From a bacterium HR17 (lineage in GTDB: Bacteria > Armatimonadota > Fervidibacteria > Fervidibacterales > Fervidibacteraceae): a stretch of 59,366 bases of DNA. A program made the translations under genes and the position numbers. Location: assembly GCA_002898575.1 (NCBI GenBank), contig BEHT01000022.1, forward strand, positions 1 through 59,366, in the 5' to 3' direction. This document shows, one piece after another, positions 1 through 59,366 of this stretch. The notes beneath the pieces are model-generated. The model saw only the letters and a program-made list of their open reading frames with translations, made no database searches and was not told where the DNA came from. How positions within the stretch are numbered: position 1 is the first letter of the stretch; every line of letters starts with the position of its first letter.

Positions 1-2543
1 TGGACGATAAAGGCAACTCCGTTAAGCCAAAGGCACAAGGCTCTCGCCATTGCAGGGTCAGCGTGAAATGATGAGAACGCCTGTTGAGGCACAACCTTTT
101 GGTCGCTGTAGAAAGCGATGAGGCATGTTCCCGGCGCGGCTAAGTCTAAGCGGTAACCGACTGCTAAATGAGTTGCTGCTGCGCTCGCCTTTCGGTTCAA
201 AGCATCAAAATCCACCTTCACCCCCAGCACCAGTTCAATGGTGTCAAAGCCTTTAAACCGTCGGCAAATAAACCAATCGCTGTTGACGGTGATGTCCATC
301 GTTGGCAAGTAAGCGTGAGTTTTCAACCCAGGTAATAGCGCGTTGCGGGGGATTTTGAACGACTGATTGGCGAACCTAACGACGACTGCGTTTTGTGTTT
401 CCTCTTCCACAACGAGTGGGGATTGACGCAAGCGGTCTGGATGAAGCGGTCGGACGGCGTAAATGGCTTTGATGACACCTTTTTGAGCGGGATTTAAACC
501 CCTCGTGATGCGCACAACTTCTGTCAGCGTCGTCAAGTGTTGCCCCGCTTTCGCTTTCAAGGCGTCTAAAAACGCCAGCAAAGTTTCAGCGGTCTCGGGG
601 TCGGAAAATGCCACATAGAACTGAAAGGCAGGGTCACTTGCGCGAACTTTTTCTTGTGTCAACCAGACGACAGAGCAATCGTCATCGTCCCACCGCTGCC
701 CTTGTTGCAACCTTTTGATGCGACGGGCAATATCAGCAGCCTCATCCAACTCTAACTCGTTGAGCCGTCGCTTCAAGTAAACGATGGCGCATGGGGGCAA
801 AGTTTGGGCGGCATTGGCGTTGCGTTTTTCCAACACGACCAAAAAATCGCGAAAGCGAGCGGCTTCGCTAAATGCTATTTCTTTCGTCGTCTTGACTAAG
901 TAACGCAGGCAATAACGACCGTTACTCCAAAGCCAGTCACGCACTGCTTGGCTGGGACCTCCGCTCAAAAAGTCGCGGGGCAGGACAGCAGCAATTTTTC
1001 CGCCGACAGACAAAAAGTTGTCCGCCAAAGCCAAAAAATACGCCCAATAGTTTTGGGCTTGCGGGAAGGCTGTTTTGTAATTGCCCAACATGTTGGCTTT
1101 CAAACGCTGCTTGCGGGTAAAGGGTGGGTTCATCAGCACAATGTCCACTTGAGCAGGTAAACGAAAAGCGGTGCCCCGTTTGGGTGCTGGGTTGTTCAAG
1201 TCCACTTCCTCGGCAACTTCAAATAGCGAAAATTGGCTGGCAATTGTCCCAACTTGAGCGCGGGGAGTGAGCGTAAGGGAATGTCCGACACCGATGCGTA
1301 GGTAGTTGACTTTTGCGTGGACATCTTGAAGGGTCATGTTCATCGCCGCGAGGTGGGCTGCGAAAGGCATGATGTCCACACCGTAAAGTTGACGCTCCAC
1401 AAACTCGTGATGCTTGTGCCTTTGTTCTCTGGGCAACAACTCAGGCAACAGCCGTCGTTTGTGCCGATATGCTGCCACTAACAAAGTGCCACTTCCGCAG
1501 GCAGGGTCAAAAACCACTGCATCAGGGTTGTCAATGACCAAACCTGCAAGCAATTCCGCTGCTTGCGGTTTCGTGTAAAAAGCGCCTAACAACTTGCGGG
1601 TCTCAAAAGGCAAAAACTCATGGAACACTCGTCCCATCAAATCGTGAGGCAACTCTTCAGGGCGCAACGCTGCCAGCGCTGCAATCGCATCGTTGATGTG
1701 ACGGCGAATGGATGGCATGTCAGGCAAGCGACCGGCGACATCCACGCTGTAAACGGTTTCGTAGTTGATTCGGGTCACTGCACTGAAATAGCGTGTTAAC
1801 TCTTCTGTCCGTTCAATAGGGCGCAATGGAGGCAACCCAATCGCCATCTCCAGCAAGCGATACAGCAGCAGTTGATTGACAAGGACATAAGCCGCCAAGT
1901 CCAAGGCTGCCAACTGCAGTTGCTTCTCCAGTTGCTTGCTCGGTTGCATTTCGCCTTCAGCCAAGATGTGGAACAACTCAAACGAACCGACAACTGTTTC
2001 TACGACGGGATCTGCCAACCCTCGGTTTTGTCGCAACTCCGCTGACAGCAATTGCACACATTCCCGCAAAGCGCTGATAATCAACTCTGGCGCTATGGTA
2101 GCGACTCGTTGTTGTTGATACTTTTCCCATGCCTCCTTGATGAGCCTTGACAATTCAGGCAACTTGATGGCGGGAAAATGAGCGTTCAGGAAGGTAGAGA
2201 GGATAAGCGCTTGCACTGGCGTTGCCAAAACAAGGCTACGGACTTGCTCTTGACTGTCCACAGTTCGGCGGATGGTCGGCGGGTAAACGAGGGCGATGAT
2301 GCCTTCAGCGTTCAAACGATTTTTGTATTCGTTGGCTTGGACGACACCTTCCAGAACTTTGCGCCATCCTTCACCAATTTCCATCTCCACGACGAACCGT
2401 TCGTCATTTAGGCGGAGCAAAATGTCAAATTGCCTTCTCGGTCGTCGCAGCGAACCTTGCTCAAGTGTGGGAGCGTTCAGACGCTCCGCCAAAAAATTCG
2501 CCACTTCCCTTTCCAACATCTCCTCCGTCACGAAAATCGCCAT
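1..2543 (-). CDS. N6-adenine DNA methylase, probable one-polypeptide restriction-modification enzyme (3' end outside window)
   Basis: An open frame runs from the ATG at 2543 (GAGGTG ribosome site 8 nt upstream) to the window edge with no stop: 847 codons of an unfinished gene. The adenine-methylase core is visible. Motif I reads FDPACGSGTLLVAAY near residue 340 and the catalytic motif IV reads VLMNPPFTR near residue 470, as in Eco57I/type IIG and type I methylases. The first 90 residues contain FDILLRLNDERFVVEMEIG, in which D40, E53 and E55 resemble a PD-(D/E)XK nuclease core; this is an inference. If correct, cutting and methylating sit in one chain. The gene is less G+C-rich than its neighbours, as expected for a mobile defence gene. 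A plain methylase with an unrelated N-terminus is the alternative. Confidence 0.85.
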   Translation of the reverse strand, partial: MAIFVTEEMLEREVANFLAERLNAPTLEQGSLRRPRRQFDILLRLNDERFVVEMEIGEGWRKVLEGVVQANEYKNRLNAEGIIALVYPPTIRRTVDSQEQVRSLVLATPVQALILSTFLNAHFPAIKLPELSRLIKEAWEKYQQQRVATIAPELIISALRECVQLLSAELRQNRGLADPVVETVVGSFELFHILAEGEMQPSKQLEKQLQLAALDLAAYVLVNQLLLYRLLEMAIGLPPLRPIERTEELTRYFSAVTRINYETVYSVDVAGRLPDMPSIRRHINDAIAALAALRPEELPHDLMGRVFHEFLPFETRKLLGAFYTKPQAAELLAGLVIDNPDAVVFDPACGSGTLLVAAYRHKRRLLPELLPREQRHKHHEFVERQLYGVDIMPFAAHLAAMNMTLQDVHAKVNYLRIGVGHSLTLTPRAQVGTIASQFSLFEVAEEVDLNNPAPKRGTAFRLPAQVDIVLMNPPFTRKQRLKANMLGNYKTAFPQAQNYWAYFLALADNFLSVGGKIAAVLPRDFLSGGPSQAVRDWLWSNGRYCLRYLVKTTKEIAFSEAARFRDFLVVLEKRNANAAQTLPPCAIVYLKRRLNELELDEAADIARRIKRLQQGQRWDDDDCSVVWLTQEKVRASDPAFQFYVAFSDPETAETLLAFLDALKAKAGQHLTTLTEVVRITRGLNPAQKGVIKAIYAVRPLHPDRLRQSPLVVEEETQNAVVVRFANQSFKIPRNALLPGLKTHAYLPTMDITVNSDWFICRRFKGFDTIELVLGVKVDFDALNRKASAAATHLAVGYRLDLAAPGTCLIAFYSDQKVVPQQAFSSFHADPAMARALCLWLNGVAFIV

Positions 2544-2566
2544 GTCATGGCACCTCTTTACAATTG

Positions 2567-3709
2567 TTAGGCTTTTCGCGACGGTAAGGGCAAAAAGGGC
2601 ATTGGGACAATTTCGGCATCGTGGGGTTGCTCTCTCACCAAGACCTGAACTTTTGTGCCGATGTTTGCCCACTCAATCGCCACATAAGCCATTGCGATGG
2701 CAGTGTTCAAATGAGGCGAAAAAACGCCACTGGTGATGACGCCAATCGGTTGACCGTCGGCGAGAACTTGCGCTCCCTCTCGTGCAGTTGCCCTTGTGAA
2801 CAGTTTCAAACCGACTCGTTTACGCTTAATGCCTTCCCGCATCTGCCTTTCAATTGCGTCTTTGCCGATGAAAGATTTGTCCATCGCCACAAACCGCATC
2901 AAATCGGCTTCAAGAGGAGTAGTGTCTTCGTTCAAATCATGCCCGTAAAGGCACATGCCCGCTTCAAGCCGCAAAATGTCACGCGCCCCTAAACCGCAAG
3001 GTTGAACTCCTTTCGCCAGCAAAGCATCCCAAATTCGCTCCGCTTCATCGGAGAGACAAATGATTTCCACGCCATCTTCACCTGTGTATCCCGTCCGAGA
3101 AACGAGGCATTCAACACCGACAAGCAAAAAACTGTCAATGCGGAAGCGCTTCAACGAACTTGGCTTTTTACTGACATCGGCTAATTCGTCCACGATTGCT
3201 ATCGCGTCAGGACCTTGAACGGCAATCATTGCTGTTTCAAAAGTTCGGTCAATCAGGGCAACTTCGTTGGGCAAGTTTTGTCGCATCCAAGCGAAATCGG
3301 TCTCGCGGCGAGCAGCGTTGACGACGGCGAGGAACTGGCAATCGTCCAATCGCGCAACTGTCAAGTCATCAATGATACCGCCCCGTTCATTGCACAAGAA
3401 TCCGTAACGAACTTGCTCGTCAGCCATGCCTTTGATGTCCATCGTTACGAGCCGATCCAACGCTTCCGCCACATCATCGCCTTTTTGCTCGTCCCCCGTC
3501 CCGCGATCCTCGTCCCGTTCATTAAGCGTTTGCACGAAAACTCGTCCCATATGGCTGACATCAAACATGCCACAGGATGCCCTGACGACCTTCGCTTCTC
3601 CCAAGATGCTGCCGTAGTGGATTGGCATTTCCCAGCCGGCGAACTCAACGAACTTGGCACCGGCGCGTTGGTGGGCGTTGAACAAAGGCGTCCGCCATGT
3701 TTCTGCCAT
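2567..3709 (-). CDS. gcvT: Aminomethyltransferase, T-protein of the glycine cleavage system
   Basis: A 380-residue protein of normal family length. It carries the GcvT N-terminus (TPLFNAHQRAGAKFVEFAGWEMPIHYG split over residues 6-30) and the folate-binding GcvT_C end. T-protein takes the aminomethyl group from lipoyl-H-protein to tetrahydrofolate, releasing ammonia and 5,10-methylene-THF. The ATG at 3709 has a GAGGTG ribosome site 7 nt upstream; an upstream GTG at 3718 forms part of that site and is a poorer start. No gcvH or gcvP is present in the window. The gene is divergent from the aldolase gene at 3861, and about 20 nt separate its stop from the methylase start. An acidic insert after residue 64 (sequence NERDEDRGTGDEQKGDD) is unusual for the family. 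Confidence 0.93.
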   Translation of the reverse strand: MAETWRTPLFNAHQRAGAKFVEFAGWEMPIHYGSILGEAKVVRASCGMFDVSHMGRVFVQTLNERDEDRGTGDEQKGDDVAEALDRLVTMDIKGMADEQVRYGFLCNERGGIIDDLTVARLDDCQFLAVVNAARRETDFAWMRQNLPNEVALIDRTFETAMIAVQGPDAIAIVDELADVSKKPSSLKRFRIDSFLLVGVECLVSRTGYTGEDGVEIICLSDEAERIWDALLAKGVQPCGLGARDILRLEAGMCLYGHDLNEDTTPLEADLMRFVAMDKSFIGKDAIERQMREGIKRKRVGLKLFTRATAREGAQVLADGQPIGVITSGVFSPHLNTAIAMAYVAIEWANIGTKVQVLVREQPHDAEIVPMPFLPLPSRKA

Positions 3710-3860
3710 CGCGTTCACCTCAACCTTGTCAGCGTTCCCGCCGAGATTTTGCCAAGTGTCTCGGTTGGTCGGCAGTGATCCCCCTTGAAAGCCGATGCCA
3801 TTTGGCGGGTTATCAAAGGTGTGTTTTGAGAGTGATCAATTCACAAAGGGGTGACGAACG

Positions 3861-4691
3861 GTGAGTGCGGAGTTTGAGTTGGTTCTGTTCTGCGTAGATC
3901 CAGAGTTTATTCGCGAAGCGGTTGCTGCGGGTGTGGCAGCCATCATCGTGGACTGGGAGCACCTGGGCAAAGAGGAGCGCCAAAAGGGCGCTGACACGGA
4001 AATCAACCGGCATACAGTGGACGACCTGCGGCGCGTTCGGCAATGCACCCATGCCCGCGTCCTTTGCCGTCTCAACCCTCCACACCCAAATACACCGCGA
4101 GAAATAGAAGCGGCTATCGCAGCAGGTGCCGAAGAAATCATGGTGCCGATGGTGCGCTCGCCTGACGAAGTTATGTGGGTCTTGCGGTTAACAAGGGAGC
4201 GATGTGGGGTCGGTATTTTGGTGGAGACGGTGCAGGCTGTCCATTGTGCCGCTCAATTGGGACGATTACCCCTGTCGCGGGTCTATGTCGGCTTGAACGA
4301 CCTCGCCATTGAACGGGGTACGCCTAACATCTTCACGGCGCTGGTGGACGGCACTCTTGAACGGGTGCGGGCATGTTTCTTGGACACTCCCTTTGGCTTT
4401 GGTGGTCTGACGCTCCCCGATAAGGGGCATCCAATCCCATGCCGGTTGTTAATCGGTGAAATGGTGCGGCTGGGATGTCGCTTTAGTTTTTTGCGCCGCT
4501 CTTTTCACCGTGACATCAAGGGGCGCAACCTCGCGGTAGAAGTGCCCCGCATCCTCAGTGCGTTGCACGCCGCCACTATGCGTTCCCCTGCCGAGGTGGA
4601 GGGCGACCGCCAAGCCTTATATGCCCTCGTGCAGGCATGGAACGCGAAAGCAGCGCCCACTAACGAGGTGGTGGCAAGTTGCACGACCTGA
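3861..4691 (+). CDS. HpcH/HpaI aldolase/citrate lyase family protein
   Basis: A 276-residue TIM-barrel protein starting at GTG 3861 with an AAGGGGTGA site upstream. The family cleaves or makes C-C bonds of 2-oxo acids using a divalent metal held by Glu and Asp. Visible landmarks are GVAAIIVDWEHLGK (first strands), AAGAEEIMVPMVRS, GILVETVQAV (metal Glu) and VYVGLNDLAIERG (metal Asp). The last 13 nt overlap the next gene, an NAD-dependent epimerase, and two glycosyltransferase genes follow. The aldolase is therefore probably part of one transcript that makes or attaches an unusual, perhaps higher-carbon, acidic sugar. The actual substrate cannot be read from the sequence. Confidence 0.8.
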   Translation: MSAEFELVLFCVDPEFIREAVAAGVAAIIVDWEHLGKEERQKGADTEINRHTVDDLRRVRQCTHARVLCRLNPPHPNTPREIEAAIAAGAEEIMVPMVRSPDEVMWVLRLTRERCGVGILVETVQAVHCAAQLGRLPLSRVYVGLNDLAIERGTPNIFTALVDGTLERVRACFLDTPFGFGGLTLPDKGHPIPCRLLIGEMVRLGCRFSFLRRSFHRDIKGRNLAVEVPRILSALHAATMRSPAEVEGDRQALYALVQAWNAKAAPTNEVVASCTT

Positions 4692-5612
4692 AAGGCAGCG
4701 TCGCCCTCGTCACTGGTGGCAGCGGTTTCGTCGGCGCCAATGTTGTGCGCCACTTGCTCGCAAACGGTGTCTGTGTGCACCTTTTGTTGCGCCCCACGAC
4801 GAACCGTTGGCGCCTTTCAGGCGTAGAGCCTTGTGTCACCGTGCACGAGGGTGACATCACGAACCCGACAACCGTGCGCACTGTTTTGCGGCGTGTCCGC
4901 CCGCATTTTATCGTCCACTGTGCCATGAGTAGCGGGCATCCCTGTAGTCCGGATGAGGAACGGAACGCCTTTCTCGTCAGCGCCTTGGGCACCTTGAATC
5001 TGCTGCAGGCGGCGCTTAGCCTCGGCGTTGAAAAGTTTGTGCATTCGGGTAGTTCAATGGAATACGGGACGCGTTCGTTTCCGTTGGCGGAGCGTTTGTC
5101 CCTGCGTCCCAACACTTTCCGAGGGCTCGCAAAAGCGTGCGCTGCCACGATTTGTGACTATTTCGCCCGACGCCACGCGTTGCCCATCGTGAACTTGCGC
5201 CTCTTTTCGGTTTACGGTCCTTGGGAAGCGCCCAACCGGTTCGTTCCGACGGTTTTGCGTGCGGCACTTTGGGGAGGTGAAGTGCCCTTGACGGCGAACG
5301 ACGCCTACCACGATTTTGTGTTCGTCGGCGATGTCGCGGACGCTTATTTAAAAGCGCTGGCGACGCCACTGCCCTCCGGCAGCGTGTTCAACATCGGAAC
5401 GGGCAAGCAGTGGAGCAACCGGCAGGTCGTGGAGGTGACGGCGCGGTTGGTAGGGCGTCCGATTGCCGTTAAGGTCGGCGCTCACCCGCAGCATCCAACA
5501 GACACGCCCTGCTGGGTAGCAAACATTGACAAAGCGCGCCGTCTTTTGCACTGGCAACCGACCCATGAACTGCCTGACGGGTTGCAAGCCACAATGGAGT
5601 GGATGCAACGCC

Positions 5613-7996
<2,384 letters not shown>

Positions 7997-8007
7997 TTTT
8001 GTGCCCC

Positions 8008-8904
8008 TTACTCTTCCGCCACTGCTGCTGCCAAGTCTTCAGGTGTAATGGTGGACGGGTCAAGGCGCTCCAACGCCCGCTTCATGCGCTTGAGGGCTTC
8101 GTCGTAACTGATGTCCACTAACCGCTTGCGCTTGATGGGATTGACTTTGGAAACGACACCTTGTTTGAGGTAGGGGTGGTTAAAACCTCGCTCCCGTAGG
8201 CTTTGCACGATGGGCTCCACAAGGGCGTCCACTTCTTCCAACAACGCCGCCCGCCGCTCTCGCTCCTGCAGCGCCGTTGGCAACGGCATCTCCAAGAAAC
8301 TGTCCACCTTGCGCAGGATGGGCGCATACGCCGATCCACTGAACCGCTCCCGTTTCTCGTAAATCAGCCCCAAGGTGATTAGGTAAGCGTCTTCAAAGTG
8401 AAAGGCGTAGTCAGCCTCGCGGATGCTACCGTCTTCGCTGAGCAAACCGCGATACATGCGGATGACTTCCAACGCCTTCTCCTTAAGGTTGTGGGCTTTC
8501 TCGGTGTTGAGGGCGAGGATTTGGTAGGCAACCTTGACATCAGGCACGACGATGGCAGCGATCATGCCTTTGCCCAGGCGCGTCATGGCTTCCCGCCGGT
8601 GGTTGCCGTTGGGCGTCCAGTAGTCGCCTTGAGGCGTGCGAACGACCACAATGGGGTCTAGATAGCGCCGCAGTTCGCTGATGACTTCCTGCAGCCGGTC
8701 CACATGTTGCGGCGACAGGTCGCGTTGGAACGGCGTCGGTTGCACCTTCAACAACGGCAGCAACGCAAACAGTTGCCAGTTGTTGCCATACGGCTCCCGA
8801 TAGATGCTCAGCACTTTGCCGCCATCTTCCTCAATCTGCGCCGCCAGCAGTTCCACTTCATCGGGCACGATGTCCTCCGGCGGGTAGACACTCCAACTGG
8901 GCAT
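8008..8904 (-). CDS. ParB/Spo0J-fold nuclease-domain protein, stand-alone
   Basis: A 298-residue protein. The ParB N-terminal fold is recognisable. LSPQHVDRLQEVISELRRYLDPIVVV corresponds to the box I region. TPNGNHRREAMTRLGKG is the box II motif (G-N-H-R-R), the CTP-binding and nucleotidase signature of the family. No parA lies nearby and no obvious helix-turn-helix follows. A chromosome-partition role is therefore doubtful; a CTPase, DNA-binding or nuclease role is equally possible. ATG 8904 is preferred because GGAGGTG lies 9 nt upstream; the alternative GTG at 8916 is inside that site. Acidic and basic helices fill the C-terminal half (RKVDSFLEMPLPTALQERER). Confidence 0.75.
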   Translation of the reverse strand: MPSWSVYPPEDIVPDEVELLAAQIEEDGGKVLSIYREPYGNNWQLFALLPLLKVQPTPFQRDLSPQHVDRLQEVISELRRYLDPIVVVRTPQGDYWTPNGNHRREAMTRLGKGMIAAIVVPDVKVAYQILALNTEKAHNLKEKALEVIRMYRGLLSEDGSIREADYAFHFEDAYLITLGLIYEKRERFSGSAYAPILRKVDSFLEMPLPTALQERERRAALLEEVDALVEPIVQSLRERGFNHPYLKQGVVSKVNPIKRKRLVDISYDEALKRMKRALERLDPSTITPEDLAAAVAEE

Positions 8905-9021
8905 CGGGCGATTCACCTCCGTTTAGCGGCGTCAGCGGGCGGCGTTATTGACCGAAACAATTTTGCCAAAGCCGCTCATACTTTTCCACGCCCGTCGCTG
9001 GCATGAGAGGGGGATGGCGCA

Positions 9022-10731
9022 ATGCTGGCGCTTGTCGTCGGGGATGCACCGACAGATCGCTACGCCGTTGAAGTGCTGACTCATGCGGGAGTGCCTTTTC
9101 GCCAGACACGACCAGGCGCAGTAGACCCGCAACGGACACCGCTGTGCGTGATAGCGGGACGCAAGTCGCTGTCGGCAGCCGAACGGGCGCGCTTGCGTTG
9201 GTTTGTCCAGCAGGGCGGCGGCTTGATCGCAGTCGGCGCAACCAATGGGTTGGATGACCTCTTGGGCGTTCGGTCGCTCGGTCAAATCACTGAAGCGTGG
9301 CTGCAGGTTGCGACGGCACACCCTATCGGCAGCGGTTTGCAGTCGTCGCTGCATGTTTTCGGCGGCGTTCGGTTGCGCGCCGCTGCCGGAGCGCAAGCGG
9401 TGATGCGTTGCGTGGACCGCGACGGCGAAACCGTCGGCGATGCCGTCACGGTGCGCACATGGGGGCAGGGGTGTGCTATCGCCATCGGGGCAGATCTGTT
9501 GCGCTCTATTCTACACATTCAGCAGGGAACCGCCGTCACGCGCGATGGGGTGCCGGCGCCGGACGGCAGTGCTCCGCTGAACGACGGCGTTTTGAAAGCC
9601 GAAGACGGGCATGTCTTGGACTGGGAGCGCGACCGCATTGCGCTGGACGACAGGCGCTGGGTTTTCTTCGGTCAACCCATCGCCGACGAACTGCGGGCGC
9701 TGCTGTTGCAGGCGATTTTCTTCGCGGCGCAACGCCAGCGGCTACCGCTGCCGGTGCTTTGGTTTTGGGCGGACGGGTTGCCTGCTGTCGGGTTAATCTC
9801 TCACGACACGGACGGCAACGACCCCGAACTGGGGCGGGCGTTGCTGGAGACAGTGCGGCAATGGGACATTTCCACCACTTGGTGCGTGCTCTACCCCGGG
9901 GGCTACCCCCAGAGCCTTTACCGCGCCATCAGGGACGCCGGCGGCGAAATCGCCTTGCACTTTGACGCCTTTTCGGGCACCCCGCTGACGACTTGGTCTA
10001 AGCGCAACCTGTTCGTCCAATGGCAGTGGCTCAAAGACGCAACAGGCGTTGCCGCTGTTAGCAACAAGAACCACTACACCCGCTGGCAAGGGCGGCTGGA
10101 GTTTTTCCGCTGGTGCACCGCGTTGGGTGTCCGCGCCGAGCAGAGCAAGGGACCAAGCAAGCGCGGGACGATCGGTTTCCTTTTCGGTGGTTCGCACCCG
10201 TGGCGCCCGTTGGACGACGAAGGGTCGGCGGGGCGCTTTTTACCCGTCGTCGCCATCAACCTCTTTTCGCAAGACATGGTGGCTCTTGACATACCCGACG
10301 CCGGTTACTTTCACCCCGCCATCGTGCCCGTTAGCGTCGGCGAGTGGTTGCTGCGGCAAACAGTGCGGATGGGCGGCGTCGCTCACTTCCTGTTTCATCC
10401 TGCCCACATCCGCCGTCCCGGTGTGCGGGCAGCGTTGGAGCGGCTGATCGCCGTCGGGCACGAACTGGGAGTGCGGTGGTGGACCAGCGCGCAAATCGCT
10501 GATTGGCTGGACAAACGGCGGGCGGTGCGCCAGCAAGTCACTCGCCAAGAGGCGCAGTGGGTTTGGCGGCTGGAACCGCCTGCACCGCTGGGCAGGGTTG
10601 CGCTGCTGCGGCTGCTACCGTCCACAGCGAGCGGGTCCGCCTTCACCTTCTACGGCTTTCCCTTTGCCCGCCGCGACGACGCGCTCAACGCGCCGCTGGA
10701 AATCTCTCTGCCCGACGGCATCGGCGGTTGA
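9022..10731 (+). CDS. Two-domain protein with polysaccharide-deacetylase-like barrel
   Basis: A 569-residue protein whose family I do not recognise exactly. Residues 1-200 resemble a glutamine-amidotransferase-like or ThuA-like Rossmann fold (VVGDAPTDRYAVEVL; FVQQGGGLIAVGATNG; AIAIGADLLRSI). Residues 250-490 look like a divergent polysaccharide deacetylase/GH57-like barrel. It has the metal-type motif GLISHDTDGNDPELG, then TTWCVLYPGGYPQSLYRAI, EIALHFDAFSG and a late HFLFHPAHIRRP. HD, H and HPAH are plausible zinc-site residues. There is no signal peptide, so it would act in the cytoplasm or be anchored by partners. It is divergent from the ParB-fold gene and convergent with pepA. Confidence 0.6.
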   Translation: MLALVVGDAPTDRYAVEVLTHAGVPFRQTRPGAVDPQRTPLCVIAGRKSLSAAERARLRWFVQQGGGLIAVGATNGLDDLLGVRSLGQITEAWLQVATAHPIGSGLQSSLHVFGGVRLRAAAGAQAVMRCVDRDGETVGDAVTVRTWGQGCAIAIGADLLRSILHIQQGTAVTRDGVPAPDGSAPLNDGVLKAEDGHVLDWERDRIALDDRRWVFFGQPIADELRALLLQAIFFAAQRQRLPLPVLWFWADGLPAVGLISHDTDGNDPELGRALLETVRQWDISTTWCVLYPGGYPQSLYRAIRDAGGEIALHFDAFSGTPLTTWSKRNLFVQWQWLKDATGVAAVSNKNHYTRWQGRLEFFRWCTALGVRAEQSKGPSKRGTIGFLFGGSHPWRPLDDEGSAGRFLPVVAINLFSQDMVALDIPDAGYFHPAIVPVSVGEWLLRQTVRMGGVAHFLFHPAHIRRPGVRAALERLIAVGHELGVRWWTSAQIADWLDKRRAVRQQVTRQEAQWVWRLEPPAPLGRVALLRLLPSTASGSAFTFYGFPFARRDDALNAPLEISLPDGIGG

Positions 10732-10759
10732 ACGGGAAATTGTCCCAAGTCACGCCCTC

Positions 10760-12244
10760 CTACTGCGCCCGTCGCAAAACGAATTGGACAAAGGTGCGCA
10801 CCGCCACACCCGTCGCCCCTCGGCAGAAGTAGTGGTTGTCTTTGTCGCTCCAGAAAGTGGGGGCAATATCTAAGTGCACCCACGGCGTCGTGCCGGCGAA
10901 TTCACGGATGAACCACGCCGCCGTTATCGCCCCGCCAGGGCGACCGCCCGTGTTTTTGATGTCGGCAAAATCGCTGTGTAGCAGTTCGCGGTAGTCGTCC
11001 AGCATCGGCATCGCCCAAATCGGTTCGCCCGCTCGTTTCCCCGCTTCAACGACTTCCTGCACCAACGCCTCATCATTGCCGAACGCACCCGTGCACACAG
11101 GACCGAGCGCGATGATAGCAGCGCCTGTCAGCGTCGCCGCATCCAAAATGGGCGATGCCCCTTGCGCTTTGGCGTAAGCGATGGCATCTGCCAAAATGAG
11201 CCGTCCTTCTGCGTCCGTGTTGATGACTTCCACCGTTTTGCCGGCGTAAGTGCGCAAAATGTCGCCGGGTTTGAACGCCCGTCCGCCGGGCATGTTCTCG
11301 GTCGCCGGTATACATCCCAGCACATTGATGGCAGGGCGCAATTGCGCGATGGCGTCCATCGCCGCGATGACCGCTGCCGCCCCTGCCATGTCGCCTTTCA
11401 TCTCCAGCATCCCCTCGGCTGTTTTCAGGCACAGTCCGCCAGAATCAAAGGTGATGCCTTTGCCGACCAAGCCGATTGTCGGCGCACCGTTGCCGCCTCT
11501 GTAACGCAGGACGATGAATCGGGGCGGTTGGTCTGAACCCAACGAAACCGCCCGCAACGCGCCCATGCCGACTTGCTCTATCCAACGTTCGTCGTAAACC
11601 TCGCAAGTCAAATCGCGGCGTTCGGCAACGGCTTGCGCCTGCTCCGCCAACGCCGTCGGTGTCATCTCCATCGGCGGAGCGTTGACCAAATCGCGGGCAA
11701 AATTCGTCGCTCGCGCCATGACGCTGCCCAGTTCCGCGCCTTGTCGCAGCGCCGCTGCCGTCCGCCGTCGGGGCGTTACCAGTTCCAGTGTTTCCAGCGT
11801 CGCATGCTCACTGCCTTCCGATTTGCGTTGGTAGCGGTAATCGGCGAGCAAGGCTCCTTCCACGACAGCGCGGGCGATTTCAGCAGGTTCATCCTCGCTG
11901 TCAAGGGCGACCGCGATGTGGCGTGCCCCGATGCGTCGCAAAGTTTTGACGGCACTGCCGACAGCGCGCCGCCAGCGTTCCGCATCTCCTTGGGTGCGTT
12001 TACCCAAGCCAAACAGCACGATGCGTTTGGGCGGCAACAAACCGAGGGTGTGCACGATGGTCACTTCGCCCCATTTGCCCTTCACTTCGCCCCATTCGCG
12101 CAATTTGCGCAGTTGTCCGTTAAGTGCTTTGTCCACTTTCGCCAGAACACCCGCAAAAGGGCGCTCTTCTTCCCAGACGCCGATGAGCACGGCGTCGCGT
12201 TCCAGCGCCGACGGATCGCCGACTTGCACGCTGACGGTCGGCAT
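10760..12244 (-). CDS. pepA: Leucyl aminopeptidase (M17 family)
   Basis: A 494-residue cytosolic aminopeptidase that removes N-terminal residues from peptides using two metal ions. The M17 landmarks are all present: the metal/Lys motif VGKGITFDSGGLCLK, KGDMAGAA, the signature NTDAEGRLILADA and the C-terminal NTGGRPGGAITAAWFIREF. ATG 12244 is chosen because GGGGGTG lies 9 nt upstream and the protein then begins MPTVSVQVGD, the normal start of the regulatory N-domain; a longer reading to 12400 has no ribosome site. It is divergent from larE across a 112-bp promoter region and convergent with the deacetylase-like gene. Confidence 0.95.
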   Translation of the reverse strand: MPTVSVQVGDPSALERDAVLIGVWEEERPFAGVLAKVDKALNGQLRKLREWGEVKGKWGEVTIVHTLGLLPPKRIVLFGLGKRTQGDAERWRRAVGSAVKTLRRIGARHIAVALDSEDEPAEIARAVVEGALLADYRYQRKSEGSEHATLETLELVTPRRRTAAALRQGAELGSVMARATNFARDLVNAPPMEMTPTALAEQAQAVAERRDLTCEVYDERWIEQVGMGALRAVSLGSDQPPRFIVLRYRGGNGAPTIGLVGKGITFDSGGLCLKTAEGMLEMKGDMAGAAAVIAAMDAIAQLRPAINVLGCIPATENMPGGRAFKPGDILRTYAGKTVEVINTDAEGRLILADAIAYAKAQGASPILDAATLTGAAIIALGPVCTGAFGNDEALVQEVVEAGKRAGEPIWAMPMLDDYRELLHSDFADIKNTGGRPGGAITAAWFIREFAGTTPWVHLDIAPTFWSDKDNHYFCRGATGVAVRTFVQFVLRRAQ

Positions 12245-12293
12245 TCCCAAAGCACCCCCTTCCACCTTAGCAGTTTGCCATTGCTGACAGCGG

Positions 12294-12322
12294 TTGACGC
12301 AGTCGGCATGGGGCGCAAAAAT
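12294..12322 (+). promoter_or_regulatory. Possible promoter for the larE operon
   Basis: TTGACG at 12294-12299, a 17-nt gap, then AAAAAT at 12317-12322 in the 112-bp divergent region between pepA and larE. The -35 is good and the -10 is weak, so the call is tentative. Transcription from here would start about 30 nt before the larE start. Confidence 0.35.
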
Positions 12323-12356
12323 GTTGGCGGCGGACCGAAAGGAGGCAAAGACCACC

Positions 12357-13226
12357 ATGTCAGTGCCAGAGCGACCACTGGACGAGCAATTGCGCGTCAA
12401 ATTTGACCGCTTGTTGGACTACTTGCGGTCGTTGGAGAGTGTCATTGTGGCTTTTTCGGGCGGTGTGGATTCCACTTTTTTGGCAAAGGCGGCGCACATG
12501 GCGCTGGGCGAAAACGCTGTCGCGGTGACCGCCCGCTCGCCGTCCTACCCCAAAGCCGAGCTGGACGAAGCCGTCCGCCTCGCCCAAGACATCGGCATCC
12601 GCCACTTGCTCATTGACACCGAGGAAGTCTACGACCCCAACTACGCCGCCAACCCTGCGAATCGCTGCTACTTTTGCAAGTCGGAACTGTTCAGCAAGTT
12701 GGAGCCATTAGCGCGACAGTTGGGGGTCAAGCACATCGTCTATGGCGCCATCGTTGATGACTTGAGCGATTTCCGTCCCGGCTTGCAAGCTGCCAAAGAG
12801 CATGGGGCAAAAGCGCCGTTGGCGGAGTTGGGCTTCACTAAGACGGAAATTCGCCAATTGTCCCGTTGGCTGGGGTTGCCGACTTGGGACAAACCGTCCT
12901 TCGCGTGTCTGTCATCGCGCTTCCCTTACGGGACACCCATCACACCCGAGAAACTGCGGCAAGTGGAGGAGGCGGAGGACTTTTTGCGCCAGCATGGGTT
13001 TCGCGCCTTTCGCGTTCGCCACCACGGTAGCATCGCCCGCATTGAAGTCCCGCCTGAAGAGTTCGCCCGATTCCTTGACCCTGAGTTCCGTTCGGCGCTC
13101 CTTGAGCGCTTCCGTCAAATCGGCTTTTTATTTGTCACGCTGGATTTGGCGGGATTGCGTAGCGGCAGCATGAACGAACTTTTGCCCCTCGCCGTCCGCC
13201 AACCGACGAAAGCGGCAAACGCGTGA
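12357..13226 (+). CDS. larE: LarE-type ATP-dependent sulfur transferase
   Basis: A 289-residue N-type ATP pyrophosphatase. The PP-loop reads VIVAFSGGVDSTFLAKAA, and NRCYFCKSELFSKL contains the cysteine whose sulfur LarE sacrifices when building the lactate racemase nickel-pincer cofactor. Further family motifs are YGAIVDDLSDFRPGLQAA and PSFACLSSRFPYGTPIT; the latter resembles the extra Cys seen in iron-sulfur LarE forms. The start at ATG 12357 follows GGAGG. No larA, larB or larC is in the window, so the cofactor user must be elsewhere or the enzyme has another sulfur acceptor. Its stop overlaps the start of the next gene (GTGA). Confidence 0.92.
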   Translation: MSVPERPLDEQLRVKFDRLLDYLRSLESVIVAFSGGVDSTFLAKAAHMALGENAVAVTARSPSYPKAELDEAVRLAQDIGIRHLLIDTEEVYDPNYAANPANRCYFCKSELFSKLEPLARQLGVKHIVYGAIVDDLSDFRPGLQAAKEHGAKAPLAELGFTKTEIRQLSRWLGLPTWDKPSFACLSSRFPYGTPITPEKLRQVEEAEDFLRQHGFRAFRVRHHGSIARIEVPPEEFARFLDPEFRSALLERFRQIGFLFVTLDLAGLRSGSMNELLPLAVRQPTKAANA

Positions 13227-13903
13227 ACGCCTTGGGGGTGCAGACCGTGCGGGAAATCAACCGCCGCCGTTTCCTGTTGGCGAGCGCTGGCAGTTTGGGT
13301 TGGCTGACTTTGTCCGCTCAAAGCCCATCGCCACGCGACCGCGCGGAAACGATTGAACCGCTGCTGCGGGAACTGGAAACGATGCGGGCGCAATTTGCCA
13401 ATGTGCCCCGCAGCGACGGACAATTCCTCAACCTATTGGTCAAAGCCTCGCGGGCAAAACGCGTGCTGGAAGTCGGCACTTCCAACGGCTACTCTGCCAT
13501 CTGGCTGAGTCTGGCGCTGGAAGAGACGGACGGGCATTTGACGACGATTGAGATTTTGCCTGAACGGGTCAAACTGGCGAAGGAGAACCTCAAGCGAGCG
13601 GGCTTAGCGCACCGCGTCACTTTCCTGCAAGGCGACGCCCACCAAATCGTCCCGACCCTTAAAGGTCCGTTTGACTTCGTGTTTTTGGACGCTGACAAAG
13701 GACGCGAACGCGACTATTTCGGCTACCTGTATCCCGACAAACTGCCCAAGGGTAGCCTGCTGGTCGTTCACAACGCCATTCGCTTCCGCAAAGTCATGCA
13801 GCCCTTTTTGGACCTCATCGCCCGACACCCCGAATTTGACAGCCTGATCGTCAGCACGACGCTGGACGACGGCTTCTCCGTCAACTACCGCCGAAAGGGG
13901 TAA
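13223..13903 (+). CDS. Class I SAM-dependent O-methyltransferase with Tat-like N-terminus
   Basis: A 226-residue protein of the COMT/caffeoyl-CoA methyltransferase fold. The SAM-binding motif VLEVGTSNGYSAIWL, the acidic ribose contact TTIEILPERV and FDFVFLDADKGRERD are clear. Ahead of the catalytic domain is NRRRFLLASAGSLGWLTLSAQ. It has a twin-arginine and hydrophobic-stretch pattern, so it is predicted to be exported or membrane-held, which is odd for an enzyme needing cytoplasmic SAM. GTG 13223 overlaps the larE stop, implying coupled translation. The substrate is unknown. Confidence 0.85.
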   Translation: MNALGVQTVREINRRRFLLASAGSLGWLTLSAQSPSPRDRAETIEPLLRELETMRAQFANVPRSDGQFLNLLVKASRAKRVLEVGTSNGYSAIWLSLALEETDGHLTTIEILPERVKLAKENLKRAGLAHRVTFLQGDAHQIVPTLKGPFDFVFLDADKGRERDYFGYLYPDKLPKGSLLVVHNAIRFRKVMQPFLDLIARHPEFDSLIVSTTLDDGFSVNYRRKG

Positions 13904-13910
13904 TGCGGCT

Positions 13911-14612
13911 TTGGAAACCATGCCCGTGCGGGCGTTAATTTTTGACTTTGACGGCGTGCTGGTAGATAGCGAACGGATACAGTTTGAAGCGCTGCAAGTG
14001 GCGTTGCGTGAGGTGGGGTTGACCCTTGCGTGGGACGACTATCGCGCCATCGGCATCGGGTTGCCCGACCGCGATGCGGTGCGGCTGGCGTTGCAACGCC
14101 GCGGCACGAACGACCCGAAACTGGTGGACAAAGTGTTGGCGCGCAAGACGGCGCTTTACGACGCGTGGCTGACGGAGCGCGTGAAAGCCTCCGACGGGAT
14201 GGCGAACATCGTGCGGGCATTGGCGCAACGCTTTGTTTTGGCGATCGCGTCGGGGGCGATGCGCCACCAAATTGAAGCGGTGCTGCAGCGGGAAGGCGTG
14301 CGAGAGTGCTTTGCTGTCATCGTTAGCCATGACGATTACGAGCGCGGCAAACCCGACCCGACACCCTTTTTGCTGGCATTAGAACGGTTAAACGAAGGCG
14401 TGCAACCGCCGTTGCGCCCCCATGAATGTGTCGTTGTGGAAGATGCGCCTGCCGGCGTCCAAGCGGCGCGGGCGGCTGGGATGCGGTGCGTGGCGGTCAC
14501 GACCTACTTTGAGGCGACGGAGTTGTGCGGTGCCGATGTCGTCATCGGTCATTTCGCTGATTTGCTGCAGCCTAAGGTGTGGGAGCGTTTGGGCATGCCA
14601 CCATTGTTGTGA
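13911..14612 (+). CDS. HAD-superfamily hydrolase, beta-phosphoglucomutase-like
   Basis: A 233-residue protein with the nucleophile motif FDFDGVLVDSE, a helical cap, motif II IASGAMR, and motif IV VVVEDAPAGVQAARAAGM. These fit sugar-phosphate phosphatases and beta-phosphoglucomutases. The start could be TTG 13911 (AAGGGG 10 nt upstream) or ATG 13920, which gives MPVRALIFDFDG; the sequence does not decide. It lies 7 nt after the methyltransferase gene and is probably in the same operon. The substrate is not predictable. Confidence 0.87.
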   Translation: METMPVRALIFDFDGVLVDSERIQFEALQVALREVGLTLAWDDYRAIGIGLPDRDAVRLALQRRGTNDPKLVDKVLARKTALYDAWLTERVKASDGMANIVRALAQRFVLAIASGAMRHQIEAVLQREGVRECFAVIVSHDDYERGKPDPTPFLLALERLNEGVQPPLRPHECVVVEDAPAGVQAARAAGMRCVAVTTYFEATELCGADVVIGHFADLLQPKVWERLGMPPLL

Positions 14613-14677
14613 TCAGGCGGGTGGGCTCTGCGCCCACCGACCGCAAATCTCCAGCGCACCGATATGGGTGGTGCCTG

Positions 14678-15397
14678 ATGGCGGAAGCGGCGACAATCGT
14701 TACGCCTGAACAGGTCAAGGAAAACTTGCGCCAAGTGCAAGGGCGTATCGCGGCAGCGGCGCAGCGGGTCGGGCGCGACCCAGCGGAAATCGTTTTGGTC
14801 GGGGCGACCAAATCGGTGGATGTAGACCGTATCCGCGCCGCTGTTGAGGCGGGCTTGCAGCACATCGGCGAAAACTACGCCCAAGAGGCGTGGGCGAAGT
14901 ATCAGCAAATCGGCGACGCTGTCACTTGGCACTTTATCGGGCGACTGCAAACCAACAAAGCAAAATTGGTCGTGCGGTTTTGCCGCTTCGTTCAGTCGCT
15001 GGACCGTTACGCGCTGGCGGAGGAATTGAACAAGCGGGCAGCACAATTGGGGCGGGTCGTGGAATGCTTGGTGGAAGTCAACATCGGCTGCGAGGTGACC
15101 AAGGGCGGCGTCCCACCCGATGCCGTGGCGGATTTCGTGCGGCAAGTAACGGTGTTGCCAAATTTGCGCGTCGTCGGGTTGATGGCGATGCCGCCGTTTT
15201 GCCCTGACCCAAACGATTGTCGCCCTTACTTTCGGGCGATGGGCGCACTCTTTGAACGGTTGCAAAAAGTGGTGGGCGCACCGCTGCGTTACTTGTCCAT
15301 GGGCATGAGCCATGATTTTGAGGTGGCAATTGAGGAAGGCGCCAACATGGTGCGGATTGGCACGGCGCTTTTCGGTCCGCGCCCACTGACGAGGTGA
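14678..15397 (+). CDS. YggS/PLPBP-family pyridoxal-phosphate homeostasis protein
   Basis: A 239-residue single-domain alanine-racemase-like barrel. ILVGATKSVDVDRIRAA carries the PLP-binding lysine (the usual AVSK is ATKS here). It is followed by the family signatures HIGENYAQEAWAKY, WHFIGRLQTNKAK, and the phosphate-binding end SMGMSHDFEVAIEEGANMVRIGTALFG. These proteins buffer PLP and influence amino-acid pools. ATG 14678 has GGGTGGTG upstream; the open frame further upstream is not convincing. In Firmicutes and cyanobacteria the gene precedes sepF, as here, so it belongs to the division cluster through 16625. Confidence 0.93.
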   Translation: MAEAATIVTPEQVKENLRQVQGRIAAAAQRVGRDPAEIVLVGATKSVDVDRIRAAVEAGLQHIGENYAQEAWAKYQQIGDAVTWHFIGRLQTNKAKLVVRFCRFVQSLDRYALAEELNKRAAQLGRVVECLVEVNIGCEVTKGGVPPDAVADFVRQVTVLPNLRVVGLMAMPPFCPDPNDCRPYFRAMGALFERLQKVVGAPLRYLSMGMSHDFEVAIEEGANMVRIGTALFGPRPLTR

Positions 15398-15404
15398 AAC
15401 GGTG

Positions 15405-15860
15405 ATGGGATGGCTAGCACGCTTGCCCCGATGGTTTCATTTCGGCGATGAGGTAGAGGAGGCAGGTGACCCCGACGGCGTGGCGGAAGCATCCGCCCGC
15501 GAGGGCGTGCTCGCTAAGTGGCGGGTCGTGCGGGGCAAACGCTCTTCGGTCTTTGGGATCGCACCCCGCAAGTTGGACGACGCGGTCAAAGCGGCGGATA
15601 AGTTGATGGAGGGACGGGCGGTGTTCGTCAACCTACAGCACATTGACGCCGCCAAAGCCCAGCGCATCGTGGACATCTTGGCGGGTGTCACCTACGCTTT
15701 GCGAGGCACCTGCTTTCAAGTCGGGCGCCGGCTGTTTTGGTTCGTCCCGCCCAGCGTCGGCGCCGAGTGGGACGAGGAAACGGTCAAGGCGATCGCCACC
15801 CTTTTCACGGAAGTCAACGACACCGCTACCGACAACGATGCCCTGCACTTTGCGAGGTGA
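15405..15860 (+). CDS. sepF: SepF-like cell division protein
   Basis: A 151-residue protein. The N-terminus MGWLARLPRWFHFG is an amphipathic membrane-binding segment. A short acidic linker follows, then the SepF core from about residue 55: APRKLDDAVKAADKLMEGRAVFVNLQHIDAAKAQRIVDILAG read in two parts. SepF ties FtsZ polymers to the membrane and can stand in for FtsA. ATG 15405 has GAGGTG 8 nt upstream and is preferred to GTG 15402. Gene order yggS-sepF-yggT-divIVA matches the conserved ylm cluster. Confidence 0.92.
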   Translation: MGWLARLPRWFHFGDEVEEAGDPDGVAEASAREGVLAKWRVVRGKRSSVFGIAPRKLDDAVKAADKLMEGRAVFVNLQHIDAAKAQRIVDILAGVTYALRGTCFQVGRRLFWFVPPSVGAEWDEETVKAIATLFTEVNDTATDNDALHFAR

Positions 15861-15863
15861 CCG

Positions 15864-16139
15864 GTGTCTATGACCGCGTTGATCTGGCTCATCCACTTGG
15901 CGTTGAATGTGCTGTTTTTGCTCCTGTTAGCGCGATGTGTGATTTCATGGGTGCGTCCGTCCCATTACCATCCTGTCGTGCGCTGGGTTGAAGATGTGAC
16001 CGAGCCGCTGTTGCGCCCCATCCGCAACATCTTGCCGCCTTGGAAAACTTGGGGCATTGACTTTTCACCGTTGATCGTGTTGGTGCTGGCAAACATTGCC
16101 GCCCGTGTGCTGATCAGTTTGCTTGCGGGGATAGGGTGA
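15864..16139 (+). CDS. YggT/YlmG-family membrane protein
   Basis: A 91-residue protein with two membrane helices (ALIWLIHLALNVLFLLLLARCVISW and the C-terminal LIVLVLANIAARVLISLL, both shortened here). Between them is the family motif EPLLRPIRNILPP. YlmG proteins sit in the division cluster and affect membrane or nucleoid organisation. It begins at GTG 15864, 3 nt after the sepF stop, and is followed by divIVA 9 nt downstream. Confidence 0.9.
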   Translation: MSMTALIWLIHLALNVLFLLLLARCVISWVRPSHYHPVVRWVEDVTEPLLRPIRNILPPWKTWGIDFSPLIVLVLANIAARVLISLLAGIG

Positions 16140-16148
16140 GCCCGCGTG

Positions 16149-16625
16149 ATGCTGACCCCACCAGAAATCCTGCGCCGTCGGTTTCGGCGCCGGTTGTTGG
16201 GTTACTCCGTGCGGGAAGTGCAGGAGTTTTTGCACGAAGTCAGCGAGACCGTGCGGGCACTGTTGGAGGAGAACCGCTGGCTACAAGAAGAACGCGAGCG
16301 GCTGTCGGAGCGGCTCCAGAGTTACGAGGCGTTGGAACGGCATCTAAAAGACGCCATCGTCGTCGCTGAACGCATCGCTGAAGAGGTGAAGCAAACGGCA
16401 CGGCGCGAAGCCGACCTCATCGTCGCCCAAGCCCGCCAGGATGCGGCGCGGTTGCGCGAAGAGGCGGAACGCGAGGTCTGTCGCGCCCTGTCGGAAGTAG
16501 AGCGCTTGCGCCAATTGCGCCAACGCTTGGAGACGGAACTACGCCATTTGCTGCAAACCTACTTGGAGTTGCTGGAACAAGCCGCTCCCCTAGCTGCCTC
16601 GGATGCGTCGGACGCATCTTCGTAA
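16149..16625 (+). CDS. divIVA: DivIVA-domain coiled-coil protein
   Basis: A 158-residue protein. MLTPPEILRRRFRRRLLGYSVREVQEFL (in two parts) matches the DivIVA N-terminal lipid-binding domain with its Y-S-x-x-E-V-x-x-F-L pattern. The rest is a charged heptad coiled coil (LLEENRWLQEERERLSERL; AEEVKQTARREADLIVAQA). It should localise to curved membrane at the septum or poles and recruit partners. ATG 16149 is 9 nt from GGGTGA; GTG 16146 is possible. It is the last gene of the division cluster. The C-terminal tail is Ala/Ser/Asp-rich. Confidence 0.88.
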   Translation: MLTPPEILRRRFRRRLLGYSVREVQEFLHEVSETVRALLEENRWLQEERERLSERLQSYEALERHLKDAIVVAERIAEEVKQTARREADLIVAQARQDAARLREEAEREVCRALSEVERLRQLRQRLETELRHLLQTYLELLEQAAPLAASDASDASS

Positions 16626-16729
16626 ACGCGCAGCGGTCGCATAATTTAGCCTTGCTTTTGCGCCGCGCGTTCTGACATCCAACGCGGTGAACCTTGGCAA
16701 AAAGAAGCCCTTGAACGGAGGTGGCTTCC

Positions 16730-17791
16730 GTGTCGGTTGGTGAAGGTGTTCGTGTGGGGCTCATCGGTGTCGGCGGTATCGCCCAGGCTGCCCATTTGCC
16801 TAACTTACGGGCATTAGGGACTTCCGTAGTCGCCGTCGCTGACGCGGTCGCCGAACGAGCGCGACAAGCCGCCCAGCAATACGGTGTCCCCCACGCTTAT
16901 GACGACTACCGCGCGTTGCTGAAGCGGGACGATGTCGACGCCGTTATCGTCGCCGTCCCGACTTACTTGCACTATCCCGTCGTCACCGCCGCGCTGAAGG
17001 CGGGCAAGCATGTTTTATGCGAAAAGCCGCCCGCAATGAACGAGCGCGAAGCGGAACGCATGGCGGAACTCAGCGAGCAGCAAGGCTTGGTGTTGATGTA
17101 TGCGTTGCAGATGCGCTATCGCCGCGACAGCCAAGCCTTGAAGCAGTTGATTGAGCGGGGTGAACTGGGCGAGGTGTACTTGGGACGGGCTGTTTACCTG
17201 CGCCGACGAGGGGCACCTGCCGGTTGGTTCACCCGTAAATCCCAATCGGGCGGCGGTCCGCTACTGGACATCGGGGTGCATGTCATTGACCTGACTTGGT
17301 GGCTGATGGGCAAGCCGCAACCGGTCAGCGCCGCCGGCTTCACTTTCCAAAAAATCGGCGCCAAAGGCGTCCGTTTAGACCGCGGTTGGCATCCTGCCGA
17401 TGTGCGGGAGCGACGGGAGCAGGAGGTCGTTTACGAAGTGGAAGATTACGCGGGTGGGTTTATCCGCTTTGACAACGGTGCAGTGCTGCTCTTTGAAGTG
17501 TCGTGGCAACTCAACGACAAAGAGCGCTGGGGCAGCACCGTTTGTGGGACGAAAGCGGGCGCATCGCTGCCGCCGCCGGAACTTTACACCGAGGTGTTGG
17601 GCGAAGGCGTGACGGTCAACTTGCGCGTGGACGAGGGCAACGCCTACCAAGAGGAGATGCGCGAGTTTCTCTCGTGCATTAAGGAGAAGCGTCAACCGCT
17701 GACCAACGCTCGCGACGGCGTGACCGTGATGAAGATGCTGACGGCACTCTACCGCTCCGCTGAGCAGGGCAAGGAAGTCAGCATCAAGTAG
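16730..17791 (+). CDS. Gfo/Idh/MocA-family oxidoreductase
   Basis: A 353-residue NAD(P)-dependent sugar dehydrogenase-type protein. The Rossmann motif VGLIGVGGIAQAAHLPNL and the EKP motif HVLCEKPPAMNEREAERM are typical. The C-terminal half has the family beta-sheet with GGGPLLDIGVHVIDLTWWLMG, whose Asp-Gly-His triad bears the catalytic residues. GTG 16730 is chosen for GGAGGTG 6 nt upstream. There are no sugar-pathway neighbours, so the substrate is unknown. A strong intrinsic terminator follows the stop at once. Confidence 0.92.
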   Translation: MSVGEGVRVGLIGVGGIAQAAHLPNLRALGTSVVAVADAVAERARQAAQQYGVPHAYDDYRALLKRDDVDAVIVAVPTYLHYPVVTAALKAGKHVLCEKPPAMNEREAERMAELSEQQGLVLMYALQMRYRRDSQALKQLIERGELGEVYLGRAVYLRRRGAPAGWFTRKSQSGGGPLLDIGVHVIDLTWWLMGKPQPVSAAGFTFQKIGAKGVRLDRGWHPADVRERREQEVVYEVEDYAGGFIRFDNGAVLLFEVSWQLNDKERWGSTVCGTKAGASLPPPELYTEVLGEGVTVNLRVDEGNAYQEEMREFLSCIKEKRQPLTNARDGVTVMKMLTALYRSAEQGKEVSIK

Positions 17792-17825
17792 GGGGGTGCA
17801 GTGCCCTGCACCCCCTTTCGTTTTT
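17792..17825 (+). terminator. Intrinsic terminator after the oxidoreductase gene
   Basis: Perfect 10-bp stem GGGGGTGCAG (17792-17801) / CTGCACCCCC (17806-17815) with a TGCC loop, followed by TTTCGTTTTT. It begins 1 nt after the stop codon and separates this unit from the convergent phoU gene. Confidence 0.92.
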
Positions 17826-17835
17826 GTGGGGGCGT

Positions 17836-18531
17836 TTAAGGCGTCGGTTCTTCACGGCTGCGGTGGCTGCGGGCGAGTTGCTCCAAGCGTCCCGTCTCCA
17901 TGTAGTAAACGCGCTCCGCCATATTGGTAGCGTGGTCGGCGATGCGCTCCAAAAAGTAGGCGGCAAAAAGCAAGTAAGTTGCCTGCTCCACCAGCGATGG
18001 GTCGCGCTTCATGTAGTCCACCAACTCCGCGAACAGGCTCTCATAAAGGTCGTCCACTTGGTCGTCGTCACGGCAGACCTGAATGGCTAACTCGATGTCG
18101 CGGTTGACATACGCTTGTAAGGCGTTGTGGACCATATTCAGCGCCAATTGGGCGAGGCGAGGGATGTCCACCAGCGGCTTGAAAAAAGTTTGGCGGGCGA
18201 GGATGCGGGCGAGTTTGGCGATGTCAACGGCGTGGTCGCCGATGCGCTCTAAGTCGGTCACAATCTTCAGCGCCGTCCCGATGAGGCGCAAGTCCCGCGC
18301 CATCGGTTGCTGCAGCGCCAGCAACCGCATCGCCTTCGTCTCAATTTCCACATCCAAATCGTCAGCGATGTCGTCTTCGCGGATGACTTCGTTGGCGAGG
18401 GCGATGTCTTGTGTCGTCAGGGCTTTCATCGCCTTGGCGACGGCACCTTCCACGAACCGCCCCATGCGCAACAAATCGTCCTGCAACTCTTGCAGTTGCT
18501 CCTCAAACGACTTGCGGATGGTGACCGCCAT
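17836..18531 (-). CDS. phoU: Phosphate-signalling regulator PhoU
   Basis: A 231-residue all-helical protein with two PhoU three-helix repeats. The metal-binding signatures are TDLERIGDHAVDIAKLA (about residues 90-107) and ERIADHATNMAERVYYMETG (C-terminal repeat). PhoU restrains the PhoR/PhoB response and the Pst transporter when phosphate is plentiful. It lies 26 nt downstream of pstB on the same strand. The permease and binding-protein genes pstSCA and the phoRB sensor genes are not in this window. Confidence 0.96.
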   Translation of the reverse strand: MAVTIRKSFEEQLQELQDDLLRMGRFVEGAVAKAMKALTTQDIALANEVIREDDIADDLDVEIETKAMRLLALQQPMARDLRLIGTALKIVTDLERIGDHAVDIAKLARILARQTFFKPLVDIPRLAQLALNMVHNALQAYVNRDIELAIQVCRDDDQVDDLYESLFAELVDYMKRDPSLVEQATYLLFAAYFLERIADHATNMAERVYYMETGRLEQLARSHRSREEPTP

Positions 18532-18557
18532 GTCGGTTCGCCCCCTTGCCGACGGTT

Positions 18558-19379
18558 TTAGCCGAACCGCCCCGTGATGTAGGCTTCGGTGCGGGGGTCG
18601 TCGGGCTTGGTGAAAATTTTCTCCGTCGGTCCGAACTCAACCAGTTCGCCGTTCAGGAAAAACGCCGTGAAGTCGGAGATGCGGGCGGCTTGTTGCATGT
18701 TGTGGGTAACGATGACGATGGTGTAACGGCTCTTGAGTTCGTAGAGCAGGTCTTCCAACCGCAAGGTCGCTGTCGGGTCCAACGCCGAGGCGGGTTCGTC
18801 CAGCAAGATGACTTCAGGTTCCACTGCCAACACGCGGGCGATGCACAAACGCTGTTGCTGACCGCCAGAAAGTTCCAGCGCCGAACGGTGCAGACGGTCT
18901 TTCACTTCATCCCACAACGAAGCGTCTTTGAGGGCGCGCTCCACGATTTCTTGCAGGCGGCGTTTGTCGCGGATACCGTGAATGCGCGGACCGTAAGCCA
19001 CATTGTCAAAGATGCTCTTAGGGAAAGGGTTGGGCTTTTGAAAGACCATTCCGACGCGACGGCGCAGCGTGACGACATCCACACCGTTGCCGTAAATGTT
19101 CACACCATCCAGCAAAACCTCGCCTTCCACTCGCACGCCGTCCAACAAGTCGTTCATGCGGTTGAGGCAGCGCAGGAACGACGATTTGCCGCACCCCGAC
19201 GGTCCGATGACAGCGGTGATGCGGTTGGCGTAAATGTCCAAGTTGATGCCCTTGAGGGCGTGAAATGCGCCGTAGTAAAGGTGCAAGTTGCGCGTGCGGA
19301 TTTTAATGGGCGGCGTTTCCGCTATCGGCGTCGGTTCTGTCGCCCGATCTATGACTGGGCGCACCGTCAATTCGCTCAT
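18558..19379 (-). CDS. pstB: Phosphate ABC transporter ATP-binding protein
   Basis: A 273-residue ATPase. Walker [13 protein letters not shown], the PstB-specific Q-loop [17 protein letters not shown], the signature LSGGQQQR, Walker [15 protein letters not shown] and the switch His in [11 protein letters not shown] are all intact. It powers high-affinity phosphate import. A roughly 20-residue N-terminal extension rich in Thr/Pro precedes the ATPase core. ATG 19379 follows a purine-rich GGGGGGACAA. It forms a two-gene unit with phoU; the permease genes must lie elsewhere. Confidence 0.97.
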
Positions 19380-19519
19380 CGCTATTGTCCCCCCGCATGG
19401 CAGCGTCGCTATGATTTTAACACCGCATCGCTCGGCGTTGGGCTATCAAGGCGCGCGACGGGTGTAAGTTACGGTAATCGCTGTGCGGTCAGTGCACTTT
19501 GAGCGGGGAGCGACGAAGC

Positions 19520-20269
19520 ATGTTGGAAGCGACTTTTTTGCACTTGCGAGGTATGACGGCAGCGCTGGAGCGCCAACTGTGGGAAGCAGGCATTTCCAGT
19601 TGGCACGATTTTTTAGCGCGCTGTCAAGCGGGCACTCTACCTTTCTCGGTGCGCCCCGAATGGTTGGCGTTAGTGCGCCAATCTATTGCCCAACTGGAAC
19701 GGGGCAATGTGGCGTTTTTCGCCCAACTCTTGCCCGCTGCCGAACATTGGCGCCTTTACGGCGCGTTCCGACACCGCACCGTTTTTCTGGACATTGAGAC
19801 GACGGGTCTGACCGACCGCGACCGCGTGACAGTGGTCGGGTTGTTCTACGGCGAGCGCTACGAGGCGTTCGTGGACGGGCAAAACATGGAGAGGTTGCCC
19901 GACACTTTGCGTCAATTTGCCGTTTTGGTCACCTTTAACGGTGAAGGGTTTGACCTGCCCTTTTTGCGCAAACTGTTTCCGCAGTTGGCGTTGCCACCCG
20001 TGCATTTGGATGTGCGGGCGCTGCTCAAACGGTTGAACATTTACGGCAGCCAAAAAGCCATTGAGGAGCGGTTGGGCTTTGTGCGGCGCGAACCGCTGCG
20101 GGGCATGACAGGCGCCGATGCCGCTTTTCTGTGGGAAGCCTACCTGCGGGGCGAACCGCAGGCGTTGGCGCGGTTGCTGGAATACAACCGCGAGGATGTC
20201 ACCAAACTCAAAGACCTGATGGAGTTCGCCTATCGCGAGTTGTGTCGGCAGTTGGGGTGGTGGCGGTGA
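19520..20269 (+). CDS. YprB-type ribonuclease H-like 3'-5' exonuclease-fold protein
   Basis: A 249-residue protein. The DEDD-type exonuclease motifs are visible: motif I VFLDIETTGLTDRD, motif II VTFNGEGFDLPFL, and motif III LEYNREDVTKLKDLMEFAY with N/R/ED in place. The first 90 residues contain a helix-hairpin-helix-like stretch (LRGMTAALERQLWEAGI). YprB-family proteins occur beside helicases in many bacteria, but none is adjacent here. ATG 19520 has GGGGAG 10 nt upstream. Its stop overlaps the start of the phosphorylase gene by one base. Confidence 0.85.
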   Translation: MLEATFLHLRGMTAALERQLWEAGISSWHDFLARCQAGTLPFSVRPEWLALVRQSIAQLERGNVAFFAQLLPAAEHWRLYGAFRHRTVFLDIETTGLTDRDRVTVVGLFYGERYEAFVDGQNMERLPDTLRQFAVLVTFNGEGFDLPFLRKLFPQLALPPVHLDVRALLKRLNIYGSQKAIEERLGFVRREPLRGMTGADAAFLWEAYLRGEPQALARLLEYNREDVTKLKDLMEFAYRELCRQLGWWR

Positions 20270-21072
20270 TGCGGTTTGGGGTCATCGGTGGTTCAGGTAT
20301 CGCGACATGGGACGCACTGACGGCGACGCGCGAGGTGACGGTTTCAACCCGTTTCGGTGAGGCAACTTGTTACACCGGAGCGTTGGGGCGGAAGGAAGTT
20401 GTCTTTTTGCTGCGGCACGGCAAGGAGCACGCTGTTCCGCCGCACCGCATCAACTACCGCGCCAATGCGCTGGCAATGAAGGCGCTGGGCGTGCAAGCGG
20501 TGTTGGCGACGGCGGCGACGGGCGCGTTGCGCAGCGATCTACCCGTTGGCACTCTGCTTGTCCCCGACCAACTGCTGGATTGGACGCGCCAACGCCCACT
20601 AACGCTGTTTGACGGCGATGGTGCCCCCGTCGTGCATGTGGACTTGACGCAGCCCTTTTGCCCGACCTTGCGCCAGCACTTGAAACGCGCCGCCGAAGAG
20701 TCGGGCATCGCAGTGCGTGACGGCGGTTGCTATGTGTGCGGGGAAGGTCCACGCTACGAGACGGCGTTTGAGGTGCAACTTTTAGCCCGTTGGGGCGGCG
20801 ATGTGGTGGGCATGACGGTGGGCACGGAGGCGACGCTCTTTCGCGAGGCAGAAATTTGCTACGCCATCGTCGCTGTCGTGACCAACTTCGGTGCAGGCAT
20901 CGCACCGCAACTGTTGAGCCACGCGGAAGTGGAAGCGGTGATGGGGCAACAGTTGCCGAAGGTGCTACGCCTTTTTGAGCGCGTCATCGCCGACTACACC
21001 TTTCCCGATTGCCCCTGCCGTCACGCCCTTGACCTTTACGGCGAACCTGCCCGCAAGTGGTTGCTGTCGTAG
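20269..21072 (+). CDS. MTAP/PNP-family phosphorylase, probably S-methyl-5'-thioinosine or 6-oxopurine type
   Basis: A 267-residue nucleoside phosphorylase. The phosphate loop GVIGGSGI, the RHGKEHAVPPHRINYRAN segment, ALGVQAVLATAATGALRSDLPVGTLL, the active-site CGEGPRYET, and GMTVGTEATLFREAEI all match the MTAP family. After the last strand it reads VAVVTNFGAGI. True MTA phosphorylases have Asp (VTDYD) where this protein has Asn, as in enzymes using 6-oxopurines, so methylthioinosine or inosine/guanosine is the more likely substrate. ATG 20269 shares a base with the preceding stop (TGATG). Family assignment is firm; substrate is inferred. Confidence 0.88.
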   Translation: MRFGVIGGSGIATWDALTATREVTVSTRFGEATCYTGALGRKEVVFLLRHGKEHAVPPHRINYRANALAMKALGVQAVLATAATGALRSDLPVGTLLVPDQLLDWTRQRPLTLFDGDGAPVVHVDLTQPFCPTLRQHLKRAAEESGIAVRDGGCYVCGEGPRYETAFEVQLLARWGGDVVGMTVGTEATLFREAEICYAIVAVVTNFGAGIAPQLLSHAEVEAVMGQQLPKVLRLFERVIADYTFPDCPCRHALDLYGEPARKWLLS

Positions 21073-21180
21073 GGCGCCGCTAAGCGGACAGCAGTGTACC
21101 CGCTTGGTGGCAGGGCGAACCGTCCGTCCGCTCTTCTGAGGACGGCAACGGCGGCGACACTCGGAAGGAGGGTCAAAGGT

Positions 21181-21612
21181 ATGGAGTTTCAGAGTCGGAC
21201 ACCGTGGCGGGATGAGTTCAGCGGCAACTTAGCCGTCTTTTGCAGCGACGAGCGCTTTGCACTGGCGACGCTGGAGTTTTTGCAGCGGGCGTTAGGGATG
21301 GAGCGGTGTGACTTGATGGTCGTCGCAGGCGGTCCTGCCTTCATCGCCCAAGACGAACCCAACCTGATGGAGCGGTTGCATTTGCTGGTCGAAGCCCACA
21401 ATGTTCGGCGCATTGTGCTGGTGATGCACGCTGACTGCGGCTACTACAAGAGCCACTACGGAGACGATGCACCTGAGCAGCAACGGCGCGATTTACAACG
21501 ATCGGTGTCGCAATTGCGCCGTCGGTGGCGCGACATGACCGTGCGCGGCTTTGTGGCATCGGTGCGCGACGGCGACATTGTGTTTGTTGAAGTGGAGCCC
21601 GAAGTAGGGTAG
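21181..21612 (+). CDS. Beta-carbonic-anhydrase-like zinc protein
   Basis: A 143-residue protein. NLAVFCSDERFALATLEFL offers Cys, Asp and Arg, and VLVMHADCGYYKSHYG offers His and Cys. Together these give the C-x-D-x-R ... H-x-x-C zinc set of beta-carbonic anhydrases. It is shorter than usual (about 170-220), and the segment between (VVAGGPAFIAQDEPNLMERL) resembles the NAGG loop only loosely. It may therefore be a non-catalytic relative. ATG 21181 follows GGAAGGAGG. It precedes a membrane permease gene by 10 nt. CO2 hydration is possible, not shown. Confidence 0.65.
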   Translation: MEFQSRTPWRDEFSGNLAVFCSDERFALATLEFLQRALGMERCDLMVVAGGPAFIAQDEPNLMERLHLLVEAHNVRRIVLVMHADCGYYKSHYGDDAPEQQRRDLQRSVSQLRRRWRDMTVRGFVASVRDGDIVFVEVEPEVG

Positions 21613-21622
21613 GGGAGCCCTC

Positions 21623-22423
21623 ATGATAAAAGCGCTGCGCCGTTACGGGAAAGCGCTGGCGGCGTTCGCGAGAATCAGCGTCGCGGAAGAAGCGGCGTAC
21701 CGGGCGCATTTCGTGATCAACAGCGTCCAGAGCCTGTTTTGGCTGGTGTGGTTTTTGGTCTCCGTGCGGGTTTACTTTTTGCACACGGACCAGTTGGGCG
21801 GTTGGCGTTACGAGGAAGTGTTGGTGGTCGTCGGTGTTTTTCAAATTGTCAACGGGGTTATCCAGACCTTGTTTCAGCCCAACATCGGGCGGTTGGTGGA
21901 GTATGTGCGGATGGGCACCTTGGACTTGTTGCTGACGAAGCCGTTGGATAGTCAGTTCATCGTCAGCACCCGCTATTTCGTCCCGTGGCGGCTGGTCTCT
22001 GTCGTCGCAGGGTTGGGGTTGGTCGGTTACGCGGCGTGGCGGTTGGACGCCGCGATCACACCGGTGGGCGTGGCGTTGTTTTTGCTCCTGTTGGCGTGCG
22101 CCCTGACCATCGTTTACTGCGTGATGCTGGGCGTGATGACGCTGTGTTTTTGGTTTGTCCGGTTGGAAAATTTGATGGCGCTGCTATGGTCGTTTTGGGA
22201 GATGGGGCGCTACCCCATTACTGTCTATCGGGGAGTTTTGCGTTTCGCCCTAACTTACTTGGTGCCGGTTGCCTTTGTGACGACTGTCCCCGCGCAAGCC
22301 GTTACGGGACGGCTGACCGCATCGGCGGTTTTCGCCGCCATGGGAGTCGCGATGGGGTTACTGCTGGTGACGCGATGGTTTTGGCTCTTTGGGCTCCGCC
22401 ATTACACCAGCGCCAGCAGTTAA
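21623..22423 (+). CDS. ABC-2 family transporter permease (DUF990-like), unpaired
   Basis: A 266-residue protein with six hydrophobic helices after a short cytoplasmic start (MIKALRRYGKALAAFARISVAEEAAYRAHF, in parts). The loop LFQPNIGRLVEYVRMGTLDLLLTKPLDSQF is the conserved region of this permease group. These normally work as two permeases plus an ATPase, with all three genes side by side. Here neither the second permease nor the ATPase gene is adjacent. The next gene is greA behind its own promoter. The cargo is unknown. Confidence 0.85.
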   Translation: MIKALRRYGKALAAFARISVAEEAAYRAHFVINSVQSLFWLVWFLVSVRVYFLHTDQLGGWRYEEVLVVVGVFQIVNGVIQTLFQPNIGRLVEYVRMGTLDLLLTKPLDSQFIVSTRYFVPWRLVSVVAGLGLVGYAAWRLDAAITPVGVALFLLLLACALTIVYCVMLGVMTLCFWFVRLENLMALLWSFWEMGRYPITVYRGVLRFALTYLVPVAFVTTVPAQAVTGRLTASAVFAAMGVAMGLLLVTRWFWLFGLRHYTSASS

Positions 22424-22428
22424 GTGTG

Positions 22429-22457
22429 TTGCTAAGCGGTACAAGTTGTGGTAAAAT
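22429..22457 (+). promoter_or_regulatory. Sigma-70-type promoter for greA-lysS
   Basis: TTGCTA at 22429-22434, exactly 17 nt, then TAAAAT at 22452-22457. Transcription would start near 22465 and leave a leader of about 90 nt before greA. Confidence 0.7.
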
Positions 22458-22557
22458 AGTGGCGATGTTCCTCATAGCCCAATGCTCCCGTAATGAACGG
22501 CGGGCGTTGGGCAAATACTATATTAGGGATGTCCATTGGCACGGGAGTGATTGCCCG

Positions 22558-23070
22558 ATGGCGCAAGCTAAACCCCCTGCCCCTGAAGAGCAGTTTGAAG
22601 AAGAGGGTATTTTGATCACGGAAGAGGGTAAGCGGGCGTTGGAGGCGGAACTGCAACGGTTGCTGGAGCGGGAGCGCAAGGAAGTGCTGGAACACATCCG
22701 CGAATCCCGTAAAGTCGGTGAGTTCATGGAAGACACCGACTACGACGACGCAAAAAAGGAGCAAGCGTTTATCCAAGGGCGCATTGAGGAGTTGCAGCAA
22801 GTCTTGAAAATGGTCAAAGTCGTGCCCAAAAGCAAAATCCCGACCCACAAGGTGGGTTTCGGGTCGGTCGTGGAACTGACCAACTTGGCGACAGGGAAAA
22901 AAGTCACTTACCGCATCGTCGGTCCCTTTGAAGCGAACCCGTTGGAAGGCAAAGTGTCCTATCAATCGCCGATCGGTGAAGCCCTGATGCACAAAAAGGT
23001 CGGCGACACTGTGGAGGTAAAGGCGCCAGCGGGCATCGTCCGCTACCGCGTGGAGAAAATCAGCCGCTGA
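22558..23070 (+). CDS. greA: Transcription elongation factor GreA
   Basis: A 170-residue protein. The N-terminal coiled coil starts at ILITEEGKRALEAELQRLLER and is followed by the tip GEFMEDTDYDDAKKEQAF. At the tip, E replaces the usual D of DLSEN, but the acidic pair needed to hold Mg2+ in the RNA polymerase channel is kept. The C-terminal FKBP-like domain (VGFGSVVELTNLATGKK; YRIVGPFEANP; SPIGEALMHKKVGDTVEV) is complete. GreA rescues backtracked polymerase. ATG 22558 is chosen because the conserved domain begins just after it; longer upstream reading only crosses the promoter. lysS follows closely. Confidence 0.95.
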   Translation: MAQAKPPAPEEQFEEEGILITEEGKRALEAELQRLLERERKEVLEHIRESRKVGEFMEDTDYDDAKKEQAFIQGRIEELQQVLKMVKVVPKSKIPTHKVGFGSVVELTNLATGKKVTYRIVGPFEANPLEGKVSYQSPIGEALMHKKVGDTVEVKAPAGIVRYRVEKISR

Positions 23071-23085
23071 GAAGGGTTGGACGCG

Positions 23086-24552
23086 ATGATGGCGGAGCAA
23101 GACGCCCTTTATCAGGACCGGTTGGCAAAACTGCAGCGGTGGCGCGAACGGGGCGTGGACCCTTTTGCCGTCACCCGCTTTGACCGCACCCATCAAGCCG
23201 CAGACATTGAGCGGTGTTTTGACGCGCTGCAGGGGCGAACGGTGCGTATCGCTGGGCGCCTCACCGCGTTGCGGGCGCACGGTAAGTTGACTTTTGCCGA
23301 TTTGCTGGACGGGTCAGGGCGCATCCAATTGATGGCGCGCATCAACACGCTGGGCGAGGAGGCTTATGAGCGATTCGGTGACTTGGATGTCGGCGACATC
23401 GTCGGTGTGGAAGGTGGCGTCCTGAAGACCCGCACCGGCGAGACGACAGTGGAAGTGCACAAGTTTTGGCTGCTCGCTAAGGCGTTGCACCCGATCCCTG
23501 AGAAGTGGCACGGCTTGCGCGATGTGGAAGTGCGCTATCGGCAGCGCTATCTTGACCTGATCGCCAACCCGAAGGTGCGGGACATTTTTGTCAAACGGTC
23601 GCTGATCGTCCGCGCCGTTCGGCAGTTTTTGGACGAACGGGGTTTTTTGGAGGTGGAGACACCGATTTTGCAGCCCGTTTACGGGGGTGCGCTGGCGCGC
23701 CCCTTCATCACGCACCACAATGCCCTTGACATGGATCTGTATTTGCGCATTGCCCCTGAACTTTACCTGAAGCGGCTGATCGTCGGCGGTTTTGAACGCG
23801 TCTACGAAATCGGGCGAAACTTCCGTAACGAGGGCGTGGACGCCCGACACAACCCCGAGTTCACGATGCTGGAAGCCTACCAAGCCTACGCCGACTACCA
23901 CGACATCATGCGGTTGACAGAGGAATTAATCGCCTTTGTTGCGCAGAAAGTGTTGGGCACGATGACCATCACCTACCAAGGGCATGCGATTGACCTGACG
24001 CCGCCATGGCGGCGCATCCCGCTAATGGAAGCGTTGAGGGAAGCGACAGGCGTGAACTTTTTAGCGCTGCGGGGTGACGAGGAGCGGGCGCGGGAAGTCG
24101 GGCGGCAACTGGGCTTGTCCGTGGAGCCGACCGACCATTGGGGTCGGGTGCTGGATGAGGCGCTCAAAAAGAAAGTCGTGCCGACGCTCATTCAGCCGAC
24201 CTTCCTCGTAGACTACCCCGTGGAAATTTCACCGTTGGCGAAGCGCAAGCCCGATGACCCGACGATGACCGAGCGGTTTCAAGGCTTCATCGGTGGGTTA
24301 GAAATTGCCAATGCGTTCAGCGAGTTGAACGACCCCCTTGACCAGCGGGAACGATTTGAAATGCAGCAGCGGTTGCGGGAGCGGGGCGATGTGGAAGCCC
24401 ACCCGTTGGATTGGGACTTTGTGACGGCACTGGAATACGGCATGCCCCCGACAGGCGGTTTGGGTATCGGCATTGATCGCTTGACGATGTTGCTAACGGA
24501 TTCACCGTCCATCCGCGAGGTCATTTTGTTCCCGCTGCTGCGCCCTGAATGA
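23086..24552 (+). CDS. lysS: Lysine-tRNA ligase, class II
   Basis: A 488-residue enzyme of normal length. The N-terminal OB-fold anticodon domain (VRIAGRLTALRAHGKLTFADL) precedes the class II core. Motif 1 lies around FLEVETPILQPVYGGALARPF, motif 2 reads RNFRNEGVDARHNPEFTMLE, and motif 3 reads GGLGIGIDRLTMLL. It charges tRNA-Lys. ATG 23086 has GAAGGG 9 nt upstream, and an in-frame TTG lies at 23077. It is co-transcribed with greA, a common pairing. Confidence 0.97.
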   Translation: MMAEQDALYQDRLAKLQRWRERGVDPFAVTRFDRTHQAADIERCFDALQGRTVRIAGRLTALRAHGKLTFADLLDGSGRIQLMARINTLGEEAYERFGDLDVGDIVGVEGGVLKTRTGETTVEVHKFWLLAKALHPIPEKWHGLRDVEVRYRQRYLDLIANPKVRDIFVKRSLIVRAVRQFLDERGFLEVETPILQPVYGGALARPFITHHNALDMDLYLRIAPELYLKRLIVGGFERVYEIGRNFRNEGVDARHNPEFTMLEAYQAYADYHDIMRLTEELIAFVAQKVLGTMTITYQGHAIDLTPPWRRIPLMEALREATGVNFLALRGDEERAREVGRQLGLSVEPTDHWGRVLDEALKKKVVPTLIQPTFLVDYPVEISPLAKRKPDDPTMTERFQGFIGGLEIANAFSELNDPLDQRERFEMQQRLRERGDVEAHPLDWDFVTALEYGMPPTGGLGIGIDRLTMLLTDSPSIREVILFPLLRPE

Positions 24553-24567
24553 ACCCACCCGATGGGC

Positions 24568-25875
24568 TCACTTGCCGACGATGCAGATCGTGGTGCAAAG
24601 GGAGTAGGTGCGCCCGTTGGCTTCGTAGATCAGTTCAGCGAACGCTGCGGCGTAGCCATTGGCAGGGGGCGCGAGGGTGAAGCGGTAAGCGCCGTCAGGT
24701 GAAGCTGGCGCCGGCAGCAATTGGCTCTCCCAGCGGGCGTCGCGAAAATCGCGTGTCGGCGCTTGCGCGGTCCAAATCAACACTTGTCTCGGTGCGGGAT
24801 TTGCCCGCACGCTAAGGGTCGTGCCGTTTTCGGCAGAGCGCCACTCCCAAGTCACCTGGGGGAAAGTGATGCGTCCGGCGATGCGGTCAAAGAACGCCAT
24901 TAAGGTTCGCACGACCCGTCCCACATCTTCCAAACCGTGCCCGCTGTTGGGCACATACAAAATGTGTTTTTCGCCGATGAGGTCGTTGAAGTAAAAGTTC
25001 GCGGCGTCCAATGCCCAATAGCGGTCGTTGGTGCCGTTGATGATGAGTTTGGGCATCGTCAACCGCTTTCGGTAGGTGTAAGGGTCAACCAGTTGCACCA
25101 GCGGTCGGGCTTTCTCACTGTCTGCCAAATCGGTCAAACCTCGGCGAGAGTATTCGCTGATTTGCTCGCTGTAGCCGCCAAAGACTTCGCGCTGATGGCG
25201 CATTTGGGCAGGGATGTTCAGGTTATCGTAAACCATTGGGGCGATTGCCTTGACGCGTTGGGGGTCAGCCACCGCCGTCAACCAAGTCGTCCAACCTCTT
25301 TTGGACGCGCCTGTCACGACAAAACCGTTCACACGCACCTTCAATTCCCGTTGGGCAAACTGCTGGACGGCGTCCATGGCTTTCACCGCGCTCTTGGTCA
25401 TCGGAAGCAACGCCGCCCACTCTTGGTCACCTGTCTCCAGCACCTTGACGAAGGTGTGGGCGATCAAATCGTCCTCCGTTAACCCGTCAAAAAGAGGTTG
25501 ATTCGGCACAGCAAACAGGACGGCAACGAGGGCTTGCAATTGTATCGCTGCAGTGGCGGCGAGCAACCGCGATTGTGTGTCGCCGCGGCTATCGGTGCGT
25601 CCACCAGCGATGACCATAAGGGCAAGGTCGGTCGTGATTTGGGGCGGTTGGGCGATCAGCAGCGTGTGCGTCCAAGTGATGTCTTTCCAACGCTGTGATG
25701 TCAAGCGCAGTTCGTGGAGCACAGCGCCGGTCGGCAAGCGGTCACTGCGCAAGCGTTCCCACGCAAAAGCGCCATCGTTGCGGGTGACATAATCCAACAA
25801 GGGAAGATTGTTCTGACACACGCCCATTAGCGTCAGGCTCCAGAGCGCGCCTGCGACCGCGACCCAGCGGGGCAT
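24568..25875 (-). CDS. PhoPQ-activated pathogenicity-related (PqaA-like) exported protein
   Basis: A 435-residue protein with a signal peptide (MPRWVAVAGALWSLTLMGVC). It has an alpha/beta-hydrolase body: ALMVIAGGRTD (oxyanion strand), VVTGASKRGWTTWLTA (nucleophile elbow with Ser), PKLIINGTNDRYWALDAA (acid) and VPNSGHGLED (His). This is the PhoPQ_related family of unknown biochemical function. The C-terminal 100 residues form a beta-rich domain beginning near VTWEWRSAENG. It is convergent with lysS. Confidence 0.87.
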   Translation of the reverse strand: MPRWVAVAGALWSLTLMGVCQNNLPLLDYVTRNDGAFAWERLRSDRLPTGAVLHELRLTSQRWKDITWTHTLLIAQPPQITTDLALMVIAGGRTDSRGDTQSRLLAATAAIQLQALVAVLFAVPNQPLFDGLTEDDLIAHTFVKVLETGDQEWAALLPMTKSAVKAMDAVQQFAQRELKVRVNGFVVTGASKRGWTTWLTAVADPQRVKAIAPMVYDNLNIPAQMRHQREVFGGYSEQISEYSRRGLTDLADSEKARPLVQLVDPYTYRKRLTMPKLIINGTNDRYWALDAANFYFNDLIGEKHILYVPNSGHGLEDVGRVVRTLMAFFDRIAGRITFPQVTWEWRSAENGTTLSVRANPAPRQVLIWTAQAPTRDFRDARWESQLLPAPASPDGAYRFTLAPPANGYAAAFAELIYEANGRTYSLCTTICIVGK

Positions 25876-25930
25876 TGGCGATCCCTCCTTGCACGCGATA
25901 GTGTGGCGCTTCTGAGTTTGTCACGCGGTG

Positions 25931-25959
25931 TTGCCAGCGGGAGCGGCGTTCGTTAGAAT
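25931..25959 (+). promoter_or_regulatory. Sigma-70-type promoter for the Cys-rich mini-gene
   Basis: TTGCCA at 25931-25936, a 17-nt gap, and TAGAAT at 25954-25959. The predicted start is near 25966, about 19 nt before the ATG, with a near-perfect AAAGGAGGTGA ribosome site between. Confidence 0.75.
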
Positions 25960-25984
25960 TGCAGCGGGAAAGGAGGTGAGTGCG

Positions 25985-26134
25985 ATGGCGGAAACGCAAG
26001 TGAAGGAGGCCGAAAAGACGGCAGTGAAGGAGAAAGAAGGCTGTGGGTGTGGCTGTGAGCACGAACAAGCCCAAACGCCCAAGCAGGAAAAGAAGCAGGA
26101 AGGGTGTGCCGAAAAGTCGTCCTGCTGCGGTTAA
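25985..26134 (+). CDS. 49-residue cysteine-rich, probably metal-binding protein
   Basis: The protein starts MAETQVKEAEKTAV and is highly charged (Lys/Glu) with Cys in three clusters: GCGCGCEHE, EGCAEK and SSCCG at the C-terminus. Six of the seven Cys and the single His sit in CxC/CC-type arrangements suited to Cu(I), Zn or an Fe-S centre; a metallothionein or metallochaperone role is an inference. The ribosome site AAAGGAGGTGA is the strongest in the window. It has its own promoter at 25931 and a terminator at 26153, so it is a self-contained, probably well-expressed gene. I know no family for it. Confidence 0.8.
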   Translation: MAETQVKEAEKTAVKEKEGCGCGCEHEQAQTPKQEKKQEGCAEKSSCCG

Positions 26135-26152
26135 TGGGCATGCAGAACAAAA

Positions 26153-26186
26153 AGCCGCCACCGCAACGGGTGGCGGCTCTCTTTTT
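26153..26186 (+). terminator. Intrinsic terminator of the Cys-rich gene
   Basis: Perfect 10-bp stem AGCCGCCACC (26153-26162) / GGTGGCGGCT (26169-26178), a GCAACG loop, then CTCTTTTTT. It lies 18 nt after the stop. Confidence 0.93.
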
Positions 26187-26238
26187 TGCGGGACGGTGCT
26201 GTCCCGCTGCGTCTGGGCTCGCAGTCCTCGTCAGCGGT

Positions 26239-28122
26239 TCACTCCACCGTCGCCGTGGAGGAAAAAAGCGGGGCGGTGAGGTGTTGGCTAAGGCTCAGGG
26301 GACGAGGGGGCTGCACCCGCCAGAGTATGCGCCGCCCGAGGGCGGCGAACAACGGCGCGGCGACCTCACCGCCCCATTTTCCGTAGGCAGGTTCATCTAA
26401 CACGATGCCGATCACCCACCGGGGACGGTCAGCGGGCAGAAAGCCAAAAAACGAGACGACGACTTTGGTCGGGTCGTAACGCCCATTGACGACTTTCGTC
26501 GCCGTCCCCGTTTTACCGGCGACGGTCACGCCGCTCAAGTGCGCTCGTTTACCCGTGCCACGCTCCACGACATTCACCAACATTTCGCGCACTTTCCTGG
26601 CAGTCAGAGGTGAAACAGCGGCTCCAATGACCTGCGGTTTCAGCCACCGAACGCGCCCTGTTTGGGCATCGCGGATGCCCCGAACAATACGCGGGCGGAC
26701 GACCAGCCCGTTATTTGCCAAAGCCGCGTAAGCGACTGCTAACTGCAACGGGGTTACCATTAGCCCTTGCCCAAAAGCGATACACGCCTGGCGGTGTTGC
26801 CATGCAGGGGTTGTAATCGCCTCTACCGGCGGCGGGTCCAACCAGCCGCGTTCTTCATAGCCCATGCCGGCGTCCATCTTGCGCCCCAAGCCAAAAGCGG
26901 TGAGGGTTTTGTAAAGTTGGGCGTAAGGTAACCGCAGCGCAAACCGTGCCATCGCAATGTTACAGGAATTGCACAAGGCATCGGCTAAAGTTTCAATGCC
27001 GTGAGCGGCGATACCCCGTTGCACGACCCAACACCGCACCACAAACCCGTCGGTTTTCCATATCCCGTCGCAGCGCGTCGTCGTCTGATCGCTCACCGTC
27101 CCTGATTCCAGCAGCGCCGCAGCAATCAGTGGCTTGAGGGTAGAGCCCGGTTCGTAAACGAAACTGAGGGCTAAGTTGTTGAAGCGCTGGACAGGGAACC
27201 GCCAGTAAGCGTTAGGGTCAAAGTCCGGTTTGGACGCTATCGCCAAAATGTCGCCAGAATGCGGTTCAAGGACGACAGCGGTTGCGGCGCGGGGGCGATA
27301 CTGCGCCATCGCGGCGTCCAACACAGCGTCAGCGGCTTGCTGAATTTGCTCGTCTAAAGTGAGGACGAGGCTATCGCCGGGCACAGAGGGAACGACAGCG
27401 GCGTAGCCTTGCGGGATAGGTTGTCCTGAAGCGTCAACCTCCTGCTCAACTGTTCCGGCACGCCCCCGTAAGGTCGTGTCCCAACTCCGCTCTACGCCGT
27501 AGCGACCGCGATTGTCCCAGTCCACAAAGCCCAACGCGGCTGCTGCTAACCGTCCGTAAGGGTAAACGCGGCGCAACTCGGTGCAGACACCGATGCCTGT
27601 CTTCAAGACACGCCATTCGGGGGATAGTTGGCGTGACGGGCGCCGCAGCGTCGCTTGAAGGCGGCGGACTGCGCTGCCATCTAATTGTCGGGCGATCCAC
27701 ACGAACCGCACGAGGACAGGTGCGCCGCCGCGATTGCGCGTTGTGCATGTCAGGAGCCGTTGGACTCGCGAAGCCGTTACGCCGGGGGCATCTAGCGCTG
27801 TCAGTAGCGTGGTTGTGAGGCGGTGCGCCAAGGCATTCGGTGAGAGCCCGCGAAGCGTTTTTTCGCGGCGGGCAGCCTCCCGTAGGGTTTGGGGGTCCGC
27901 CCACACCGAATAGGTCGGTTCGCATGTCGCTAAGAGGCGGAAGTTGCGGCTGTAAATGTTGCCTCGTGCTGGAGCGACTTCAACGCGGCGCAGCCATGTC
28001 CGCATCGCAGTGCGTTGGGCGGCGCTGTGGGACAGGACCTGCAGGCGGAACAACCACGCTGCCAATGTCCCCCCTACCAGCAACATCCCGACAAACGCCA
28101 TCGCACACCGCATCCTGACCAC
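26239..28122 (-). CDS. Division/elongation transpeptidase (class B penicillin-binding protein, FtsI-like)
   Basis: A 627-residue protein from GTG 28122 (GGGGAGG 8 nt upstream). It has an N-terminal membrane anchor (MAFVGMLLVGGTLAAWLF), then the class B dimerisation domain starting VAPARGNIYSRNFRLLA, then the transpeptidase. The active-site motifs are EPGSTLKPL (SxxK), CNSCNIA (SxN) and VAGKTGTA (KTG). It cross-links septal peptidoglycan. The gene directly follows the ftsL-like gene in the mraZ operon, which supports FtsI over PBP2. A longer frame up to 28386 overlaps ftsL and lacks a start signal. Confidence 0.92.
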   Translation of the reverse strand: MVRMRCAMAFVGMLLVGGTLAAWLFRLQVLSHSAAQRTAMRTWLRRVEVAPARGNIYSRNFRLLATCEPTYSVWADPQTLREAARREKTLRGLSPNALAHRLTTTLLTALDAPGVTASRVQRLLTCTTRNRGGAPVLVRFVWIARQLDGSAVRRLQATLRRPSRQLSPEWRVLKTGIGVCTELRRVYPYGRLAAAALGFVDWDNRGRYGVERSWDTTLRGRAGTVEQEVDASGQPIPQGYAAVVPSVPGDSLVLTLDEQIQQAADAVLDAAMAQYRPRAATAVVLEPHSGDILAIASKPDFDPNAYWRFPVQRFNNLALSFVYEPGSTLKPLIAAALLESGTVSDQTTTRCDGIWKTDGFVVRCWVVQRGIAAHGIETLADALCNSCNIAMARFALRLPYAQLYKTLTAFGLGRKMDAGMGYEERGWLDPPPVEAITTPAWQHRQACIAFGQGLMVTPLQLAVAYAALANNGLVVRPRIVRGIRDAQTGRVRWLKPQVIGAAVSPLTARKVREMLVNVVERGTGKRAHLSGVTVAGKTGTATKVVNGRYDPTKVVVSFFGFLPADRPRWVIGIVLDEPAYGKWGGEVAAPLFAALGRRILWRVQPPRPLSLSQHLTAPLFSSTATVE

Positions 28123-28124
28123 GC

Positions 28125-28493
28125 CTATCGCCTCCCCAGCATGCTTGTTGGTGTTGCCGACCTTTGCACCGTTAAAGGAACAGGCGGTTGGGTCGCAGGG
28201 GTTGAGGGTGGGGTCAATGCGGAGAGGCGTTCTTCTATTTGCGCACGCAACGCATGCATGCGGGTTGTAAGGGCATTTTGCTGCTGTTTGTAGCGGGCAA
28301 TTTGCTGCCCCTCCCAAACGGTGAGGGCGTGAAGGGTCAGACACCCCACCGTTAAGAGGGCAAGGAGGGTGCCCCGCCATTGCCACGGGCTCAAACGGCG
28401 CCGCGGAAAGGGGTGTCGGCGCCCTCGCGGGGTTGTGAGGATGACCTCTGCCGACTCAGGATGTGTAGCGGCTGAACGCGCAACCATCGCCAT
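28125..28493 (-). CDS. FtsL-like small septal membrane protein
   Basis: A 122-residue bitopic protein. A basic cytoplasmic tail (RGRRHPFPRRRLSPWQWRG) leads to one membrane helix (LLALLTVGCLTLHALTVWEG), a short leucine/coiled-coil segment (RYKQQQNALTTRMHALRAQIEERL, in parts) and a Pro/Thr tail. Size, topology and position between rsmH and the PBP gene fit FtsL, which varies too much for sequence-only naming. GGGGAGGG lies upstream of ATG 28493, and its stop is 2 nt before the PBP start. Confidence 0.75.
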   Translation of the reverse strand: MAMVARSAATHPESAEVILTTPRGRRHPFPRRRLSPWQWRGTLLALLTVGCLTLHALTVWEGQQIARYKQQQNALTTRMHALRAQIEERLSALTPPSTPATQPPVPLTVQRSATPTSMLGRR

Positions 28494-28533
28494 CGGTCAA
28501 CCCTCCCCATCGGGCTTTCTGCGTCACCGTTAC

Positions 28534-29514
28534 TCACCTCACACGCTCTGCCGCCCGCAACTTGCAACTGCGGGCACGCGGGTTGGTGCGGCGCTCCGCC
28601 AATGACGGAAAGACAGGGCTCTTGGTGAGAAGGCGCAAAACCGGGCGTCGTTCGTCGCCCTGTAGCGGTTGAGATAACTGCTGGAAGGTTTGCTTCACCG
28701 TGCGGTCTTCCAGACTCTGATAGGAGAGGACAACAAACCGCCCCCCTTGCTTCAGCACCTGTGCCCCTTCTTTGATGCCCTCGCGGAGCGCGTCCAACTC
28801 TTCATTGACTGCCATGCGCAGCGCCATGAACACCTTCGTCGCCGGATGAATGCGCCCACCCCGCACACCTTTGACTTTCAGGATCAACTCCGCTAACGCT
28901 TTCGCCGTCAAGTCAAGCCCGTGTTGGCGTTCCCGCACGATGGCTTGAGCGATGCGGCGGGCATCGGACCGTCGCTCGCCGGCGTGAACGAACATCTCTT
29001 CCAATTGCGCTGCCGACAGAGATTGCAGTAGCGATTGAGCGGTCCTTTGCGCCGACGGGTCAAAGCGCATGTCCAAAGGTGCGTCGTCCAGCACGCTGAA
29101 GCCGCGTCGGCTGTCCAATTGCCACAGGCTTAAGCCAGGGTCAATCAAACAACCGTCCACGCGTTCCACACCGACCTGCATTAAGAGGCGGCGGATGTCC
29201 CGCATGTCGCCGTGAATGAGGGTCACACGGTCAGCGTAGTCGGCTAACCGTTCCGCAGCCACTTCCAAGGAGGTGCGGTCGCGGTCAATGCCGATGACTT
29301 GCACGCGCGGGTTGGTCTGCAAGATAGCAAGGGTGTGCCCACCCGTGCCCACCGTCATGTCCACAAACACACCCTCCTTGACTTCCCCCACCCGCAAAAA
29401 AGCGAGGACCTCGTTGACCATCGCCGGCGGATGCAGGCGTGCACCGGCTCCAGGGGCTTCTCGGCGCCGCCGTTCCTGAACGCGACGCAGCCATTGAAGG
29501 TCTCGCACTGCCAT
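28534..29514 (-). CDS. rsmH: 16S rRNA (cytosine-1402-N4)-methyltransferase
   Basis: A 326-residue protein. It has the MraW pattern: HPPAMVNEVLAFL, SAM motif FVDMTVGTGGHTLAIL, IGIDRDRTSLEVA, RRGFSVLDDAPLDMRFD, HPATKVFMALRMAVNEEL and VVLSYQSLEDRTVK. The usual DLGVSS is DPGLSL here, a noticeable change in an otherwise complete enzyme. The basic C-terminus (RTNPRARSCKLRAAERV) is normal. It lies 17 nt after mraZ and before the ftsL-like gene. Confidence 0.95.
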   Translation of the reverse strand: MAVRDLQWLRRVQERRRREAPGAGARLHPPAMVNEVLAFLRVGEVKEGVFVDMTVGTGGHTLAILQTNPRVQVIGIDRDRTSLEVAAERLADYADRVTLIHGDMRDIRRLLMQVGVERVDGCLIDPGLSLWQLDSRRGFSVLDDAPLDMRFDPSAQRTAQSLLQSLSAAQLEEMFVHAGERRSDARRIAQAIVRERQHGLDLTAKALAELILKVKGVRGGRIHPATKVFMALRMAVNEELDALREGIKEGAQVLKQGGRFVVLSYQSLEDRTVKQTFQQLSQPLQGDERRPVLRLLTKSPVFPSLAERRTNPRARSCKLRAAERVR

Positions 29515-29531
29515 GGGGCTGCCTCCTCGGT

Positions 29532-30008
29532 TTACAAGCCCAACTCGGCTTGCAGCTCCTTGACGCTCTCCGCCGTCACCTTGCTTGCCCTTTGCTTGTA
29601 AGCCTCTTCGTTCATCAATTCCACGCGGTCACCGTTGCCGACGAAATACACCGTCTTTTGCAGCCGACACGCTTCCCGCAGGTTCGCCGGCAGAATAAAC
29701 CGCCAATTTCCGTCCACTTTTACCTTGTTCGCAAAGCCCAAAATGCGCTGGACGACCGGTGCCAGTTTCTGCGGGTTGGCGCTGTAATGTTCCATGAGCC
29801 GTTGGCTGTAGCGCTGCCAATCCGACGCCGCGAACAGGTAAACGGTATCGTAAGGGCTAATGGTCAGGTAGAACTCGCTGCCCAGCCGCTGGCGCAACTC
29901 CACCGGCACGACGACCCGCCCTTTGTCGTCCACCGAGTAGCGGACGGTGCCGATGAACAACTCGTCTGGGCGCAGCTCTACAATTTGCTGAGCCTCCAGG
30001 TTCTCCAC
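29532..30008 (-). CDS. mraZ: Transcriptional regulator MraZ
   Basis: A 158-residue protein with two AbrB-like repeats: FIGTVRYSVDDKGRVVVPVELRQRLG (in two parts) and KVDGNWRFILPANLREACRL, each carrying the DxxGR-type core. MraZ represses its own division operon by binding repeated TGGGN boxes, which are present upstream. The GTG 30008 start has only a weak AAAGG site and gives about 15 residues more than usual before the domain. A downstream TTG giving LFIGTVRY is the other option. Confidence 0.93.
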   Translation of the reverse strand: MENLEAQQIVELRPDELFIGTVRYSVDDKGRVVVPVELRQRLGSEFYLTISPYDTVYLFAASDWQRYSQRLMEHYSANPQKLAPVVQRILGFANKVKVDGNWRFILPANLREACRLQKTVYFVGNGDRVELMNEEAYKQRASKVTAESVKELQAELGL

Positions 30009-30032
30009 CTTTCAACAAGTCCCCCAATTGTG

Positions 30033-30077
30033 TGTCAATACTTTCTGAAACTTCCCACTTTTCCCCACTTTTTCCCA
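30033..30077 (-). promoter_or_regulatory. MraZ operator (three TGGGN boxes) with adjacent -35 element
   Basis: Read on the minus strand, TGGGA (30073-30077), TGGGG (30063-30067) and TGGGA (30053-30057) are separated by exactly 5 nt each, the standard MraZ box spacing. A consensus TTGACA (30033-30038) lies between the boxes and mraZ, but the matching -10 is poor (TTGAAA overlapping the start region). The transcription start is therefore uncertain. Confidence 0.85.
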
Positions 30078-30104
30078 CCGCCTCGGCAGCATAAAAAGCG
30101 GCTG

Positions 30105-30132
30105 CCCCAGATGGCACCTCTGCCATCTGGGG
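30105..30132 (-). terminator. Strong hairpin between mrp and mraZ, probable terminator of mrp
   Basis: Perfect 12-bp stem CCCCAGATGGCA / TGCCATCTGGGG with a 4-nt loop. On the minus strand it is followed after 8 nt by TTTTT. It would end mrp transcripts before the mraZ operator; the delayed T-run makes it less certain. Confidence 0.6.
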
Positions 30133-30301
30133 TTGATGCATGTCACCAAATTGTCGGGCACTGCTTAACGGGTTAAGATCGGTCTTAGCGTAATTTGCGT
30201 TGTCCGAACCGTTGTGTCAGACGACCCACTGACACCTCCGTGTCGTCTTTAACGCTGACTGCGTCGGCTGCTTTTATTAATAACACGCCTTGCCGCCAAA
30301 A

Positions 30302-31366
30302 TCAACCTGTCGTCACCGGCTGAGAGAGGTTGCGAACGCTGACAGCGGCTGCTAGTTGAGCAGCGATGTTTGCGAACGCTCGCGCGGCGGGCGAGTCGGG
30401 TTGCGCGGCTGCGATAGGGTAGCCTAAGTCGCTTCCTTCACAGACCTCGGGGAGCAGCGGGACAGCGCCCAAGAACCGCACACCCCGCTTTTGGCACTCG
30501 GCTTCCACGGCGCCTCGGCGAAAAATTTCCGTCCGTTCCCCGCAGTGCGGACAGATGAAGTAACTCATGTTCTCCACGATGCCCAACACGGGCACATTGA
30601 GCCGTTCAAAAGTTGCCAAGCCTTTGATGGCGTCGTAGAAGGCGACATCTTGCGGGGTCGTGACAATGACAGCGCCTGTGACAGGGACCAATTGCGCCAG
30701 TGACAGTTGGACATCGCCCGTTCCTGGCGGCAAGTCCACCAACAGGTAGTCCAACTCGCCCCATGCGACATCAAACAGCAGTTGCTGCAGCGCCCGTGCC
30801 AAGATAGGTCCGCGCCAGATGACGGGTTGGTCTTCGCTGACCAAAAAGCCCAGCGACATCACCCGAATACCCCACGCTTCTACGGGGACGATTTTTTTCG
30901 TTTCTGGGTCATAGTCTGGCGGTTGACGGACACCCAGCATACGCGGCACATTAGGTCCGTAGATGTCCGCATCCAGCAGCCCGGTGCGAGCGCCCATGTG
31001 CGCCAACGCGACCGCCAAGTTGACAGCGACGGTCGTTTTCCCGACACCGCCTTTGCCGCTACCGACGGCGATGATGTTGCGCACGCCTTCAAGAGGGGTC
31101 TTTTCGGGGACACCGCGCGGGACTTCCGCGCTGACATGCAGTTCCACTTCCCGCACGCCCGGCACGGACGCGACGGCTTCGTAAGCCATCTGGCGCATCT
31201 GTTCGTTGAAAGGGCAGGCAGGGGTCGTTAGAACCAACTCCAGCGTTACACGGTCGCCGTCAATGCGAATGTTGCGCACCATGCCCAGCGATACGATGTC
31301 CCGATGGAGTTCAGGGTCGCGCACCTGCTGTAACGCCGCCAAGATGTCTGTTTCAGTTACGGGCAT
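30302..31366 (-). CDS. Mrp/NBP35-type iron-sulfur cluster carrier ATPase
   Basis: A 354-residue protein. Residues 1-80 are a MIP18/DUF59 domain (RDPELHRDIVSLGMVRNI; the Cys of TTPACPFNEQM is its conserved cysteine). The deviant Walker A VGSGKGGVGKTTVAVNLA follows, then DADIYGPNVPRMLG and DLPPGTGDVQLSLAQ. The C-terminal FICPHCGERTEIF supplies the CxxC that bridges an Fe-S cluster in the dimer. It delivers clusters to target proteins. AGAGGTG lies 7 nt before ATG 31366. Confidence 0.95.
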   Translation of the reverse strand: MPVTETDILAALQQVRDPELHRDIVSLGMVRNIRIDGDRVTLELVLTTPACPFNEQMRQMAYEAVASVPGVREVELHVSAEVPRGVPEKTPLEGVRNIIAVGSGKGGVGKTTVAVNLAVALAHMGARTGLLDADIYGPNVPRMLGVRQPPDYDPETKKIVPVEAWGIRVMSLGFLVSEDQPVIWRGPILARALQQLLFDVAWGELDYLLVDLPPGTGDVQLSLAQLVPVTGAVIVTTPQDVAFYDAIKGLATFERLNVPVLGIVENMSYFICPHCGERTEIFRRGAVEAECQKRGVRFLGAVPLLPEVCEGSDLGYPIAAAQPDSPAARAFANIAAQLAAAVSVRNLSQPVTTG

Positions 31367-31533
31367 AAATGTTCACCTCTTTTCGTGACCGCTGTGAGTC
31401 CGCCAGTATGATGCCATGCCGCTGTCCCCACCGTTTTGAGCCTTGTCAATCGCAGGGGCAGCGTCGCACAATGTCCGTGCGGTGAGTCGTTGGCAAAACT
31501 TTGCCGTTTCGTCGCATGGGGGGTGGCAATCGC

Positions 31534-32553
31534 ATGGTGTGCCGACGGTATTGGATAGTCCTGTCAGCGGTCGTTACCATCTGCGCGTGCCTCGGAGCGG
31601 CGCCGGCGTTCAAGACGAAAAAGCCGGGGCAAACCGTTCTCATCGCAGGCATCGGCAAATCTCTCCATGCCTACTGGCGCGAGGTGGAGTTGGGCATGCG
31701 GGCAGCGGCGAAGAAATTGAGAGGTTGCCGAGTTCGTTGGTTTGTCCCGTCCAAAGAGGATGTGCGGGCGCAAGTGTCCACTTTTGAAAGTCTCCTCGCG
31801 CAAGGTGTGGACGGTATCGTTATCGGTCCGTCTAACCCCGCCGCCATCAAGGGCGCAGTCCAGAGGGCGCTCAGTGCCGGCGTCCCTGTCGTCACTTTTG
31901 ACACCGATGCGCCTGACAGTGGGCGGCTCCTTTACATCGGCACCGACAACTACAAGGCAGGCTACGAAGCGGGCAAGGTCATGGTCAAGGTCTTGAACGG
32001 CAGGGGCAAGGTCGCCATCTGCACCGGCTCGCTCACAGCCCTCAACAGCGTCCAACGGATAGATGGGTTCAAAGCGGCGCTAAAAGGCACGCAGGTGCAG
32101 GTCGTGGAAGTCTACAACGACAACGAAGACCGTGCCAAAGCGTTGGCGAACGCCCAAGCCGCATTGCAGCGCTACCCAGATTTGGCGGGCTTTTTCGGTG
32201 TTTACGCCTTCAACGGTCCGGCGTGCGCTCAAGCCGTCAAGATGATGGGCAGAGCAGGCAAGGTGAAAATCGTCTGCTTTGACACGACCGCCGAACACAT
32301 GCAACTCATCCGACAAGGGCTCATCACGGCGACCATCGGGCAACGCCCCTTCATGATGGGCTATCGAAGCGCCGAGATTTTGTATCGCATGGTCACTGAG
32401 GGCGTGGATAAAGTCCTGCGTGATTTGAAGTTGGACAGACTACCGCCCGAAAAGCGCCAGATTGACACGGGCATTGATGTCGTCACCAAAGCCACCATGA
32501 ACGCCTATCGCAAGCGGCTGCTCCAGCTGGGCATCCCTGTGCAGGGTTGGTGA
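31534..32553 (+). CDS. Sugar ABC transporter periplasmic-binding protein (RbsB-like)
   Basis: A 339-residue protein with a signal peptide (CRRYWIVLSAVVTICACLG). The Cys in the ACLG region would allow a lipoprotein, but the spacing is not a clear lipobox. The periplasmic type I fold follows: FESLLAQGVDGIVIGPSNP, AGVPVVTFDTDAPDS, YIGTDNYKAGYEAGKVM, VQRIDGFKAAL, and ITATIGQRPFMMGYRSAEIL. These match ribose/autoinducer-2-class receptors. ATG 31534 follows GGGGGGTGG. No ATPase or permease is adjacent; a ribose-type permease is encoded at 55435. Confidence 0.9.
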   Translation: MVCRRYWIVLSAVVTICACLGAAPAFKTKKPGQTVLIAGIGKSLHAYWREVELGMRAAAKKLRGCRVRWFVPSKEDVRAQVSTFESLLAQGVDGIVIGPSNPAAIKGAVQRALSAGVPVVTFDTDAPDSGRLLYIGTDNYKAGYEAGKVMVKVLNGRGKVAICTGSLTALNSVQRIDGFKAALKGTQVQVVEVYNDNEDRAKALANAQAALQRYPDLAGFFGVYAFNGPACAQAVKMMGRAGKVKIVCFDTTAEHMQLIRQGLITATIGQRPFMMGYRSAEILYRMVTEGVDKVLRDLKLDRLPPEKRQIDTGIDVVTKATMNAYRKRLLQLGIPVQGW

Positions 32554-32594
32554 CCCGTGTGGGGCAGAGCGGGAACTGAACGGAGAGGGCGACG

Positions 32595-33362
32595 ATGACC
32601 GCTGCACAATGGGATATGGCTGCCTCGCAGGCGTTGACGGCGTTGTTGCTTCAGGCGGTTTCCGGTAGTTTCTCGCTGCTGTGGCTGATGCCCCCTGAAG
32701 CGGGGCGGCAGTTTTACAGCACCATCGGCAAATCCCTCTACCCCATCGCGTGGGTCGTGGTGCTGATCGCCTACGCCTTGCGCCAGCACCTGCCGACCAG
32801 CGCGCTGGTCGCCATCGCTGTCGTGGCGTTGTGCGTCACCCTTTACACCTACGGCATCTTGCACGACAACCCGTTCGTTAATGTCGTGCCCCACGCGATC
32901 GGGACGGTCGCCGGGTTCATTGCCGTGTGGGGCACAGCGGAACCGCATTGGCTATCGCGCGCCCACGCGTTAGCGGGTGCCCTGTTCAGCGGGACAGCGA
33001 CCGTCGGGATGATTTTGGGGCACTGGTTTATCGTCCGTCCCCGCATGTCCATTCAACCGTTGCTGCGAACCGTTCACGCTTTATTCGCTTTAACGGCGGT
33101 GAACGCCGCGCTGACCTTGACCGCCGTCGCGCCGGTCTGGCAGCAGTTACCGCAAATCGTCGGCGACCTGCAAACCTTTTTGTGGGCGCACCTGATATTG
33201 GGCTTCGGCGCCACGGCGCTGGTCAGCGCCGTTGCCCTGTTTTGCGCCCGCGAACGCTCCACGCAAGCGGCGACGGGTTTTCTCTACTTGGCGATGTTGT
33301 GTGTGCTCATCGGCGAACTGTGTCGTTGTCTGATCGCCGCCGCCACGCCTCTGCCGTTGTGA
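32595..33362 (+). CDS. Polytopic membrane protein of unknown function
   Basis: A 255-residue protein with about seven hydrophobic helices ([117 protein letters not shown]). His residues lie in or near helices ([23 protein letters not shown]), so haem or metal binding is conceivable. I do not recognise the family. GGAGAGGG lies upstream of ATG 32595. It is followed by the promoter of the superoxide dismutase genes. Confidence 0.75.
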
Positions 33363-33385
33363 AGCGACAAAGCGTGTCGTATAAT
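33357..33385 (+). promoter_or_regulatory. Sigma-70-type promoter for the superoxide dismutase genes
   Basis: TTGTGA at 33357-33362 (overlapping the previous stop codon), a 17-nt gap, and a perfect TATAAT at 33380-33385, about 58 nt before the first sod gene. Confidence 0.75.
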
Positions 33386-33442
33386 CTCGTCGGCGTTATA
33401 ATCATTGGCGGTCGCACTCAAACCTTGAAGGAGGTGGACGCA

Positions 33443-34087
33443 ATGCCGTTTGAACTGCCACAATTACCCTACCCTTATGACGCTTTGGAGCCCTACATTG
33501 ACGCCATGACGATGGAAATTCACCATCAACGCCATCACGGCACATACACCAACAACCTGAACGCTGCCCTCCAAAAACACCCCGAACTGGAAGGCAAAAC
33601 GATTGAGGAATTGCTCAGCGGCTTGCAGACAATCGTCCCCGAGGATATCCGCACGACCGTCCGCAACAACGGTGGCGGCTACTTAAACCACACCATCTTT
33701 TGGACCATCATGGCGCCTGCCGGCAAAGGAGGCGGCGGCGAGCCGACAGGCGAATTGGCAGACGCCATCAACAAACAATGGGGCAGTTTTCAAGCCTTCA
33801 AAGAGGCGTTCTCGCAAGCCGCTATCACCCTGTTCGGTTCGGGCTGGGCGTGGTTGTGCGTGGACGCCGAGGGCGCGTTGACCATTATCCAAACGCCCAA
33901 CCAGGACAACCCCATCATGCCCTATTACCCGCAAGGTTTGAAGCCCATCATGGGCATTGATGTCTGGGAGCACGCTTACTACCTGAAGTATCAGAACCGC
34001 CGCCCCGAGTATGTGCAGAACTGGTGGAATGTGGTCAACTGGCAGGAAGTCGCCCGCCGCTACGCCGAAGCGAAAACCAAGAAGTAA
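33443..34087 (+). CDS. Superoxide dismutase, Mn/Fe family
   Basis: A 214-residue enzyme with all catalytic landmarks. H27 lies in [12 protein letters not shown] with gate residues H31 and Y35, H83 in [11 protein letters not shown], the FGSGWAWL strand follows, and the Asp/His pair is in [20 protein letters not shown]. It converts superoxide to oxygen and peroxide. GGYLNH and [10 protein letters not shown] favour Mn, though metal use is not decided by sequence alone. ATG 33443 has AAGGAGGTG upstream. No signal peptide, so cytosolic. A divergent second copy follows. Confidence 0.96.
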
Positions 34088-34101
34088 ACGCGGTCGTTGG
34101 T

Positions 34102-34128
34102 CGTAGGGGCGCTCAATGCGCCCCTACG
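34102..34128. repeat. 11-bp perfect inverted repeat between the two sod genes
   Basis: CGTAGGGGCGC (34102-34112) / GCGCCCCTACG (34118-34128) with a TCAAT loop. There is no T-run, so it is either a factor-dependent terminator, an mRNA-processing or stability hairpin, or a dispersed palindrome. Confidence 0.7.
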
Positions 34129-34167
34129 GCGTTGCTGCTAAACAATGAAAAACTGGGGGGATGGTGA

Positions 34168-34833
34168 ATGCCCTTCCGCCGGCTGCAGGCGAAAGATTGG
34201 GCGAAAATTAAGCCGTCCCTGCACAAGATGGACGGCATCTCGGAGAAGACGATGATTGAGCACTACGCCCTTTATCGCGGTTATGTCGCCAAGTTCAACG
34301 AAATCATGGAAGCCATTGAGAACTTGCCCCCCGCCGAGTTGACACCGCCCCGCCCCAACCCGACCTACAGCCTCATCCGCGTGCTCAAGGTGGAACTGAC
34401 CCGCGCTATCGGGGGCGTCAAAAACCACGAACTCTATTTCAGCAACTTGGGCGGCAAAGGGGGCGAACCGCCTAAAGAGTTGCGGGAGCAACTCGTCAAG
34501 GACTTCGGGTCAGTAGAACGGTTCATGCAAGAGTTCAAGGCGACGGGTATCGCGGCGCGCGGTTGGGCATGGCTGGCGTGGGACTACGATTTTGAGCGCC
34601 TGCTGATTTACATCGGTGACGAGCAAAACACTTTCCCCGTCTGGAACGCTGTGCCCGTCATGGCGCTGGATGTCTTTGAGCACGCCTACTTCATTGACTT
34701 CGGGACGCGCAAAGCCGACTACATTGACACCTTCTTCCGCAACTTGGACTGGGACGATGTGGCGGCGCGGTTTGAAGAAGTGCGCCGCGTCGCCCCGAGT
34801 GCGCCCCGTTTCCGCGTGCAATTTGCATCGTGA
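34168..34833 (+). CDS. Divergent superoxide dismutase paralogue
   Basis: A 221-residue Mn/Fe SOD-fold protein with all four metal ligands in place: H32 (TMIEHYALYRGYV), His in GGVKNHELYF, and Asp/His in ALDVFEHAYFIDFGTRKADY. The second shell differs. The HH gate of the first gene is Y36-R37 here, the Tyr-34 equivalent is Val 40 with Tyr at the neighbouring position, and GSGWAWL is AARGWAWLAW. The metal site should form, but superoxide chemistry may be altered or replaced. The first 22 residues are basic. It follows the normal sod after 80 nt and may share its promoter. Confidence 0.88.
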   Translation: MPFRRLQAKDWAKIKPSLHKMDGISEKTMIEHYALYRGYVAKFNEIMEAIENLPPAELTPPRPNPTYSLIRVLKVELTRAIGGVKNHELYFSNLGGKGGEPPKELREQLVKDFGSVERFMQEFKATGIAARGWAWLAWDYDFERLLIYIGDEQNTFPVWNAVPVMALDVFEHAYFIDFGTRKADYIDTFFRNLDWDDVAARFEEVRRVAPSAPRFRVQFAS

Positions 34834-34867
34834 TCCCAACTGAAGGCGGAACGGGTGAAAGGACGCC

Positions 34868-36010
34868 GTGACCATTTTGATCGCGCCCGACAGCTTTAAA
34901 GGCAGTGCCAGCGCGCGCCAAGCCGTCCAGGCTATCGCTGACGGTTTGCGCATTGCGCTGCCAGATGCCCACTTTGACCTTGTGCCGATGGCGGACGGCG
35001 GCGAAGGGACGGTGGAAGCACTTGTCGCCGCAACAGGGGGACATATCGTCCGCTGCACCGTCACAGGACCGTTAGGCGAACCCGTAGAAGCGTTTTTCGG
35101 TGTGCTGGGCGATGGCGCGACGGCGGTCATTGAGATGGCAGCGGCAGCGGGATTACACCTCGTTCCGCCGCAGAAACGCAACCCGTTAGTGACGACAACT
35201 TACGGTGTCGGTGAACTCATCAAAGCGGCGTTGGATGCAGGCTGCCGTCGGCTCATCGTCGGCATCGGAGGGAGTGGGACAAACGACGGTGGGGCAGGCA
35301 TGGCGCAAGCGTTGGGCGCAAAGTTGCTGGACGAACACGGCAACGACATCGGATTTGGCGGCGGCGCGCTGAGCCGATTGGCGCGTATTGACCTTTCAGG
35401 CATGGACAAACGGGTGTGGGACGCAGAAATTTGGGTCGCATGCGATGTGACGAACCCGTTAACGGGACCGCAAGGGGCATCGGCGGTTTATGGACCGCAA
35501 AAAGGCGCGACGCCTGACATGGTGCGGCAGTTGGATGCTAACTTGCGTCACTACGCTGCTATCATTCGGCGCGATGTGGGCGTGGATGTGGAAACGGTGG
35601 CGGGAGCGGGAGCAGCAGGCGGATTGGGTGCGGGGTTGATGGCGTTTTGTCGCGCAAAGTTGCGGCGCGGCGTGGCGTTGGTCATTGACGCTGTGCGGTT
35701 GGACGAACGCGTGCAGCGCGCCGACATCGTCGTCACAGGTGAAGGTAAATTGGACTTTCAAACGGGGTTTGGCAAAGTGCCCCACGGCGTCGCGCAAGTC
35801 GCCAAACGCTACGGCAAACCCGTTATCGCGCTGGTCGGGCAATTGGGCGACGGAGCAGAGCGGTGCCGCGAATGGGGTATTGACGCTTGCTTCACCATCC
35901 TGTCCAAACCGATGACCGAAACCGAAGCGATGGAGAACGCGCTGACGCTGCTGCGGCGCACCGCTGAAGAGTTGGGTTGGCTGTTGCGGCGATGGCTGGT
36001 TTGTGGCTAA
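34868..36010 (+). CDS. Glycerate 2-kinase (GlxK/GarK family)
   Basis: A 380-residue enzyme: ILIAPDSFKGSASARQAVQAI, VPMADGGEGTVEALVAATGG, LIVGIGGSGTNDGGAGMAQALG and VVTGEGKLDFQTGFGKVPHGVA are all signatures of the PF02595 kinases. These make 2-phosphoglycerate from D-glycerate and ATP, feeding glycolysis or gluconeogenesis. GTG 34868 follows GAAAGG. It is 34 nt after the sod paralogue and 23 nt before a TIM-barrel gene. The C-terminus WLLRRWLVCG is unusually aromatic. Confidence 0.94.
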   Translation: MTILIAPDSFKGSASARQAVQAIADGLRIALPDAHFDLVPMADGGEGTVEALVAATGGHIVRCTVTGPLGEPVEAFFGVLGDGATAVIEMAAAAGLHLVPPQKRNPLVTTTYGVGELIKAALDAGCRRLIVGIGGSGTNDGGAGMAQALGAKLLDEHGNDIGFGGGALSRLARIDLSGMDKRVWDAEIWVACDVTNPLTGPQGASAVYGPQKGATPDMVRQLDANLRHYAAIIRRDVGVDVETVAGAGAAGGLGAGLMAFCRAKLRRGVALVIDAVRLDERVQRADIVVTGEGKLDFQTGFGKVPHGVAQVAKRYGKPVIALVGQLGDGAERCREWGIDACFTILSKPMTETEAMENALTLLRRTAEELGWLLRRWLVCG

Positions 36011-36033
36011 CTCAGCGAAAGGGGGCGAAGACG

Positions 36034-36840
36034 ATGGCGACGCGACGGCAATTTTTGCGCCAAACAGCGGGCTCTTTGTTGGGTGCGGCGACAGCCGTCG
36101 CAGCGGAACTGCAAAAAACGCAAGGCAAACCCGCATGGAAGTTAGGGCTGCAAAGTTACTCGCTGCGGGCGATGCCCTTTGACAAAGCGGTCGCGACGGT
36201 CAAACAGTTGGGCTTGACCTACCTTGAAGCCTTTCCGGGGCATTTGCCGTTGGAACGTGCGGCGGAAGCGAAAAAGGTGTTGAACGAACACGGCGTTCGG
36301 TTGATCGCTTACGGCGTGGTCGGTATGCGCAACGATGAAGGGGCACTGCGACGGTTGTTTGATTTCGCCAAGACGATGGGCATTGAGGTGCTCACGGCAG
36401 ACCCTACCCCTGACAGTTTTGACCTGTTGGACAAACTCGTGGATGAATACGGCATCTATGTCGCCATCCACAATCACGGACCGGGCAGCCGTTATCCGGG
36501 CGTGGATAGCGTGCTCAAAGCCATTCAGGGACATCACGAGCGCATCGGGTTGTGCTACGACACAGGGCACGCAGCGCGAGCGGGCGACGACATCGTGGAA
36601 GGGGTGCGCAAGATCGGTCAACGCATTTACGGCGTGCACCTGAAGGATGTCAATGCCGAAAAGCGCGATGTCGTCATCGGCACGGGGACGCTGGACATCA
36701 AAGGGTTCTTGAAAGCGCTCAAGAGGGTGGGATTTAACGGTGCCCTCATGGTGGAGTATGAGTTGGAACCCGCCAATCCCGTGCCGGGCATCCGGCAGTC
36801 TCTGGAATTTGTGAAGAAAGCGTTGGCGGAGTCAGAATGA
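36034..36840 (+). CDS. Tat-exported sugar phosphate isomerase/epimerase-type TIM barrel
   Basis: A 268-residue protein. The N-terminal MATRRQFLRQTAGSLLGA is a clean twin-arginine signal. The xylose-isomerase-like barrel (AP_endonuc_2) follows, with KLGLQSYSLRAMPFDKAV, YLEAFPGHLP, YVAIHNHGPGSR (metal His), IGLCYDTGHAARAG (Asp/His) and YGVHLKDVNAEKRD. Such exported isomerase-like proteins are common in Armatimonadota and Planctomycetota sugar metabolism. ATG 36034 follows GGGGGCGAAG. The substrate is unknown. Confidence 0.9.
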   Translation: MATRRQFLRQTAGSLLGAATAVAAELQKTQGKPAWKLGLQSYSLRAMPFDKAVATVKQLGLTYLEAFPGHLPLERAAEAKKVLNEHGVRLIAYGVVGMRNDEGALRRLFDFAKTMGIEVLTADPTPDSFDLLDKLVDEYGIYVAIHNHGPGSRYPGVDSVLKAIQGHHERIGLCYDTGHAARAGDDIVEGVRKIGQRIYGVHLKDVNAEKRDVVIGTGTLDIKGFLKALKRVGFNGALMVEYELEPANPVPGIRQSLEFVKKALAESE

Positions 36841-36982
36841 ATTGCGTCGGAGCACAACCGAGCCCTGATGACCTGCCTGTAATGGTTTGGGACCGTTTAC
36901 TCGGAAATCAAAAGGCATCCCTCCAGAGCCGCCGAGACAAAGATCCTCCGAAAATGTTGGCATGGATGGAGGTGTTTTATCG

Positions 36983-39900
36983 TTGGTTGGGGGCGAGGGA
37001 TGGCTCAGTCGGTTAGTGGGTTACTACCTTGAAACGCTGAAAAATTCGCGATCCGCTTCGCTGGGATGGACAATCAACATCCTGCGTGGACGCACCCACG
37101 CCTTTGTGGATGTCGCTGCGTTGTGCGATGAGGAACCGTTGCTGAGTAGCGATCGGGGTGAGGTGTCGTTCAGACTGCACAAACAATTGCCCAAAGTAGA
37201 AGTGGATGTCGCGGCAGGTGAAGAAGAGGAGGGTGCGATTGAAAGCGAGTTTGAACCAGACCCAGACCGAGAACACGCATTTGCCCGTTTGCGAACAATG
37301 GCTCAACGGAATGCCCTCAACCCTTATGAGCGTGAGTTCCTTTATGCTTACCCTTTTGTCGTCGGTTTAGTGAGGAACGAAAGAATTTGCGCCCCTCTGT
37401 TTACTGTCCCATGCAGCGTGGAGAGCGACTTGCAGACAGGGGAAGTCATTGCCCATCTCCTTGCAGACGAGTTGGAAGCGAACATGCGCCTTTGGGGACA
37501 CATTCTCCCTGAAGGCGATCAACGCCTCCTTCAGGAGAAGGTGTTCCGAGACACTTTAATGGAGTTGCCTTTGGACAGCGACGAACTCCTCGCCCTGTTC
37601 CAACGCCTCCGCAATGCGTTCCCACCGTTGATGGATCGCTGCCCTTCGGAATGGCATTGGCACCTGTCTCCTTTAGCAGACCTCAAAAACTGGGAGCAAA
37701 AAGGTATAAGGATCGTCTCGTGTGCTGCCGTCATCTGGACTGTTCGCGTTCACCATTACCTTCGCGCAGATTTAGAAGCCCTTGTTAATGGGTCGGCTGG
37801 GAACGTTGACGAATCTGTATTACGACTTTTCAGCCCCGATTTTCTCAAGACCCCTTATGCAATCCAAACGCGTGACCATGAGGTTGAGCCAGCGCCACTG
37901 GAAGAACTCGTTTTCCCTCTCAAAAGCAATCCGGACCAGCGACGGGTTGCTAAAGCCCTTGAGCATCATTCGCTTATTGTCGTGCAAGGTCCTCCTGGCA
38001 CTGGGAAATCGGAGACAATTGCCAACCTGATTTGCCACCTTGTCGCTCAGGGCAAAACAGTGCTACTCTCCAGCCAAAAGAACAAGGCGTTGGAAGTCGT
38101 CGCTGAACGGCTCAACAACCTTGGCATCAAGTACTTGGCGATGACACTGCTGAGAGGTGATAAGGAGTCGCGCCAGCGCTTGGTAACAGAGTTGCAAACG
38201 CTGGACGGATACTTACAGCAATACCCTGCCAGTGTCTTGGAAGGACGGCGCAAGCAACTCAATGACGAACTGACGGAGTCGCAAAGACACCTAAGCGCAA
38301 TTCAAAAAGAATTTGAAAAGCAATGGCAAGAGGAACGAGACAAGTCAGAAAAATACCGTCAGTTTCATGTGACTCGCAAAGACGACTTATTTCCGACGCA
38401 GGCTTTGGTTCCAGATGGAGATGAAAACTCTTTAGCGAGCGCCCTAACCCGATACGCTCAGTGTTATGCCCAATGCTCCCAACTGTGGCAGAAGTTGACA
38501 TCATGGTCTGAAAGGTTGAAGGTTTTTCACAAGAAAATCAATTGGAGGGAGGACATGGCTCAGTGGCGTGACCGATGGCAGAACTGGCTTGCCGAAGCGG
38601 AAGCGTTGTGCGCCGAACTGGTTGACGAACAGGAAGTCATTGATTGCGCCCGTCGTCTCTGGCGCGTCGTTTCCGAAGATGTCTGTCATCTTGATGCCGA
38701 AATGGAACGACTCAAAATCGCCTCAGTCGCAGCGCAGGATGCATGGCGAGCGTGGTCAGATGTTTCCGATAACTTTGGGGAAAACTCCCAGGCGTTTCAA
38801 ATTGCCGAGCGGCTGGAACGAAGCAATGACATTTACCCATCAGAACCTCAAAATGAGTTTCTGCAAGCCGTCGGGGAGTATGCGCGTTCGTTTTGGGAAG
38901 CCAAAACATTTTGGGGTGAGTTCGTGAGTTGGACGAAATCAAACTCCGTCGATTTGCACGACCAGTTTGTTAACTGTTTGCTCGATGAAATCCGCACTCT
39001 CCTGTTGAATAGTGAAAAGATCGCTCAGAAGTTAACCGATGCAAGGGTGAGGCGATGGTTGGATATTTTGGGCAAAAACGCTTCAAACCATGACCAACTT
39101 GCCCGTCTCGCTAAGCAACTTCAGGTTGCCTTGCAAGAGGTGGAGCGCTGGTGGGGCTCAATCCAGCGGTTGCGCACTCAATCGGGAGAAGAATCGTTGG
39201 AAGCCGCTCAGCGATTGAGCATCCTCCCTGAAGATTTGCGGACCGCAATGGCATCTGCTTTTGAGATTTTCTACCGAAATGCTCAAACAGCCCTAATGCT
39301 TCCTCGTTGGCACCCAAGATGTTGGTTGGCACAGCGACGAGCCCTAAGTTCAATAGCCCCGTTCTCAGCGACAACGCTCAAGTCCGATACATGGATTCGG
39401 GTTTTGAAGCAACGAGACATCATTGCTTTGGAGAGCGAGTATCGCAAACTCGTCACAATCCTTGAACACGCCGATTTAGAAGCACGGTTAGACAAACTGC
39501 TGGGTGAACTGGCTTATCCTATTCTGAATTTGGACTGGATGAGAGCATTCTCAGATTGGCAGAGCCTTAGAGGGGAGCTAGAAGCGCTTGAAGGAGCGCT
39601 CTGGGTGCTTCAGGAAAGTCATGCGATACTGCGAAACAACCTGTGGGCAACTCTGCCTCAATTCTTTGAACCGCTGAAGCGAGCCTTAAAGACGAGAGAC
39701 GTTTCTGCAATTGAAGAACACCTACCTCGTTGCAAAGCATGGTTAGAAAGCCTTCCCGCTTTCGCTAAAGCGCTGCGCTTGGAGCAAGAGAAGTTGCACG
39801 GTTGCCCAACACTTTTAGCGTGGACACGGGAGCAGATGATTGAAGTTGATGTTTTGCCCGATGATTGGTTGTGGCGGTTAAAAATTCTTCTTCAATTGGC

Positions 39901-41953
39901 GGTAGCGAGGCGCAAATTTCACGAGGCGGTGAAAGTGCTATCGCCTCCGTTGCTTCAAGCCTTAAACACTTTAGATGCGCACGATTGGTCCGAAATCTAT
40001 CGTAGACTTCATCAAGCACAGAGGGGTTTGCTTCTCATTAGCAAAGTGCGAAAACTGCTCTCTGAGATTGAAAGCGAACTAACGCTTCTGCCAGATGCCA
40101 TCCAACGCGTTTGCAAGTTGCTCTCCAGTTTTGAGGTGCAAGGGTGCAAAGAAGCGATAGAGGCGGCGAAGAAGTTCTGTGATGCCTTTGATCCCTTCGC
40201 GGAGGCACAGTGGATTGCTCACTCCGTTTGGCATCAAAGTGAGCATGTTTTAATTTGGGCTCGTCAGATGGTGGAAAACAACGGCAGTCAGGTCCCTGAC
40301 GGCTTTTTTGAAAAAGCATATCGCGCTATCATTGCCTATCGGCTACGACAATTCGTAGAGCAAGACCGGACGCGAACGAGAAAATCAACTGACGAGTTGT
40401 CCGTCGCCTTCTCGCGCCAACTTAAAAAGTTTCCCGATTTGGCGAAGCGGCTGCTGGAAAACAGCATTCAATGCCGTCTGAAAGACGCTTACCCCTGTTA
40501 CCGCGATCAATTGGTGACTTTGCGGCGCCTCCTCCAAAGGACGGGTAGAAAGGTCGTGAGTTTTGAGCGGTTGAAATCACAGGTCAATTTTGACGCTGTC
40601 CTTGCCGTGTTTCCCTGCTGGATCATGGCTCTGGACGATGTGGCGCGGGTATTTCCCCTCAAAGCCGGTTTGTTTGATGTCGTCATAATAGACGAGGCGT
40701 CACAATGCTTCCCACCTGCCGTTCTCCCTGCCCTTTATCGGGCTAAGAAAGCCGTCATTGTCGGTGACAGCAAACAATTACCCGCCGATGAGGTCCTCTT
40801 CTTCAACCGAGCCGTCAACGAGGACTTAAAACGCAAATATGGGATAGAAGACTTGCATCCCCTCGCTTTTGATGTCGCAGAGTCATCCCTTTTAGACCTT
40901 GCCGACCATTTTTGCGAATGCTCCTTGCTCTTGAGCGAGCACTTGCGCAGCCTCCCTGAGATCATACGCTTCAGTAACGAACGGTTCTATGGAGGGAGGT
41001 TGCGCGTCATGACGGGGCTGAAAGCCCTGTTGCCACCCCCTGAGGGTGCACCGCCTGATGGCTCTTTTGAGGTTATTTTGGTGCAGTCAGACAACCAAAC
41101 TAACTTGCATGAATTGCCTGCCGGTCTCAAACTCTGTCGGGTTGATGAACCGGTCCAAGAGGAGGGAAAAGTCAACAGGGCAGAAGCCCGAGCGTTGACG
41201 GAAGACTTGTTTAGGCGGATTTTTGATCCACAATATGAAGGTTTGTCCTTCGGGGTCTTGTCCCTCTTTCGGGAGCAAGCCGATTACATCGCCCGCCTAA
41301 TCTACGACCATCCTCTCTACCCCCAACTGCCAGACCGCCACCGAAGTGGTCTTGAACGCTTCCTTGTCTCAACAGTGGACGGCTTTCAGGGTGACGAGAG
41401 AGATGTCATCTTTTACGCCTTTCGCTTCGCACCTAATTCGTTGCCGCAGGAAATTCATAGCATCCAAATGGGGGAGCGGGGCGAAAAACGCATGAATGTG
41501 GCTTTCACCCGTGCCCGTAAAAAAGTCATCTGCTACATCAGCCGACCGCCGAACGAATTTCCACCTGGCTTGGTGCGTGACTACCTGCTATATGCTTTGA
41601 ACCCATCCGCAGGTCTTTCCCCTTACGGTGAACCTTTTGACAGTCCGTTTGAGCAAGAGGTCTGTGAGGAACTGAGGAAACTAGGGCTTGATGTCGTGCC
41701 ACAATATCCTGCCTGCGGTTATCACATTGACTTGATGGTGCGTGACCCCAAAACGGGCAAATGCATCGCTGTGGAGTGCGACGGTGAGCGCTACCATTAT
41801 GATGAGCACGGGCGGCTTATTGCAAATGACCTGTATCGGCAGGAGGTCTTGGAACGGGCTGGCTGGACGGTTGTGCGAGTCCCGTCCCGTAAATGGTATG
41901 GTGGAGAGCGTCAACGGTGCATGCAACGAATTTTAGACGCCCAGAAAAGTTGA
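36983..41953 (+). CDS. Giant SF1 (Upf1-like) helicase with C-terminal PD-(D/E)XK nuclease, probable defence protein
   Basis: A 1656-residue single-chain protein. Residues 1-330 are an uncharacterised N-terminal region. Walker A VVQGPPGTGKSETIANLI is near residue 336 and Walker B VVIIDEASQCFPPAVLPALY near residue 1237. Between them lie about 850 residues of mostly helical, coiled-coil-like insert. The SF1 C-terminal motifs VSTVDGFQGDERDVIFYAF and RMNVAFTRARKKVICYIS follow. The last 100 residues form a Vsr/MTES_1575-type nuclease: SPFEQEVCEELRKLGLDV, HIDLMVRDP, AVECDGERYHYDEHG and a VRVPSRKW tail. The preferred start is TTG 36983 (GGAGGTG 8 nt upstream); TTG 36887 is a longer option. It is less G+C-rich than its neighbours. 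The architecture resembles single-gene antiviral helicase-nucleases; the function is inferred. Confidence 0.88.
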   Translation: MVGGEGWLSRLVGYYLETLKNSRSASLGWTINILRGRTHAFVDVAALCDEEPLLSSDRGEVSFRLHKQLPKVEVDVAAGEEEEGAIESEFEPDPDREHAFARLRTMAQRNALNPYEREFLYAYPFVVGLVRNERICAPLFTVPCSVESDLQTGEVIAHLLADELEANMRLWGHILPEGDQRLLQEKVFRDTLMELPLDSDELLALFQRLRNAFPPLMDRCPSEWHWHLSPLADLKNWEQKGIRIVSCAAVIWTVRVHHYLRADLEALVNGSAGNVDESVLRLFSPDFLKTPYAIQTRDHEVEPAPLEELVFPLKSNPDQRRVAKALEHHSLIVVQGPPGTGKSETIANLICHLVAQGKTVLLSSQKNKALEVVAERLNNLGIKYLAMTLLRGDKESRQRLVTELQTLDGYLQQYPASVLEGRRKQLNDELTESQRHLSAIQKEFEKQWQEERDKSEKYRQFHVTRKDDLFPTQALVPDGDENSLASALTRYAQCYAQCSQLWQKLTSWSERLKVFHKKINWREDMAQWRDRWQNWLAEAEALCAELVDEQEVIDCARRLWRVVSEDVCHLDAEMERLKIASVAAQDAWRAWSDVSDNFGENSQAFQIAERLERSNDIYPSEPQNEFLQAVGEYARSFWEAKTFWGEFVSWTKSNSVDLHDQFVNCLLDEIRTLLLNSEKIAQKLTDARVRRWLDILGKNASNHDQLARLAKQLQVALQEVERWWGSIQRLRTQSGEESLEAAQRLSILPEDLRTAMASAFEIFYRNAQTALMLPRWHPRCWLAQRRALSSIAPFSATTLKSDTWIRVLKQRDIIALESEYRKLVTILEHADLEARLDKLLGELAYPILNLDWMRAFSDWQSLRGELEALEGALWVLQESHAILRNNLWATLPQFFEPLKRALKTRDVSAIEEHLPRCKAWLESLPAFAKALRLEQEKLHGCPTLLAWTREQMIEVDVLPDDWLWRLKILLQLAVARRKFHEAVKVLSPPLLQALNTLDAHDWSEIYRRLHQAQRGLLLISKVRKLLSEIESELTLLPDAIQRVCKLLSSFEVQGCKEAIEAAKKFCDAFDPFAEAQWIAHSVWHQSEHVLIWARQMVENNGSQVPDGFFEKAYRAIIAYRLRQFVEQDRTRTRKSTDELSVAFSRQLKKFPDLAKRLLENSIQCRLKDAYPCYRDQLVTLRRLLQRTGRKVVSFERLKSQVNFDAVLAVFPCWIMALDDVARVFPLKAGLFDVVIIDEASQCFPPAVLPALYRAKKAVIVGDSKQLPADEVLFFNRAVNEDLKRKYGIEDLHPLAFDVAESSLLDLADHFCECSLLLSEHLRSLPEIIRFSNERFYGGRLRVMTGLKALLPPPEGAPPDGSFEVILVQSDNQTNLHELPAGLKLCRVDEPVQEEGKVNRAEARALTEDLFRRIFDPQYEGLSFGVLSLFREQADYIARLIYDHPLYPQLPDRHRSGLERFLVSTVDGFQGDERDVIFYAFRFAPNSLPQEIHSIQMGERGEKRMNVAFTRARKKVICYISRPPNEFPPGLVRDYLLYALNPSAGLSPYGEPFDSPFEQEVCEELRKLGLDVVPQYPACGYHIDLMVRDPKTGKCIAVECDGERYHYDEHGRLIANDLYRQEVLERAGWTVVRVPSRKWYGGERQRCMQRILDAQKS

Positions 41954-41963
41954 GGTGGCGCAA

Positions 41964-43205
41964 ATGTTCCGTATCGCCTTGGTTGGCTGTGGGCGCATCA
42001 TGCCGGCGCACCTGCACGCTTACAAAACGCTGTGGGAGTTGGGCATCCGCAACTTTCGCATCGTCGCGTTGGTCGCCCGAAAGGAAGAAGACGCCCTGCG
42101 GTTCCGCAAGCGGGGCGAGGGTCCGCCGCCCCGACCGCCCGTGACGACCAACCCTGCCGACCCCTTGGGCAAGCCCCACCTGTATGTCAGCGACATCCAC
42201 GACGATGTGTTACCCGAGGTGTTTACCGATTGGCGGGCGATGTTGGAGCGCACCGAGGTGGACTTGGTAGACATCTACACGACAGTCCACACGCACCACG
42301 AAATCGCCGTCGCTGCACTGGAAGCGGGCAAACATGTGCAAGTGGAAAAGCCGATGGCGGTGACGGTGCGGGCAGGCAGGTTGATGGTGGACGCTGCCCG
42401 TCGCGCCGGGCGCGTCCTGATGGTCGCCGAAAGCGTCCGTTACAGCGAACTCAACCGCATGGTCCGCTGGGTCATCGGACAGGGTGTTTTGGGTGACCTT
42501 CAAGCCTTCCATGCCTTCAGTTTCGGCAGCGACTGGTCGCCTGACAAGGTCGTTGCCCAAACGCCTTGGCGGCACCAAAAACTACTGGCGGGGGGCGGCG
42601 CCGCGATTGACATCGGTGTCCACCTTTGGCATTTGGCTCGTTACTGGTGCGGCGAAGTAGATGAGGTGTTCGCCTACACCCCCATTCTTGAGCCCGTCCG
42701 CTACCTGCGAAACGGGCAAGGCACCGTCGTTCAAAGGGTGCATCCGGACGCTGACGACACCTTTTGGGCACTGTGCCGGTTTGAACGGGGCGCTTACGGT
42801 GTGACGGCTTTCAGTTGGGCGGGCCGGGGCGGGCGCATCGGCGCCCCGATCAGCGTCTTCGGGACGAAGGGGTGTGTCATTGGCGACCGGCTGAAACTGG
42901 ACGATGGCACCGATGTCAGCGTCCACGACTTCTTTGAGACCCACGCCGGTCCCGCTGACAAAGAGCGTCTCTTTCCAATGGGCGTGCGGGATCCCTTCGC
43001 GCTGGAAAAGTGGGATTGGCTGCAAGCGATAGAAGGCGGGCGTCAACCGGAAGCCAGCGGCGACGAAGGGTTGCGGGATTTGGCGACGGCGTTCGCGATG
43101 TGTGAATCCTTCGTCGTTCGCCAACCCGTCCGCGTCGCCGCCGTGTTAGACGGCGAGGTGAACGCTTACCAACGCCCCATTGATGCCCACTATGGGTTCC
43201 AGTGA
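41964..43205 (+). CDS. Gfo/Idh/MocA-family oxidoreductase, long form
   Basis: A 413-residue protein. MFRIALVGCGRIMPAHLHAY is the NAD(P)-binding start and HVQVEKPMAVTVRAGRLM the EKP motif. GGGAAIDIGVHLWHLARYWCG carries the catalytic Asp/His. It is about 50 residues longer than usual because of a Pro/Arg-rich insert before strand 3 (GEGPPPRPPVTTNPADPLG). ATG 41964 has GAGGTG 7 nt upstream and beats GTG 41955. It starts 10 nt after the helicase gene, but its G+C-rich sequence suggests it belongs to the older chromosome. Confidence 0.92.
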   Translation: MFRIALVGCGRIMPAHLHAYKTLWELGIRNFRIVALVARKEEDALRFRKRGEGPPPRPPVTTNPADPLGKPHLYVSDIHDDVLPEVFTDWRAMLERTEVDLVDIYTTVHTHHEIAVAALEAGKHVQVEKPMAVTVRAGRLMVDAARRAGRVLMVAESVRYSELNRMVRWVIGQGVLGDLQAFHAFSFGSDWSPDKVVAQTPWRHQKLLAGGGAAIDIGVHLWHLARYWCGEVDEVFAYTPILEPVRYLRNGQGTVVQRVHPDADDTFWALCRFERGAYGVTAFSWAGRGGRIGAPISVFGTKGCVIGDRLKLDDGTDVSVHDFFETHAGPADKERLFPMGVRDPFALEKWDWLQAIEGGRQPEASGDEGLRDLATAFAMCESFVVRQPVRVAAVLDGEVNAYQRPIDAHYGFQ

Positions 43206-43329
43206 CCGGTCGGGAGTTGCCCCCCATTTACAACCTTGGTAGGCGTTGTTACGCTTTCAAGCGGCTCCGAGGCAGCCGGCGGACTTCCAGTGTACCTTTG
43301 ACCCAAAACCAAAACGGAGGTGGACAATC

Positions 43330-46110
43330 GTGGCACGCCGACAAAAACGCGTTTACCTGTTTGAGGAAGGCAAAGCGGAGATGCGGATGCTGCTGGGCAA
43401 CAAGGGCGCCAACTTGGCGGAGATGACTAACTTGGGGTTGCCCGTCCCACCTGGCTTCACCATCACCACTGAAGTCTGCCGTGAGTATTACCGCAACGGT
43501 GGCAAACTGCCCGACGGGTTGATGGACGAAGTGCGCCGGGCGATGGCGAGGGTGGAGAAGAAGGTCGGGCGCAAGTTCGGCGACCCTCAGAACCCGTTGC
43601 TCGTTTCCGTCCGGTCAGGCGCGCCGGCGTCCATGCCGGGCATGATGGACACTATCTTGAACTTGGGGCTCAACGACCAAACGGTGCAAGGGCTCATCCA
43701 GCAGACGAACGACGAGCGGTTTGCCTACGACGCCTACCGGCGGTTCGTGCAGATGTTCGGCGACATCGTGATGGGCGTGGAGCGGGACGAGTTTGAGCAC
43801 ATCTTAGACGACCTCAAAGCCCGCCGCGCCCAAGCGCTGGGCAAAGACCCCAAAGAGGTCCGCGACACCGATTTGACGGTGGACGACCTGAAAGAAGCCG
43901 TCCAGCGCTTCAAGGCGCTCGTTCGCGAAAAGACCGCGCGGGAGTTTCCTGATGACCCGTGGCAGCAGTTGGAGATGGCGATTGAAGCCGTCTTCCGTAG
44001 TTGGAACAATCCCCGCGCTATCAGTTACCGCCGCATCAACAACATCCCGCACGATTTGGGCACGGGCGTCAATGTCCAAGCGATGGTCTTCGGCAACATG
44101 GGTTGGGACAGCGGCACGGGTGTCGGGTTCACCCGCGACCCTGCGACAGGCAAGCCGGGGCTTTACGCCGAGTATCTTCCCAATGCGCAGGGGGAAGATG
44201 TCGTCGCAGGCATCCGCACGCCGTTGGACATCCAATGGCTCGCCCAAAACATGCCCCACATCTATGAGGAACTACTGGGCTACGCCCAGCGCCTTGAACG
44301 GCACTACAAGGACATGCAGGACATTGAGTTCACCGTTGAAAAGGGCAAACTCTACATCCTACAGACCCGCACGGGCAAGCGGACAGGTTTGGCAGCAATC
44401 CGCATCGCCGTTGACATGGTGCACGAAGGGCTCATCACGCCCGAGGAAGCCATCCTGAAAGTGGACGCACGGTTGCTGGAGCAACTGCTGCACCCACAGT
44501 TTGAACCGCAAGCGTTGCAATCGGCGCAGCAAATCGCCAAGGGCATCGCAGCGTCCCCCGGCGCGGCGGCGGGGCGCGTCGTGTTCACTTCGCAGGACGC
44601 TGTTGAGTGGGCGAAACGGGGCGAACGGGTCATCTTGGTGCGCCGCATGACTTCACCCGATGACATTGATGGGATGCACGCCGCACGGGGCATCCTGACC
44701 AGCGAGGGCGGGCGCACCAGCCATGCCGCTGTCGTCGCCCGTGCGATGGGCAAGACTTGCGTCGTCGGCTGCCGCGATATCGCCATTGACTATGAGCGCA
44801 AACAGTTCAGCGTCAACGGTTTAGTCGTCAAAGAAGGTGACTACATCAGCGTTGACGGCACCAACGGCATCGTCTATCTGGGCGACATCCCTGTCGTGCC
44901 CAGCGAAATCATCCGCGTCATCACCGGCGAGATGAAGCCCGAAGAGAGCGAACTCTACCGTTACTACGCCGAGTTCATGCAGTGGGTGGACGAACGGCGC
45001 AAGTTGGGCGTGCAAGCCAACGCCGACAAACCCGAAGAGGCACGGTTGGCGCGCCTGCTGGGCGCTGAAGGCATCGGGCTGGCGCGCACCGAGCACATGT
45101 TCTTTGCCCCTGACCGTTTGCCCCACTTCCAGCGGCTCATCCTTGCTGACGACCCCAAAGAGCGCGAAGAAGCCACGGCGAAAATCTTGCCCTTCCAACG
45201 GCAGGACTTTTACGGGTTGCTCAAGGAGATGGACGGGTTGCCCGTCATCATTCGCCTGCTGGACCCCCCCTTGCACGAATTCCTGCCTCACACCGAGCAG
45301 GAAGCCCGCGAACTGGCGGAGCGGTTGGGCAAGCCCTTTGAAGAAGTCTGGGCAAAAACGCTGCGGCTGCACGAGCACAACCCGATGCTGGGGCATCGCG
45401 GCTGCCGGTTGGGCGTGACCTTCCCCGAAATCTACCGCATGCAAGTGCGCGCCATTATGGAAGCGGCATGCCAACTCAAGCGCGAAGGCTACAACCCCAA
45501 GCCTAAGATTGAAATCCCGCTGGTCGGGCATGTCAACGAACTGATCGTCACCCGCAAGGACGCCGAGGAAGTCGCTGAGCAGGTCATCGCCGAGACGGGC
45601 GTGCGGGTAGACTACTTGATCGGCACGATGATTGAAATCCCCCGCGCCTGCGTAGTCGCCGACCAAATCGCCAAGTTCGCTGACTTCTTCAGTTTCGGCA
45701 CCAATGACCTGACCCAAACGACCTTCGGTTTCAGCCGCGACGATGTGGAAGCCAAGTTCATGGCGCACTACCTTGAAGAAGTGCCGGGCAAAGAGGGCAC
45801 GCCGATTCTAAAGGCGAACCCCTTTGAAGTCCTTGACCGCGAGGGCGTAGGCGAACTGATGCGTTTGTGTGCCCAGAAGGCACGCTCCGTGAAACCCAAC
45901 TTGGAAATCGGCATTTGTGGTGAGCATGGTGGCGAGCCCAGCAGCGTGTGGTTCTGCCACGAACTCGGGCTCAACTATGTCAGTTGCTCCGCCTTCCGCG
46001 TCCCTGTCGCGCGATTGGCAGCGGCACAAGCCGCTGTGCAAGAGCGGTTGGTCGCCGAAAAAGCCGTCGCCAAACGCCGCCGCAAGCAACTTGTAGAAGT
46101 GCGCGACTGA
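43330..46110 (+). CDS. ppdK: Pyruvate, phosphate dikinase
   Basis: A 926-residue enzyme. The ATP-grasp part starts VYLFEEGKAEMRMLLGNKGANLAEM and includes SVRSGAPASMPGMMDTILNLGL. The phosphohistidine swivel domain has GILTSEGGRTSHAAVVARAMG (catalytic His). The PEP/pyruvate barrel ends with SFGTNDLTQTTFGFSRDD and EIGICGEHGGEPSSV. It interconverts pyruvate + ATP + Pi with PEP + AMP + PPi, so it works for gluconeogenesis or PPi-linked glycolysis. GTG 43330 follows GGAGGTGG; an upstream frame to 43246 lacks support. Confidence 0.97.
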   Translation: MARRQKRVYLFEEGKAEMRMLLGNKGANLAEMTNLGLPVPPGFTITTEVCREYYRNGGKLPDGLMDEVRRAMARVEKKVGRKFGDPQNPLLVSVRSGAPASMPGMMDTILNLGLNDQTVQGLIQQTNDERFAYDAYRRFVQMFGDIVMGVERDEFEHILDDLKARRAQALGKDPKEVRDTDLTVDDLKEAVQRFKALVREKTAREFPDDPWQQLEMAIEAVFRSWNNPRAISYRRINNIPHDLGTGVNVQAMVFGNMGWDSGTGVGFTRDPATGKPGLYAEYLPNAQGEDVVAGIRTPLDIQWLAQNMPHIYEELLGYAQRLERHYKDMQDIEFTVEKGKLYILQTRTGKRTGLAAIRIAVDMVHEGLITPEEAILKVDARLLEQLLHPQFEPQALQSAQQIAKGIAASPGAAAGRVVFTSQDAVEWAKRGERVILVRRMTSPDDIDGMHAARGILTSEGGRTSHAAVVARAMGKTCVVGCRDIAIDYERKQFSVNGLVVKEGDYISVDGTNGIVYLGDIPVVPSEIIRVITGEMKPEESELYRYYAEFMQWVDERRKLGVQANADKPEEARLARLLGAEGIGLARTEHMFFAPDRLPHFQRLILADDPKEREEATAKILPFQRQDFYGLLKEMDGLPVIIRLLDPPLHEFLPHTEQEARELAERLGKPFEEVWAKTLRLHEHNPMLGHRGCRLGVTFPEIYRMQVRAIMEAACQLKREGYNPKPKIEIPLVGHVNELIVTRKDAEEVAEQVIAETGVRVDYLIGTMIEIPRACVVADQIAKFADFFSFGTNDLTQTTFGFSRDDVEAKFMAHYLEEVPGKEGTPILKANPFEVLDREGVGELMRLCAQKARSVKPNLEIGICGEHGGEPSSVWFCHELGLNYVSCSAFRVPVARLAAAQAAVQERLVAEKAVAKRRRKQLVEVRD

Positions 46111-46136
46111 ACGCCACATAACTGGCGTGCCTACAG

Positions 46137-46171
46137 GCGTTTGGAGGGCAGTCCCCCTGCCCTCCAAACGC
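46137..46171. repeat. 15-bp perfect inverted repeat after ppdK
   Basis: GCGTTTGGAGGGCAG (46137-46151) pairs fully with CTGCCCTCCAAACGC (46157-46171) across a TCCCC loop, 26 nt after the ppdK stop. There is no T-run; it could still end transcripts with Rho or be a mobile palindrome. The rest of 46172-46373 has no convincing gene; an open frame from 46141 lacks a ribosome site. Confidence 0.75.
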
Positions 46172-46373
46172 TTGACCTTCAACTGTTACATCGCCTTTCC
46201 CAACGCACCGCTGCCTGCGACCCTGAGGCGCGCACCGCGTGGATCGCCGCCAACTTCACCGCGCCACCAATGCAGGCGGACATGGCTGCCATCTTGGGAG
46301 ACTTCTCAGTGTCCTACACCGTCACGCATCCGCTTGGGGGCATCCAGCACGGCTGTAAATGCGCGGGATTTAG

Positions 46374-46449
46374 TCGGAGGGCGGCTCTCCTGAGCCGCCG
46401 CAAAAATGGCATGAAACCATAACGGCGCGTCAGGAGACGCGCCCTCCGA
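46374..46449. repeat. Inverted pair of REP-like palindromes
   Basis: Unit 1 (46374-46399) is TCGGAG followed by the hairpin GGCGGCTC-TCCT-GAGCCGCC. Unit 2 (46424-46449) is the hairpin GGCGCGTC-AGGA-GACGCGCC followed by CTCCGA. The units are mirror images: the flanks TCGGAG and CTCCGA are reverse complements, as are the loops TCCT and AGGA, while the stems have changed together. Such paired palindromes between genes resemble REP/BIME elements. A further 9-bp hairpin (GTTGTTCGC/GCGAACAAC, 46464-46489 area) follows before the desaturase gene. Confidence 0.75.
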
Positions 46450-46497
46450 GGCAACCGTTGGGTTGTTCGCGGTTTTTTGCGAACAACGGGGATTAAT

Positions 46498-47544
46498 TTA
46501 CGCCACTGGTTCAGGGTGATCGGGATCTAACCCGCGCCGTAGCGTCCCGAACACTTCCGCTGTCACGGGGTCAATCAGGTGGTCGTGGTCAAGGTAGAGG
46601 CGGGGCGTCTTCCACAAGAGCCACAGCGCTTTCCACAGGGGCAGTTCGTTGTAGCGGTCGGGATACAATTCCCGCAGCAGCGTCTTGACCATTGGGGCGT
46701 ATTTGTGGCTCATGGCGGGGAACAAGTGATGCTCCGTGTGATGGCTGAAATGGAGGTGCAAGATGTCCATCCACCACGGCACATTGACGCTCAGCGAACC
46801 TAACACGGGGTCCACATCGTCCATCTGCGGGTTAAGCAAATGGTTGGTGGCGATGTAACTCATAGCGATGAAGTTGCCGACCAGAAGGGGCAACACATAC
46901 GCCCAGAAAAAGTTCTCCAACCCCAGCACGACGGTGAGGCTACCCCACGCCGCCATCGGGACGAGCCGCTCTACCCAAAGCGTTCGGCGGGTTTTGGGGT
47001 CGGCGACTTTTTGCAGCCGCCAGAACATCTGCGATGAGTGCATCGTGAACCAAAAGCACAGCATCGGGAAAAAGAGGGCACCGTTACGCCGCACCAGCCG
47101 GTAAAGCCATTGTAACGCAGAGCGCCGCTGAAATTCATCGTAAGTCGCTGCGGTGTCAGGGTCCTTCGTGGGATGTTGCGTGTGGACATGGTGCTGGACA
47201 TTGTGCCAAAGCCGCCACATCAACGGACCGACCCAAAAGGGCGAAAAGCAAACGGCTGCTGTAAGATACTGCAGCCACTTTTTGCGCGTGACGGCACCGT
47301 GCATGATTTCGTGTCCGAGAAAGCCGAGCGCCGTGAACGAGTTGCCGATGAGTAACGCGCTGAGAAGCTTGCCGACGATACCACCGAAACCGGTGGCGAT
47401 GGTGATGATGCCGCCGGCAATCACAGCGGCATGTGGCACCATCCACAACAAGCGATGGGGAACAGGTTTGAACACTTCGTCGGGCAACAACGGACGCAAA
47501 GCGGCGACATATTCCTTGTGCGGAATCGGTGTTAAACTAACCAT
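46498..47544 (-). CDS. Membrane fatty acid desaturase/hydroxylase-family protein
   Basis: A 348-residue di-iron membrane enzyme. The three histidine boxes are LGHEIMHGA (HxxxH), RLWHNVQHHVHT (HxxxHH) and FSHHTEHHLFP (HxxHH). Four membrane helices lie between them (AVIAGGIITIATGFGG; LLSALLIGNSFTALGFLG; ALFFPMLCFWFTMH; FFWAYVLPLLVGNFIAMSYI). It would insert a double bond or hydroxyl into acyl chains using O2. AAGGAGGAGG lies upstream of ATG 47544. It stands alone, with a cupin gene divergent from it. Confidence 0.92.
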   Translation of the reverse strand: MVSLTPIPHKEYVAALRPLLPDEVFKPVPHRLLWMVPHAAVIAGGIITIATGFGGIVGKLLSALLIGNSFTALGFLGHEIMHGAVTRKKWLQYLTAAVCFSPFWVGPLMWRLWHNVQHHVHTQHPTKDPDTAATYDEFQRRSALQWLYRLVRRNGALFFPMLCFWFTMHSSQMFWRLQKVADPKTRRTLWVERLVPMAAWGSLTVVLGLENFFWAYVLPLLVGNFIAMSYIATNHLLNPQMDDVDPVLGSLSVNVPWWMDILHLHFSHHTEHHLFPAMSHKYAPMVKTLLRELYPDRYNELPLWKALWLLWKTPRLYLDHDHLIDPVTAEVFGTLRRGLDPDHPEPVA

Positions 47545-47775
47545 GTGCCTCCTCCTTCGTCAGCGGTGACCCGATGGTGTTGAGGGCGGCGCAACGAGAG
47601 GCATAACGCCACAGTCGCTGCCACCACAAAAAACCGACGCCGCAAGGATAACACAGCCACCGATGCGATGCAACGGTGCGCAGAGTGCTGTCAAAGGTCG
47701 GTCAGCACGCACTCCAACGGTCGTGGGCAGTGCCTGCGCCGTTCCATCGCATTGCGACTGAAAGGGTGAGTGAGC

Positions 47776-48174
47776 ATGATTGTGCGCGACGCTGCTGCTG
47801 TCGCGGCGCAACCGGTCGCTGAAGCGGACGGCGTAGCCGTGCGGTGGCTCATCGGCGATACCGAGGGCGCGCCGAACTTTCACATGCGCCTGTTTGAGTT
47901 GCAGCCAGGTGCCGCGACGCCATGGCATCAACACCCTTGGGAACATGAGGTGTTCGTGTTGGACGGCGAAGGGGTCGTTCGCAGCGAGCAAGGGGAGTAC
48001 CCGCTCAAGGCAGGCACTGTCGTGTTTGTTCCGCCCAACGAGTGGCATCAATTTCGGGCGCATCCCGAAAAGCCTCTGAAGTTCCTTTGCCTTATCCCCG
48101 CCCGCAACGCTTGCCTGACGCTTCTTTCTCCCACAAGTGCCGCTACAACGGTGCAACACACGACAAATGACTAA
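47776..48174 (+). CDS. Small cupin-domain protein
   Basis: A 132-residue single cupin. Motif 1 GAATPWHQHPWEHEVFVLDGEG and motif 2 LKAGTVVFVPPNEWHQFRAHP supply the 3-His/1-Glu metal site (H, H, E, H). A C-terminal tail with Cys (LCLIPARNACLTLL) is a small addition. Many such proteins are metal-dependent isomerases or dioxygenases, or bind small ligands; the function is undetermined. ATG 47776 follows AAAGGGTGAG; GTG 47770 is an alternative. It is divergent from the desaturase gene. Confidence 0.9.
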   Translation: MIVRDAAAVAAQPVAEADGVAVRWLIGDTEGAPNFHMRLFELQPGAATPWHQHPWEHEVFVLDGEGVVRSEQGEYPLKAGTVVFVPPNEWHQFRAHPEKPLKFLCLIPARNACLTLLSPTSAATTVQHTTND

Positions 48175-48231
48175 CGGTTGCCCGATTACGCCCACCTCCG
48201 CGCTTGGCGCACCGGGGCGGCTGTCAGCCGT

Positions 48232-49512
48232 TCAAAAGTTGTGCTGAACGAAGGCGTTGATGCGATGGTCGACGCCTGTCGCCTGCCCTTTCCACTTCGT
48301 CGTCCAAAACAAGTAGTTGACACCTACCTCCACATTGCCGCTCAACCGCCAACGGTGGTGCAGATACCACACGGAGTTCTTCGTCCGCCCGCCAGCGGGC
48401 ACATCGTCGTCTTTCGGGTCGTCCAGCGTGTAGCCTAAAGCCAAGCGTTGTTTCGGGGAATATTGCCAACCGATTTCCAACCATCCGCCTTTGCTGTGGA
48501 TTTCCGCACCGGTTGCGTTAACGCCCTGCCCGATACCACCCCGAAAATCGCTCAAGTTGCGCCCTGTCCAAATTTCGCCCCGCGCATCCCACTTGGCGCC
48601 AAAGCGCCATTGATAGTCCAACCCAACGCTGTGGCTCGTAAAGCGCACCTGATTAGCGACGGGGTTCGTCACTCGCTCCCATGCGTGGTGTGCCCAGACA
48701 CCCAGTTCACCGTTGCGGAAGCGCCATGCGATGCGCCCTTGCAAATTGGGCAGCCCGCTGTCTTCGCCGTCCCGCACACCGTTGTTGTCCAAGTCCTTTT
48801 GGTCAACGGCTCCCGTCAACCCCAACGCCAACGCCCAGCGCAGCGGTTTGTCCTTTGGTTCGTAACTCAGCCGCAATTGCGCCCTGCGATCGCCCAGATT
48901 GCCTGCGTTCCACATCAGCGTGTCGTCGTTCGGTGAGGGGAAAAGAGGCGAAATCACATCCCAAGTCTGACCCAGCAGCAAACCGTAATTGCCGCGTTGC
49001 AATTGCAAGTAAGCATGACGGATGCGAGGCAAGGGGCGCGATTCAGGCGTGACGCCTTGCGCGTTTTGCCAGTCCATCTCAAACTTGCCCGTCACATTCC
49101 AACCCTTGAGCAAATTGGGGGGTGCACTGAAATTGATGCCAATGCGGGTCAAACGAGGGTGGACGCTAAGTTGCTGATTGCCTGTTCGGCGCTTGTTGGC
49201 GTTACTCGGCGATAACACCCAAAAGGGCGTTTGGGCGTTGTTGGTCAGACCGCTGTCAAAGATACTGTCAAGGCGCAAAAAGCCGTAAAAGTTCAGTCGT
49301 TCGCCTGACGGTGCCGTCACTGTCGGTTGTGGGGCAGGTTGTTGCTGTTTGATTTGTTCACGCAGACGCTCAATCTCCTTCTGCTGCTCTTTGACGATAC
49401 GCCGCAATTCGTCAATTTGCCGTTGCAAATCTTGCAACGACGGTTCAGCAACAATCACACTTGCCATCAAAGTGGCGACCACTAGCACCAACGCTCTCCG
49501 CACCCAACTCAT
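48232..49512 (-). CDS. Outer-membrane porin (DcaP-like) with N-terminal coiled coil
   Basis: A 426-residue protein with signal peptide MSWVRRALVLVVATLMASVIVAE (in two parts). A coiled coil follows (LQDLQRQIDELRRIVKEQQ...), then a Pro/Gln linker and a beta-barrel beginning LNFYGFLRLDSIFDSG. The strands alternate polar and aromatic residues and end in AFVQHNF, a terminal Phe as needed for outer-membrane insertion. It shows that the cell has an outer membrane. ATG 49512 has AAGGAGGG upstream. It is encoded just downstream of the exported transglutaminase and may share its transcript. Confidence 0.87.
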   Translation of the reverse strand: MSWVRRALVLVVATLMASVIVAEPSLQDLQRQIDELRRIVKEQQKEIERLREQIKQQQPAPQPTVTAPSGERLNFYGFLRLDSIFDSGLTNNAQTPFWVLSPSNANKRRTGNQQLSVHPRLTRIGINFSAPPNLLKGWNVTGKFEMDWQNAQGVTPESRPLPRIRHAYLQLQRGNYGLLLGQTWDVISPLFPSPNDDTLMWNAGNLGDRRAQLRLSYEPKDKPLRWALALGLTGAVDQKDLDNNGVRDGEDSGLPNLQGRIAWRFRNGELGVWAHHAWERVTNPVANQVRFTSHSVGLDYQWRFGAKWDARGEIWTGRNLSDFRGGIGQGVNATGAEIHSKGGWLEIGWQYSPKQRLALGYTLDDPKDDDVPAGGRTKNSVWYLHHRWRLSGNVEVGVNYLFWTTKWKGQATGVDHRINAFVQHNF

Positions 49513-49570
49513 CCCGCAACCCTCCTTGTAAGTCATCTTCGGGATTGCCCCGTTCGGGTTCACTGTCAAG

Positions 49571-50653
49571 TTACGGCATTTGATAGGTCAACTCCCATTG
49601 CGCTTTGATGGGTTGACCATCAGCCTCAGCGTATGGGTAGATGAAGTAGTTGAGGGGTTGACCCTTTTGCGGTGGGTTAAGCACAATGTCGCGACCACGA
49701 CTGAAAGCGACAGCGCTACGCTCCAACACTAAATTGCCAAACAGAAAATCCTTGACCTCAGGTTTGCCTGCGTCCAACCAGCGACGAGCGTCGGAAGCGT
49801 CAATAGGAAACCAACCGATTTGTTCGTCGTAAACCCAAGTCCAACAGTGGTAGCCACCGATTTTGCCTTCCTTCGGCAACGGTTCAGGCAGCGGGATACC
49901 TGCGATGGGGAAACCATACTCAAGGTAAGCAGGAATGCCTAAACTGCGAGCAAGCGAAATCAGGTAACTGTGCAAATCGGAACAGTTGCCCTTGCGGAAA
50001 TCGCAAACGAACACCACATCGCCCTCGCCCAACTTGGGGGACTCTCGCTTGTAGTCGTATTGCATTGTGGCGACGACATGTTCAAAGAGAGCCTTGACTT
50101 TTTCCAGCGTCGTCTTTTTGCCCTGCGTGACTTCCTGAGCAATTGTCAAGAAGCGTCCGCCAACTGGCACGAGGGTTTCGGGTTTCAAACTCAAATTCAC
50201 CAAAGTTTTGCTGGTGCGACAGTGGTCGCAATTGCAGTTAGGCGGACACGAACAGGTTCTGACAACTTGCCCGTCGCCTCCAAGCACTCGCACTTCCTTT
50301 CGCTCCACAACAAAACTTACCCCAACCTCTAAGGCATCCCTTGTCCCCCGCTTCTCGTCCCGCACATAAACCATGCGGTTACCGAACTTTGCCTCTTGTG
50401 TGATGCGGTAAGGCACAGGACTTGACACTTGGACATCTCGCACTGTCTGCCATTCACTGTCGGATGGCAATGGTAACCAAAGTTCCACAACCTGAGCGTC
50501 ACGCGGGATATTTGGCACGACGGCTTTGTAAGTGAACCGCACGGTCAAGGTGCGGGCATTAGTCGGTTGATTGTTCCCGCAGCGACATGCATCGTCGGCG
50601 GCGATGACCCATGTCGTGACGACAGCGATAAGTGCTAAAACCCAACGGCACAT
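49571..50653 (-). CDS. Exported transglutaminase-like cysteine protease-fold protein
   Basis: A 360-residue protein with a signal peptide (CRWVLALIAVVTTWVIAADD). The transglutaminase-core triad is visible: Cys in RKGNCSDLHSYLISLAR, His in GGYHCWTWVYDE, and Asp in FPIDASDARRW. Before it, around residue 135, lies a short Cys cluster (CSCPPNCNCDHC) with five Cys and a His, probably a metal site or disulfide knot inserted in the N-terminal beta domain. It likely cleaves or cross-links envelope proteins or peptides. It is followed by the porin gene on the same strand. Confidence 0.87.
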   Translation of the reverse strand: MCRWVLALIAVVTTWVIAADDACRCGNNQPTNARTLTVRFTYKAVVPNIPRDAQVVELWLPLPSDSEWQTVRDVQVSSPVPYRITQEAKFGNRMVYVRDEKRGTRDALEVGVSFVVERKEVRVLGGDGQVVRTCSCPPNCNCDHCRTSKTLVNLSLKPETLVPVGGRFLTIAQEVTQGKKTTLEKVKALFEHVVATMQYDYKRESPKLGEGDVVFVCDFRKGNCSDLHSYLISLARSLGIPAYLEYGFPIAGIPLPEPLPKEGKIGGYHCWTWVYDEQIGWFPIDASDARRWLDAGKPEVKDFLFGNLVLERSAVAFSRGRDIVLNPPQKGQPLNYFIYPYAEADGQPIKAQWELTYQMP

Positions 50654-50715
50654 TTCACAACACCTCCATCTTCGTGATGTGTTAACATAAGCCCCTACAA
50701 TGGGCGGTCATTTCT

Positions 50716-50979
50716 TTAAACCGCCACCAATTCCCCATCATGAGTTTCCAAGTCAATGCGCCAAAAGTGTTCGGGCACAAGCCCGTGTCGCTTTTGGTAG
50801 TCGTCCATCGCTTCTTTACTTGGTGATGAAAAAAGGCAGACAAGTTGCCCTGCTACGGTGCTGGCGTAAGCCTTCTCGCACCGGACTTCGCCTTCGTCTG
50901 TTAGCAACTGTTTGACCAAGTTCTCCAACTGCTTGCGGGTCAGACACGCCGTCGTGTAGACGCCGAGGTATTTGGGCAT
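50716..50979 (-). CDS. DUF4242-like small protein
   Basis: An 87-residue ferredoxin-fold-type protein. KYLGVYTTACLTRKQLENL opens the domain, and VCLFSSPSKEAMDDYQKRHGLVPEHFWRI is the conserved end (CLxxAPxxEAV..HRxxHG in the family). Some relatives bind nickel; the function here is unknown. ATG 50979 follows AGAGGTGGG, while GTG 50985 is within reach. It is 13 nt downstream of the prepilin gene and presumably co-transcribed. Confidence 0.75.
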   Translation of the reverse strand: MPKYLGVYTTACLTRKQLENLVKQLLTDEGEVRCEKAYASTVAGQLVCLFSSPSKEAMDDYQKRHGLVPEHFWRIDLETHDGELVAV

Positions 50980-50992
50980 TTTCACCCACCTC

Positions 50993-51649
50993 TTACGGAA
51001 GGTTCTTCCACATGTTACGAGGTTGCAAAGTCATCTCGTAGCGAAGCCATCTAGCGTGACCGTCAAAGAAGGCGTAATTGGCGCCTTGCATGTGGCGCGT
51101 GTGATCAACGGGGCGAGCCCAAAAATGCATGTGCAGAACGGGCGTGTGAGTGTGATAAAGTGGGCAAGCGCGACAACCTGCCAGCGGAATTTCACCGAAC
51201 AAAATCATTTGCGCGGGATAGTAAATTTGCGCCAGCGTCCCAAACCAAGGGAAACCCCCAAAGTTTGGGTCGTTGGGGTCATTGGAAGTGCCCGAACAAA
51301 CATAGCCGTAACTGCCTGCGATGCCTTTGTAGCCCGCGCCGCCACCGTGTGATAAGCACTTGATCAACTCCCAATTGTTCAGGTAAGGTTGGACGAGTTG
51401 AAACCAAAGGGCGATAGCAGGTTTCGTCGCGTCCATGTTGGGATGCAAACATGCAGGCAGATACCAATCGTCCCAATCTTGGGCATACATGACTGATGCC
51501 ATGCCTAACTGGCGTATGTTGCTGAGGCAAGTTGTCTGCCGTCCTTTCTCACGCGCTGCTGAGAAAACGGGGAAGAGCAGGGCAGCGAGGACAGCGATGA
51601 TCGCAATGACGACTAACAACTCAATCAGCGTGAAAGCGACGCGACGCAT
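50993..51649 (-). CDS. Prepilin-like (type II pseudopilin) protein with H-x9-DG motif
   Basis: A 218-residue protein. [28 protein letters not shown] (in parts) is a class III signal: cleavage before the Phe of FTLIE, then a hydrophobic assembly helix. [21 protein letters not shown] and the C-terminal H-x9-DG ([18 protein letters not shown]) are typical of the expanded DUF1559-type family in Armatimonadota and Planctomycetota. ATG 51649 has GAGGAG 8 nt upstream. It would be an exported filament or surface subunit. The protein also has Cys pairs (CRACP). Confidence 0.92.
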
Positions 51650-51727
51650 AACTGTCACTCCTCTGCGTCAGAAATTTGTCGGCGGTTTAGTGGGGCGGGG
51701 CGCAAAGGGCGCCCCGCCGGTGCGTTG

Positions 51728-51991
51728 TTAGCCGACGGCAGCGAGGCGTTGTTCAATCGCTTGCTTAATTTCGTCGGTTGTCGGCAAGCGTTGGGCTTCA
51801 TGCCGAGAAAAGACCCTTTCACCGTTGACATAGACATCAAATTCGCCTTTGTCAACAGGCACAAGTGTCAGTTCCATGTCGCGGTTGAACTTCATTCCGT
51901 AGTCGCCCAGCAATTGGTTGGCGAGTTGAACTGCGTGCGGTTGATGACCGCACGGCACACAATATGTGATGCGAACACTCAATTTCGCCAT
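51728..51991 (-). CDS. SelW/Rdx-type thioredoxin-fold protein (Cys form)
   Basis: An 87-residue protein. MAKLSVRITYCVPCGHQP has the CxxC (C11, C14) at the place where SelW/SelT/SelH proteins hold CxxU. The Rdx fold follows: ELTLVPVDKGEFDVYVNGERVFS and LPTTDEIKQAIEQRL. It is likely a small redox protein. The Cys codons are TGT (C11) and TGC (C14). A perfect 8-bp hairpin (51934-51954, 5-nt loop) starts in codon 13 and contains codon C14 in its 5' arm. GGAGGTG lies before ATG 51991. The class II tRNA gene ends 39 nt upstream on the same strand, so both may share one transcript. A long frame reading back to 52693 crosses the tRNA and is not real. Confidence 0.87.
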   Translation of the reverse strand: MAKLSVRITYCVPCGHQPHAVQLANQLLGDYGMKFNRDMELTLVPVDKGEFDVYVNGERVFSRHEAQRLPTTDEIKQAIEQRLAAVG

Positions 51992-52030
51992 CAAGAAGCA
52001 CCTCCTTGCCAGTTTTTGCAACATCGCTTC

Positions 52031-52122
52031 AGGCGGGGCTGGGAATTGAACCCAGCCGGAACACTTGTTGCGTTCCGCCGTCGGGTTTGCAACCCGAGGG
52101 GCGCACCAGCACCTTCCCCGCC
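52031..52122 (-). tRNA. tRNA-Cys(GCA)-like gene with long variable arm and tRNA-Sec-like D arm
   Basis: A 92-nt tRNA on the minus strand. Acceptor GGCGGGG/CCCCGCC is 7 bp with discriminator T and no encoded CCA. Positions 8-9 are AA instead of the near-universal U8. The D arm folds as GGTGC-TGGT-GCGCC: 5 bp with a 4-nt loop, as in selenocysteine tRNAs. The anticodon arm is TCGGG-TTGCAAA-CCCGA, anticodon GCA. The variable arm is an 8-bp stem CGGAACGC/GTGTTCCG with an AACAA loop. The T arm is CTGGG-TTCAATT-CCCAG. GCA plus U73 are CysRS identity marks; the body is class II. It is either an odd tRNA-Cys or a tRNA-Sec derivative reading Cys codons. Confidence 0.92.
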
Positions 52123-52135
52123 AAGCCTTAGAAAA

Positions 52136-52164
52136 ATCTTTGATGAGCGATTGGAGTAGGTCAA
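52136..52164 (-). promoter_or_regulatory. Probable promoter of the tRNA-Rdx unit
   Basis: On the minus strand, TTGACC (52159-52164) and AAAGAT (52136-52141) are 17 nt apart. Transcription would begin about 7 nt before the tRNA 5' end and could run through the tRNA into the Rdx gene. The -10 is only a partial match. Confidence 0.5.
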
Positions 52165-52273
52165 ATAGATGTTGGTGATAGGTGGCGAGGCGATTGATTG
52201 CCGTCTTGTGCCTCTGTTGCTTGACGCCTTCGCAGGCGTTAACATAGAGCGACGGTTTAAAGAGGTGATAAAA

Positions 52274-53035
52274 ATGCGGACGCGCCCGATGTTGATTGCC
52301 CATCGGGGGTGTTCGGGGCGTTACCCTGAAAACACGCTGCGGGCGTTTCGAGAAGCGCTCAAGTTGCCCGTTGATGGAATTGAGTTGGATGTGCGACGGA
52401 CGCGTGACGGCGTGCTCGTCGTCATCCATGACGAGACCGTTGACCGCACGACTTTCGGCAGCGGGCGCGTCAGCGAGTTGACTTGGGACGAGTTGCGCCA
52501 ATTGGACGCAGGTGCGTGGAAGGGCGATGAGTTTGCGGGTGAATGCATCCCGCGTTTTGAAGAGGTGCTGGAGTTGGTCAAGGGGCAAACAGTGCTGCAC
52601 GTGGAAATCAAGGAAGTCGGGACGGAAACGCAAATCGCCGAAACGCTGCGACACTACGACGCTGAGCGCTGGGTTAAACTCGCCAGTTTTCACCCCGAAG
52701 CGGTGGCGTCTGCGCGCCGAGCAGCACCTGAGACAGCGGGGGTTTTAATTGGTGGGCTGCGCGTGGGGAACGACGATGCGACCTTTCAGCGTTTTGTGCA
52801 CACGGCGTTGCAGCATGGTGCCAGCGCCGTCTCGGTGCACTATTCCGTTGCGACTCCGCAACGGGTGCGCTATTGTCACCAGCGCTATCTGTTCGTCGGC
52901 GTGTGGACGGTCAACGATGCCGACTTGGCGCGGCAATTGGTGGCGATGGGCGTTGATGCTATCGCCTCTGATTACCCTGAGCGTATTCTTGCCGCGTTAC
53001 CTGATGGGGCAGGGCAAGACATTTTGCAGCAATAG
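52274..53035 (+). CDS. Glycerophosphodiester phosphodiesterase
   Basis: A 253-residue GDPD-family barrel. MLIAHRGCSGRYPENTLRAF and IELDVRRTRDGVLVVIHDETVDRTT hold the catalytic His pair and the metal Glu/Asp, and LHVEIKEVGTE and FVGVWTVNDADLARQL complete the fold. It cleaves glycerophosphodiesters from lipid turnover to glycerol-3-phosphate plus alcohol. There is no signal peptide, so cytosolic. ATG 52274 has AGAGGTG 6 nt upstream; the in-frame extension to 52169 overlaps the tRNA promoter region and is rejected. Confidence 0.94.
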   Translation: MRTRPMLIAHRGCSGRYPENTLRAFREALKLPVDGIELDVRRTRDGVLVVIHDETVDRTTFGSGRVSELTWDELRQLDAGAWKGDEFAGECIPRFEEVLELVKGQTVLHVEIKEVGTETQIAETLRHYDAERWVKLASFHPEAVASARRAAPETAGVLIGGLRVGNDDATFQRFVHTALQHGASAVSVHYSVATPQRVRYCHQRYLFVGVWTVNDADLARQLVAMGVDAIASDYPERILAALPDGAGQDILQQ

Positions 53036-53079
53036 GAGGCGGTCGGCAGGCACTTCGGCGCCGTCGGGAAGTTTGAAGG

Positions 53080-53108
53080 TTGATTTTGCGTGCAAGGCGT
53101 GTTATTAA
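53080..53108 (+). promoter_or_regulatory. Possible promoter for argG
   Basis: TTGATT (53080-53085), a 17-nt gap, TATTAA (53103-53108). The leader of about 65 nt that follows contains the small hairpin GCGGTG-ACTG-CACCGC just before argG; no known riboswitch is recognised. Confidence 0.5.
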
Positions 53109-53180
53109 TAAAAGCGGTGACTGCACCGCCTGTGCGGCGTAGATGCCCTGAAACACTGCAGTTTAGGAGGGACGCGGTGC

Positions 53181-54386
53181 GTGAAAGTTGCCTTAGCCTA
53201 TTCAGGCGGTTTGGACACCTCGGTCGCCATCCGGTGGCTGATGGAGCGCTACCGCGCCGAGGTTGTGGCAGTGACCGTAGATGTCGGTGAAGTGAAGGAT
53301 TACGAAGCCGTGCGGGTGCGGGCGTTGGACATCGGCGCCAGCGCAGCGGTGCTCGTTGACGCTAAAGAGGAATTTGCCCAGCGTTTCATCACCCCTTGTT
53401 TGAAAGCCAACGCGGTGTATGAGAACGGTTACCCCTTAGCGACAGCGATAGCCCGTCCATTGATTGCTCAAAAGGTTGTGGAAGTTGCTCGCTCGGTCGG
53501 TGCTGACGCAGTGGCGCATGGCAGCACCGGCAAGGGTAACGATCAGGTGCGGTTTGAAATCACTTTTGCCACGCTCGCCCCTGACCTCAAGATCATCGCC
53601 CCCATCCGCGAATGGAACATGAGCCGTGACGAGGAAATTGAATATGCGCACCAGCGCGGCATTCCCGTCCCCGTGACGAAATCGTCGCCCTTCAGCATTG
53701 ACGAAAACCTGTGGGGGCGTAGTATTGAGGCAGGTGTCTTGGAAGACCCGACCGTTGAGCCCCCTGAGGAGGCGTTCCGGTGGACGGTCGCTCCTCAGCA
53801 TGCCCCTGAGACACCCGAATATTTAACGGTGCATTTTGAGCGGGGCGTTCCCGTTGCCGTGAACGATCAGCCGATGGACCTTGTAACCCTCATCAGCCAC
53901 CTCAACGCCGTCGCGGGACGGCACGGGGTCGGGCGCATTGACATGGTGGAAAACCGCCTCGTCGGCATCAAATCCCGTGAGGTTTACGAGTGCCCCGCAG
54001 CGACCGTTTTGCTGACGGCGCATCGCGATCTGGAAGCGTTGGTGTTGGAACGCGATTTGTTCCACTTTAAGCGCGGGCTGGAGCAGAAATACGCTGAGTT
54101 AGTTTACTATGGCTTGTGGTTCAGCCCACTGCGTGAGGCGTTGGACGCGTTCGTGGAGAAGACACAAGAAGTCGTCACAGGCTGGGTGCGGTTGCGTCTC
54201 TACAAAGGTGGTTGCATGGCAGTCGGACGCTGGTCGCCTTACTCGCTATACCGGCTGGATTTGGCGACTTACGAGCGCACCAGCACTTTTGATCAGCGTG
54301 CCAGTGAAGGGTTCATCCGTATCTTCGGGCTACCGACCGTTCTGAGCCATCAAGTCGTTAAATCTGCTGTTCAAACAGAGCGTTGA
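53181..54386 (+). CDS. argG: Argininosuccinate synthase
   Basis: A 401-residue enzyme of standard length. VALAYSGGLDTSVAIRWL is the ATP PP-motif, AHGSTGKGNDQVRFE binds citrulline/aspartate, and SSPFSIDENLWGRSIEAGVLEDP is a family signature; the C-terminal tetramer helix is present. It joins citrulline and aspartate in arginine synthesis. GTG 53181 follows AGGAGG. argH is not adjacent. The structured-RNA candidate begins 7 nt after its stop. Confidence 0.97.
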   Translation: MKVALAYSGGLDTSVAIRWLMERYRAEVVAVTVDVGEVKDYEAVRVRALDIGASAAVLVDAKEEFAQRFITPCLKANAVYENGYPLATAIARPLIAQKVVEVARSVGADAVAHGSTGKGNDQVRFEITFATLAPDLKIIAPIREWNMSRDEEIEYAHQRGIPVPVTKSSPFSIDENLWGRSIEAGVLEDPTVEPPEEAFRWTVAPQHAPETPEYLTVHFERGVPVAVNDQPMDLVTLISHLNAVAGRHGVGRIDMVENRLVGIKSREVYECPAATVLLTAHRDLEALVLERDLFHFKRGLEQKYAELVYYGLWFSPLREALDAFVEKTQEVVTGWVRLRLYKGGCMAVGRWSPYSLYRLDLATYERTSTFDQRASEGFIRIFGLPTVLSHQVVKSAVQTER

Positions 54387-54393
54387 AAATGCG

Positions 54394-54750
54394 CGGTTGG
54401 GCGGCAAGTTGGGTGTCGGGGCAGTGGTGTGGGGCACTGTCAGGCAAGGGGTAACAGTGTTGTCTGTGGTCTATGGGTAGCGATGGTGGTATGCCTGACA
54501 GTTGTGGTGGCGCCGCCCAACCGTTTCTTGACAATGAGCCAGCCAGCGGACGGGTTCGGTGGGTGAGTGGATGCAGTGCTGTGGCGCTTGTGATCAGGCA
54601 GCGATGAGGAACGCGCGCTATGGCATGGCGGTTGGAATGAGGTAAGCAACTGGCTGGCGCTAACTGGGCTGGGTGACGGGTGAGCGCTGGGCAGGTGCGA
54701 CGGTGATGGGGTTGGTTTCAGGGCATGGCAACCCGTCACCCAGCCAATTT
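54394..54750 (+). ncRNA. Candidate structured RNA, unidentified class, ending in a terminator-like helix
   Basis: About 360 nt between argG and yqeG without a credible gene. Nested perfect pairings are visible. CGGTTGGGCGGC (54394-54405) pairs with GCCGCCCAACCG (54512-54523). Inside it an 11-bp stem pairs ACTGTCAGGCA (from about 54436) with TGCCTGACAGT (ending about 54502). GCCAGCCAG (about 54538-54546) pairs with CTGGCTGGC (about 54650-54658). GGCTGGGTGACGGGT (about 54667-54681) pairs with ACCCGTCACCCAGCC (54731-54745), followed by AATTTT. The strand is G-rich and C-poor outside stems. I see no RNase P, tmRNA, SRP or 6S signature. It may be its own gene or an elaborate 3' region of argG. Confidence 0.6.
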
Positions 54751-54789
54751 TATAGACGCTGGCGCCCCGTATGAGGTTCCCGCCCTGTC

Positions 54790-55344
54790 CTATCGCGGCG
54801 AGCGGTCATCCGCGATGTCTGGACACTGCCAGCGGCGCATGAGGGACAGTAACAACCGTTCAAGAGGGCGCTGTAAACGCCCCGTGATGAAGCGGCGGGC
54901 GGTCAACGGCTCCACCAAAATCGCCAAAATGCCCGATCGTTTCGCACCCCAAATATCGGTCAACAGTTGGTCACCGACCATCGCAGCACGGGATGGGTCT
55001 ATTCCCATGATCGCTAAATAACGACGGAAAACGAAACGGCGCGGTTTCCACGCCCCAGCGAAGCCGACAACGCCCAATTGGTCAGCGATACGGGCGACCC
55101 GCTCGCGTCGTCCGGCATTGGAAACGATCACGACTTGAAACCCCATTTGTTTGGCTTGGGCTAACCAATCGGCTACACCGTTGCCGAGGCGACCGCTGCC
55201 CCATTCAATCAGTGTGTTATCCAAATCAACAAACAAGACCCGAACACCTTGCGCTTTCAATTTCTCCAACGGGACCTGGCAAATGTGTGAAACTTGCATG
55301 TCGGGGTAAAACCATCGTAACAACCATCGGCGTAACACCCTCAT
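54790..55344 (-). CDS. YqeG-family HAD-IIIA phosphatase
   Basis: A 184-residue protein. The nucleophile motif VLFVDLDNTLIEWGS, motif II VVIVSNAGRRERVARIA, KPRRFVFRRYLAIMGI and MVGDQLLTDIWGAKRSG form a complete HAD active site. Yeast Gep4 of the same family dephosphorylates phosphatidylglycerophosphate. A role in phospholipid synthesis is therefore possible, but the bacterial substrate is not established here. A basic C-terminal extension (ARRFITGRLQRPLERLLLSLMRRW, in parts) may bind membrane. It is divergent from the permease gene. Confidence 0.9.
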   Translation of the reverse strand: MRVLRRWLLRWFYPDMQVSHICQVPLEKLKAQGVRVLFVDLDNTLIEWGSGRLGNGVADWLAQAKQMGFQVVIVSNAGRRERVARIADQLGVVGFAGAWKPRRFVFRRYLAIMGIDPSRAAMVGDQLLTDIWGAKRSGILAILVEPLTARRFITGRLQRPLERLLLSLMRRWQCPDIADDRSPR

Positions 55345-55434
55345 GAGCCTCTTCCCTCCTGCGAACCCGTCGCTAAAGTCTAAAGCATTAGCGCGCCGAG
55401 TTCAACCTGAAATTTGACAGGAGGAGGTCAGGAA

Positions 55435-56385
55435 ATGCTGCGCCGAGCGGTCAAAGAGAACACCTTACTGTTAGCGATCATCGCATTGGTTGCGTTTTCA
55501 GTCTGGCGCAACCCCAGTTTCTGGGGACGCGAGAATTTGCAAGTGATCGCCCGCGAAGCAGCGTTGTTCGGTATGCTGGGCATCGGGGAGACCTTAGTGA
55601 TTCTTACAGGTGGCATTGATTTGTCACCGGGGTCGCTGGTAACGCTGAGTGGTGTGGTCGTCGCTTACTTGATGGTATTTGTGCACTGCCCTGTCCCCCT
55701 TGCCATCGGTGCAGCAGTTGCCTTAGGGATTGCCGTCGGGGTGGGGCACGGATTATTTGTCACAAAATTGCGTGTCCCGCCTTTCATCATCACCCTCGGC
55801 ACTTTAAGTGCCGCTCGCGGGTTGGCGGTCGTGCTTTGCATGACAGTGACCGGCGGACAACCTATCGTGAACTTGCCCGAACAGTTTGTGCGGTTGGGGC
55901 AGGGCGCGCTGTGGGGATGGCTACCTGTCCCTGTCGTGCCATTTGCAGTATTTTTTGCCGTCACAGCGCTCATGCTCCACCAGACGCGGTGGGGCAGATA
56001 TATCTTTGCCGTTGGGGGCAACTTGGAAGCCGCCCGCCTTGCCGGCGTGCCTGTTGACGCTGTGCGGGTATTTTGCTATGCGGCGTCGGCGGGCTTAGCG
56101 AGCGTGGCTGGCGTGCTTACTGCAGCTTATGTCAACTCAGGCGACCCCAATGTCGGCGTAGCGTGGGAATTGTATGCCATCGCAGCCGTCGTCATCGGTG
56201 GCACCAGTTTGATGGGTGGGCAAGGGACACTTTGGGGCACTGTATTGGGCACCCTCTTCATGAGCACCCTCAAAAACGGTTTGCTGTTCTGGAATGTGCC
56301 AGCCTATTGGCACGATGTGGTCGTCGGAACCGTCGTGGTCATCGCAGTCACTTTGGACACCTTGCGGCGACGCGCCAAGGCGTGA
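55435..56385 (+). CDS. Ribose-type ABC transporter permease (RbsC-like)
   Basis: A 316-residue protein with 8-10 membrane helices. REAALFGMLGIGETLVILTGGIDLSPGSLVTL and the later GRYIFAVGGNLEAARLAGVPVD and VIGGTSLMGGQGTLWGTVLG (all shown in parts) are the BPD_transp_2 signatures. It would form the membrane channel of a sugar importer. ATG 55435 has GGAGG upstream. No ATPase (RbsA) or binding protein gene is adjacent; the RbsB-like gene at 31534 is the only visible partner candidate. Confidence 0.92.
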   Translation: MLRRAVKENTLLLAIIALVAFSVWRNPSFWGRENLQVIAREAALFGMLGIGETLVILTGGIDLSPGSLVTLSGVVVAYLMVFVHCPVPLAIGAAVALGIAVGVGHGLFVTKLRVPPFIITLGTLSAARGLAVVLCMTVTGGQPIVNLPEQFVRLGQGALWGWLPVPVVPFAVFFAVTALMLHQTRWGRYIFAVGGNLEAARLAGVPVDAVRVFCYAASAGLASVAGVLTAAYVNSGDPNVGVAWELYAIAAVVIGGTSLMGGQGTLWGTVLGTLFMSTLKNGLLFWNVPAYWHDVVVGTVVVIAVTLDTLRRRAKA

Positions 56386-56401
56386 AGAAACACAAGGCAA
56401 T

Positions 56402-56770
56402 TCACAGAAGAAGCATGCGCAGCCCTATCAAAATGAGGAAACCACCGAAGGCTTTTCGCATCGCAGGCGCCGGCAACAGTTGCGCAAAATATCCACCGAT
56501 AAACGCACCGATAAACAGCCCGACCGCAATCAACAGACCCGATCGCAAATCGGCGTTGCCTTTGCGGTAATATTCCCAAAAACCTAAAAAACCGACGGGT
56601 GCCAATAACGCTGCCAGCGATGTCCCTTGCGCCTTGTGCTGGCTCATGCCCATAAAGAAAACGAGCGCCGGAACGATCACCACCGCGCCGCCTACGCCGA
56701 AGAAGCCGCTTACGACGCCGCCGGCGAAACCGATCAACACCGCCATAACACTTTGAGACAATGACACCAC
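56402..56770 (-). CDS. Half-size TauE/SafE (TSUP) family membrane protein
   Basis: A 122-residue protein with four hydrophobic helices. It starts LIGFAGGVVSGFFGVGGAVVIVPALV, the TSUP repeat, and ends MRKAFGGFLILIGLRMLLL. Normal TSUP exporters have two such repeats (about 250 residues). This one has one and would need to dimerise to make a channel for sulfite, thiosulfate or organosulfonates. Start is GTG 56770 or 56767 after AAGGAGGT. It is divergent from the selenoprotein gene. Confidence 0.85.
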   Translation of the reverse strand: MVSLSQSVMAVLIGFAGGVVSGFFGVGGAVVIVPALVFFMGMSQHKAQGTSLAALLAPVGFLGFWEYYRKGNADLRSGLLIAVGLFIGAFIGGYFAQLLPAPAMRKAFGGFLILIGLRMLLL

Positions 56771-56916
56771 AGCGACCTCCTTTCAGTTCAGGTGTGACAG
56801 ACGCACACGATACTTAGTATGCCTTCAGCGTGCGGAACTTTCACAGCGCCGAGAGCGTTGCAAAATATTCGTCGGCGATGTATCGCTGATCCTGCATCGG
56901 AGGTGTTGATAGTAGG

Positions 56917-57480
56917 ATGCGACACATCAGTGCGATAATAGCAAGTGTCGTTGTCGCAGCGTTCTCAGTAACGGCGTGGGCGCAACCGCCGACACAACAG
57001 TTCCAGCCTTATAAGGGCAAGCCTGTCCCCAACTTTGAAATTCAGGACATCACAGGTAAAAAACACCGCCTCTCCGATTACCGCGGCAAAGTCGTGCTGT
57101 TGAACTTTTGGTCGCCCCACTGAGGGGCATGCCGTGCGGAGGTTCCGCACTTGATTGAATGGCAAAAAAAGTACGGCAAACGAGGGTTCGTCGTTATCGC
57201 TTTCTCCAATATGCCCGCCGATGTCCAACGCACGGTGGGAAAGCAGTTGGGCGTCAACTACATCCTCGCCCAATGGGATAAATCCAAACTTCCCAAACCC
57301 GTCAGCCTCGTTATGGGCTATCCGACAAATATGCTCATTGACCGACAGGGGCGCTTGCGCACCGTCGTGATGGGACCAATGTTAGAGCAATTGGAAAAAG
57401 AACTCGCTGCCGCGTTGAAGGAGAAGCCTGCGAATCAGCAAAAGACACCGCCCGCAAGGAGGACAAAGGTAACGCAGTAA
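56917..57480 (+). CDS. Exported TlpA/ResA-like thioredoxin, selenoprotein with in-frame TGA (Sec69)
   Basis: Reading TGA at 57121-57123 as selenocysteine gives one 187-residue protein. It has a signal peptide (IIASVVVAAFSVTAWAQ), then FEIQDITGKKHRLSDYRGK, then VVLLNFWSPH-U-GACRAEVPHL, then a normal thioredoxin fold (KRGFVVIAFSN; YPTNMLIDRQGRLRTVV). TlpA/ResA proteins read WCxxC here, so the TGA replaces exactly the reactive first Cys (Sec69, Cys72). Frame and homology continue unbroken on both sides, and a SECIS-like hairpin follows. An upstream start alone would give a useless 68-residue fragment. A nonsense mutation or sequencing error is the alternative, but it would have to hit the catalytic codon. 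GGAGGTG lies before ATG 56917. Confidence 0.88.
57124..57150 (+). promoter_or_regulatory. Bacterial SECIS-like hairpin
   Basis: Directly after the TGA, GTGCGGA (57134-57140) pairs with TCCGCAC (57144-57150), apical loop GGT (or 6 bp with loop AGGTT). The loop begins 17 nt after the TGA and starts with G, matching the bacterial SECIS rules. The AGGU apex and its distance closely resemble the E. coli fdhF element, which SelB binds. Confidence 0.8.
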
Positions 57481-57737
57481 GCAAATCGGCGCAAATTAAG
57501 GACGGGCAAAACGCCTTGTTACCCCACCATCGTGCTAATAGGGCAGAAAGGCACCCTTGTGGGCATCAACCGCCAGCGCTGCTAAGGGTGTAAGGTCTGA
57601 AACCTCGCCGCCACAATGGAGCGACATAAATCGGGCACAAGGGAGCGCAACAGCGGTGCAACGGCATCGCGCAAATCGGTTGCCGTCGCTTCGTTTATGT
57701 CAACCGCTACGGTCGCTATCGGATGATATTGGCGATG

Positions 57738-58991
57738 TCAAGGCTGCAGGGACGGAAATTCAGCGTTGGGAATTTGTCTCCCCAAATCAGGCACAACTTT
57801 CCTCAGCAGAGGCTCAACTGCGCCTTTCAACTTCTCTGCCACTTCATCGCTGACAGGTTCTAAGCCGTGAGCGGCGATTGAGCAATTGCGTGCGCTAATT
57901 GCATGCTTTAACTCAGGGTTGTCCCATTCCTCACCGATTTCATCGCCTAAAGCCGCAAGCAATTCGTAACTTGTCTGCAGCGGAATTTGCACCTTTCCTT
58001 TCTCATTTCGGTAGCGCTCCAACTTCTCCTTCACGCTCTCGGGCACTTTGCTCATGTCAACATCGCTTGTGTCAATTTCGTGCTGATGCCAAAGTCGGAA
58101 CTGGGCAATCAACTCGCAGAGCCGATACAATCTTGCGACTGCATCCACAAACCGCTTTTCCTCAATTCGCCGCAAAGCATTTGCCCACAAGTCAACGAGC
58201 AACTCCTTGCAGAGCCGTTGGCTCAAATTCGGCGATTGCAAATTTCGTGCCAGTCTGTTGACCCAACCTTTGTTATCGGCGATTTGCTTTTCCGCCGATG
58301 ACCATTGTTGTATGATAGTTTTGTCAACGGCGTCAAAAGCCTCTTTTGCTTTGATGTGGTCAAAAGCGTCCCACGCTTGGTAGGCATCGCACAATTTCCT
58401 CAAACTGTCAAGTTGGGGAAAAAGTTGTGCAACTCTGTCAGGCGGAAATGGTCGCAAAAATTCCTCAAGGATTTGCCTCGCAGCGGGAAACTGCCATGCG
58501 TTGAACAGCCTCACAGCCTCAATGAGGCAGCGGCGAGCAAACAGTTCGTTGGGTCTCAGGCTCAAAAACTTCTCCGTTCCCGAGATAACCCTTCCGTTTT
58601 TGTCCCTTTCTCCTGCCACATAGACAACATCGGCACAATTTTCAGTGATGCCAGCGTAAAGAGCGCCTGCGGACATGGGTTTAGTCCCCGTTGTGTAGTC
58701 AACAGCGGTGTTAGTTGGTGCGATACCTTTTTCACACAACTTTCGGATGGCTTCAACGGCAGCCTCGTAAGCCTTTTGAACATCGTTTTCATCGCTAACT
58801 TCCACAAGGTCATAAGGTGGCAACTGAACCCTAAGTTCCTTTGCCGCTTGCTCAATGCGTCCCAAAGTCGCTTTGCTTTGCTGAGTTACGAGGAAGATAA
58901 CGAAATCGGGGTTGAACTTTTGGATTGACAAAGCGATGCCATGCTCAATTCCACTCCCAACCCCGACAGTGATGACCATGCCCTTAGGCAT
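57738..58991 (-). CDS. CARF-HEPN ribonuclease (Csm6-like, TIGR02710/Cas02710 family)
   Basis: A 417-residue protein. MVITVGVGSGIEHGIALSI begins a CARF Rossmann domain that includes the ligand motif VDYTTGTKPMSAGALYAG. A helical region follows, with the HEPN catalytic motif RNCSIAAHG (R-x4-6-H) near residue 375. In type III CRISPR immunity, cyclic oligoadenylate made by Cas10 binds CARF and switches on HEPN RNA cutting. ATG 58991 begins MPKGMVITVG. No cas10 or other cas genes are in view; they would lie beyond the right edge. It is less G+C-rich than the core genes. Confidence 0.88.
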   Translation of the reverse strand: MPKGMVITVGVGSGIEHGIALSIQKFNPDFVIFLVTQQSKATLGRIEQAAKELRVQLPPYDLVEVSDENDVQKAYEAAVEAIRKLCEKGIAPTNTAVDYTTGTKPMSAGALYAGITENCADVVYVAGERDKNGRVISGTEKFLSLRPNELFARRCLIEAVRLFNAWQFPAARQILEEFLRPFPPDRVAQLFPQLDSLRKLCDAYQAWDAFDHIKAKEAFDAVDKTIIQQWSSAEKQIADNKGWVNRLARNLQSPNLSQRLCKELLVDLWANALRRIEEKRFVDAVARLYRLCELIAQFRLWHQHEIDTSDVDMSKVPESVKEKLERYRNEKGKVQIPLQTSYELLAALGDEIGEEWDNPELKHAISARNCSIAAHGLEPVSDEVAEKLKGAVEPLLRKVVPDLGRQIPNAEFPSLQP

Positions 58992-59107
58992 CTCCCATCA
59001 CCTCACTGGCACTAACTTGACCCAGCCAAATCCCAACCTGCCTCGCAACTCGTGTCATCGTCATACGCACCGTTCCCTCGGTATCAGTTCACGGACGGCA
59101 ATGACAA

Positions 59108-59175
59108 GGTGACAAGGGGACTGAGTGACTGGGAGACAAAACTCGCTCCTTATCTCCCTGTCCCCTTGTCTCCCC
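59108..59175. repeat. Composite inverted repeat upstream of the CARF-HEPN gene
   Basis: GACAAGGGGAC (59111-59121) pairs with GTCCCCTTGTC (59160-59170), and an inner GGGAGA (59131-59136) pairs with TCTCCC (59153-59158). It lies between the CARF gene start and the repeat pair; it may be a small dispersed palindrome or a transcription stop. Confidence 0.7.
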
Positions 59176-59193
59176 ACCATCATCGCCTTCCCT

Positions 59194-59299
59194 CGTCCCC
59201 TCAAGCGGCAGTCGGGTCGGAAAGGCAATGAGGAGGTGAGATGTTATGCTTAAAAGATTTGTGTCTCCGTCCCCTCAAGCGGCAGTCGGGTCGGAAAGG
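59194..59299. CRISPR. Two 32-nt direct repeats with one 42-nt spacer (array edge or remnant)
   Basis: Identical 32-nt copies at 59194-59225 and 59268-59299 begin CGTCCCCTCAAGCGG and end GGGTCGGAAAGG, a CRISPR-like end. The unique 42-nt stretch between has spacer length. No third copy appears where expected (59342), so this is an array end, a degenerate array or a two-copy non-CRISPR repeat. The adjacent CARF-HEPN gene supports CRISPR. After 59299 the sequence is A/T-richer, perhaps leader or trailer. Confidence 0.55.
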
Positions 59300-59366
59300 A
59301 TATTACCCTCAAAAACTGGGCAATTTGCGAAATTTGACCGTCAAAATCACCGCCTTAGCGCTAACC

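Follow-up and report, generated by a model that had tools for sequence, protein, structure and literature searches.

A second tRNA-Cys, real and conserved, with an ordinary identity but an unusual shape, is encoded in a 59,366-nucleotide stretch of DNA (the window) from an Armatimonadota MAG (3.15 Mb, 96% complete). It combines the complete bacterial cysteine identity set with a class II, tRNA-Sec-like body, and it is old and probably specialised. The usual assumptions are that tRNA-Cys is uniformly class I and that the tRNA-Sec shape exists for SelA and SelB. That the shape is kept in genomes without selenocysteine machinery means that it has another use, and carriers with and without this machinery are natural pairs for probing it.

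Sequence and fold of the gene

The gene (Table 1) is the lone tRNA within the window, called tRNA-Cys(gca) by ARAGORN. Read 5' to 3', it runs GGCGGGG AA GGTGC TGGT GCGCC CC TCGGG TTGCAAA CCCGA CGG, followed by CGGAACGC AACAA GTGTTCCG G CTGGG TTCAATT CCCAG CCCCGCC T. The Rfam tRNA-Sec model (RF01852) matches it over all 91 positions at 55.9 bits (gathering score 47), and the R1 model gives 91.8 bits, whereas it is missing from the 47 tRNAs that the ordinary tRNA model (RF00005) lists for the genome. The acceptor/T branch is 7/5, with 7 bp in the acceptor and 5 bp in the T stem; a 6/6 split (GGCGGG plus GCTGGG) has about the same computed energy for the window copy (-51.5 versus -51.3 for 7/5), and the relatives in G004 and G258, introduced below, fold as 7/5. 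The computed folding energy is 5.4 SD lower than for mononucleotide shuffles. A promoter scan found nothing. Every feature that the first-pass annotation had listed (GCA, U73, A8, a 5-bp/4-nt D arm, an 8-bp variable arm and 7+5 stacking) is present by sequence, ARAGORN and pairing; what it overlooked are two possible pairs past a bulged C, CC (52098-52099) with GG (52078-52079), which would extend the anticodon stem to 7.

Table 1. Features of the class II tRNA-Cys gene and the adjoining protein gene (window coordinates)
Feature	Position	Strand	Basis
Class II tRNA-Cys(GCA) gene, 92 nt, U73, CCA not encoded	52031..52122	-	ARAGORN, RF01852, R1 model
Acceptor stem, 5' strand GGCGGGG, with G2-C71 and C3-G70 (Cys identity set)	52116..52122	-	sequence, pairing check; set from PMC9976931
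A8 A9, no U8	52114..52115	-	sequence
D arm GGTGC/GCGCC, 5 pairs, 4-nt loop TGGT	52100..52113	-	sequence, pairing check
Anticodon arm TCGGG-TTGCAAA-CCCGA	52081..52097	-	ARAGORN, pairing check
U33	52091	-	ARAGORN
Anticodon GCA	52088..52090	-	ARAGORN
Variable arm, 8 pairs CGGAACGC/GTGTTCCG, loop AACAA	52057..52077	-	sequence; covariation in relatives
T arm, 5 pairs CTGGG/CCCAG, loop TTCAATT	52039..52055	-	sequence, pairing check
Acceptor stem, 3' strand CCCCGCC, and discriminator U73	52031..52038	-	sequence, pairing check
Shine-Dalgarno-like site AAGGAGGT of Rdx/SelW-like gene	52000-52007		
Rdx/SelW-like protein gene, CVPC in place of CxxU	51728..51991	-	Pfam PF10262 E 4e-18; TIGR02174

Distribution and conservation

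We searched 291 genomes of the phylum with a covariance model derived from four copies. Under this model genuine class II tRNA-Cys score 74-109 bits, tRNA-Sec mostly 52-69 and tRNA-Ser no more than about 43; because tRNA-Sec scores reach into the class II tRNA-Cys range (75.5 bits for the likely tRNA-Sec of G097), anticodons were read to sort the matches. The gene is found in nine of the 291 genomes: that of the window and eight others, namely G004 (same order), G258 (family f41) and six Zipacnadia of family f21 (G068, G097, G274, G275, G276 and G277). It was not found in G001-G003, but G001 and G002 reach a completeness of only about 60%. A single strict pattern, which by design misses C33, UCA and 8/5 forms, gave three matches in 84,980 species genomes, all of them Zipacnadia.

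Wherever enough sequence is available, the Zipacnadia copies sit between the same two divergent protein genes. This synteny spans genera, and the conserved neighbourhood indicates that the gene was inherited there and is not a recent arrival. The copies in G004 and G258 are placed among ordinary tRNA genes. Phage carriage was sought in IMG/VR: a strict pattern found no match, and a looser one returned two phage tRNA-Cys whose variable region is long but which are unrelated to the tRNA of the window. These are 92-nt tRNA-Cys(GCA) genes with a normal D arm and a variable region of about 21 nt (L302:986-1077 and L306:1993-2084), on contigs that both have rich tRNA sets.

Across the nine copies, 257 of 262 cells in the pairing table form pairs. 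Two-sided changes occur at 15 of the 27 compared pair positions, with every helix represented (2/7 acceptor, 2/5 D, 3/5 anticodon, 5/5 comparable variable-arm and 3/5 T pairs). Neither a standard-fold alternative nor relatives without a compensated variable arm, the two outcomes that the first-pass annotation had set against its own finding, emerged when the check was run: the stems are compensated, and the finding survived. All nine copies have the 7/5 branch and a T stem without a bulge, with pair 7-66 mismatched (G7.A66) in four copies, all from Zipacnadia.

The anticodon GCA, U73, G2-C71 and C3-G70, which together make up the bacterial cysteine identity set (PMC9976931), are kept in all nine copies, so that the window tRNA holds the set complete (U73, G2-C71, C3-G70 and G34 C35 A36). 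The serine set (G73, C11-G24, a large variable arm, R4-Y69 and G30-C40; PMC9976931) is partly present, the window tRNA having the long variable arm, R4-Y69 and G30-C40 and lacking G73 and C11-G24. A8 is common to the nine copies as well. Position 33 varies: U33 is retained in the window and Zipacnadia copies, and C33 replaces it in two families (G004:C84:57108-57199 and G258:C35:12252-12345). U33 is nearly invariant in tRNAs, C33 is very unusual for a decoding tRNA, and in these two copies it would hamper ordinary decoding.

Host genomes and the selenocysteine machinery

The window genome has one ordinary tRNA-Cys(GCA), on contig 47 (C47:6726-6798), near-identical to its counterpart in G002, a genome of the same genus. 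Contig 7 carries a true 8/5 tRNA-Sec(UCA) with G73, and SelB (409 bits, cut-off 242), SelA (581 bits, cut-off 268) and CysRS (508 bits, cut-off 340) are each present in one copy. The class II gene is thus a second tRNA-Cys in a selenocysteine-capable genome. The option that it was the only tRNA-Cys, and hence essential, which the first-pass annotation had left to a count of tRNA-Cys genes, falls with the ordinary gene. Its remark that the genome appears to make a selenoprotein is borne out genome-wide by tRNA-Sec(UCA), SelB and SelA, and its central proposal, that a class II body resembling tRNA-Sec bears a tRNA-Cys identity in a genome that has selenocysteine machinery, is supported; a crude scan of the window itself revealed no convincing selenoprotein gene. 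By pattern and BLAST no ordinary tRNA-Cys was recovered in G258 or G068. We attribute this to a probable assembly gap and rejected the class II gene as their sole tRNA-Cys, because the whole Leu(GAG)-Val(CAC)-Gly-Cys-Leu(TAA) cluster, which carries the ordinary tRNA-Cys elsewhere, is missing from both. In G275 the ordinary tRNA-Cys is cut by a contig end.

SelA, SelB and tRNA-Sec are all present in the window genome, G004, G258, G097 and G275. None of the three was found in G068 (92% complete), G274 (90%) or G276 (86%), all of which keep the class II tRNA-Cys; G277 is too incomplete to judge for them. The joint absence of three separate genes from three genomes is hard to blame on gaps, and the retention of the tRNA in these Zipacnadia indicates that it is independent of selenocysteine. 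Searches of the carrier genomes for additional partners found no second CysRS, each having one, and no second SelB, each having one full-length SelB or none.

These genomes also bear on annotation. The class II tRNA-Cys passes the Rfam tRNA-Sec cut-off even in G068, so a selenocysteine-trait survey based solely on the model would count such genomes wrongly. Many tRNA-Ser(TGA) genes in the phylum likewise exceed the cut-off (47-58 bits), and the Rfam model by itself therefore overcalls tRNA-Sec.

Comparison with known tRNAs

The window tRNA resembles bacterial tRNA-Sec (RF01852) in its long variable arm, its above-cut-off score, its A8, found in many tRNA-Sec of the phylum, and its 4-nt D loop TGGT, also present in the window genome's own tRNA-Sec. 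It differs in having an acceptor of 7 and not 8 bp, U73 and not G73, GCA and not UCA and a D stem of 5 and not 6 bp, and the genome holds a separate true tRNA-Sec. With ordinary class I tRNA-Cys it shares GCA, U73, the GGCG...CGCC acceptor ends and the 7/5 branch, but it has an 8-bp variable arm and a 5/4 D arm in place of the short variable loop and large D loop of class I molecules. Allo-tRNAs (8/4 or 9/3) are also class II tRNAs with an unexpected anticodon; unlike them, the window tRNA is 7/5 with U73 and has no serine discriminator G73.

The closest known kind is the selC* tRNA-Cys (Mukai et al. 2017, NAR 45:2776). As far as the selC* passages of a review go (PMC7609411), these tRNAs are tRNA-Sec-like, with U73 and either GCA or UCA; they have a modified 8/4 branch with a bulged A51a, adjoin selB* and cysS* in some orders, and are placed in Firmicutes, Thermodesulfobacteria, Nitrospirae and Proteobacteria. 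With selC* carrying GCA and U73 described in 2017, the 'unprecedented tRNA-Cys architecture' that had first been entertained no longer holds. Judged by those descriptions, the two kinds have in common a tRNA-Sec-like body with a long variable arm, U73, GCA and the status of an extra tRNA-Cys, and they may share ancestry. They differ in that the window tRNA is 7/5 without the bulged A51a, that selB* and cysS* are absent among its carriers, and that it occurs in Armatimonadota, outside the phyla given in those passages, and is kept in genomes without selenocysteine machinery. Because branch geometry, partner genes and a strict tie to SelB are not shared, we keep it apart from selC*.

With the variable arm set aside, the window copy is identical at 54/65 positions to that of G004, at 48/65 to that of G258 and at 45-50/65 to those of Zipacnadia, compared with 40/65 to its own tRNA-Sec. 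On these counts a recent duplicate of the local tRNA-Sec was rejected, and the 'duplicated tRNA-Sec' of the first-pass annotation is unsupported as a local event. Short as the sequences are, they speak for the class II tRNA-Cys of the phylum being one older lineage, separate from the local tRNA-Sec.

Proposed function and alternatives

We consider it probable that the gene provides a second, minor tRNA-Cys that is a substrate of the ordinary CysRS, relies on EF-Tu for delivery and reads UGC/UGU. The lone CysRS would recognise U73, G2-C71, C3-G70 and GCA, and U73 together with the 7-bp acceptor would exclude the molecule from the SerRS-SelA-SelB route. A 7-bp acceptor stem reportedly favours EF-Tu over SelB (Baron and Boeck, 1991), and the acceptor/T branch is 7/5 in class II tRNA-Cys versus 8/5 in the window genome's tRNA-Sec; the resulting 12-bp branch would permit EF-Tu delivery. 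Survival without SelB and the 12-bp 7/5 branch make EF-Tu the likelier route, although we infer the step from structure to EF-Tu. The tRNA-Sec-like core probably came from a tRNA-Sec-type ancestor, and may have been retained because the isoacceptor gains stability, modification or regulation unlike those of the main tRNA-Cys, perhaps under stress. Several points tell against the minor tRNA-Cys reading: six of the nine carriers fall in one clade, MAGs may miss genes, two copies have C33, four have G7.A66, and the nearest studied relative, in Desulfotomaculum nigrificans, is reported to be SelB-delivered.

The last point belongs to the main rival, in which a selC*-like tRNA is carried by SelB to selenocysteine UGA codons and Cys replaces Sec at low selenium. 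The D. nigrificans tRNA-Sec-like tRNA-Cys(GCA) reportedly bypasses EF-Tu and inserts Cys at UGA in this way (PMC11415595); the tRNA body of the window scores as tRNA-Sec, and five carriers (those named above) have tRNA-Sec, SelA and SelB. We regard this route as unlikely here, given three fairly complete genomes that keep the tRNA without any of these genes, the lack of an 8-bp acceptor, of the A51a bulge and of a second SelB, and the mismatch of GCA with UGA at the third base. A dedicated Cys-tRNA that does not decode, for example as a donor in tRNA-dependent biosynthesis or as a regulatory RNA, would suit the sparse distribution (9/291) and the C33 of two copies from two families, which is odd for a decoding tRNA; it is nonetheless improbable, as U33 is retained in the window and Zipacnadia and no partner gene recurs from one family to the next, the neighbours being Rdx in the window, tRNA genes beside the G004 and G258 copies and, in Zipacnadia, a different pair of protein genes. 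It is tentatively conceivable, as one joint claim, that an old, separate 7/5 lineage outside selC* left the selenocysteine system for a dedicated task, either condition-specific decoding or Cys-tRNA supply for non-ribosomal use; hints of this are the C33 seen in two families and the persistence of the gene where SelA, SelB and tRNA-Sec are missing.

Sense-anticodon tRNA-Sec are known, for example in Aeromonas salmonicida, so that GCA taken by itself is a weak argument against a tRNA-Sec. Charging with Ser or Sec, and insertion of either at Cys codons as by an allo-tRNA or a sense-anticodon tRNA-Sec, could be read from the long variable arm, G2-C71, R4-Y69 and G30-C40, which are also serine features (PMC9976931), and from the adjoining SelW-like gene, whose G004 relative uses UGA. 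Yet U73 replaces G73 in all nine copies, the GGCG...CGCC ends are those of ordinary tRNA-Cys, C11-G24 is absent, the branch is 7/5 and not 8/5, and charging by SerRS would mistranslate Cys codons throughout; we judge this reading highly improbable. Scarcely credible is a decaying or non-functional tRNA-Sec copy: the sparse occurrence, the lack of a copy in G001-G003 (two of them at about 60% completeness) and the four G7.A66 mismatches would fit, but covariation in every helix, fixed identity elements in nine genomes and synteny conserved across Zipacnadia genera would not.

Neighbouring genes

The Rdx/SelW-like gene of the window starts 39 nt downstream of the tRNA, and the hairpin in the spacer is little stronger than in shuffles (-10.7 versus -8.1, SD 2.3). 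This adjacency is seen only in the window: in G004 the two lie on different contigs, and in Zipacnadia it is absent. A protein with Cys in place of Sec next to a Sec-shaped tRNA-Cys invites a connection, but a functional tie was rejected on these grounds; the Rdx/SelW-like gene is probably outside the tRNA's system, and we provisionally treat the linkage as chance. The SelW-like (Rdx) gene of G004 (G004:C83, L115:1502-1738) has an in-frame TGA at the CxxU position (MKISITYCVS-U-GYMD...), which is clearly the form of a selenoprotein; G004 thus seems to produce a SelW-type selenoprotein, in contrast to the Cys version of the window organism. In G097, an EF-Tu-like match below the SelB cut-off (G097:C209:14121-15404, L228) has one TGA and one TAG in its frame and is possibly a broken second copy or an assembly error. 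Elsewhere in the window, both on the minus strand, are a pilin-like DUF1559 protein with an N-methylation motif downstream of the Rdx gene (50993-51658) and a CRISPR-associated CARF protein of the TIGR02710 family (57738-58991).
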